Shown: piece after piece, positions 1-34,748 of the stretch
Position numbering within the stretch: the stretch's first letter is position 1
Layout of the letters: the number at the start of each line of letters is the position of its first letter
Assembly (NCBI GenBank): GCA_017395685.1
Contig: JAFQOD010000071.1
Location: forward strand, 1 to 34,748
DNA length: 34,748 nucleotides
Direction: 5' to 3'
Source: Clostridia bacterium
GTDB taxonomy: Bacteria > Bacillota > Clostridia > Christensenellales > Aristaeellaceae
Translations under genes and position numbers: made by a program
Notes under the pieces: generated by a model
Database searches by the model: none
Told to the model about the DNA's origin: nothing
The model's input: only the letters and a program-made list of their open reading frames with translations

Positions 1-58
1 CATGCCTTTGTTCGATTAGGACTACCAATTCTTCTATCTTTGTGTACTCTCTTGACAT
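1..58 (-). CDS. Partial transposase OrfA, IS3-like (N-terminus only)
   Basis: Nineteen codons are visible before the window edge, starting ATG at 58 and reading MSREYTKIEELVVLIEQRH. A good ribosome binding site, AGGAGGTG, lies nine or so bases upstream. Short N-termini of the type MS(R/K)xYTKIEEL are common in OrfA helix-turn-helix proteins of IS3-family elements, which bind the element ends and, with OrfB, form the transposase. The assignment rests on resemblance of a few residues and on the IS-like upstream sequence, so it is tentative; the rest of the protein lies outside the window. Confidence 0.5.
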   Translation of the reverse strand, partial: MSREYTKIEELVVLIEQRH

Positions 59-64
59 GTAAAA

Positions 65-102
65 CACCTCCTGGCGTAGTTTCCATTCTACAACAGGAGG
101 CG
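65..102 (-). promoter_or_regulatory. Hairpin masking the transposase ribosome binding site
   Basis: CCTCCTG at 67-73 pairs with CAGGAGG at 94-100, and inside it GTAG (76-79) pairs with CTAC (88-91). In the transposase mRNA the 3' arm contains the Shine-Dalgarno GGAGG, so the fold would hide it. On the plus strand the same hairpin is followed by TCTTTTTT and could stop transcription entering the element. Both roles are inferred from structure. Confidence 0.5.
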
Positions 103-190
103 TCTTTTTTCTATTGTCCGTTATTCAGGGAACAGTCCATTTCGAAGGCAGGGGCGATTTTTATTTGATTTCCTTAAGGTTTTTCAATGA

Positions 191-2092
191 TTACTGGGCA
201 GCCTTTTCCAGAGCGGCAGCAACAGCCTTCATGATCGCCTTGGAGGTAACGGTGGCATTGGAAACGGCATCCACATCGGGATCGTTGGCAGCCATGATGG
301 CTTCAGGAATGCTCTTGAGCACGGGACCGGCGATGGTGGGGGTTTCCTGGTTGGCGGTCACTTCCACAGCCAGGATCTTATTGTTTTCCACGATCACAGC
401 CACGCTCAGGGGGGCGTTGTGGCCATCCACGGTGGCTTCATAGATGCCATCCTTCAGGGCACGGGTCATATCGAACAGCTCTTCAGCAGCTTCCACTTCA
501 TCGGTGAAGAAGGCCATATCCAGGATGCCGGCAGCTTCCTTCACTTCGTAGCCTTCAGCGGGGGTATTGGCCATGGCATGACGGGCAGCCACCTTACCAA
601 ACACGATGGGGCCCATGACGCCGGTACCGCCGGATACGAACTTGCCCCAGATACCGCCAACGGTTTCGCCGGCAGCATACAGGCCGGGGATCACATTGCC
701 AGCTTCATCCAGCACCTGCATGTTAGCATTGCAGGTTACGCCGCCCAGGGTCATAACGCACAGGGCATGGAGACGGATGGCATAATACTTTTCGCCTTCC
801 ACCTTGTTGGTGGCCAGGTTATAGGTATTCTTCACATTGTATTCGCGGCCGAATTCATCGGGTTCGCCCTTTTCTACGGCAGCATTGTAATCTTCGATGG
901 TCTTTTTCAGGTTTTCAGCGGGCACATTGATGGCGGCGGCCAGTTCTTCGATGGTATTGCCGGAATACATCACATGAGCGCCCAGGGAAGTTTCATTGGC
1001 GAAATAGGCAGCCATGAAGAAGTTCTGACCGGTGGCAGCCAGGTCAGCCAGGATCTTGTCAGTATAGATATCATACTGCACAGCGCCGGGCTGTTCTTCC
1101 AAGGCTACTTCGCGGGGAGCAGGATTGGATTCGGTTTCATTGGTGAAACGCTTGCCTTCCTGGTTAACCACGATGCCGCCGGTCTTCCAGGTATAGGTGG
1201 AAGCGATCTGGCCGCGGGTTTCGTCAGCCTTCAGGGTGAGGCCCATGGGGAAGGTGGGGATGGCTTCCATGGCAGTGATGCCAGCGCCAACTTCCTGCAT
1301 CAGACGAATGCCATGGCCATCAGCGCCGGGGGCGCCGCCAGCCAGGTAATATTCGCCGTATTCGGTATATTCACCCATCAGCTTGCTGTTGGAGGAATAA
1401 CCGCCGGTGCACATGATCACGGCCTTGGAGGCGGTGAGGGTGTATTCGTCATTGGCAACAACGGACAGCACCTGGCCCTTTTCATTGGCAACCAGCTTGG
1501 TCACCTTGGTGTTCAGGCGGATTTCGATCTTGTCTTCGGCAGCAACCAGCTTATCCAGCACTTCGTGAGCGGGGGACTTGTAGTTGACCTTGTCCTTGGG
1601 AGAGCCCTTATAGGTGCGGGGCACGGAATAGAGGGCATGTTCGGGGGCGAATACGGAATACTTGCCGGTCACGCGGTCAGCGGTGAGGCATTCCTTCACG
1701 CCGTTATCATACAGCCAATCGAAGGTTTCGGCAGCTTCATTGGCGTACACGGTGATCAGTTCCTTGTTGGGCTGACCGCCGAAATCATCGCCGTTATTCA
1801 TGATATCGCTGATATAGGATTCAACGGTATCTTCAACGCCTTCTTCTTTCTGGATCTTGGTGCCGGCAGCGGACATGGAACCGCTGGTGAAATTCAGGGC
1901 ACCGCCGGTCTTGCCGGTCATTTCCAGAACGATTACCTTTTCAGCGCCATTTTCCACAGCAGCCAGAGCAGCGGAAAGGCCGGCGCCGCCAGCACCAACG
2001 ACGATCACATCAGCGTCAGCGCCTTCAGCCATAGCGGGGATGCAGCCAACAAGCAGCATCAGAGAGAGCAGGATAGCCATCATGCGTTTCAT
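191..2092 (-). CDS. Exported FAD-dependent fumarate reductase-like oxidoreductase with C-terminal covalent-FMN domain
   Basis: This 633-residue protein belongs to the fumarate reductase/succinate dehydrogenase flavoprotein family. An N-terminal signal sequence ends in LLVGC (Cys17, possible lipobox) or could be cut after AMA (residue 22). The FAD-binding GAGGAG is at 33-38, and the late FAD motif GLYAAGETVGG lies in the last third. Residues about 548-632 form an FMN_bind domain with the flavinylation motif D608-AVSNAT614; Thr614 should carry FMN attached by ApbE outside the membrane. The usual substrate stretch HHTMGGV reads VMTLGGV here, so the acceptor may not be fumarate. The RBS AAAGGAGG precedes ATG 2092. 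It follows the NusG-II gene by about 106 bases with no convincing terminator between. Substrate unknown; family call firm. Confidence 0.88.
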   Translation of the reverse strand: MKRMMAILLSLMLLVGCIPAMAEGADADVIVVGAGGAGLSAALAAVENGAEKVIVLEMTGKTGGALNFTSGSMSAAGTKIQKEEGVEDTVESYISDIMNNGDDFGGQPNKELITVYANEAAETFDWLYDNGVKECLTADRVTGKYSVFAPEHALYSVPRTYKGSPKDKVNYKSPAHEVLDKLVAAEDKIEIRLNTKVTKLVANEKGQVLSVVANDEYTLTASKAVIMCTGGYSSNSKLMGEYTEYGEYYLAGGAPGADGHGIRLMQEVGAGITAMEAIPTFPMGLTLKADETRGQIASTYTWKTGGIVVNQEGKRFTNETESNPAPREVALEEQPGAVQYDIYTDKILADLAATGQNFFMAAYFANETSLGAHVMYSGNTIEELAAAINVPAENLKKTIEDYNAAVEKGEPDEFGREYNVKNTYNLATNKVEGEKYYAIRLHALCVMTLGGVTCNANMQVLDEAGNVIPGLYAAGETVGGIWGKFVSGGTGVMGPIVFGKVAARHAMANTPAEGYEVKEAAGILDMAFFTDEVEAAEELFDMTRALKDGIYEATVDGHNAPLSVAVIVENNKILAVEVTANQETPTIAGPVLKSIPEAIMAANDPDVDAVSNATVTSKAIMKAVAAALEKAAQ

Positions 2093-2198
2093 GGGGTTAT
2101 TCCTCCTTTTATTTGAATTGCGGTTTTTGAAACCACAATTTTTCCAACCATTAATATAACATAAAAATCAGAATAAGTACAGAGAAAAAACAAATAAA

Positions 2199-2639
2199 TT
2201 ACTGATTTTTCTCCTGCTGCATTTCTTTCATTTCCTCTGCGCTGTATAATTCAATAATCACATCATTGGGAAGGCACAGGATCGAATTTTTCAGCACACG
2301 GCTGGCCCTGTTTTCCAATGTGACCACGCCCTGCATGACGCAATCCTGATTTTCACAGGTAGATTCCTTCATATAAACACTATCCGGTGTAAAAGCAATT
2401 ATATTGCGGATTTCTTCTCCATTGCTGCCATTCCGCCTGAGCTGGATACTGGTTTCCTCCTCCGGAAGGGTGAACCACCGGCCCTGCCCGGCCGCTTTGA
2501 TATATACGTACCCGGCAGCATCCTCATTCCCTTCCGGCAGGGTTTCAGGGCGGTGCACAATCACCAGGGAAAGCGCAGCAATCCCTGCGATCACCCCAAG
2601 GCATATCAGTAAAATCAGCAGATTTTTCTTCTTCATCAT
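2199..2639 (-). CDS. Membrane-anchored NusG domain II protein
   Basis: A 146-residue protein with one membrane segment near the N-terminus (ILLICLGVIAGIAALSLVIV) and an extracytoplasmic domain resembling NusG domain II (Pfam NusG_II, formerly DUF1312). Its signature is visible: STCENQDCVMQG followed by ILCLPNDVIIEL, giving three cysteines in the usual pattern. Free-standing proteins of this family recur next to genes for ApbE, FMN_bind and related extracytoplasmic flavin proteins in Bacillota, which fits the downstream FMN-domain oxidoreductase. I chose ATG 2639 (alternatives 2636, 2645) because GGGGG lies just before it and a strong promoter lies at 2667-2695, which rules out the longer frame starting at 2720. 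Function of the family is not established. Confidence 0.75.
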   Translation of the reverse strand: MMKKKNLLILLICLGVIAGIAALSLVIVHRPETLPEGNEDAAGYVYIKAAGQGRWFTLPEEETSIQLRRNGSNGEEIRNIIAFTPDSVYMKESTCENQDCVMQGVVTLENRASRVLKNSILCLPNDVIIELYSAEEMKEMQQEKNQ

Positions 2640-2666
2640 ATACATCCCCCATCCTGGAATCAATTC

Positions 2667-2695
2667 ATTGTAAGAAGAAACCACGCCTTTGTCAA
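2667..2695 (-). promoter_or_regulatory. SigA-type promoter for the NusG-II gene
   Basis: On the minus strand TTGACA (2695-2690) and TACAAT (2672-2667) are separated by 17 bases. It lies about 28 bases before the chosen start and is immediately preceded by the terminator of the murB operon. Confidence 0.75.
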
Positions 2696-2727
2696 TGAAA
2701 AAAGAAAGAATTACCATCACGCCGCAT

Positions 2728-2752
2728 AAAAAATCCCGCCTTTCCGGCGGGA
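2728..2752 (-). terminator. Intrinsic terminator of the murB-whiA-Crh/nucleotidyltransferase operon
   Basis: On the minus strand TCCCGCC and GGCGGGA form a seven-pair stem with a five-base loop, followed by TTTTTT. It lies 18 bases after the stop of the fusion gene. Confidence 0.85.
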
Positions 2753-2769
2753 CGCATTTCTCTCGATTT

Positions 2770-3795
2770 TTATTTGCACAATTCTTCCATTACTTCATAG
2801 CAGAAATCCTCTGCTTGGCCTTCATCATAGAACATATCCCGGCCTGATTGATAAGCGTTCAGGGCGGCCTGAATCACGCTCTGATGAGCATGGGGAAGAT
2901 TCTTCAGCGCCCATTCGCCCCCGCTTTTTTTGGAAAGCACCAGATTTTCCCGATAATAGGCAAGGGCACGGCAAAGCGTCAGCACATAATAGACGGGATT
3001 TTCATGCAGTTCTTCCCCCACATCAGCCAGATCATTCTGGATGGAGGCCAGGGCATCCTCCCTTTTCACTTTACCGAAAACCCGGGCCGCACTGGGGCCG
3101 TGGATCACTGCACCGAAGGCATGCACCGTCAGGATATGGGTGGCCAGATCGGGATCCACGCCGTGCATTTCTTCACAGAAGCCCCGGGGATCCTTTTCAT
3201 ATGCCTTGGTCCAGCGGGGAGAATAATGCAGATCATAGGGCATGGGATATTCCATTTCCCGGCAATCCGCCTCCAGCAGCACGCTCATTTCAAATCCCTT
3301 GGAGGGTGCATCCTCCCGGAGGGCATAGAGCGTTTCCACTACAGCGATCTTTTTTTCGACGGTCAGCGGCTGTTTTACCACCACCAGGAAATCGATATCA
3401 CTGTGCTCCCACTGGAAGCAGCCGGCGGCCAGAGATCCATGCAAATAAATGCCCACCAGATTATCCTCCAGGATATTGGCAAAGGCGTGCTTGATCTGAT
3501 GCACCAGCACATCCGCATTGGCGGCATCCTTGGGGGGCGTTACCCCGGCATCCAGCAGTTTCTTGATCTCCTGAGCAGCGATTTCCTCATCATCGCCCTC
3601 CACAATCAGGGTTACAGGTTCGTGGCCTGTAACCCCCATGGAAAGCAGACCCAGCATGGATTTTCCATTGATGGTGCGGTTTCTGTGCTCCAACAGAATG
3701 CGGGAGGCAAATTTCCCCGCCAGATGCACCAGATGCTCAATCTGCACCCGATTGAGGGGCGTAACCCCCGCCAAATCCAGATTATGCTTGATCAT
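2770..3795 (-). CDS. Crh-like HPr domain fused to an AadA-type nucleotidyltransferase
   Basis: A single 341-residue frame holds two domains. Residues 1-86 are an HPr/Crh fold; the regulatory serine falls exactly at Ser46 in NGKSMLG, the HPrK target in HPr and Crh. The PTS histidine is absent: position 15 is Asn, so PEP-dependent phosphotransfer is unlikely, as in Crh (Gln15 in Bacillus). Residues about 95-341 resemble aminoglycoside 3''-adenylyltransferases (NTP_transf_2 plus DUF4111): GS at 120-121, SDID at 132-135 with metal-binding Asp133 and Asp135, and FEMSVL with candidate catalytic Glu169. Its start overlaps whiA by 14 bases. Bacillus places crh just after whiA, so the first domain sits where Crh is expected. 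Substrate unknown; resistance is possible but a regulatory nucleotidyltransferase is equally open. Confidence 0.85.
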   Translation of the reverse strand: MIKHNLDLAGVTPLNRVQIEHLVHLAGKFASRILLEHRNRTINGKSMLGLLSMGVTGHEPVTLIVEGDDEEIAAQEIKKLLDAGVTPPKDAANADVLVHQIKHAFANILEDNLVGIYLHGSLAAGCFQWEHSDIDFLVVVKQPLTVEKKIAVVETLYALREDAPSKGFEMSVLLEADCREMEYPMPYDLHYSPRWTKAYEKDPRGFCEEMHGVDPDLATHILTVHAFGAVIHGPSAARVFGKVKREDALASIQNDLADVGEELHENPVYYVLTLCRALAYYRENLVLSKKSGGEWALKNLPHAHQSVIQAALNAYQSGRDMFYDEGQAEDFCYEVMEELCK

Positions 3796-4744
3796 TTACC
3801 TCATCCTTATTTTCAGGCTGTGCTTCAATGATAGCCATTAGTTTACGCATTCGGTGATTGACGCCGGATTTTCCCACAGGAACGGCCAGCATCTGCCCCA
3901 GTTCCTCCAGGGAGGCTTCGGGGTGCAGCATTCGGATCCTGCCCAGCTCCTGCAGATCCCTGGGCAGCGCCCCCAGGCTGTTTTTCAGAGAATAGGATAC
4001 GATGGCCTGGGCCTGCTTTGCCCCGGCAGTCAATTGTTTTTTCAGATTGGCTTCATCGCAATTCCGGGCCCGGTTGGCCTGATTGCGGCCATCCCGGCGG
4101 ATGCGGATATTTTCCATTTCCAGCAGGGAGCTATGCGCCCCCATCAGCGCCAGGGCGGATACCACGTCATCCCCTTTTTTGATATATACCACCTTTGCCC
4201 CCCTGCGCTGGGTGGCGGAGGATTGGATTCCGCTCTTTTCCAGAATCTTCATCAGCGTTTCCGCCCTGGATTCCGCAGAGGTAAACTCCAGATGGTATCC
4301 CCGCTCCGGGGTGGTAACGGCCCCTGCCCCCAAAAATGCCGCCCGCACAAAGGATGCCCGGCAGCAGCGGCGGGTCATGGCTGCCCGGGGCACCCCCCTG
4401 TAAACCGCCCCTTCATCCGATTCCTGCAGCATATGCAGGGCAATGAGCAGCCGGCGGCTTTCCGCTTCCGGCACCGTCAGCACCGATACACGCCTGCCGC
4501 CCAGCCTTTTATAGCGGGTGAATTCCAGGGTAGGGCTGATTTCCAGCCGTTTTTTCAAAAGAAGAAAGATGCGCTTGGCCAGAGGGGCGCTTTCCGTTTC
4601 ATAAACCACCTTAACCCTGCCCCGTCCGGCCAGACGGAGGGAGGCGCAGGCCTGGGTCAGGGCGCTGAGCTCAGAAAGCATGCAGCATTGCTTTTCCGGA
4701 TGGATGCGCAGCAATTCTTCTTTCACAAGGGAAGAAAAGCTCAT
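3782..4744 (-). CDS. whiA: Sporulation/cell-division regulator WhiA
   Basis: A 320-residue WhiA, close to the usual 315-320. The N-terminus MSFSSLVKEELLRI is typical, a LAGLIDADG-like homing-endonuclease fold fills the first two thirds, and the C-terminal helix-turn-helix region contains NRARNCDEANLKK and LQELGRIRMLHPEASLEELG. WhiA proteins are DNA-binding factors linked to cell division, chromosome segregation and, in actinomycetes, sporulation; they no longer cut DNA. The gene overlaps the end of murB by four bases (ATGA) and the following Crh-like fusion gene by 14, implying translational coupling. The rapZ and yvcK genes that often lie between murB and whiA in Clostridia are missing here. 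Confidence 0.93.
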   Translation of the reverse strand: MSFSSLVKEELLRIHPEKQCCMLSELSALTQACASLRLAGRGRVKVVYETESAPLAKRIFLLLKKRLEISPTLEFTRYKRLGGRRVSVLTVPEAESRRLLIALHMLQESDEGAVYRGVPRAAMTRRCCRASFVRAAFLGAGAVTTPERGYHLEFTSAESRAETLMKILEKSGIQSSATQRRGAKVVYIKKGDDVVSALALMGAHSSLLEMENIRIRRDGRNQANRARNCDEANLKKQLTAGAKQAQAIVSYSLKNSLGALPRDLQELGRIRMLHPEASLEELGQMLAVPVGKSGVNHRMRKLMAIIEAQPENKDEVNDQA

Positions 4745-5646
4745 TTTTCATTCCCCACAATACGCACTTCATTTTCCATATGCACTCCAAATTTTTCCCA
4801 TACGGTATCCTGTACCTTTTTCATCAGGCCCAGAAAATCGGAGGCCGTGGCATTGCCGGTATTGATCAGAAAACCGGCATGCTTTTCACTCACCTGGGCG
4901 CCGCCGACGGATACGCCCTTCAAATTCGACTGTTCAATCAGCGCCCCGGCAAAATATCCTGCAGGCCGCTTGAAAAAGGATCCGGCGCTGGGATATTCCA
5001 GGGGCTGCTTCGTTTTCCGGCGCAGGGCCAGATCCTGCATTTTTTCATCGATTTCCTTGGGATCGCCCAATTCCAGGCGAAAAGCGGCCCCCAGCACGAT
5101 CCATTTTTCATCCATTGCCTTGGTATGGCGATAGGAAAATGCCATTTCTTCAGCAGGAATTTCCCGGATTTCTTCTCCATCCAGAATACGCAGGGATTCA
5201 ATCACCTGGGCCATCTCCCCGCCATAGGCGCCGGCATTCATATAAACGCCGCCGCCCACCGTGCCGGGAATGCCCTGGGCAAATTCCAGCCCGGTATAGG
5301 CATATCTCAGCGCTTCCTTGGCGAGGGCGCTCATCAGCGCACCGGACTGGGCATACAGCCCGTTATCCCTTTTTTCGATAGCAGAAAACTTTTTCCCCAA
5401 ACGGATCACCAGGCCCTGGAAGCCGCCATCCCTTACCAGCAGATTGGATCCATTGCCAATCAAAAGCACAGGCGTATCCGTTTCCCGGGCCGCTTTGAGC
5501 ATATTGCACAGGGTTAATTCATTTTCAGGTTCAGCAAAATAATCTGCCGGGCCGCCTACCCGCAGTGTAGTATATTTATCCAGGGATACATTCCGCCGGA
5601 TCACTGCCTCCGGGCAGTATTTTTTCATATAATCTAATAACATCAT
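4741..5646 (-). CDS. murB: UDP-N-acetylenolpyruvoylglucosamine reductase MurB
   Basis: A 301-residue MurB that reduces UDP-GlcNAc enolpyruvate to UDP-MurNAc in peptidoglycan synthesis, using FAD and NADPH in the cytoplasm. Visible are NTTLR-like YTTLRVGGPA near the N-terminus, the FAD-binding GNGSNLLV, GIPGTVGGGVYMNAGAYG, the catalytic serine in SAGSFFKRP, and the C-terminal glutamate in ENEVRIVG. I start at ATG 5646 rather than further upstream because GGGGG is correctly spaced and the promoter at 5663-5691 lies just before it. First gene of the murB-whiA-Crh/nucleotidyltransferase operon. Confidence 0.95.
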   Translation of the reverse strand: MMLLDYMKKYCPEAVIRRNVSLDKYTTLRVGGPADYFAEPENELTLCNMLKAARETDTPVLLIGNGSNLLVRDGGFQGLVIRLGKKFSAIEKRDNGLYAQSGALMSALAKEALRYAYTGLEFAQGIPGTVGGGVYMNAGAYGGEMAQVIESLRILDGEEIREIPAEEMAFSYRHTKAMDEKWIVLGAAFRLELGDPKEIDEKMQDLALRRKTKQPLEYPSAGSFFKRPAGYFAGALIEQSNLKGVSVGGAQVSEKHAGFLINTGNATASDFLGLMKKVQDTVWEKFGVHMENEVRIVGNEK

Positions 5647-5662
5647 CTTTAATCCCCCATGC

Positions 5663-5691
5663 ATTATATCAAAATCCCCGCAGCAGATCAA
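5663..5691 (-). promoter_or_regulatory. SigA-type promoter of the murB operon
   Basis: On the minus strand TTGATC (5691-5686) and TATAAT (5668-5663) are 17 bases apart. The -10 box ends 16 bases before the murB ATG, so the leader is very short. Confidence 0.78.
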
Positions 5692-5750
5692 GTGCCACGG
5701 GAGAAAGGATTTCATTTTTTATAGATTTTTATACCATTTCCAACAATTTT

Positions 5751-6695
5751 TCAACAGGTTGGATAAGAAATGAGGGCTGCCGGGGCCTGCAGATGCAATT
5801 CATAGCCGTCGGCAGGCAAAAGGGCCGTCCTTCCTGCAGGCAGCGTCATTTCCCCCTCCTTCCAGGCAATGCGGCAGTCCTTCACTGCGGTGAGCAGGGC
5901 AAAACGCCGGGGATCGGCGGCGATCACGCCGTCATAATCCTGGAATCGTTCGGTGGTAAAATACTTTTCATTCAGCAGCAAATACCGGCCTTTTTCCATT
6001 TCTTTTTCCTGAACAGCCTTCAGCTGGGCATTCACATCGGTTACATCCACCGCTTTTTCGATGTGCAGTTCCCGCTTATTGCCCTTTTCATCCGTCCGTT
6101 CCCAATCATAGAAACGATAGGTGACATCGCTGGACTGCTGAATTTCATAGAGCACAATGCCGCTTCCAATGGCATGCACCATTCCGGCAGGAATATAATA
6201 CGTCTCTCCCGCCTTCACCTTCACCCTGCGCAGCAGTTTTTCCACCGCAGCGCCGGCCCTGGATGCCGCCATCAGTTCTTCCTTTGTAACACCAGCCTCA
6301 ATGCCGTATACCAGTTCAGCCCCCGGCTCTGCATAAAGAATATGCCACGCCTCGGTCTTCCCCAGTTTATTTTCCACCCGGCCGGCATATGCATCATCGG
6401 GATGCACCTGTACGCTGAGGGTATCCCGGGCATCCAGCAATTTCAGCAGCAGCGGAAAGGGAGAAGATACCTGGGTGCCGGTCAGCTTTTCACCGTATTT
6501 TTCAATCAGCCGGGGCAATGTTTCCCCCTCAGGGTTTTTGCTTTCCAGGCCGGGAATGGCGCTGACCTCCAGGCTTTCGCCGGTGCGGTCATCGGGGATC
6601 GCCTTCTGATAAAGAGTGCGCAGGGAATTGCCTCCCCACGGGGTCATTTTGCCATAGCGGTAGGCAGGGGTCATCAGAATGGGGGCAAGAGGCAT
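5751..6695 (-). CDS. manA: Class I mannose-6-phosphate isomerase
   Basis: A 314-residue zinc enzyme interconverting mannose 6-phosphate and fructose 6-phosphate, of the short Bacillus ManA/YvyI type. Zinc ligands can be placed as Gln96 and His98 in QVHPDD, Glu115 in KTEAWH, and His174 in GMVHAIG; the signature YEIQQSSDVTYRFYDW follows. The RBS AAGGAGG sits before ATG 6695. It is the last gene of the seven-gene minus-strand operon and starts 12 bases after the DNA glycosylase gene. No clear intrinsic terminator follows it before the murB promoter. Together with murB downstream it supplies sugar phosphates for the cell envelope, although that link is only inference. Confidence 0.93.
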   Translation of the reverse strand: MPLAPILMTPAYRYGKMTPWGGNSLRTLYQKAIPDDRTGESLEVSAIPGLESKNPEGETLPRLIEKYGEKLTGTQVSSPFPLLLKLLDARDTLSVQVHPDDAYAGRVENKLGKTEAWHILYAEPGAELVYGIEAGVTKEELMAASRAGAAVEKLLRRVKVKAGETYYIPAGMVHAIGSGIVLYEIQQSSDVTYRFYDWERTDEKGNKRELHIEKAVDVTDVNAQLKAVQEKEMEKGRYLLLNEKYFTTERFQDYDGVIAADPRRFALLTAVKDCRIAWKEGEMTLPAGRTALLPADGYELHLQAPAALISYPTC

Positions 6696-6707
6696 GGGGC
6701 TTCCTCC

Positions 6708-7214
6708 TTATTTTGCAATAAAGCGCCAGGGGATGGATTTCCAGGGCTCCCCGGCATAATCGATTCCCACCCGGGGTGCTGTGATGATATCTGGCTGTTG
6801 CCCTTCCTCCAGCCATAATTGCTGACTGGAGGGAAGGTACAGCCCGTTCTGGTCACCGGTAACGCAGAAGGCTTTGGTCCATTTGCCGGGGCCGTCCCAG
6901 GGCTTTTCCAGCGCCCGGATCAGCACCGCCTGGGGATCCTCATCCTCCCCTGTTACGATATTAAACAGCCAATGAATTCCGTAAATCAGATAAATATAGG
7001 CATACCCAGACGGGCCAAACATCACGGCATTGCGCTTTGTTTTTCCCATTCTGGCATGGCAGGCCAGATCCTCTTTACCCCGGTATGCTTCCGTTTCTGT
7101 GATCATACCCCGCAACACCCTGCCATCCGGCAGCTGCCGGCAGATCATCTTTCCCACCAGTTCGGGGGCCACCTCCAGCACATCCCGGGAAAAGAAATCC
7201 GCCCCTAATCTCAT
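6708..7214 (-). CDS. DNA-3-methyladenine glycosylase (AAG/MPG family)
   Basis: A 168-residue enzyme of the alkyladenine DNA glycosylase family, which removes 3-methyladenine, hypoxanthine and similar damaged bases in base excision repair. The catalytic glutamate region ITETEAY and the aromatic pocket residues in YAYIYLIYGIHW are visible, and MIC at residues 23-25 precedes them. The C-terminus is shorter than in many homologues (often about 190-200 residues), but the frame runs cleanly to its stop. The start overlaps the pepV stop by four bases (ATGA), giving tight translational coupling in the operon. Confidence 0.92.
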   Translation of the reverse strand: MRLGADFFSRDVLEVAPELVGKMICRQLPDGRVLRGMITETEAYRGKEDLACHARMGKTKRNAVMFGPSGYAYIYLIYGIHWLFNIVTGEDEDPQAVLIRALEKPWDGPGKWTKAFCVTGDQNGLYLPSSQQLWLEEGQQPDIITAPRVGIDYAGEPWKSIPWRFIAK

Positions 7215-8587
7215 TCCTTGGAACCGGCCAAACGGATGATGGCATTGGCGAAGATGCGGGCGTTCTGATACACCACTTCTTCCTTGATATATTCATCCGC
7301 CTGATGGGCCAGTTCCTCTTCACCGGGGAAGGAAGCACCGAAGGCCACGCCCTCTTCCATGGACTGGGCATAGGTGCCGCCGCCGATGGCGATGGTGCGC
7401 TTTTCGCCGCCGGTCACTTCATGATAGGCTTCCAGCAATTCCTGCACCAGCTCGGTATGCTGGCTGACGTGGTGGGGCTTGCGCCAGGTGGGCACAGTGA
7501 TTTCCATCTTGGGCAAGCGCATCCGGATCAGCTTTACGCCCTCTTCCAGATTGAACAGCACGGGATAGCGGATATCCACCACTGCTTCTACGCACCCGTT
7601 TTCCACAGTAATGATCCCCAGATTGCCAGTCAGTTCACCGGAAATTTCATCCTGCATGGCAATGCCCAGGTTTTCGCCGTTATAGGTCATGCCGATTGCT
7701 TCAGCCAGATCCTTGATCGGGCCTTCCGCCCCCAGTTCCTTCATCACCAGCAGCATTTCGCCAATGGCATTACGGGCATGGGAGGGATAGGCAGCATGGC
7801 CGTTGATGCCGATGGTTTCGATGAGCACTTTGCCCTCTTCCGCCTTGGCATGAACGGGGAAGCCCAGCTTTTCACCGGCGGCAACGGCAGCCTTGGCCGT
7901 TTCTTCATCGCCTGCCACCACAGCGGAGGCATAGCCGGGCACCACATTGGCCCGCTCGCCCACCTGGAAGGAAATAATCTGCAGGCCATCCTTGGAAAGC
8001 TGGCCCTTGAAATGTACATGAGCGCCGCCCTTTTCAATATTGATTACAGGGTAATCGGCATCCGGGCTGAAGCCGGAGCGGGGCATGGTCACCTTGGTGA
8101 CATAATAAGCCAGATCGGAAGAGCCGCATTCTTCATCGCAGCCCAGAATCAGCCGCACCTTCCTACGCAGGGGGATGCCCGCTTCCTTCACAGCGCGCAT
8201 GGCATACATCGCGGCAACGGCAGGGCCCTTATCATCACTGGTGCCCCGGCCATAGATCTTGCCATCCTTGCGCAGGCCGCCGAAGGGTTCCACCGTCCAG
8301 CCATCGCCCACAGGCACCACATCCAGATGGGCCAGAATGGCCAGCGCCTCATAGGTATCCCCTTCCCCCAGATCCGCATGGCCGGCATAGCCGTCGATGA
8401 TCTCAGAGGGCAGGCCCATCCGGGCACAATCTTCCATGGCCACATCCAGGGCCTTCCGGGCTTCCACACCGAAGGGAGCACCGGGGGCGGGATCGCCCTT
8501 GATGCTGGGCACCTGCACCCAGCGCTGCACAGTTTCCATCATTTCTTCCCGATAACCAGCCAGAATTTTTTCGATTTTTTCCATCAT
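7211..8587 (-). CDS. pepV: M20-family dipeptidase PepV-like
   Basis: A 458-residue metallodipeptidase of the PepV/Sapep group (M20A), which hydrolyses short peptides in the cytoplasm with two zinc ions. Metal and catalytic residues can be read in LAHLDVVPVGDGW, GRGTSDDKGP and GCDEECGSSD, and a late histidine in LAHQADE. The internal lid domain (roughly residues 180-370) is present. I chose ATG 8587 because GGAGG at 8597-8601 is well spaced; the upstream ATG 8608 would overlap patB and has no RBS. It follows patB by four bases and overlaps the glycosylase gene by four. Confidence 0.92.
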   Translation of the reverse strand: MMEKIEKILAGYREEMMETVQRWVQVPSIKGDPAPGAPFGVEARKALDVAMEDCARMGLPSEIIDGYAGHADLGEGDTYEALAILAHLDVVPVGDGWTVEPFGGLRKDGKIYGRGTSDDKGPAVAAMYAMRAVKEAGIPLRRKVRLILGCDEECGSSDLAYYVTKVTMPRSGFSPDADYPVINIEKGGAHVHFKGQLSKDGLQIISFQVGERANVVPGYASAVVAGDEETAKAAVAAGEKLGFPVHAKAEEGKVLIETIGINGHAAYPSHARNAIGEMLLVMKELGAEGPIKDLAEAIGMTYNGENLGIAMQDEISGELTGNLGIITVENGCVEAVVDIRYPVLFNLEEGVKLIRMRLPKMEITVPTWRKPHHVSQHTELVQELLEAYHEVTGGEKRTIAIGGGTYAQSMEEGVAFGASFPGEEELAHQADEYIKEEVVYQNARIFANAIIRLAGSKE

Positions 8588-8591
8588 TGTC

Positions 8592-9764
8592 TTATTCCTC
8601 CAATGCATCTTTCATGCGTTTGATACCATCTTTCAGCATTTCGCGGGGGCAGCCGAAATTCACCCGCATAAATCCTTCGCCCTCATTCCCAAAGAAGGTG
8701 CCGCCGGTAAGGGCCACGCCGTGCTTCCGGAAAGCGGCGGCCATCTGATCGCAGGTTTTGCCATATGCCCGCAGATCCAGCCAGGCAAGATAGGTGGCTT
8801 CAACCGGGGTCAGCTTTGCCTTGGGCAGAAATTCCTGCACATATTCCGCCAGCGCCTGCCGGTTTTCATCCAGATAGATCATCAGGCCATCCAGCCATGC
8901 ATCCCCATCCTGATAGGCTGCCTTGGTGGCGCACAGGGCAAAGGTATTGCCGCTGGTCACGCCGGCAGCTGCCAGCTTCTTTTCCATTTCCTTGAGCATA
9001 TCCGGATTGAAGGATACCGCCGTTGCCTGCTGCAAGCCTGCCACATTGAAGGTCTTGCTGGCAGCACAGAGCATCACACAGTGATCTTTGGCTTCCGGCA
9101 GGGAAAGGATGGGAGTATACCGGTGAGGGGCATAAACAAAATCCGCATGGATTTCATCGCAGATGAGGGGCACCCTGTACCGCCCGGCCAGATCGCACAG
9201 GGCGGCCAATTCTTCTTTGCTCCAATTGCGGGAAACAGGATTGTGGGGATTGCAGAACATGATCATCTTCGCCCCATCCTGCAGCGCCTTTTCCATGCCT
9301 TCAAGATTGAGGGAATAGCGGCCGCTTTCCTCATCCCGCAGCATGGCCACTTCCATCACCTTGCGGTTGTTATCCCGGATGGAAAAGAAGAAGGGGCCGT
9401 AGACAGGAGTGAAAATAGCCACCCCATCCCCCTCTTTGGTGAAGGCACGGATGCAGGTTTTCAGCCCCGTTACCACGCAGGGCAGCATCCGGGTCTGCTC
9501 CGGCAGGATGGTCAATCCATGCCGCCGCTGCCAATAATCGCACAGTGCCTTTTCCGATTCCTCATCATGCATATTATAGCCGTAGGCCGCATGCTTTGCC
9601 CTTTCCAGCAGGGCATCCACAATGGGCTGGGCGCAGGGAAAATCCATATCCGCCACCCAAAGGGGAATGGCGCCCTCCGTCAATACCTCCCGGTCATCCC
9701 ATTTTTCGCAAAGCGTATTGCGCCTGTCGATACCAGCATCAAAAAATGCCCGATCATACTTCAT
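8592..9764 (-). CDS. patB: PatB/MalY-type PLP-dependent cystathionine beta-lyase/aminotransferase
   Basis: A 390-residue fold-type I PLP enzyme of the MalY/PatB family, which carries out C-S beta-lyase reactions on cystathionine or cysteine conjugates and may act as an aminotransferase. Visible are WVADMDFP near the N-terminus, the PLP-contacting MFCNPHNPVSRNW (usual Gly replaced by Ser), DEIHADF, and the Schiff-base Lys237 in SKTFN. The RBS GGGGAGGG precedes ATG 9764. The gene overlaps rsmC-like by 11 bases and lies four bases before pepV. Exact substrate cannot be decided from sequence. Confidence 0.92.
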   Translation of the reverse strand: MKYDRAFFDAGIDRRNTLCEKWDDREVLTEGAIPLWVADMDFPCAQPIVDALLERAKHAAYGYNMHDEESEKALCDYWQRRHGLTILPEQTRMLPCVVTGLKTCIRAFTKEGDGVAIFTPVYGPFFFSIRDNNRKVMEVAMLRDEESGRYSLNLEGMEKALQDGAKMIMFCNPHNPVSRNWSKEELAALCDLAGRYRVPLICDEIHADFVYAPHRYTPILSLPEAKDHCVMLCAASKTFNVAGLQQATAVSFNPDMLKEMEKKLAAAGVTSGNTFALCATKAAYQDGDAWLDGLMIYLDENRQALAEYVQEFLPKAKLTPVEATYLAWLDLRAYGKTCDQMAAAFRKHGVALTGGTFFGNEGEGFMRVNFGCPREMLKDGIKRMKDALEE

Positions 9765-10362
9765 TTTCTTTCCCTCCCCGGCAGCAGATCACCCAGAATC
9801 CGCCGCTCTTATCGATGGTTTCCACATGATCATAAATGGTTTTCAAGAATTTCAGCGCCGATTCCGCCCCCTGCTGCTTGCGGATGACGATATAGAGGGC
9901 GCCGTTTTCCCTGAGCCGCCCGGCACAATCCCGAAACATGCCGTAGATCACCTGCTTGCCTGCCCGGATGGGAGGATTGGTAATCACCGCATCAAAGCTG
10001 CCCGGCACATTGGAAAGGCCGTCGCTCTGCACCGTCTGCACGGCCACGCCGTTGGCCCTGGCATTCCGGGCGGATAATTCCAGCGCCCGCTCATTTACAT
10101 CGCTCATCACAATTTCGCAGCCGGGCCAGCATTTTCCCACGCTTACCCCTACCGCTCCCCAGCCGCAGCCCAGATCCAGAATGCGGCCGGAAAGCTGCTC
10201 CGGCAGCGCCTTCAGCAGCACATCCGTGCCAAAGTCCACCTCGCCCCGGGAAAATACCCCCGCATCGGTGGTAAAATGCAGCGGATGCCCCCGGTAGGTA
10301 TAATCACAGGGGGCATATTTATGCTCACTGGTGGGATTCTGCGTATAATAATAATCATTCAT
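9754..10362 (-). CDS. RsmC-like small-domain rRNA/other methyltransferase
   Basis: A 202-residue class I SAM-dependent methyltransferase matching the single-domain RsmC/YbxB group (MTS domain). E. coli RsmC methylates G1207 of 16S rRNA. Motif I is DLGCGWGAVG, and motif IV is NPPIRAGK, typical of N2-guanine methyltransferases. The N-terminus MNDYYYTQNPTSEHK and TDAGVFSRGEVDFGT are characteristic of this group. It overlaps rsuA by eight bases and patB by 11. Its pairing with an RsuA-like gene suggests a small ribosome-modification module inside the operon. Confidence 0.9.
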   Translation of the reverse strand: MNDYYYTQNPTSEHKYAPCDYTYRGHPLHFTTDAGVFSRGEVDFGTDVLLKALPEQLSGRILDLGCGWGAVGVSVGKCWPGCEIVMSDVNERALELSARNARANGVAVQTVQSDGLSNVPGSFDAVITNPPIRAGKQVIYGMFRDCAGRLRENGALYIVIRKQQGAESALKFLKTIYDHVETIDKSGGFWVICCRGGKENEV

Positions 10363-11071
10363 GATATTCCATGCCCGCTGCCTGATACAGGGCAGCGGCC
10401 TCCTCCCCGGTCAATTCCCGGAAATCCCCCGGTGCCAGTTGATCATCCAATTGAAGAGGGCCAAAGGATAACCGATGCAAGGCGGCAACCGGCTTTCCCC
10501 GTGCCCCGAACATCCTTTTCACCTGATGGTATTTCCCCTCCTGCACCGTCAGCCGCCCTATATCCGGGGCCATAATTTCCAGCTTGGCAGGAAGTGCGGT
10601 AAAATCCTTCAGAGGAAGCCCGGCCAGGAAAGCTGCCTGATCGCTTTCATCCAGGGTCCCCTCCACCTTTGCCTCATATACCTTATCCACATGATATTTG
10701 GGGCCGATCAATCGATGGGCCAGTTCCCCATCCGTAGTGAGAATCAGAATACCTGTGGTATCCTTATCCAGCCGCCCCACCGGCATACAGCCCATGGCCG
10801 CATAGCAGGAAGGCAAGAGATCCATCACCGTCTTTTGCTTATGATCCTCTGCGGCGGTAAGCACCCCGGCAGGCTTATTCAGCATCAGATGCCGGGAAAG
10901 CCGGGTATCCAGGGGCACGCCATCCAGGGAAACTGCCGCCCCATCCGGAACATTTTTGCTTCCGTCCTTCCAGACGGCCCCTTCCACCCGCACCCTGCCG
11001 GCCTTCAGAATATCCCTGCAGCCGCTGCGGGATGCGACCCCCAGATTGCACAAAAGTTTATCCAGCCGCAT
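10355..11071 (-). CDS. rsuA: RsuA/RluE-family pseudouridine synthase
   Basis: A 238-residue pseudouridine synthase with an S4 RNA-binding domain (residues about 1-60, MRLDKLLCNLGVASR) and the catalytic domain containing GRLDKDTTG, whose aspartate is the nucleophile. The family modifies uridines in rRNA; RsuA acts on U516 of 16S rRNA in E. coli, but the exact site here is not certain. I start at ATG 11071, preceded by GGGAGGGG, because the longer upstream frame is Cys-rich sequence lying inside the previous gene. It overlaps the membrane-protein gene by 14 bases. Confidence 0.9.
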   Translation of the reverse strand: MRLDKLLCNLGVASRSGCRDILKAGRVRVEGAVWKDGSKNVPDGAAVSLDGVPLDTRLSRHLMLNKPAGVLTAAEDHKQKTVMDLLPSCYAAMGCMPVGRLDKDTTGILILTTDGELAHRLIGPKYHVDKVYEAKVEGTLDESDQAAFLAGLPLKDFTALPAKLEIMAPDIGRLTVQEGKYHQVKRMFGARGKPVAALHRLSFGPLQLDDQLAPGDFRELTGEEAAALYQAAGMEYHE

Positions 11072-11960
11072 TTTCCCCTCCCAGCAGGCCATCGGAAAGC
11101 AGGGCATTGCGCATCTTGCGAACAGTGCACAGGGGCAGATACAAAAGCAGGAAAATACCCAAAAGCGCCCCAAAAATCCCCGCAGGCAGGGGCGTATCCA
11201 TCAACTTGGTCATATCCTGGATGGTCTTGAGCAAATTGCCGGAAAAATCCACATTGCTAAGGATGTAGGGAATCATTACCGCCAGAATTCCTGCCAGAGC
11301 CGGCAGGAACAGCAGCGTATTTACGCAAAAATTTTTAATCAGGATGCCCATTCTGCCTTTACGCTCCCATATTGGATCCTGGCCCTCCAGCCGGTATTCC
11401 ACAGGCATATCCAGCAGCCATCCAAAGCAGAACAGCAGAATCATCATCAGCAGCATGGGCAGTGCGGCAATCACGCCGCCCAGCAGCGTGGCCTCCATCC
11501 CAAAGATCAGGGCCAGATTCTGCACCGGCCGCCACATCTGATTATAGGGCAGCACCGCAGACCCGATCACCAGATATCCCAGCACCGCAAACACAGGAAT
11601 ACCCCAGGGCAAGCCCTTTGCCAGGCGGATCAGGCCCTTTCCCAGCCATCTGCCATAAGGGATTTTCATTGCCGCCTTTACAGTATCCCCCGCAAAATGG
11701 CGAAGCCACTGCCCTGCAAAGAACCGGGACGGCATTACCAGAAATACATAGAAAAGGATGGACAGGGAATAATATACCCAGCCGGGAATGCCCTCTCCCC
11801 CTGCACCGGTAAAACCTATCACAGCCGGGGCAAGAGCGATCAGACGGATCAAAAGCTGGCACAGCATCAGCGCAGAAAGAGGCCCGATATGCATTTTACA
11901 TCTATTCAGCGCCTTTTTCATCAGGCTAAGCTGCTTTTCCGGCATACGGCTCATCTGCAT
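11058..11960 (-). CDS. Unrecognised multi-pass membrane protein
   Basis: A 300-residue protein I do not recognise. About six hydrophobic segments are visible (near residues 28-50, 65-80, 118-140, 150-182, 212-234 and 260-282), separated by basic loops. The C-terminus TVRKMRNALLSDGLLGG is hydrophilic. It looks like the DUF975/YciC-type group of loosely conserved Clostridia membrane proteins, but I see no motif that proves it. It leads the seven-gene operon, with its own promoter at 11999-12027, and overlaps rsuA by 14 bases. ATG 11960 is preceded by AAGGGCGG. Confidence 0.75.
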   Translation of the reverse strand: MQMSRMPEKQLSLMKKALNRCKMHIGPLSALMLCQLLIRLIALAPAVIGFTGAGGEGIPGWVYYSLSILFYVFLVMPSRFFAGQWLRHFAGDTVKAAMKIPYGRWLGKGLIRLAKGLPWGIPVFAVLGYLVIGSAVLPYNQMWRPVQNLALIFGMEATLLGGVIAALPMLLMMILLFCFGWLLDMPVEYRLEGQDPIWERKGRMGILIKNFCVNTLLFLPALAGILAVMIPYILSNVDFSGNLLKTIQDMTKLMDTPLPAGIFGALLGIFLLLYLPLCTVRKMRNALLSDGLLGGENAAG

Positions 11961-11998
11961 TCCGCCCTTCTATGGAATCTACATAAATATCAACAATT

Positions 11999-12027
11999 AT
12001 TATATCGCAAATCGATCGCCATTGCAA
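11999..12027 (-). promoter_or_regulatory. SigA-type promoter of the seven-gene minus-strand operon
   Basis: On the minus strand TTGCAA (12027-12022) and TATAAT (12004-11999) are 17 bases apart. It is divergent from the ppiB promoter 80 bases away. Confidence 0.75.
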
Positions 12028-12106
12028 CCGAAACCAGGCAGACCGCCGGATTTCTGCGAAAAATTGGATTTTTCACCCCCGATTTTCCCGAAAAACAAGG
12101 CCATAT

Positions 12107-12135
12107 TTGACAAAAATGCCAAAAAGCGATATGAT
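12107..12135 (+). promoter_or_regulatory. Strong SigA-type promoter of ppiB-zapA-U32
   Basis: TTGACA (12107-12112) and TATGAT (12130-12135) have a 17-base spacer. Transcription would begin at about 12141-12143, directly at a small hairpin. A second TATAAT at 12165-12170 has no matching -35. Confidence 0.8.
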
Positions 12136-12142
12136 GCATATG

Positions 12143-12158
12143 GAGGCAAAAAAGCCTC
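12143..12158 (+). other. Hairpin at the 5' end of the ppiB transcript
   Basis: GAGGC (12143-12147) pairs with GCCTC (12154-12158) around a six-A loop. Given the promoter position, this stem would sit at or within a few bases of the mRNA 5' end, where such hairpins can slow decay. That role is inferred. Confidence 0.45.
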
Positions 12159-12184
12159 GCACTGTATAATTGGAGGAAACAATC

Positions 12185-12709
12185 ATGAGCGAAATCAATC
12201 ACCCCACCTTCACCATCACGCTGGAAAACGGCGGCGTTATGACGGGGGAACTGTATCCTGAATTTGCCCCCCAGTCGGTGGGCAATTTCGCCGCCCTGGC
12301 CAACAGCGGCTTCTATGACGGGCTGATCTTCCATCGGGTAATCCCCGGCTTCATGATCCAGGGCGGCTGCCCCAAAGGCATGGGCATCGGCGGCCCCGGC
12401 TATAATATCAAGGGCGAATTTGCCCGCAACGGCGTTGATAATCCCCTGAAGCACACCTACGGCGTGCTCAGCATGGCCCGGGCCATGCATCCCGATTCCG
12501 CCGGTTCCCAGTTCTTTATCATGACCAGCGATTCCCCCCACCTGGATGGCTCCTATGCTGCTTTCGGCAAGGTGCTCACCGGCATGGAGGAAGCCGATAA
12601 AATCGTTTCCGTTCCCCGTGACCGGATGGATAAGCCCCTGGAGCCCCAGAAGATCGCCTCCATCCGTGTGGATACCAAAGGGGCCTTCTATCCCTTTGAT
12701 CAATTATGA
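12185..12709 (+). CDS. ppiB: Cyclophilin-type peptidyl-prolyl cis-trans isomerase
   Basis: A 174-residue cytoplasmic cyclophilin without signal peptide, which speeds isomerisation of Xaa-Pro bonds. The core signatures are plain: [13 protein letters not shown] with the catalytic arginine, SAGSQFFI, and [11 protein letters not shown], where the usual binding-site Trp is replaced by the Tyr/Ala region common in bacterial forms. I start at ATG 12185 because GGAGG at 12172-12176 is correctly spaced. It is first in an operon and overlaps zapA by four bases (ATGA). Confidence 0.95.
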
Positions 12710-12993
12710 TTATCAGGAAAGGCGAAGCCACCTACACCCTGCGCATCGCGGGGCGTGATTACACCCTCACCTCCACCGATTCACCCGATCATGTGCACAG
12801 AATGGCCGTGTATGTGGATCGCAAGATCGCCGAAACCGGCTCCAGCGGCTTTGTGAACCGGGAAACGGCCGCGGTGATCGCTGCGCTCTCCATGGCGGAT
12901 GAATTGCTGGGCGCCCAGGATGACAATACCCGTCTGAGGCGGGAGCTATTGCAGGCGCGTCAGGAGCTGCAGAAACTAAAATATGCCAAATAA
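12706..12993 (+). CDS. zapA: Cell division protein ZapA
   Basis: A 95-residue ZapA, which binds and bundles FtsZ at the division ring. The N-terminal half has the ZapA fold ([10 protein letters not shown]-like [12 protein letters not shown], then [13 protein letters not shown]), and the C-terminal half is a coiled coil ([20 protein letters not shown]). It overlaps ppiB by four bases and the U32 gene by 11. The zapA, U32 peptidase, mutS2 order recurs in Clostridia, which supports the call. Confidence 0.92.
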
Positions 12994-15325
12994 ACTGGAA
13001 CTGCTCGCCCCGGCGGGCAGTATGGAGGCGCTGAAGGCAGCGCTGGCAAACGGGGCGGACGCGATCTATTTAGGCGCGGCCGCCTTTGGTGCGCGTGCAA
13101 GCGCAGGATTTGATGAAAATATGCTGAAAGAGGCCCTTTCTCTTGCCCATCTTCACCGGAAAAAGATTTATGTGACGGTGAACATTCTGGTCAAGGAAAG
13201 GGAACTTTTTGATGTAAAGAAAACGCTGGCGCTGCTGGAAAATCTGGGGGCGGACGCCGTATTGGTGCAGGATCTGGGGATTCTGAAAATCTGCCGGGAG
13301 GAATTCCCCTCCCTGCCAGTGCATGCCAGCACCCAGATGGCCCTGCATAACGCCCAGGGCGTACGGCTTTTGCAGCAGCTTGGGGCAAAACGGGCAGTGC
13401 TCGCCCGGGAATGCACCATCCCCGAAATGAAAAAGGCCGCTGATACCGGCATGGAAATCGAGGCCTTCTGTCACGGGGCCATGTGCGTATCCGTCAGCGG
13501 CCAGTGCCTTTTTTCTTCCATGATCGGGGGCAGAAGCGGAAACAGAGGCCGCTGTGCCCAGCCCTGCCGCCTTTCCTATGATTATCAGGGCAAGCAGGGG
13601 GCATTTCTCTCCCCCCGGGATCTGTGCGCCCGGGATCAATTGAAAAAAATGGCGGATGCCGGGGTTTATTCCTTCAAGATTGAAGGCCGCTTAAAGCGCC
13701 CGGAATACGTGGCGGAGGTCACCCGATCCTACCGCAATGCCTTAGACGCCATTCTGGAGAATCGATTCACCCCTGCCGGACAAAAGGAAAAGGAATCCCT
13801 GATTCAGATTTTCTCCCGGGGCGGCTTTACCCAGGGCTATCCAGGCACGCTCAGGGATGCCGGGATCATCGATCCTACCCGGGTTACCCCCATTGGTCTT
13901 CCCATGGGCCGGGTGGAAAAAATGTATCAGAAGGGCGGTGCACTGCTGTGCGATGTAAAGCTGCTGCGCCCCTTGCATAACGGGGATAGCCTGGAAATCG
14001 GCAGCCAGGAAATCCGTTATTCCGGCCCGGAAGTAAAAGAAGGGCAGATTGCCACCCTCCGCCTCCGGGATAAGGTAAAAAATGGGGAACTGGTGCGCCG
14101 TACCGAGGATGAAAGCCAGCTTGCCCTGGCCCGGGCCACCTTCGAGGGTGAAAAGTTGAATCAATCCCTGCCCATTCCCTTTGACGCTGTGCTCACCGCC
14201 CTGCCGGGGCAGCCCCTTTCCCTGTACGTTACCGATGGGGAAAGCCATGTGTCCGCCGAGGGGGAAATCTGCCAGCAGGCTGCCAATAAACCGCTGGATG
14301 AAGAAGGTGCCAGAAAGGCCCTTGCCAAAACCGGGGGCACCCCTTTTATTCTGCGGGAGCTGCAATTATATACCGATCATGTCTTTGCCCCGGCTGCCGC
14401 ATTGAATGCCCTGCGCCGGGATGCCCTGTCGCAATTGACTGCCCAGCGGATCGCCGCCCATCCCAGGGAAGATATCCCGAAAGCCGCCTTCGATCCTAAG
14501 AAAGGCTCTCTTCCCGCTACACGCCTGATTGTAAAAACCAGAAACATTCAGGATATCCCCGCCCTGCTTTCTGCCGGGGCCCATCATATCCTTTATCTTC
14601 CCCAGGATTTCCGGGAAGAAAGGCTGCTGCCCATTCTGAAATCCTTCCCTGACCGCACCCATCTTTGCCTGCCCTCCCAATTGACGGAGGGCGCCCAGCA
14701 GCAGCTAAAGGCCTGGGCAATAGAATATCACATTCCCCTCTCCCTTTCCAGCCCGGGGCAATTGGAAAATGCCCAGCCGGAGGATATGGCCGGGGATGGC
14801 ATTCCCGTAATGAATGGCCAGGCCATCCGCATGCTTTCCCATCTGGGGCTCTCTTCCGTTACCCTGTCCCGGGAATTGAGCAAAAAGGAAATTGCCGATC
14901 TGCCCGCCGGCATCTGCGAATTAATCCTGCCCGTCTACGGCCGCACCCGGCTGATGCTGCTCAATCATTGCCCCATGCGCACGGCAATGGGCCTGGAAAA
15001 GGGCAGGGAGCAATGCAATCTGTGCGAAAAAGGAAAAGGTGCCCTGGGCACCTGCCTCACCGACCGGATGCATGCCGCCTATCCCCTGTATCCCCTCCGG
15101 CTGCCGGAAGGCTGCCAGATTGAAATGCTTTCCAATCTGCCGCTGCATCTGTCCCCCGCTTTACAGGGGATGCAGCCCCTTTCCTTCCTTCTGGACTTTA
15201 CCGATGAGGATCTATCCCTGCAAAAGAAAATCATCGCCCATTATCGAGCCCTCCTGGAAGGAAAAAATCCCCCCGCCCTGGATATTCGGGGAATGATGGG
15301 CAGGTTTGGAGAAGGGGTAATCTGA
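12983..15325 (+). CDS. U32-family peptidase / RNA hydroxylation protein with DUF3656 region
   Basis: A 780-residue protein of the U32 family. The signature E160-AFCHGAMC is present, followed by Cys175, Cys191 and Cys195, which with Cys168 are candidate iron-sulfur ligands. The N-terminal TIM-barrel-like start LELLAPAGSMEALKAAL is standard. The long C-terminal part (about 380-780) matches the DUF3656-containing form and carries a further cysteine set in NHCPMRTAMG and QCNLCEKGKG. E. coli members RlhA and TrhP hydroxylate 23S rRNA C2501 and tRNA U34; this one is closest in size and layout to RlhA-type proteins, so RNA hydroxylation is more likely than proteolysis. It overlaps zapA. Confidence 0.9.
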   Translation: MPNKLELLAPAGSMEALKAALANGADAIYLGAAAFGARASAGFDENMLKEALSLAHLHRKKIYVTVNILVKERELFDVKKTLALLENLGADAVLVQDLGILKICREEFPSLPVHASTQMALHNAQGVRLLQQLGAKRAVLARECTIPEMKKAADTGMEIEAFCHGAMCVSVSGQCLFSSMIGGRSGNRGRCAQPCRLSYDYQGKQGAFLSPRDLCARDQLKKMADAGVYSFKIEGRLKRPEYVAEVTRSYRNALDAILENRFTPAGQKEKESLIQIFSRGGFTQGYPGTLRDAGIIDPTRVTPIGLPMGRVEKMYQKGGALLCDVKLLRPLHNGDSLEIGSQEIRYSGPEVKEGQIATLRLRDKVKNGELVRRTEDESQLALARATFEGEKLNQSLPIPFDAVLTALPGQPLSLYVTDGESHVSAEGEICQQAANKPLDEEGARKALAKTGGTPFILRELQLYTDHVFAPAAALNALRRDALSQLTAQRIAAHPREDIPKAAFDPKKGSLPATRLIVKTRNIQDIPALLSAGAHHILYLPQDFREERLLPILKSFPDRTHLCLPSQLTEGAQQQLKAWAIEYHIPLSLSSPGQLENAQPEDMAGDGIPVMNGQAIRMLSHLGLSSVTLSRELSKKEIADLPAGICELILPVYGRTRLMLLNHCPMRTAMGLEKGREQCNLCEKGKGALGTCLTDRMHAAYPLYPLRLPEGCQIEMLSNLPLHLSPALQGMQPLSFLLDFTDEDLSLQKKIIAHYRALLEGKNPPALDIRGMMGRFGEGVI

Positions 15326-15406
15326 GGCAGAAGGATTTGTGTTAATCCCTGATTATGGCGAAAAAATGAACGCTGTAAACGTTTTTTGAACATTGCCGCC
15401 GGCTTG

Positions 15407-15435
15407 TTGAAAACCGCCGGAAATGGCCTTATACT
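15407..15435 (+). promoter_or_regulatory. SigA-type promoter of mutS2
   Basis: TTGAAA (15407-15412) and TATACT (15430-15435) are separated by 17 bases, 20 bases before the mutS2 ATG. Confidence 0.7.
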
Positions 15436-15455
15436 TTCCTATGGGAGGGAAAAAT

Positions 15456-17813
15456 ATGAATGAACGCGCCCTTCGCGTGCTGGAATTTACAAAAATCCGG
15501 GAAATGCTGTCCGCCTATGCCCTGTCCGATCCAGGCAAGGAAGCCTGCCGGAAGCTGACCCCCTATCAACATTTTGCCGATGTGAACAAGGCCCTGGATG
15601 AAACGGAAGAGGCCGTGGTCACCCTCACCTATCTGGGGGGCAATCCTCTGGTATCCTTTTCCGATATCGGGGAATATCTGACCCTGGCGGAAAAGGGATC
15701 CACCCTGTCCCAGAAGGCGCTGCTGATGGTGGCAGATGCCCTGCGGGCCGCCCGTGCCGCCCGGAATGCGCTGGTGACCGAACGGGAAAACACCCCCCTC
15801 ATTACAGCCAAGGCATCCCTGCTTCATCCCCTGCGCCAGCTGGAAACGGATATTACCGAGGCCATCCTCAGCGAAGAAGAAATTTCCGATCATGCCTCCC
15901 CTGCCCTGTTCGATATCCGCCGGCACATCCGCCAGGTGAATGACCGGATCCGGGAACGGCTCAATTCCATGGCTCACGGCGCCAGCTATTCCAAATATCT
16001 GATGGAATCCATCGTTACCGTGCGCAACGGCCGCTATGTGCTGCCTGTCAAGGCGGAGCACAGGGGCAATGTGCCCGGACTGGTGCATGATCAATCCGCC
16101 ACCGGGGCCACCTTATTCATTGAGCCCCTGGCTGTAGTGGAAATGGGCAACGAATTAAAAGAATGGCATATGAAAGAGCGGGATGAAATCGATCGCATCC
16201 TGGCCGCTCTGTCCCAGCAGGTAGGGGAAAATGCCGCTCTGATCGCCCGCAATCTGGCCGTGCTGGCCGATCTGGATTTTATCTTCGCCAAGGGCATGCT
16301 GTCCCGGGAAATGGAATGCGTACGCCCGAAAATGAATCAGGAAGGCCGCATCAATCTGGTGCGGGTGCGCCATCCCCTCATCGACCGGGAAAAGGTGGTG
16401 CCCTGTTCCCTTTGGCTGGGGCAGGATTTTACCTCCCTGATCATCACCGGCCCCAACACCGGCGGCAAAACCGTCACCCTGAAAACCGTAGGGCTGATGA
16501 CCCTGATGGCCCAGAGCGGCCTGCACATCCCGGGAAATCTGGGCACTGAGCTTTCCACCTTTGAGGAAGTCTATGCAGATATCGGGGACGAGCAATCCAT
16601 TGAACAATCCCTTTCCACCTTTTCTTCCCACATGACCAATATTGTCTCCATCATGAATGCGGTTACCCCCCGGGATCTGGCCCTCTTTGATGAATTGGGG
16701 GCAGGCACCGATCCCACCGAGGGCGCCGCCCTGGCCCAGGTGATCCTGAATGCACTTTTGAAAATCAAGGCCCGCACCTGTGCCACCACCCATTACAGCG
16801 AACTGAAGGCTTATGCCCTCTCCACCAAAGGCGTGGAAAATGCCAGCGTGGAATTTGATGTAGCCACCCTGCGGCCTACCTACCGCCTGTCCATCGGCGT
16901 GCCCGGTAAATCCAATGCATTTGAGATTTCCAGGCGTCTGGGCCTGCCGGAATATCTGATTGACGAAGCCAAGGATCTGCTTTCCCATGATACCATCCGC
17001 TTTGAGGATGTGATTGCCAATGCAGAATATCACCGCCAGGTAGCAGAAAAGGAGCGGGAACTGGCAGAACAGGCCCGGCAGGAGACGGTAAAGCTGCGCA
17101 ATGAGGCGGAACTGCTCTATAAAAACATGGAAGAAAAGAAGGAGGCCGCTACCCGCAAAGCCAAGGAAGAGGCCCGCCGCATCATGGAAAAGGCGAAGCG
17201 GGATGCCGATTCCATCCTCTATGATCTCAAGCGTCTCAAGAAGGCCGGCTCTGCCCCCGATCATGAAGTGAACGCCCTGAGAAAACGGATGGAAGAGGGC
17301 ATTGACAGCCTGGCCGAGGGCCTGAAAAAGCCCACCGGCAATATGGCGGAGCCCCCCAAGACCGTAAAGGTGGGCGATATTGTGGAAATCACCCATCTGA
17401 ATACCAAGGGCACGGTGCTTAGTCTGCCCGATAACAAGGGCGAAGTGCAATTGCAGGCCGGTATCATGAAGCTGAAAGCTCACCTGAGCCAGCTGCGACT
17501 GGTGAATGAGCCCAAGCCCAAGAAGAAGGTTTCCTCCGTTTCTGTTAGCACCGGCGCTGCTACCCGTACCATTGGACTAAGCTGTGATGTACGCGGCCTC
17601 GCCCTGGATGAGGCGCTGGAGGAAGTGGAACAATATCTGGACGAAGCAGTGCTGGCCGGCCTGCATGAGGTAACCATCGTGCATGGCAAGGGCACCGGTA
17701 TCCTGCGGGATGGTATTCAGCGCCATCTGCGCACCTATCCCCAGGTGAAATCCTTCCGCCGGGGCAAATACGGCGAAGGTGAAGAAGGGGTTACGGTGGT
17801 GGAGCTGAAGTAA
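15456..17813 (+). CDS. mutS2: MutS2 ATPase/endonuclease, ribosome-collision factor
   Basis: A 785-residue MutS2. It lacks the mismatch-recognition domain of MutS. The Walker A GPNTGGKT lies near residue 333, Walker B-type LALFDELGAGTDP near 411, a long coiled coil (about 515-610), a KOW-like stretch (VGDIVEITHLNTKGTV) and a C-terminal Smr domain with CDVRGLALDEAL and VHGKGTGILR. In Bacillus subtilis MutS2 binds collided ribosomes and splits them; other members suppress recombination. I start at ATG 15456, preceded by GGAGGG, because the promoter -10 lies inside the longer frame. All key motifs are intact. Confidence 0.96.
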   Translation: MNERALRVLEFTKIREMLSAYALSDPGKEACRKLTPYQHFADVNKALDETEEAVVTLTYLGGNPLVSFSDIGEYLTLAEKGSTLSQKALLMVADALRAARAARNALVTERENTPLITAKASLLHPLRQLETDITEAILSEEEISDHASPALFDIRRHIRQVNDRIRERLNSMAHGASYSKYLMESIVTVRNGRYVLPVKAEHRGNVPGLVHDQSATGATLFIEPLAVVEMGNELKEWHMKERDEIDRILAALSQQVGENAALIARNLAVLADLDFIFAKGMLSREMECVRPKMNQEGRINLVRVRHPLIDREKVVPCSLWLGQDFTSLIITGPNTGGKTVTLKTVGLMTLMAQSGLHIPGNLGTELSTFEEVYADIGDEQSIEQSLSTFSSHMTNIVSIMNAVTPRDLALFDELGAGTDPTEGAALAQVILNALLKIKARTCATTHYSELKAYALSTKGVENASVEFDVATLRPTYRLSIGVPGKSNAFEISRRLGLPEYLIDEAKDLLSHDTIRFEDVIANAEYHRQVAEKERELAEQARQETVKLRNEAELLYKNMEEKKEAATRKAKEEARRIMEKAKRDADSILYDLKRLKKAGSAPDHEVNALRKRMEEGIDSLAEGLKKPTGNMAEPPKTVKVGDIVEITHLNTKGTVLSLPDNKGEVQLQAGIMKLKAHLSQLRLVNEPKPKKKVSSVSVSTGAATRTIGLSCDVRGLALDEALEEVEQYLDEAVLAGLHEVTIVHGKGTGILRDGIQRHLRTYPQVKSFRRGKYGEGEEGVTVVELK

Positions 17814-18084
17814 TAGTTAGGGATATGGCGGGAGGAGATTTCTTTTGAAAAAGAAATCCCCTCCCGCACCCACCCAAAGAAAACTGCTTCTGGATTTTTC
17901 GTTTTTTCCCTCCAACAACAGTTTTCCCAGTGATGCTTCATAATGAAAAGAAAGCCCCTCCCGCACCATCCAAAGAAAACTGCTTCTGGATTTTTCACGC
18001 TCTTTACTTTTCTCCAGAAAAGCAGTGCTGTAAATGCTCCCCTATTCTTTGAATGTATTCATCAGTATCCAGGAGGTGTAACCG
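17814..18084. repeat. Palindrome and direct-repeat element between mutS2 and the response regulator
   Basis: The gap has no credible gene. A near-perfect palindrome fills 17828-17867: 17 of 18 positions pair around a TGAA loop, with arms GCGGGAGG and CCTCCCGC. A direct repeat of about 54 bases occurs at 17846-17900 and 17944-17996, sharing CCCCTCCCGCACC and AAAGAAAACTGCTTCTGGAT with few differences. The second copy is joined to an inverted match: ACTGCTT..CTGGA near 17979-17990 pairs with TCCAG..AAGCAGT near 18014-18027. The palindrome may also end mutS2 transcription. It looks like a dispersed intergenic repeat or a MITE remnant. Confidence 0.7.
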
Positions 18085-18774
18085 ATGAAGGACAGGCAAT
18101 CTATTCTTGTCGTAGATGATGATCCCAATATTGCCCAGCTGGTACGGCTGTATCTGGAAAAAGAGGGCTTTGATGTCTCTGTCCAGACACGAGGAGATGA
18201 AGCGGTAGCCGCATTCCAGAAGAATCCTCCCAGCCTGATGCTGCTTGATATTATGCTGCCCGGGCTTGATGGCTGGCAGGTATGCCGCGCCATCCGTCAG
18301 ATCAGCAATATCCCCATTATCATGCTCACCGCCAAGGATGAAACCTTTGATAAGGTGCTGGGCCTGGAATTGGGCGCCGATGATTATGTAACCAAGCCCT
18401 TCGAAGGCAAGGAACTGGTAGCCCGGGTAAAGGCTGTGCTGCGCCGTGCCGCCCCCGGGGAAAGCGATAAGGATACCCTCTCCTTCCCCGGCCTTACCAT
18501 CAGCCTGGAAAAATATGAAGTGCATTTCCAAGGCAGGCATGTGGATATGCCCCCCAAGGAGCTGGAAGTGCTGTATTTCCTGGCCGCTCATCAGAACCGG
18601 GTATTCACCCGGGATCAGCTGCTTCAGCAGGTGTGGGGCTTTGATTTCTTCGGGGACAGCCGCACGGTGGATGTGCATATCAAGCGGCTGCGGGAAAAGC
18701 TGCAGGACAGTGAACAGCTGGGCTGGCAAATCCGCACGGTATGGGGTGTAGGATATAAATTCGAGGTGAAATGA
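18085..18774 (+). CDS. OmpR/PhoB-family response regulator
   Basis: A 229-residue regulator. The receiver domain (1-118) has the acidic pocket DDD at 11-13, phospho-acceptor Asp55 in LLDIMLPG, and Lys in TKPF near 107. The winged-helix domain (about 130-229) ends in the usual RTVDVHIKRLREKL and TVWGVGYKFE. It acts with the histidine kinase encoded four bases downstream, controlling genes unknown. AGGAGGTG precedes ATG 18085. I see no clear SigA promoter in the repeat-rich upstream region. Confidence 0.95.
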   Translation: MKDRQSILVVDDDPNIAQLVRLYLEKEGFDVSVQTRGDEAVAAFQKNPPSLMLLDIMLPGLDGWQVCRAIRQISNIPIIMLTAKDETFDKVLGLELGADDYVTKPFEGKELVARVKAVLRRAAPGESDKDTLSFPGLTISLEKYEVHFQGRHVDMPPKELEVLYFLAAHQNRVFTRDQLLQQVWGFDFFGDSRTVDVHIKRLREKLQDSEQLGWQIRTVWGVGYKFEVK

Positions 18775-18777
18775 TCT

Positions 18778-20283
18778 TTGCGCAATCTGAGCATGTTTTC
18801 CCGATTGCTGACCGTCTTCTTGGCGGTCATTTTGTGCTGCGTTGCGCTGCTTTTCTCCCTTTCCTATGTGAATCTGAGGGATAATATCATCCAGGCCCGG
18901 ATGAATGCCCTGAAAAATCAGGCCCGGGATATGGCCTATCTGGCCAGCCGCCTGCCCAATGATCATATCAACCGGGCCCTTGGAAAAACCAATACCACCG
19001 AGCAATACATGTACTGGAAGGCCAGCCGGGTCTATCAGGAATACAATGCCTATATCATCGTAGTGGATCACAGCGGGCAAAGGCGCACCTATTATAACGA
19101 AACCACCCTGCAGGATGAAAGCATGCGTTCCATGCCCTCCCAGGAAGAATTATCTTCCTATATGGAGCAGGTTATGCAGGGCCATGAAATTGTCAGGCAG
19201 ACCAACAGCGCCGCCGGCCCTCTCTTCACCGTCATCGTACCCTGGACCCAGGAAAATCCCCTCACCAATCACCGCACCGTGATGGGCCTTGTAATGATTC
19301 AGACCGCCGCCCAGACCGTACATGCCTCTTACCGGGGATTGGCGCTGCAGGTGGCCCTGGCAGCAGGCGGACTCTTTTTGATCGCTGCCCTGCTTGTATT
19401 CCTCTTCACCCGGCAGATGACCCGGCCCCTCACCGCCATGGCCCATGCCGCCGGCAGTATGGCCCGGGGGGATTTTAATGCCCGCGCCCCGGAGGCCGGC
19501 GCCAGGGAAATCCGGGAATTATCCCAGGCCTTCAATCAGATGGCCGCCCAGCTATCCACCCTGGAGCAATCCCGCCGAGATTTCGTGGCCAATGTATCCC
19601 ATGAACTGCGTTCCCCCATTACTTCCATCCAGGGATTTGCCCAGGGCATGCTGGATGGCACCATCCCTGCCGAGGATCATCCCCGGTATTTGAAGGTGGT
19701 GGTGGACGAAACCCACCGGCTTTCCAAGCTGATCGCTAATCTGCTCAATCTTTCCCGCATCGAAAACGAAGAAACCAGCCTGGCCTGGTCGGATTTCGAT
19801 ATCAATGAAACGGCCCGCCGGGTGCTTATTTCCCGGATGACCCAGCTGGAAGAAAAGCAATTGGATGTGAATGCGGATTTTGAAGAGGATCCCTGCTTCG
19901 TTCATGCGGATAGTGATCAGATTCAGCAGGTAATCATCAATCTGTTGGATAACGCCGTCAAGTTTACCCCGGAACAGGGGAAAATTTCAATAAAAACCCG
20001 AATAAACGGGGATATCGTTGCCCTGAGGGTGAAGGATAATGGCACCGGCATCCTGCAGGAAGATCAATTGCATATCTTCGATCGCTTCTATAAAGCGGAT
20101 AAAGCCCATACCGTGGGCAAAGGCACCGGCCTGGGCCTGGCCATTTGCCGCAAAATCATGGAAAAGCACGGCCAGCAGATCCGATTGATTTCCGGGGAAG
20201 GGGGAGCAGAATTTGAAATCACTTTGGCAAAGGGCAAAGCGCCTGAGCTGGGCCATCGAGATGCCGGCACGGGCGAAAATTAA
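18778..20283 (+). CDS. Sensor histidine kinase (HAMP, HisKA, HATPase)
   Basis: A 501-residue membrane kinase starting at TTG 18778, with GAGGTGA just before it. Membrane segments are at about 9-30 and 188-211, enclosing an extracellular sensor of roughly 155 residues. A HAMP domain (about 212-262) follows, then the H-box NVSHELRSPITS with phosphorylated His275, and ATP-binding N, G1, F and G2 boxes (NLLDNAVKF, VKDNGTGI, FDRFYKAD, GTGLGLAIC). It phosphorylates the upstream response regulator. Its end overlaps ispE. The extracellular signal is not deducible. Confidence 0.94.
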   Translation: MRNLSMFSRLLTVFLAVILCCVALLFSLSYVNLRDNIIQARMNALKNQARDMAYLASRLPNDHINRALGKTNTTEQYMYWKASRVYQEYNAYIIVVDHSGQRRTYYNETTLQDESMRSMPSQEELSSYMEQVMQGHEIVRQTNSAAGPLFTVIVPWTQENPLTNHRTVMGLVMIQTAAQTVHASYRGLALQVALAAGGLFLIAALLVFLFTRQMTRPLTAMAHAAGSMARGDFNARAPEAGAREIRELSQAFNQMAAQLSTLEQSRRDFVANVSHELRSPITSIQGFAQGMLDGTIPAEDHPRYLKVVVDETHRLSKLIANLLNLSRIENEETSLAWSDFDINETARRVLISRMTQLEEKQLDVNADFEEDPCFVHADSDQIQQVIINLLDNAVKFTPEQGKISIKTRINGDIVALRVKDNGTGILQEDQLHIFDRFYKADKAHTVGKGTGLGLAICRKIMEKHGQQIRLISGEGGAEFEITLAKGKAPELGHRDAGTGEN

Positions 20284-21097
20284 CTGGAATCTGGATATTA
20301 CCGGGCAGCGGGAGGATGGCTACCATTTGCTGGACAGCCTGATGCAGCCCCTGGCCCTGTGCGATTATCTGTATATCAAGAAGGATGATCAGCTGACACT
20401 GGAAATCGGGGGGGCCAAGCAGCTTGCCGCCGATGACAGTAACCTGGTCATGAAAGCGGCCCGGGCCCTGCAGCAGTATGCCGGGATCACCCAGGGCGCA
20501 AAGATGTATCTGGAAAAGAATATTCCCATGGGCGCCGGCCTGGGAGGCGGGAGCGCCGATGCAGCGGCCGCCCTGCGGGGCTTATGCAATCTGTGGGATC
20601 TGGAAATTGAGGAAGAGGAACTGATGACCATCGGCCTCTCCCTGGGGGCGGATGTGCCCTTCTGCCTGCTGGATGAACCGGCCAGAGCCCAGGGCATCGG
20701 GGAAATCCTCACCCCTATTCCCTGCAAAAAAACCTTCCCTCTGATTCTGATTCAGCCCTGCGCTGCCCTTACCACCAAGGAGGTATTCACCGCATGGCAT
20801 CAGGGAGAGGCCCTGTCCTCCGATATGGGAAAGTGCATGCAGGCCCTGGCGGAAGGGAATCTTTCCCTGCTGTCCGCCCATGCAAAGAACGGCCTGGAGC
20901 AGGTATCCATCCCCATGCGCCCGGAAATCGATACTGCCCGGCAGGCACTGCTGAATCACGGCGCCGTGATGGCCCGGATGACGGGCAGCGGATCGGTAGT
21001 CTTTGGGGCATTCACGGATGAAAAGGCCGCCCGCCAGGCCCACAAAGCCCTGCTGAATCAATATAAAACCTGCATTCTCACCGAAACAGCGCTTTAA
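20261..21097 (+). CDS. ispE: 4-diphosphocytidyl-2-C-methyl-D-erythritol kinase
   Basis: A 278-residue GHMP kinase of the non-mevalonate isoprenoid pathway; it phosphorylates CDP-methylerythritol. PARAKINWNLDITG and REDGYHLL at the N-terminus, the ATP loop PMGAGLGGGSADAAA, and RMTGSGSVVFG near the end are diagnostic. ATG 20261 gives the family's normal N-terminus and overlaps the kinase gene by 23 bases. A TTG at 20213 in frame has a better ribosome binding site (GGGGGAG) and would add 16 basic residues, so the start is not certain. Cotranscription with a two-component system is unusual for this housekeeping gene. Confidence 0.93.
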   Translation: MPARAKINWNLDITGQREDGYHLLDSLMQPLALCDYLYIKKDDQLTLEIGGAKQLAADDSNLVMKAARALQQYAGITQGAKMYLEKNIPMGAGLGGGSADAAAALRGLCNLWDLEIEEEELMTIGLSLGADVPFCLLDEPARAQGIGEILTPIPCKKTFPLILIQPCAALTTKEVFTAWHQGEALSSDMGKCMQALAEGNLSLLSAHAKNGLEQVSIPMRPEIDTARQALLNHGAVMARMTGSGSVVFGAFTDEKAARQAHKALLNQYKTCILTETAL

Positions 21098-21124
21098 TCC
21101 ATTCTCATCCGGGGAGGTTTTTTC

Positions 21125-21706
21125 ATGGATACCCGTGCATTGCTGGAAATACTATCGGTGGCCCAGCGGCTCAAGGATGCCACCCGGCATTGCTATACCA
21201 CCGGCGGACGGCACGAGAGCGTGGCGGAGCACAGCTGGCGTGCTGCCCTGATGGCCTATTTCCTGAAGGATGAATTCCCAGAGGCGGATACTTCCAAAGT
21301 CATCCTGATGTGCCTTTTTCATGATCTGGGGGAGGCCTTCACCGGCGATATCCCCTCCTTCAATAAAACGGCTGCCGATGAGGCACAGGAAGAAAAAATG
21401 CTTACCGATTGGGTGCATTCCCTTCCTGCCCCCTTCGCCCAGGAAATGCAGGCACTCTACCGGGAAATGGAGGAAAGAAAAACCCTGGAATCCCGGATCT
21501 ATAAGGCTATCGACGGCCTGGAAGCAGTGATCCAGCATAATGAATCGGATTTAGCCACCTGGCTGCCACTGGAATATGATCTCAATCTCACCTACGCCGA
21601 TGATAAAGTAGCCTTTTCTCCCTATCTCACCGCCCTGAGGGCGGAGATCAGGAAGGATACAGAAGAAAAAATAAAGAAGGCGTCCTCAGACTGTGATCCC
21701 ACTTGA
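21125..21706 (+). CDS. HD-domain phosphohydrolase (YfbR/HDDC2-like)
   Basis: A 193-residue protein with an HD metal-dependent phosphohydrolase fold. The ligands are visible as His in GRHESVAEHSW, HD in LFHDLGEAFTGDIP, and a late Asp in AIDGLEAV. The pattern matches the YfbR/HDDC2 group, some of which are 5'-deoxynucleotidases; substrate here is inferred. GGGGAGG precedes ATG 21125, 27 bases after ispE, so it is probably the last gene of the two-component/ispE operon. The stop codon lies within the -35 box of the next promoter. Confidence 0.88.
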   Translation: MDTRALLEILSVAQRLKDATRHCYTTGGRHESVAEHSWRAALMAYFLKDEFPEADTSKVILMCLFHDLGEAFTGDIPSFNKTAADEAQEEKMLTDWVHSLPAPFAQEMQALYREMEERKTLESRIYKAIDGLEAVIQHNESDLATWLPLEYDLNLTYADDKVAFSPYLTALRAEIRKDTEEKIKKASSDCDPT

Positions 21707-21731
21707 AATCCATCCGGAAAAATGATATTCT
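21703..21731 (+). promoter_or_regulatory. SigA-type promoter of the araD-like gene
   Basis: TTGAAA (21703-21708) and TATTCT (21726-21731) are 17 bases apart, 34 bases before ATG 21766. The -35 box overlaps the stop codon of the HD gene. Confidence 0.65.
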
Positions 21732-21765
21732 ATTGAATAGACGTTCGCTGTAAGGAGAGATACAC

Positions 21766-22467
21766 ATGCTGGAACAATTGAAAAAACAGGTTTATGAAGC
21801 CAATATGCTGCTGCCCAAATACAACCTGGTGACCTTTACCTGGGGCAATGTTTCCGGAATTGACCGGGAAAAGGGCCTGTTCGTCATCAAGCCCTCCGGG
21901 GTGCCTTACGAAAAGCTGACCCCGGAAATGATGGTGGTAATGGATCTGGAGGGCAACAAGGTGGAAGGGGATCTGAATCCCTCCTCCGATACCCCCACCC
22001 ATGCTGAATTATACCGCCGCTTTCCCCAGCTTGGCGGTGTGGTGCACACTCATTCCCGCTGGGCCACCATCTGGGCCCAGGCCGGCCGCTCCATCCCCGC
22101 CTACGGCACTACCCATGCCGATTATATCTACGGCGCGGTGCCCTGTGCACGGGTGCTGACAAAGGAGGAAGTGGAAGGCGCCTATGAGCTGGAAACCGGC
22201 CGGGTCATCGCCGCCCATTTCGAAGAAAATGATATCGATCCCGTGGCTGTGCCTGCAGTGCTGGTGCATACCCACGGCCCCTTCACCTGGGGCAAGGATG
22301 CCAATGAAGCCGTCCATAATGCAGTGGTGCTGGAAGAGGTGGCCATGATGGCCTTCCATACTGAATTGATCTCCCCTGCCGCCCCCCGGGATCCCATGGC
22401 CCAGTATATTCTGGATAAGCATTATCACAGAAAACATGGCCCCGGCGCCTATTACGGCCAGAAATAA
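21766..22467 (+). CDS. araD: L-ribulose-5-phosphate 4-epimerase (AraD family)
   Basis: A 233-residue class II aldolase/epimerase. Residues align one position off the E. coli enzyme: zinc ligands His94 and His96 in VVHTHS and His170 in VHTHG, with Asp75 and Asp119 at the catalytic positions. It would convert L-ribulose 5-phosphate to D-xylulose 5-phosphate, feeding arabinose or ascorbate-type sugars into the pentose phosphate pathway. No araA, araB or transporter lies nearby, so it is a single-gene unit between its own promoter and terminator. Related aldolases share the fold, but the length and residues favour AraD. Confidence 0.92.
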
Positions 22468-22480
22468 TCCTTTGCATTTC

Positions 22481-22523
22481 AGCAGATACAGGAATAATCC
22501 CTGTATCTGCTTTTAATTTTTTT
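22481..22523 (+). terminator. Intrinsic terminator after the araD-like gene
   Basis: AGCAGATACAGG (22481-22492) pairs perfectly with CCTGTATCTGCT (22500-22511) around a seven-base loop, followed by a T-rich tract. Confidence 0.92.
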
Positions 22524-22582
22524 GCATGATACGATAGAAATGCCTGTCCATTCGTCTATATGAGTGGAAGGAGGTGGAAGCC

Positions 22583-23107
22583 ATGAGCAATGTCAAGGGC
22601 CCGGACGTCGCTCTGGAAAAAGAACAGGCACTGGAAGAAATGGTGAATTTATATCAGCATACACTGCTGAAGATGTGTTATCTGCATCTTAAGGACAGGG
22701 CGCTGGCGGAAGACGCCGTACAGGAAACCTTCCTCAAGGCTTACCGCAGCATGGATTCCTTCCGGCAGGAATCCAGTATCAAAACCTGGCTGATCAAAAT
22801 CGCCCTGAATACCTGCCGAGATATGAACCGATCCGGCTGGCTCCGGTTTATGGATCGAAAATATACCCCGGATATGCTGCCGGAGGCCAGCATTCCATTT
22901 GAAGAAAAGGATGAAGAATTGGTTCTGGCGGTTATGCAGCTGCCCATCAAGCTCAGAGAGGTGATGCTGCTGCATTATTATCAGGATTTATCCACTGTTG
23001 AAATATCACATCTGCTGGGACTGGCCCAGTCATCTGTATCCGGACGACTGAAGCGGGGCCGTGAAAAGCTCCGCACCCTATTGGAAAGGAGGGAACCTCA
23101 TGCATGA
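22583..23107 (+). CDS. ECF-type RNA polymerase sigma factor
   Basis: A 174-residue sigma factor with only regions 2 and 4. Region 2 is about residues 20-90 (LAEDAVQETFLKAYRSMDSF, KTWLIKIALNTCRD), and region 4 about 110-165 (LPIKLREVMLLHYYQDLS, IAxxLG-like ISHLLGLAQSSVSGRLKRGREKL). AAGGAGG at 22568-22574 selects ATG 22583. It overlaps the next gene by eight bases, the usual arrangement for a sigma factor and its membrane-bound inhibitor. The trigger is unknown. I did not find a convincing self-recognised promoter upstream. Confidence 0.92.
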   Translation: MSNVKGPDVALEKEQALEEMVNLYQHTLLKMCYLHLKDRALAEDAVQETFLKAYRSMDSFRQESSIKTWLIKIALNTCRDMNRSGWLRFMDRKYTPDMLPEASIPFEEKDEELVLAVMQLPIKLREVMLLHYYQDLSTVEISHLLGLAQSSVSGRLKRGREKLRTLLERREPHA

Positions 23108-24431
23108 TCAGCAGCTATCCCACGCTATGAAAAAAGCCATTGATCAAAGGCTATCCGGCCTGGAGGGGGATCCCTGGCTGGCCCGGCGAATCATAAACGC
23201 CGAGAAAGGAGAGCCCCCCCGCATGAAAAAGAAACTGACTGTATCCCTGGTTTTTATCCTGATCTTCACCCTTTTGACCCTTGGCGCAGCGGCCGCCCTG
23301 GTACATTCCCGCATTGCCGATCATCTCTACGGCAATGAAGCATCCGTTCCCGAGGAAGTATTATCCCAAATCCAGGCTCCCCAGCAAACTGCCGCCACTC
23401 CCCTGGGCAGCATTACCCTGGATGAACTCTATTACGATGGCAACGCCCTGCATACCATCATCTCTATCGTCAATCCCACCGGTGAAACGCTGCTTTATAC
23501 CTTAGACGGCTTTTTGATCAATGGTCAGGGCGCCTCAGGCAGCAATCTTTTCTCTGAGGGCCCCGGCAGCTATGGCTGGCTTCTGGGCGGTGCCGTCAAA
23601 GACAAGGCCCTTCCCATTACCGGCAGCTATTATGAAAAATGGCAGCAGGTAGCAGCAATCGACGAAAATGGAAAATTCCTGGGCTGGGATAATATCCCAG
23701 GCGGAAAAATCTCCCTGAAAATTCTGATGGATGTTTGGCGGCCGCTCAATGCCCCCCAATTGGTGAATTATAAGGATTTTGAAGGCTATGATGTTAACAT
23801 CCTCATGAATTGCCTGGTAACGGATGAACGGGGAGAATGCAATCTGGAATTATTCCGTCCCGAAAATGCCCGGCGTAATTATACGCTGGGGCAATCGGGG
23901 GGCGTAGCTTATGAGTCTGTGTTTGAGGAACTGGGCTGGGCTGAGCGGCTGGATACCATTGAAATGACACTGGAAGTGGATCTGGATCAAATGATGATCA
24001 GCCGTGCCGTTCCGGAGCAGAAGGAATATTTGCTGAACGGACATCGTATTGCATTCGATTCCTTTGAATTGACCCATGCCGGCGGCTCACTTGAAGGACG
24101 GATCTATGGAGATCGAAACAGTGTTTATCCTTTCCTGGAAAAAGGCCTGGTGCTGGTGGATCTGGAAGGAGACCGGGAACTGAGCAATGGCTGCATCTGG
24201 AGCAATGAGATAAATCCCGATGGAAGCATTCCTTTCACCATTTTGCTCTCCCCCATTGCCGTCAATCTTCCCGAAACGGTTTACCTGGCACAGCCCGTTG
24301 CCTATAACGATCAATATGTAGAGGGATATCCCCATTTCGATCCCGCCGTGAAAAAGCCTGAAAACATTATTGGCACATGGGAACTGAATCTCAATCAGAT
24401 GCTGGAAATCAAGCTGCACATGGAAAAATAA
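23100..24431 (+). CDS. Membrane-anchored putative anti-sigma factor (DUF4179-like)
   Basis: A 443-residue protein. A short cytoplasmic N-terminus of about 42 residues (HAMKKAIDQRLSGLEG, RRIINAEKG) is followed by one membrane segment (VSLVFILIFTLLTLGAAAAL) and a large extracytoplasmic domain of beta-rich character. This layout, and overlap with the sigma gene, match DUF4179-type regulators that hold ECF sigma factors at the membrane. I see no zinc-finger (HxxxCxxC) motif. AAAGGAGG precedes ATG 23100. The extracytoplasmic domain may sense the signal. Pairing is inferred from context. Confidence 0.75.
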   Translation: MHDQQLSHAMKKAIDQRLSGLEGDPWLARRIINAEKGEPPRMKKKLTVSLVFILIFTLLTLGAAAALVHSRIADHLYGNEASVPEEVLSQIQAPQQTAATPLGSITLDELYYDGNALHTIISIVNPTGETLLYTLDGFLINGQGASGSNLFSEGPGSYGWLLGGAVKDKALPITGSYYEKWQQVAAIDENGKFLGWDNIPGGKISLKILMDVWRPLNAPQLVNYKDFEGYDVNILMNCLVTDERGECNLELFRPENARRNYTLGQSGGVAYESVFEELGWAERLDTIEMTLEVDLDQMMISRAVPEQKEYLLNGHRIAFDSFELTHAGGSLEGRIYGDRNSVYPFLEKGLVLVDLEGDRELSNGCIWSNEINPDGSIPFTILLSPIAVNLPETVYLAQPVAYNDQYVEGYPHFDPAVKKPENIIGTWELNLNQMLEIKLHMEK

Positions 24432-24448
24432 TCGTATTCAGAAAATTT

Positions 24449-24478
24449 GCCCCCTGCTTGAGCTGCAGGGGGCATTTT
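24449..24478. terminator. Bidirectional terminator between the anti-sigma and AraC-type genes
   Basis: GCCCCCTGC (24449-24457) pairs with GCAGGGGGC (24465-24473). It is followed by ATTTTCC on the plus strand and by AAATTTTC on the minus strand, serving both converging genes. Confidence 0.85.
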
Positions 24479-24481
24479 CCA

Positions 24482-25378
24482 TTATTCTTTTTTTCTGACC
24501 GGCACCCAGATGGCGCTCTGATAATCGGCATCCTGGGGGCTGCCCTCAGGGCTGTACCATTCGATATTCGCACCCAGGGCAATTTCGTAATCGCTGTTAT
24601 TGGGCAGCCATTGCTGAAAAATTTTGGTATTCACTGATTGCAGTGCCCCAGGCATGGGGCCGATACAGGGGAACTTGGCCCAGAGCATTTCGGGGAACTG
24701 ATAGACGGTCATGCCCTCCGTCACTTCCCCTCCCTGCCATTTTCCGGCAATCAGATAGGAAAAGCGGCCATTCATCCCTTCATCATCTACGCAAACCCCA
24801 AATTCACCGATATGATTCTCACGGAATACCCGGTCAATGGCCGTATCCGCAGCTTTGCCGGCAAGCATGGGCCGGGCATATTTTTCTTCCATTTCATCCC
24901 AGAATTCCGGAATTTGCTGATAAGCCGTTTCGAATACAAATTCCCTCTTGAATCCGATCACCTGAAATGCAGGCATCTTTTCTACGGTAAAATCCATTTC
25001 ATTTCCTCCTCGAATGGCGATTTCAATCTTCAGGGGCAAGAATACTCTGATTTTTCTCGGTTCCTTTTTCAATTGCAGCGGCGAAAGCCCGTGGAACCGG
25101 GAAAAGGCCTTGGTGAAGCTTTCCGGGGTCTCATAGCCGTATCGGAATGCCAGATCAATGATCTTTTCCTCTCCGGACAGCACATCCAGCGCCGCAAGAT
25201 ACAGCCTGCGGAACCGAACATATTCCCCGATGGAAAAGCCGGTCATCATTTTAAAGCCCCGCTCCAGATAAAAGGGCGAAAGTGCCGCTGCCCGGGCCGC
25301 CATCCCGGCTGCTTCTTCCTCCAGCAAATGCTGCTCCAGCGCCTGAATAGCCCGCTGGATGCTACCGGTCCACTCCAT
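24482..25378 (-). CDS. AraC-family regulator with GyrI-like effector domain
   Basis: A 298-residue regulator. Two helix-turn-helix units occupy the N-terminal ~110 residues (LSPFYLERGFKMMTGFSIGEYVRFR is the first, and LAFRYGYETPESFTKAFSRFHG the second). The remainder is a GyrI-like/BmrR-type ligand-binding domain (about 125-298). This order, DNA binding first and ligand domain last, is the Rob/SoxS-related drug-responsive type, so a hydrophobic ligand is plausible. It has its own likely promoter (25415-25443) after the terminator of the preceding operon. Targets are unknown. Confidence 0.9.
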   Translation of the reverse strand: MEWTGSIQRAIQALEQHLLEEEAAGMAARAAALSPFYLERGFKMMTGFSIGEYVRFRRLYLAALDVLSGEEKIIDLAFRYGYETPESFTKAFSRFHGLSPLQLKKEPRKIRVFLPLKIEIAIRGGNEMDFTVEKMPAFQVIGFKREFVFETAYQQIPEFWDEMEEKYARPMLAGKAADTAIDRVFRENHIGEFGVCVDDEGMNGRFSYLIAGKWQGGEVTEGMTVYQFPEMLWAKFPCIGPMPGALQSVNTKIFQQWLPNNSDYEIALGANIEWYSPEGSPQDADYQSAIWVPVRKKE

Positions 25379-25414
25379 CCTTCTTCCCCCTTTTCGTCCC
25401 TACAAAAGAATGAT

Positions 25415-25443
25415 AGCATACCCGGAAAGAAATTTCCTGTCAT
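25415..25443 (-). promoter_or_regulatory. Probable promoter of the AraC/GyrI regulator
   Basis: On the minus strand ATGACA (25443-25438) and TATGCT (25420-25415) have a 17-base spacer. The spacer contains the imperfect palindrome GGAAATTTCTTTCC, a candidate self-regulation site. Confidence 0.5.
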
Positions 25444-25472
25444 TCTCTGCCCGCTTTTGTCCATTCCGGAAT

Positions 25473-25509
25473 AAAAAACCGCCCTGGCCCATTCCATAGC
25501 CGAAGGCGG
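25473..25509 (-). terminator. Intrinsic terminator after the PPOX-family gene
   Basis: On the minus strand CCGCC and GGCGG enclose a 21-base loop holding a smaller stem (TGG/CCA), followed by TTTTTT. It closes the VanW-TetR-PPOX transcript. Confidence 0.7.
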
Positions 25510-25521
25510 AATAAATCGCTA

Positions 25522-25950
25522 TTATGCTGAAAAATCAATCTCATATCGCCTGCCATGGGAAAAAAGAATCCCCTCTGTGAGCCGGATTCTTAAAAGGCAG
25601 GTATGGGGATCCTGCTCATTTACATGGCCGTTGCCATACCAGGAAGCAAACGCACTGCGCAGCTTTTCCATAATCTGATGATGCCTGGGCTGCAGCACAT
25701 GCCCCAGATTTTCCCCCATCCCCCGGGCCGTGAACCATTCCCCGGAGACAGCAACCCGGGGACATTTTTCAATCTGCCCCATTTTCCCGGAAAGGGCATA
25801 GGTGATCACATAAAAGGCCCCCTCCTCATATACCGCATTCACCGTGCGGACAGAGGGCCATTCCCCATCCAGGGTAGCAAGGGCAATCAGAGAATCTCTG
25901 CCGAAGCGCTCCTTCAGAATTTCTTTGATTTCAGGCGATACTTTTTCCAT
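25522..25950 (-). CDS. Pyridoxamine 5'-phosphate oxidase-family flavoprotein
   Basis: A 142-residue split-barrel protein of the PPOX superfamily, whose members bind FMN, F420 or heme. The typical core LIALATLDGEWPSVRTVNAVY and the second half GSxxxQIEKCPRVAVSGEWF-like sequence are visible. It probably reduces or binds a small molecule; no substrate can be read. It starts 12 bases after the TetR stop with AGGAAG before ATG 25950, so the TetR protein may control it. Its own terminator follows. Confidence 0.85.
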   Translation of the reverse strand: MEKVSPEIKEILKERFGRDSLIALATLDGEWPSVRTVNAVYEEGAFYVITYALSGKMGQIEKCPRVAVSGEWFTARGMGENLGHVLQPRHHQIMEKLRSAFASWYGNGHVNEQDPHTCLLRIRLTEGILFSHGRRYEIDFSA

Positions 25951-25962
25951 ACCAATTCTTCC

Positions 25963-26652
25963 TCACTGAGCATTCTCCATCCGCTTGAGCATGGTAATAG
26001 CATGGCTGATCACCTGCAGCGCCTCATCCCCCCGGATCAATTCCATGGAACCGAAGGGCGCATCCAGCAGCCTTTCCCAAATAAACCTTTCTGCTTCAAT
26101 CAATTGAATCACCCCGGCAGTAGGCCCGCCCTGGCGGATTGCAGCCGCTTCCTGCATCAGGCGCTGATAGAGGGCGGTGTAGGTATCCCACAGCAGCTCC
26201 GGCAGCATGGGCTGAGTAAAATGGAAGATGCCCTGGCTTTTCAGCAGATTCAGCAGCTTGCACATTTCCGGGAAAAACAGCTGCTTCTGCGCTTCCAGCA
26301 TGGCGGAGCGCACCATACCGCCGTCTGCCATTCCCTCCAGGGGCAGCAGCAGCGCCACGGCCCGATCCTCCCCGGAGCGGAAGGGCATGGCATAATAGAT
26401 CAGGGCATTCAAGGCGCCCAGAGCGTCATCATAGCGATTCTCGGCAAAAACAGTATAGCTTTTTTCAGCCCGCTGGCGGCATAATTCCGTCAGCACCTGC
26501 AATTTGGATTCAAAATGATGATAGAAGCTGCCCTTGCTGCAGCCCAGCACATCCAGAATATCCTGGATCGTGGCGCCGGCATAGCCCTTTTCAAAGAATA
26601 ATGCCTCCGCCGCATCCACAATGGCCTGTTTACGCAGATCGCCCTTCAGCAT
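25963..26652 (-). CDS. TetR-family transcriptional regulator
   Basis: A 229-residue regulator with an N-terminal helix-turn-helix: AIVDAAEALFFEKGYAGATI, then DILDVLGCSKGSFYHHFESK, which is close to the family consensus. The C-terminal ligand domain is unassigned. It lies 16 bases after the VanW-family gene stop, with GGGAGG before ATG 26652, and 12 bases before the PPOX gene. It could regulate this operon or the AEC transporter, but no operator match can be tested here. Confidence 0.92.
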   Translation of the reverse strand: MLKGDLRKQAIVDAAEALFFEKGYAGATIQDILDVLGCSKGSFYHHFESKLQVLTELCRQRAEKSYTVFAENRYDDALGALNALIYYAMPFRSGEDRAVALLLPLEGMADGGMVRSAMLEAQKQLFFPEMCKLLNLLKSQGIFHFTQPMLPELLWDTYTALYQRLMQEAAAIRQGGPTAGVIQLIEAERFIWERLLDAPFGSMELIRGDEALQVISHAITMLKRMENAQ

Positions 26653-26668
26653 ATCCGATCCTCCCTCG

Positions 26669-28288
26669 TCAGTTCCATTCCAGCACCTGCTGGATCATCT
26701 TGTAATTGGATGTGCACAGCTTTTCCCTGCGATATTCTGCGCCGTTCTTCAGATAAATTTTATAGGTTTCCACAATATAACCCGTCCGGGCCTTTTTCTT
26801 TTCCTGAATGGTGCCTATCGGCAGCAGGGGATTTTGTTCATACAATGGCTCCTCCGGGGGATAAGTAATATCCACCACCTGAGTGCTCAGCTGCCTGGAT
26901 TCCCCGGGGCCCAGCTCCGCCCCGTAGATTTCCACCGTACATTTCCTGTTCTGATAATAGGATACAATGAAGATGGGGGTATCCCGGTCATTGCGGAAGG
27001 TGAAATCCAGATTGGGCCAATTGACGGTAGCATCCCGGCCTTTATCCACATAATTGCTGGGCCATGCATGGGGGCTGCGGGTGATGATGGTCATATCCGC
27101 CATCACGGCCGCATTGAAAAGGGTGCTGGATGTCTGGCAAACGCCACCGCCCACCTCATCTACCGTGGTGCCGCCGGCAATGGCAGCAGCAGGCAGATAG
27201 CCCTTTTCCACAGTACGCTGTCCGGTGGCCTGATTGAAGGAAAAGGTTTCGCCCGGCATGACCACACGGCCGGAAATGGCCTGGCATGCCAGCTTTACAT
27301 TATTATTCCGGTTGGCGTCGCTTGTGGTATCCGTAGTAAAGGAGGAAACCAAAGAGAAGGAATTCATCATTTCTACTTTGGTTACATTGGGGGTAATGGG
27401 CGTGGACTGAGCAGCGATTGTAGCAGTATAATCCCGTTTATCCAATACATTGATCAGCTGCTGATACAGTGCCTCCCCATCCAGCCAGGCCCCCGGCTGA
27501 TCCTGGGTGAAGGTAAAGGAACGATTGGCAAAATCGAAGGATGCCAGCTGGGCATCCACCGGCTCTCTGTTGATCCTGTTTTCAATAATGCTCACCAATT
27601 CCCGTACCTTGCTTTTATCATAGGTTACCTGGGTATACAGATAGGCTGGGGTGGTCACCGTATGCTCCAGATGGGCATAGCGATATTCAAAGGGGGTATA
27701 ATTGGATGTAATCGTTTCCGCCGTGCCCTGCCGGCCAATCGCATAGGCGGTATCCAGCACGGATTGAATATTCCGCTGGAAAGGCAATTCACTGGGGGTC
27801 AGCACCCAGGTTTCATCATCCACATGGATGGTGATCCGCAGATTATTCACCCCCTGGCCGTTCTGGCCCCCCAGGGCCATTTCTGCCTGGGCACGGTTCA
27901 TGCCGCCGATATGGATATCATCCACCAGCACGCCCTGGGCAAACAGGCCCTGCTTGGTATAATTCACCCGTTCACGGAAGGGCGCATAGCCCTGATACAG
28001 ATTGAAAATGCCGTATCCCATCAGGGCCAGCAGCGCAACGCAAATAAATGTAATAAATGCCCACAATGCCGAATGGCTCTGCTTTCTTGGCTTTCCCCCA
28101 TAGGCCCATTGGCTGCCGGTATTGCGCCGGGGAGGCTGAGGCGGAAGAGGGGAGCCCTGAGAGGGATAGAAGGAATCCGGATAATCCGTCCAGTCATCCT
28201 GGGTGCGGGGATACATTTCAATTTCAGTATCCTCCTGAAATGCCACCCGATATTGCTGGGTATTCTGCTGCTTATTCCCCATTTTCAT
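26669..28288 (-). CDS. VanW-family membrane-anchored protein
   Basis: A 539-residue protein with a cytoplasmic, Pro-rich N-terminus (PLPPQPPRR), one membrane helix at about 74-97, and a large extracytoplasmic part. Two repeated peptidoglycan-binding-type (PG_binding_4) units occupy about 110-310, and the VanW domain about 315-440 (SFNQATGQRTVEKGY, GGGVCQTSSTLFNAAVMA). Proteins of this design are widespread in Clostridia and thought to act at the cell wall; biochemical function is not established. RBS GGGAGGGA precedes ATG 28288. Promoter at 28329-28357. Confidence 0.93.
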   Translation of the reverse strand: MKMGNKQQNTQQYRVAFQEDTEIEMYPRTQDDWTDYPDSFYPSQGSPLPPQPPRRNTGSQWAYGGKPRKQSHSALWAFITFICVALLALMGYGIFNLYQGYAPFRERVNYTKQGLFAQGVLVDDIHIGGMNRAQAEMALGGQNGQGVNNLRITIHVDDETWVLTPSELPFQRNIQSVLDTAYAIGRQGTAETITSNYTPFEYRYAHLEHTVTTPAYLYTQVTYDKSKVRELVSIIENRINREPVDAQLASFDFANRSFTFTQDQPGAWLDGEALYQQLINVLDKRDYTATIAAQSTPITPNVTKVEMMNSFSLVSSFTTDTTSDANRNNNVKLACQAISGRVVMPGETFSFNQATGQRTVEKGYLPAAAIAGGTTVDEVGGGVCQTSSTLFNAAVMADMTIITRSPHAWPSNYVDKGRDATVNWPNLDFTFRNDRDTPIFIVSYYQNRKCTVEIYGAELGPGESRQLSTQVVDITYPPEEPLYEQNPLLPIGTIQEKKKARTGYIVETYKIYLKNGAEYRREKLCTSNYKMIQQVLEWN

Positions 28289-28328
28289 TCCTTCCCTCCC
28301 TTCTTACAAACATACCAAATTCTATCTC

Positions 28329-28357
28329 ATTGTATTATGTTCCCCTGTATTTGTCAA
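28329..28357 (-). promoter_or_regulatory. SigA-type promoter of the VanW-TetR-PPOX operon
   Basis: On the minus strand TTGACA (28357-28352) and TACAAT (28334-28329) are separated by 17 bases. Confidence 0.78.
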
Positions 28358-28409
28358 TGCAAACCGCAATTTTTCCATTCATTTTCATCCCATGGCCTCC
28401 CAGGCGCTC

Positions 28410-28438
28410 TTGTTTCATTCCTCATTCAATGGTATAAT
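28410..28438 (+). promoter_or_regulatory. SigA-type promoter of the thymidine kinase gene
   Basis: TTGTTT (28410-28415) and TATAAT (28433-28438) are 17 bases apart. It is divergent from the VanW promoter. Confidence 0.68.
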
Positions 28439-28449
28439 ATTGATGTATG

Positions 28450-28465
28450 CGGGCATGAAAGCCCG
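28450..28465 (+). other. Hairpin at the 5' end of the thymidine kinase transcript
   Basis: CGGGC (28450-28454) pairs with GCCCG (28461-28465) around ATGAAA. The stem begins 11 bases after the -10 box, so it sits close to the mRNA 5' end, as in ppiB. Confidence 0.4.
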
Positions 28466-28497
28466 GGATGCGCTCAATATCACAAATGAGGTGGCTT

Positions 28498-29067
28498 ATG
28501 GCGAAGCTGTATTTTCGTTATGGGGCAATGGGATCATCCAAGACGGCCAATGCCGTCATGGTGCGCTATAATTATCAGGAGCGGGGCCAGAAGGCCCTGA
28601 TGCTCAAGCCCTGCCTGGATACCAGAGACGGGGAAAGAATTGTGGGATCCCGCTGCGGGCTGCATGCCCCCTGCGCCTATGTGGAGGAATTGGATCAGCT
28701 TCCCCTGGCCGATTATGATTGCCTGATCGTGGATGAGGCCCAGTTCCTCAAAAAGGATCAGGTGCGCCGTTTGGTAGAAATCGTGGATGAAATGCATATT
28801 CCCGTCATCTGCTACGGGCTGCGCAGCGATTTCCAGGGCAATCTGTTTGAGGGCAGCCAGTGGCTGCTGGCCTGGGCGGATACCATCGAAGAAATCAAAA
28901 CCGTCTGCTGGTGCGGCCGGAAGGCCACCTGCAACGCCCGGGTGCTCAATGGCAAAGTAACCAAGACCGGGGAACAGATTCAGCTGGGCGGCAATGAAAG
29001 CTATGTTGCCCTTTGCCGCAAGCATTGGGAAAAGGGGCAACTGGCCCCCGATCCTCAAAATTGCTGA
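28498..29067 (+). CDS. tdk: Thymidine kinase (TK1 type)
   Basis: A 189-residue TK1-type enzyme of the pyrimidine salvage pathway. P-loop GAMGSSKT at residues 9-16, Walker B-type CLIVDEAQF, YGLRSDFQGNLF, and zinc ligands in VCWCGRKATCNAR and the late CRKHW. It is unusually direct in its start: ATG 28498 preceded by GAGGTG, giving the normal family N-terminus. Its own promoter is at 28410-28438. It is probably a single-gene unit. Confidence 0.95.
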   Translation: MAKLYFRYGAMGSSKTANAVMVRYNYQERGQKALMLKPCLDTRDGERIVGSRCGLHAPCAYVEELDQLPLADYDCLIVDEAQFLKKDQVRRLVEIVDEMHIPVICYGLRSDFQGNLFEGSQWLLAWADTIEEIKTVCWCGRKATCNARVLNGKVTKTGEQIQLGGNESYVALCRKHWEKGQLAPDPQNC

Positions 29068-29083
29068 AATTTCTTTTTTCCTA

Positions 29084-29111
29084 TTGACATTATGCGAATT
29101 CGCCGGATAAT
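29084..29111 (+). promoter_or_regulatory. Promoter of the AEC transporter
   Basis: TTGACA (29084-29089) and GATAAT (29106-29111) have a 16-base spacer. The spacer contains the first GCGAATTCGC palindrome. Confidence 0.75.
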
Positions 29112-29132
29112 GATGATCGGATGCGAATTCGC
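29094..29132 (+). promoter_or_regulatory. Paired palindromic operators (GCGAATTCGC x2)
   Basis: The ten-base palindrome GCGAATTCGC occurs at 29094-29103 and again at 29123-29132, centres 29 bases apart. The second extends to the 14-base ATGCGAATTCGCAT (29121-29134). The first lies between the -35 and -10 boxes, and the second just after the expected transcription start, the classical layout for a repressor blocking the promoter. I found no other copy by eye. The regulator is unknown. Confidence 0.65.
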
Positions 29133-29163
29133 ATTTTCATTCTCAGGAAAGGAATGTTTATCC

Positions 29164-30090
29164 ATGCCCTTTCAGATTGCCGTAACCAATGTACTGGTCA
29201 CACTGCTGTATATTCTGCCGGGATACATTCTTTGCAAATTGAAGAAGGCTACCGCCGATCATCTGCCCTCCCTATCCGGGGTACTGGTTTATGCCGCTTC
29301 CCCCTGCATGATCGCATCCACCTTCATTTCCCTGGATTATTCCAGGGAACATCTGGTGAATATGCTTTTATTCTTCCTGGCTTCCCTGATCCTTCAGGGC
29401 GCGTTCATGGCACTGATCTATCTCATCTTCCGCAGGAAAATGCAGGATGCCAAATATCGCATTCTCAATATCGGCTCCGTTCTGGGTAATGTGGGTTTCT
29501 TCGGGCTTCCCATTGTGCAGGCGTTGCTGCCCGATCATCCGGAGGTGATGTGCTATTCCTCCATGATCGTTATCTCCATGAATATCCTGGTATTCACCAT
29601 GGGCGTCTTCTGCCTGACCGGGGATAAAAAGTATATGACGCTGAAATCCGGGCTGATCAACCCCACCATGCTGGGCTTCATTGTGGGCTTCCCCCTGTTT
29701 TTGCTGGGCGCACGGCCCCATATCCCCGATGAATTATTCGATTGCATCAATCTGCTGGGCAAAATGACCACGCCCCTTTGCATGATCATTCTGGGTATCC
29801 GTCTGGCCACAGTAAAGCTGCGCCCGTTGTTTACCCGGCCCATCATTTATCTGATCTGCCTGGGCAAGCTGATCCTGTTCCCGCTGTTTTCTTATGCCTG
29901 CGTATATTTTCTGCCCCTTCCCGATGCCTTCAAGGCCAGCATCCTGATCCTGACCAGCGTTCCCTGTGCATCGGTCATCCTGGGCTTGGCAGAAATCCAC
30001 CACAGTGAAACGGAATTATCCGCCAACTGCGTCCTGGTCAGCACCCTGCTATGCTTCCTGACCATCCCCTTGCTGACACTGCTTCTTTGA
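29164..30090 (+). CDS. AEC-family (auxin efflux carrier-like) transporter
   Basis: A 308-residue integral membrane protein with about ten hydrophobic segments, as in the AEC/MdcF/malate permease family. LPGYILCKLKKA, a polar NIGSVLGNVGFFGLPIVQALLP segment, and VPCASVILGLAE in the second half carry family-like patterns. Substrates in bacteria are often organic acids such as malate or malonate; this one's is unknown. ATG 29164 is preceded by AGGAAAGGA. The gene stands alone between a dual-operator promoter and a terminator, so it is likely to be tightly controlled. Confidence 0.88.
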   Translation: MPFQIAVTNVLVTLLYILPGYILCKLKKATADHLPSLSGVLVYAASPCMIASTFISLDYSREHLVNMLLFFLASLILQGAFMALIYLIFRRKMQDAKYRILNIGSVLGNVGFFGLPIVQALLPDHPEVMCYSSMIVISMNILVFTMGVFCLTGDKKYMTLKSGLINPTMLGFIVGFPLFLLGARPHIPDELFDCINLLGKMTTPLCMIILGIRLATVKLRPLFTRPIIYLICLGKLILFPLFSYACVYFLPLPDAFKASILILTSVPCASVILGLAEIHHSETELSANCVLVSTLLCFLTIPLLTLLL

Positions 30091-30111
30091 TGATCAAATC
30101 GTAAATTTTTT

Positions 30112-30139
30112 CCCCTGTCGTTTCAACGGCAGGGGTTTT
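30112..30139 (+). terminator. Intrinsic terminator of the AEC transporter gene
   Basis: A stem of about ten pairs (CCCCTG.CGT with ACG.CAGGGG, one wobble) at 30112-30135 is followed by TTTT. It overlaps the -35 box of the next promoter. Confidence 0.78.
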
Positions 30140-30149
30140 GTGGTATACT
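30121..30149 (+). promoter_or_regulatory. Promoter of the exported MBL-fold gene
   Basis: TTTCAA (30121-30126) and TATACT (30144-30149) are 17 bases apart. The -35 is weak and lies inside the terminator stem. Confidence 0.5.
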
Positions 30150-30174
30150 GCTATTAGAAAGGTGGGATGGCGTG

Positions 30175-31362
30175 ATGAAAAATGTTTTAAGAATACTGGC
30201 GCTGCTTCTGGCTCTGCTGGCCCCTGTATCCCTTCTTGCAATGCCCTCTGCCAGGGCTGCGGAAGAAGATCAGGCGCGCCTTGTCTGCCTCAATATCGGC
30301 AAGGCAGATTGCCTGCTGCTGCTCTATGGGGATGAGGCATGGCTCATTGACGCCGGCTATCAGCAGACCTATGCCGCCCTGGAAACCATGCTGGCCCAAT
30401 ATGGCATCACCCATCTGAACGGCGTCATCCTCACCCATTGCCACGAAGATCACGAGGGCGGTCTGGAGGAACTGGCCGCATCGGATATTGAAGTGGACGG
30501 CTGGTATGCAGCCGCACTGTATTATGATGTAAAAGACGCCAAGCATCCCGCCCGCCTGGCCGCTGCCAAGCGCAATGCTCAGGTCATCTGGCTGGAGGCT
30601 GGAATGACGCTGCCCATCGGTCAGACAGGCTCCCTGGAGATTCTGGGGCCTGTTCGCATCAATAAAGAAAATGAGAATAACAATTCTCTGGTCATGCGCT
30701 TTTCATCGCCCCATGGCAGCATCCTGCTGGCCGGCGATATGAAGGATGAGGAAGAGCTGGATTTGATCCAAGCCGGGGTGCTGAAGCCATCGGATGTGCT
30801 GAAAGTCGGCCATCACGGCGATAATAAAGCCAGCACCCAGCAATTCCTGCGCTTGGTGCAGCCCCGGGTAGGCATCATCCTCACCAGCACCTTTGAGGAG
30901 CCCGATACCCCCTCCAACGCCGCCCTGTCCCGGCTGCGGAATGCCGGCTGCACCGTATTCATTTCTCAGAATATGCACGATGCTATCCAGGTCACATTGA
31001 AGGAAGGCGCCATTTCCGTCGATGATATTACCTGGGGCCATGTGCCCGCTGCCCCTGAAGGGCTGGCCCTTTCCCTGAATATGGCTCAGGATATGGCCGT
31101 TATCACCAATCATGGGGATGATGCCGTACAGCTTTCCGGCATGCAGCTTTATTCCTCCAGGGGAAAGGACAGCCTTTTCCTGCCGGAATTCTTACTGCAG
31201 CCCGGGGAAAGCTATCGCATCGGCACACGCACTACCAAAGCGGATTACGACCTGAAATGGGATAAAAAGCGGATATGGCATGAAAGCAAACGGGATATGG
31301 CCATTCTTTATGATCCGTATGGCCGTATTCTCAGCTGCACCGATAACGGCTTCAAGGAATAA
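30175..31362 (+). CDS. Exported ComEC-like metallo-beta-lactamase-fold protein with lamin-tail domain
   Basis: A 395-residue exported protein. A signal peptide of about 28 residues ends in ARA. Next comes an MBL-fold domain (about 30-275) of the ComEC/Rec2 type: LNIGKADCLLLLYG, the metal motif THCHEDHEGG, LLAGDMKDEEE, and KVGHHGDNKAST. The C-terminus (about 290-390) resembles a lamin-tail domain (LSLNMAQDMAVITN, GMQLYSSRGKDSLFLPEFLLQPGESY). ComEC-type MBL proteins of this kind are thought to be extracellular phosphodiesterases or nucleases. ATG 30175, with AGGTGGGA upstream, is preferred over GTG 30172. Exact substrate unknown. Confidence 0.88.
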   Translation: MKNVLRILALLLALLAPVSLLAMPSARAAEEDQARLVCLNIGKADCLLLLYGDEAWLIDAGYQQTYAALETMLAQYGITHLNGVILTHCHEDHEGGLEELAASDIEVDGWYAAALYYDVKDAKHPARLAAAKRNAQVIWLEAGMTLPIGQTGSLEILGPVRINKENENNNSLVMRFSSPHGSILLAGDMKDEEELDLIQAGVLKPSDVLKVGHHGDNKASTQQFLRLVQPRVGIILTSTFEEPDTPSNAALSRLRNAGCTVFISQNMHDAIQVTLKEGAISVDDITWGHVPAAPEGLALSLNMAQDMAVITNHGDDAVQLSGMQLYSSRGKDSLFLPEFLLQPGESYRIGTRTTKADYDLKWDKKRIWHESKRDMAILYDPYGRILSCTDNGFKE

Positions 31363-31367
31363 GATGT

Positions 31368-31398
31368 GGTATCACCCCTTTGAAAGGGAGGTAATACC
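31368..31398 (+). promoter_or_regulatory. Hairpin that contains the ribosome binding site of the Cys-rich gene
   Basis: GGTAT.ACC at 31368-31376 pairs with GGT.ATACC at 31390-31398, enclosing further C/G pairs and the Shine-Dalgarno GGGAGG (31386-31391). The hairpin ends at the base before ATG 31399. Translation might depend on opening the structure by heat, an RNA-binding protein or ribosomes arriving from the MBL gene, whose stop is six bases before it. Role inferred. Confidence 0.5.
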
Positions 31399-31986
31399 AT
31401 GAAATCAATGGATCCTTATCCACCCTGCGACTGTCACCGGCCGGCTCCGCCCTGTCCATCCAGGAAGCCGGTCCCCTCATTCCTGATGCAGCGGATTCTG
31501 GCATCCGGCAAAATCCACCGCCGCTGTCAATGCTATTCCCTGCATCCCGATGCTTTCCCCTGTCAGGGGACGCCCCCCTATACCCTTATCAATGCAGCGG
31601 TCTGCGGTCAGCTATCCTGGCAGGAAATACCCTGTCATGAAAAGGGCGCCATTCTGCTTCAGGTTTCCATTCCCCTTTCCCTGCAAATCAGGAATGAGGC
31701 GGGCAATATTTTCACCGCATACGCTGCCGTTGAGGAGCAGATACGACTGCATTGTACCGGTACAAATGCAGAATGCTGGCGCGGGCAGATTTATCTCCAG
31801 GCAGCAGCCCGTCTGTGCAGCTGCATACAATTCTGCCAGGAAGGCCCTCTTGATGCCCGATTGGAAATCATCCTGGAAGGCTTCCTTTTGACCGCCTGCC
31901 CCATATCCGGCCCTGGCAAGCCCCCGTGTCCGCCGCCCAGGCCCTGGTATCCGGAGGCACATTGTGATCCATGGCTGAATCGATAG
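31399..31986 (+). CDS. Cys- and Pro-rich protein of unknown function
   Basis: A 195-residue protein I do not recognise. It has 16 cysteines, including CDC, CQC and CSCIQFC arrangements, and Pro-rich ends (PAPPCPSRKPVP at the start, PPCPPPRPWYP near the end). The middle (about 60-165) alternates hydrophobic strands (LINAAVCGQLSW, ILLQVSIPLSLQI, AYAAVEEQIRLHC) and resembles the DUF3794/SPOCS type of beta domains seen in spore-coat proteins, but I cannot prove it. No signal peptide is visible. GGGAGG precedes ATG 31399; a terminator follows directly. It may be co-transcribed with the MBL gene. Confidence 0.72.
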   Translation: MKSMDPYPPCDCHRPAPPCPSRKPVPSFLMQRILASGKIHRRCQCYSLHPDAFPCQGTPPYTLINAAVCGQLSWQEIPCHEKGAILLQVSIPLSLQIRNEAGNIFTAYAAVEEQIRLHCTGTNAECWRGQIYLQAAARLCSCIQFCQEGPLDARLEIILEGFLLTACPISGPGKPPCPPPRPWYPEAHCDPWLNR

Positions 31987-31992
31987 CAAAGC

Positions 31993-32015
31993 AAACCGCC
32001 CAAGAGGCGGTTTTT
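31993..32015 (+). terminator. Intrinsic terminator after the Cys-rich gene
   Basis: AAACCGCC (31993-32000) pairs with GGCGGTTT (32006-32013) around a five-base loop, and a T run continues to 32015. Confidence 0.88.
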
Positions 32016-32017
32016 AC

Positions 32018-32046
32018 TTGCCAGATTTCATGCAATCTGCTACAAT
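32018..32046 (+). promoter_or_regulatory. SigA-type promoter of the DUF1848-type gene
   Basis: TTGCCA (32018-32023) and TACAAT (32041-32046) are 17 bases apart, directly after the preceding terminator. Confidence 0.72.
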
Positions 32047-32088
32047 TTCACTTATGGAAAATTCTGCATCCCCATAGGAGGAGAAAAA

Positions 32089-33045
32089 GTGATCATCAGT
32101 GCCAGCCGCAGAACGGATATCCCGGCGCATTATTCGCAATGGTTTTTCAATCGCCTGAAAGCCGGCTTCGTTTATGTCCGCAATCCCATGAATCCACACC
32201 GGATCAGCGAAGTTTCCCTTTCTCCCGATGTAGTGGATGCCATTGTATTCTGGACGAAGAATCCTTCCCCTATGCTGAGCCGCCTGGATGAACTGAGCCA
32301 TATCCCCTATTATTTTCAATTCACATTGACGCCTTACGGCACAGATATAGAAAAATATCTGCCCTCAAAAAAAGAGATTCTCATTCCCTCATTTCAGCGG
32401 CTTTCTTCCATGATCGGAAAAGAGCGTGTCATCTGGCGATATGATCCCATTCTTCTCAATGAAAAATATTCTATGGCTTATCATATCAAATGCTTCCGCA
32501 TTCTCTGCGATAAACTGGCCGACTATACTGAAAAATGCACCATCAGCTTTCTGGATCTGTATCGGAATATGCAATCACGCATTGCACCGCTGGGGATCCT
32601 TTCCCCTTCCCCGGATCAGGCAGAAGAATTGGCCGCCTCATTTTCTGCCATTGCAAAAGAACACGAAATGATCATTGACACCTGTGCAGAAGCGATGGAT
32701 TTATCCAAATATGGAATCGGTCATGCCAGCTGCATCGATCGTCAGCGCTTGGAGCGTATTGGGAATTTTAAGCTTACTATATCCCGCGATCCCAATCAGC
32801 GTTCCGCCTGCGGCTGCGTTTCCAGTATAGATATCGGCGGCTATAATTCCTGCCCCAACGGCTGTATCTACTGCTATGCTAATTTTAACAATTCCCTTGT
32901 TCATGATCATTTGCAGCAACACGACCCTCTCTCCCCGCTCCTATTTGGCAAGGTTACAGATGGTGATATCATCAGCAAGCGTGAAATGAAATCGCTATGT
33001 GATAGACAAACACATTTTCTTTCCAATGCGTATTATCTGTTTTGA
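32089..33045 (+). CDS. DUF1848-family protein with CX3CX2C motif
   Basis: A 318-residue protein starting at GTG 32089, with AGGAGG well placed upstream. It matches DUF1848 in its opening IISASRRTDIPA, in VFWTKNPSPM, and in a C-terminal cysteine cluster: C241 and C243, then C255-PNG-C259-IY-C262. The spacing CX3CX2C is the one used by radical SAM enzymes to hold a 4Fe-4S cluster, and the tail CYANFN resembles that context, although it lies near the C-terminus rather than the N-terminus. Function is unknown. By eye it is less GC-rich than the genes to its left. Confidence 0.82.
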   Translation: MIISASRRTDIPAHYSQWFFNRLKAGFVYVRNPMNPHRISEVSLSPDVVDAIVFWTKNPSPMLSRLDELSHIPYYFQFTLTPYGTDIEKYLPSKKEILIPSFQRLSSMIGKERVIWRYDPILLNEKYSMAYHIKCFRILCDKLADYTEKCTISFLDLYRNMQSRIAPLGILSPSPDQAEELAASFSAIAKEHEMIIDTCAEAMDLSKYGIGHASCIDRQRLERIGNFKLTISRDPNQRSACGCVSSIDIGGYNSCPNGCIYCYANFNNSLVHDHLQQHDPLSPLLFGKVTDGDIISKREMKSLCDRQTHFLSNAYYLF

Positions 33046-33407
33046 ATGTGTTCTTTACATACTTTTTCTCTTCATAGTTCAAAATTATTAATATGTTTGG
33101 TGTGCCTAATAAATAAAAACGATATATCAATAAAAGATATTTCTTGTCTTATTTGTTACTTACTTTTTTATCTATATATTGCTTACTTTATTTCGATAGT
33201 TATGTTTATATTGCTAAAAAAGATAGCCTTCTATATGCAAGAATGCTATCTCTTCATTATTCAAATAATTATCCACTTTTAGTATACGGAATATTCTGTT
33301 TGAAATGTTTTTAATTGATTTTCTGAAACAATCTTTATCCACATCACTTCATACAATCCAATGTAATCAGCAGCAGATCATTAAAAACATCAATTTTAAT
33401 GCATCTA
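33046..33407. other. AT-rich gap without a credible gene
   Basis: This 362-base stretch is markedly AT-rich. Short open frames exist but lack ribosome binding sites and have compositions expected of random AT-rich DNA. It contains the terminator of the SGNH hydrolase gene (33215-33251). I see nothing else. Confidence 0.6.
33215..33251 (-). terminator. Probable terminator of the SGNH hydrolase gene
   Basis: On the minus strand AGATAGC (33251-33245) pairs with GCTATCT (33227-33221), followed by T's to 33215. It lies about 157 bases past the stop. Confidence 0.5.
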
Positions 33408-34160
33408 TTAATCTAGTTCTGTTAATTGCCATTCGCCGGCTTCATATTTACCCTGAGCATAAGCAAGCATTGTATCCAGCCAGATTTGCAATCCTTCTGA
33501 TGATAAATGATATCTCCCATCAGATGTATAATCCTTTTTTAGATATCCATCTTCATCTTTCAGTGGTGTTGCTATATCTATATAATACGCTCCCTTTTCA
33601 ATAGCAACTTTCTCCAATGCAGCATTATATTCATCCCACATAGTGCGGTAATCTAGTTTTTTACAGAAATCCTTAGTCACAGGTGTTAAAGAGAAGAAAT
33701 AAACTTCTGTCTCACTGGAATACTCTTTCACAAGATCAATTAGCCGCTCCACATAGCCTATATGCTTCTTAATATCCTTTCCAGCATAGTCATTTACACC
33801 TAATAAAATAAATGCTCGCTTCGGCTTTATTTTTCCAATTATCTTGCATAGAGGTAATTCTTCTCCGCGATACAGTATATTGGTGTGCTCTTTTAGTAAA
33901 TTTCTTCGGCTGGCTGTATACAACATGTAACTCTGTGCCGTAAGGAAAATAAGTTCTGGTACGTTTTCTCCACGTTTATTTTTCTCATTTATATATATAC
34001 GCAACTGTCTTGTAATTGAATCACCAACAAAAACATCCCCATTAAAAAATGTATATAGTTGTTCTTCTGTAAGCTTTTCTTCTTCACTCAAAGCATAAAA
34101 ATTGCATGTGAAAATATTAACAATTAGCATAAGAATAATAATTAAGCGTCTCGTTTTCAT
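33408..34160 (-). CDS. Exported SGNH/GDSL-type hydrolase
   Basis: A 250-residue protein with an N-terminal signal sequence (RRLIIILMLIVNIFTCNFYALS; the Cys may be a lipobox-like residue) followed by an SGNH hydrolase fold. Block I is FVGDSITR with the catalytic serine, block III is LLGVNDYAG, and block V is TSDGRYHLSSEG with Asp and His. Related enzymes deacetylate cell-wall or capsule sugars or act as esterases; the substrate here is not known. AGGAGG precedes ATG 34160. It is strongly AT-rich compared with the rest of the window, suggesting acquisition. Likely -35 TTGACA at 34223-34218; the -10 is ambiguous. Confidence 0.88.
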   Translation of the reverse strand: MKTRRLIIILMLIVNIFTCNFYALSEEEKLTEEQLYTFFNGDVFVGDSITRQLRIYINEKNKRGENVPELIFLTAQSYMLYTASRRNLLKEHTNILYRGEELPLCKIIGKIKPKRAFILLGVNDYAGKDIKKHIGYVERLIDLVKEYSSETEVYFFSLTPVTKDFCKKLDYRTMWDEYNAALEKVAIEKGAYYIDIATPLKDEDGYLKKDYTSDGRYHLSSEGLQIWLDTMLAYAQGKYEAGEWQLTELD

Positions 34161-34404
34161 TTTTCCTCCTCAAATTACAGTCTATTACACTTTAATGTTA
34201 TATTATCTTTATGCTTTTGTCAAGTCTATTGTCATTTTCAAAATTAATATACGTTAATCTCTTTATATGAATTTTGCGGAATTTTCTTTCTAGAGGAAGA
34301 AAATTGCATATTCGAAAGAATTCTTATATTTTGTCTATGCAAAATATTCGTTGAAATTCTTTTTCATTATTATTCGAATTTCCTACTGAAATGCTATTAT
34401 TTAG

Positions 34405-34436
34405 GCAAAAGAAAGAGCATCTCATATGAGATGCTC
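34405..34436 (-). terminator. Terminator of the rRNA operon
   Basis: A perfect 22-base palindrome (34415-34436) with arms GAGCATCTCAT/ATGAGATGCTC is followed on the minus strand by TTTCTTTTG. It lies eight bases past the 5S gene. Confidence 0.88.
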
Positions 34437-34444
34437 AATTGGAA

Positions 34445-34560
<116 letters not shown>

Positions 34561-34650
34561 AATTATATCATTCTCTTTTCGCACCTTGACAACTGCACAT
34601 CGAAAAAACACTCATCTTTCTGACCTTCTTAGTCTCATTCGCGCTCTTGA

Positions 34651-34748
34651 AATCAAGCCCTCGACCTATTAGTATCAACAACCTGCATGTGTTACCACAC
34701 TTCCAGCGTTGACCTATCACCTGGTAGTCTTCCAGGGGTCTTACTTCC
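34651..34748 (-). rRNA. rrl: 23S ribosomal RNA, 3' end (cut by window edge)
   Basis: The minus strand shows the conserved 3'-terminal 23S sequence: GGAAGTAAGACCCC, GAAGACTACCAGGTGATAGG, and CTAATAGGTCGAGGGCTTGA near the 3' end. The end is placed at about 34651 by comparison with the usual terminus; most of the gene is outside the window. Confidence 0.95.

Follow-up and report, generated by a model that had tools for sequence, protein, structure and literature searches.

A single gene that fuses a Crh-like HPr domain to an AadA-fold nucleotidyltransferase lies directly after whiA, and the fusion is real and conserved. The gene was found in the window (the whole 34,748-nucleotide stretch of DNA that was analysed), where it and its associated features are located as follows.

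2770..3795, minus strand: HPr(Crh-like)-nucleotidyltransferase fusion gene, a single uninterrupted ATG open reading frame (ORF) of 341 amino acids.
3538..3795, minus strand: HPr/Crh-like domain, residues 1-86 (Pfam PTS-HPr; 29-orthologue profile against Crh 1mo1, residues 1-85).
3751..3753, minus strand: Asn15 codon, at the position of the PTS histidine (N/S/T/D in 29/29 rows of the alignment).
3658..3660, minus strand: Ser46 codon, within the invariant N43-G49 segment NGKSMLG (29-row alignment).
3502..3537, minus strand: linker, residues 87-98 (no indels in 29 sequences).
2773..3501, minus strand: AadA-fold nucleotidyltransferase (NTP_transf_2 plus AadA_C), residues 99-341 (profile matches, AadA ligand mapping).
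3391..3399, minus strand: predicted metal-binding D133-x-D135, corresponding to AadA D47/D49 (AadA ligand mapping).
3289..3291, minus strand: E169, corresponding to Glu87, the catalytic base of AadA (no variation in 29 rows; Glu87 as given in the available part of PMC6065190).
2968..2970, minus strand: R276, equivalent of AadA Arg192, which contacts ATP phosphates (invariant in 29 rows).
2929..2931, minus strand: K289, equivalent of AadA Lys205, which contacts ATP phosphates (invariant in 29 rows).
3782..4744, minus strand: whiA (TIGR00647, 234.9 bits), overlapping the start of the fusion by 14 nt.
4741..5715, minus strand: murB ORF (NF010480, 366.5 bits), overlapping whiA by 4 nt.
2733..2753, minus strand: stem resembling an intrinsic terminator, with a T run after it, just 3' of the fusion stop (consensus scan only).
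5663..5691, minus strand: sigma-70-like promoter match, 10/12, ahead of the likely murB start (consensus scan only).

A sequence-only reading of this DNA had proposed one uninterrupted HPr-nucleotidyltransferase frame in the whiA operon, without stating its strand. The 341-residue minus-strand ORF bears this out, and the residues named in that reading are all where it put them (N15, S46, G120-S121, S132-D133-I134-D135 and F168-E169-M170-S171-V172-L173). The domain search that it recommended placed PTS-HPr, NTP_transf_2 and AadA_C on one chain. In Pfam, PTS-HPr (PF00381) matches residues 20-82 (E 5.9e-14, 52.3 bits, cut-off 23), both NTP_transf_2 (23 bits, cut-off 21) and Polbeta (28.1, cut-off 26.9) match residues 110-157, and AadA_C matches residues 238-332 (E 5e-25). 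The last of these domains goes by the name DUF4111 in the available part of PMC6065190. The fusion narrowly missed the NCBIfam HPr family model TIGR01003 (45.3 bits against a cut-off of 47.9). Searched against PDB chains, a profile built from 29 orthologues found Crh and HPr at the N-terminus, with Crh chains 1mo1 (residues 1-85), 2ak7 (1-84), and 2rlz and 1zvv (both 1-83), and found AadA and ANT(9) over residues 95-334.

Given the gene overlaps, the promoter-like match and the terminator-like stem, murB, whiA and the fusion could be a single transcription unit. The promoter scan returned 11 such sites in the region against 7.0 expected. Family matches suggest that the true start of murB is probably nearer 5646. 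Just downstream of the operon, on the minus strand, is a gene for a NusG domain II protein (window 2199-2720; PF07009, E 7e-11) with its own promoter-like match (11/12 at 2695-2667, consensus scan), and beyond it, on the same strand, a gene for an FAD-binding oxidoreductase with a C-terminal FMN_bind domain (window 191-2092, Pfam) and an N-terminus that looks signal-like by eye.

Sixty relatives were searched, 43 of which had some match. A full-length, stop-free fusion is present in 28/29 genomes of the genus, G017 being the exception, and in G032 of another genus. A profile search of contigs recovered 36 loci, comprising 30 fusions and six HPr-only genes. Fusion carriers number 31 genomes including the window; L103 and L104 represent two further, remote genomes. 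The sequence-only reading had considered that homologues might be split by a stop between the domains, and no such stop is present in the fused loci examined. The whiA gene adjoins the fusion in 29/30 loci (overlapping in 19 and no more than 220 nt ahead in 10), and the 30th piece ends too early. In G017, whiA is followed by an ORF that by eye resembles IMP dehydrogenase. The titles of the fusion-bearing records name uncultured Clostridia, Clostridiales or Christensenellaceae and, where an animal or organ is given, ruminants.

No fusion was found outside the family: all listed matches except the one from the window's own genome begin no earlier than profile position 89 and are thus nucleotidyltransferases without HPr. 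Matches to the nucleotidyltransferase profile at E 1e-20 or better occur in 27/396 genomes of the order, 21/391 of the class and 18/398 of the phylum, these surveys being even draws that share some genomes and in which at most five candidates were scored per genome. Stand-alone relatives of the nucleotidyltransferase are sporadic: with the window's own genome set aside, 26/395 genomes of the order have one at E 1e-20.

Further comparisons used a 68-row alignment (A2) of fused, nucleotidyltransferase-only and HPr-only proteins. It holds 27/31 fused rows (the near-copies L007, L009, L012 and L026, present in alignment A1, were omitted), 24/27 nucleotidyltransferase-only rows (L061, L062 and L073 were omitted for extra sequence) and 17/22 HPr-only rows, from which L114, L125 and L127 (degenerate near Ser46), L123 (fused) and L135 (unsure start) were omitted. 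On a tree of the 51 nucleotidyltransferase domains, 27 fused and 24 stand-alone, the label "fusion" changes once, with support of 100/98. Columns 2-338 of the 29-row alignment are gap-free, and the linker is thus of one length. Both halves are under purifying selection. Among the 14 closest of the 406 pairs (pairs that share sequences), dN/dS ranges over 0.04-0.37 in the HPr half and 0.05-0.30 in the nucleotidyltransferase half, and for several close pairs it is higher in the HPr half.

The whiA-linked HPr gene also exists on its own. The six HPr-only loci have the order murB-whiA-HPr with no nucleotidyltransferase match on the piece. Of 28 genomes chosen for a survey of whiA neighbours, 26 had a whiA match; 16 of these have an HPr-like ORF just after whiA, and none was seen there in the other 10. 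Three of the 16 ORFs are degenerate near Ser46, one is fused to another domain and one has an unsure start. All 22 unfused or otherwise fused HPr proteins from the 6 + 16 loci pass the PF00381 cut-off. The 17 unfused HPr rows of A2 all lack His15 and carry Ser46, and the five HPr proteins omitted from A2 also lack His15, as judged by eye. With such a gene in 16/26 sampled genomes, a Crh-like gene standing separately after whiA appears to be the ancestral state. Since whiA-linked HPr genes are found without the enzyme, and several genomes (e.g. G343, G070 and G084) have a whiA-linked HPr and a separate nucleotidyltransferase elsewhere, the fusion most likely arose once in the family, by joining of a nucleotidyltransferase to a whiA-linked Crh.

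Two loci seen in this survey differ from the rest. In G414, from another genus of the family (L123:327-1469, minus strand), the Crh-like HPr next to whiA continues in the same frame into a TIM barrel resembling xylose isomerase (Pfam AP_endonuc_2, E 8e-33). This is possibly a second kind of Crh fusion; it comes from a single genome, the sole one examined of its genus, and a lost stop is possible. In G031 (L126), a frame about 78 nt after whiA begins with a GFHARPAA stretch, the His15 active-site motif. Pfam PTS-HPr has no match in the G031 genome, and the frame is possibly a broken or shifted HPr gene.

Crh is recognised by the absence of His15 together with a regulatory Ser46, and the HPr domain of the fusion shows both, in agreement with the sequence-only reading. 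Residue 15 is never His in 29 rows (N in 18, S in 9, T and D in 1 each), while N43-G-K-S46-M-L-G49 is invariant in 29/29. Ser46 is also present in the remote L103 and L104, the latter with Val replacing Met47, and in all 44 fused and unfused HPr rows of A2 (27 + 17). A role as a PTS phosphocarrier was considered and rejected on the missing histidine. T12, R16 and Q18 are fixed in 27/27 fused rows vs 0, 5 and 0 of the 17 unfused HPr rows, so the former His15 loop has gained a fusion-specific constraint. Residue 17 is variable and never Arg in 29 rows; in Crh and HPr this position is an Arg that contacts CcpA.

The second half of the protein retains part of the active site of AadA. In the available part of PMC6065190, the AadA residues that bind phosphates, Mg and ribose are given as Ser36, Ser46, Asp47, Asp49, Glu87, Asp130, Arg192, Lys205 and Tyr231, with Glu87 as the catalytic base. 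These nine map to S121, S132, D133, D135, E169, D216, R276, K289 and Y315 of the fusion, and all nine are invariant in 29/29 rows. The sequence-only reading had asked whether Ser46 and the acidic metal residues are lost in close relatives; all are kept throughout the 29 rows. Catalysis using an NTP is therefore very probable on the basis of these residues.

The residues that determine what AadA acts on are a different matter. The acceptor ring of AadA is formed by Trp112, Asp182 and His/Asn185, with Trp173 and Asp178 added for streptomycin, and the adenine is surrounded by Leu133, Leu166, Thr189, Arg192, Ile193, Thr196 and Phe202 (available parts of PMC6065190 and PMC4631478). At the acceptor positions of the fusion, W195 (AadA W112) is Trp in 10/29 rows, N266 (D182) is Asp in 2/29 and Y269 (H/N185) is Tyr in 29/29. 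At the streptomycin positions, A257 (W173) is never Trp and E262 (D178) is never Asp in 29 rows. The mapping is gap-free from AadA residue 182 to 192, and it has one gap near W112, where it is less sure. In the adenine pocket, L133, L166, T189, I193, T196 and F202 are identical in 0, 2, 6, 0, 0 and 2 of 29 rows, with Ile at the position of L166 in 27/29. Because the acceptor and adenine residues have changed, AadA is no guide to either the acceptor or the nucleobase, though the phosphate and metal chemistry appears to be kept, and with most adenine-pocket residues different it is not sure that ATP is the donor. NCBIfam ANT models score the fusion far below every cut-off (ANT_9: 84.6 vs 340). 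We conclude that the domain is probably an active nucleotidyltransferase with an acceptor other than streptomycin or spectinomycin, and perhaps with another nucleotide. The resistance design offered in the sequence-only reading is not supported for these two drugs, since none of the AadA residues W112, D182, H/N185, W173 and D178 is conserved; the enzyme may modify another drug.

The stand-alone nucleotidyltransferases share H190, D214, D216 and K289 in 24/24 rows and Y269 in 23/24, which suggests that stand-alone and fused enzymes have an acceptor type in common. Position 262 in the stand-alone rows is Asp in 9/24 and Glu in 10/24, unlike in the fused rows. Of 4538 plasmid records 12 were listed, and the best annotated relative among these is WP_050574726.1 of a Campylobacter jejuni plasmid, with 38% identity to the nucleotidyltransferase half over 241 residues and one gap; the ANT(9) of the same plasmid has 19% identity over 208 residues. 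The 93% query cover of the plasmid match had raised the possibility of a fusion there. This was rejected, as the gene annotated there begins beyond the end of the adjacent APH gene and BLASTP aligns residues 97-336 only. The plasmid, pCJ41K-01 (L152:2398-5332), carries the relative between APH-family and GNAT genes, in a cluster that includes aph(3')-IIIa, a further APH and GNAT, as well as the nearby ant(9) and aph(2'')-If. The relative may have come from Firmicutes, which is a guess. In G132 (L144:3358-5845), one chain has the order GNAT-nucleotidyltransferase-GNAT and is followed by an APH-family gene, bringing three aminoglycoside-modifying fold classes together. With regard to an anti-phage role, PADLOC matches were partial only (PDC-S09, best E 5.3e-9, residues 93-153), and there was no PHROG match for the fusion.

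The window's own genome, which is 96% complete, encodes a single HPr kinase that passes the cut-off (379 bits, both Pfam domains) and matches a solved HPr kinase structure at E 2.7e-83 (282.8 bits). Its gene (G000:C48, L138:1197-3089) is closely followed by a ROK-family sugar kinase gene, a neighbour that suits sugar uptake without a PTS. HPr kinase was found in 28/29 genomes of the genus; G009 (81% complete) has the fusion and no HPr kinase was found in it, and G017 has kept the kinase without the fusion. In the window's own genome nothing matches the Enzyme I N-domain profile, so a PTS role for the fusion there is unlikely. No full-length HPr with His15 was found in that genome either, its HPr-like stretches being the fusion and one short protein of 75-84 aa that has DAKSILG and no His15. 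The gene for the short protein (G000:C71, L137:1671-2900) adjoins one for an AP_endonuc_2 TIM barrel, the same domain as in the G414 fusion. Enzyme I is strongly matched in 10/28 fusion genomes, and these ten are also the ones with a full-length HPr match (E 1e-27 or better); in the rest of the 29 genus genomes neither was found, apart from a weak Enzyme I match below the cut-off in G019. The fusion thus occurs both in genomes that have a PTS and in genomes that seem to lack one. Incompleteness of many genomes makes absences of PTS genes soft, and with this in mind the PTS looks patchy within the genus and HPr kinase kept.

We propose that the fusion is a single-chain metabolic switch, with the Crh-like domain as input and the AadA-fold domain as output. 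When glycolytic intermediates are high, HPr kinase would phosphorylate Ser46, an event that we consider likely in this genome. The AadA-fold domain would bind an NTP (ATP or another) with two Mg ions and move the NMP to a hydroxyl of an acceptor, probably neither streptomycin nor spectinomycin. Phospho-Ser46, or HPr kinase or another partner docked on the face formed by the His15 loop and Ser46, would alter the activity or targeting of the nucleotidyltransferase via the linker of fixed length. The phosphorylation, the coupling between the domains, the nucleotide and the acceptor are what we infer, and we give slightly less than an even chance to the central proposal, that Ser46 phosphorylation controls the enzyme according to carbon status. 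It is favoured by the single origin of the fusion, the gap-free linker, purifying selection, the invariance of Ser46 and of the ligands, the presence of HPr kinase, the lack of an Enzyme I match in the window's own genome, the constraint on T12, R16 and Q18, and the Crh-like gene after whiA in related genomes. Against it stand G009, the higher dN/dS of the HPr half in several close pairs, the changed adenine pocket and the location of nucleotidyltransferase relatives beside aminoglycoside-modifying genes. The short DAKSILG protein is also a possible alternative HPr kinase substrate in the same genome; together with the kinase of G017, it means that the presence of HPr kinase is no proof of its action on the fusion. 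The more specific claim, that this is the first regulated nucleotidyltransferase wired to HPr kinase, with carbon and energy status acting via Ser46 to switch nucleotide transfer to a cellular target, we regard as rather doubtful.

Because relatives of the enzyme are found among aminoglycoside-resistance genes, the main rival to the switch is a detoxifying or antibiotic-modifying AadA-fold enzyme that became fused to Crh; the HPr domain would then serve its expression, solubility or fixed location, and carbon control would matter little. The pCJ41K-01 relative within its resistance cluster, the GNAT-nucleotidyltransferase-GNAT chain of G132 and the sporadic occurrence of stand-alone relatives are all what such an enzyme would predict. 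However, the fused gene itself is not sporadic within the genus and has a fixed position after whiA, its HPr domain keeps Ser46 and is under purifying selection, and the streptomycin and spectinomycin residues are not conserved. AadA-fold proteins without those residues have been proposed to have another function in the available part of PMC6065190, which also cites a C. jejuni AadA-fold protein without streptomycin or spectinomycin resistance activity. We consider a detoxifying enzyme unlikely.

In another arrangement, the nucleotidyltransferase would add a nucleotide to a protein that the HPr face recruits, such as HPr kinase, WhiA, a LacI-family regulator or the HPr domain itself. GlnE and GlnD, which add nucleotides to protein targets, provide the model. 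The fixed linker length, the extra conservation of the His15 loop, the operon partner whiA and the missing drug-acceptor residues are consistent with a protein target, but the HPr-less stand-alone relatives share H190, D214 and Y269 (the last in 23/24), suggesting an acceptor that is reached without HPr docking. Protein modification of this kind is distinctly unlikely.

It is also conceivable that phospho-Ser46 of the fusion acts as a CcpA-type co-repressor like Crh, while the nucleotidyltransferase has an independent job. NGKSMLG is kept, and LacI-family proteins are present in the window's own genome, with 12 matches. The best of these, L041, matches the CcpA chain 1rzr_G at E 4.6e-64, but at 229 bits it is far below the CcpA cut-off of 442, which none of the 12 exceeds. 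L041, the sole LacI match aligned for this residue, has Lys at the Arg of the CcpA motif YDIGAVAMRLL; R304 of CcpA contacts phospho-Ser46 according to the available part of PMC4591507. Position 17 of the HPr domain, as noted above, is never Arg. We consider such a scaffold distinctly unlikely; control through CcpA as such may exist. Finally, a frameshift, assembly or lost-stop artefact is ruled out for practical purposes by 31 uninterrupted genomes from many assemblies, which form one clade with no indels and low dN/dS.

HPr kinase signalling acts through binding partners of phospho-Ser46 HPr or Crh. If the switch is correct, this signalling would reach beyond transcription (CcpA) and protein binding and act directly through an enzyme, and food supply would be coupled directly to chemical modification in bacteria many of which are seemingly without a sugar PTS. 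The Crh-enzyme fusion is kept in rumen and gut bacteria in which no Enzyme I was found, where the purpose of HPr kinase is puzzling. The fusion would also be a handle on the acceptors of AadA-fold enzymes, as its target would inform stand-alone relatives, some of them among aminoglycoside-resistance genes. No description of an HPr-nucleotidyltransferase fusion was found among the open-licence papers listed (titles and starts of abstracts). The domains and the gene position are known; their combination is unreported as far as could be seen, and is possibly a new output for HPr kinase signalling.

Comparison with known systems shows what is shared and what is distinct. AadA (ANT(3'')(9)) and ANT(9) share with the fusion the two-domain fold family, the phosphate, Mg and ribose ligands and the catalytic Glu, whereas the fused enzyme has changed acceptor residues and base pocket, falls below NCBIfam cut-offs and is joined to HPr. 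The third class of AadA-fold proteins in the available part of PMC6065190 likewise has the AadA architecture without the drug-acceptor residues, but those proteins are stand-alone with no HPr domain; the C. jejuni homologue WP_050574726.1 may or may not be the protein of that paper. Crh of Bacillus subtilis has, like the fusion, an HPr fold with no His15 and with Ser46 in a KS(I/M)(M/L)G context. Its gene lies after whiA, as the fusion does. Unlike Crh, the fusion has a C-terminal enzyme of 243 residues, no Arg17 and the specific T12/R16/Q18, in a genome without a match to Enzyme I or full-length HPr. Known HPr fusions such as FPr, DhaM and multiphosphoryl transfer proteins combine His15 with PTS domains for phosphoryl transfer. 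HPr and EI occur as single chains or as fusions, usually with a IIA domain, according to the available part of PMC2405797, which also mentions multiphosphoryl transfer proteins. The fusion described here has weak NCBIfam matches to the FPr and DhaM models and, like these proteins, joins an HPr domain to others; it differs from them in having no His15 and in carrying an enzyme of other chemistry.
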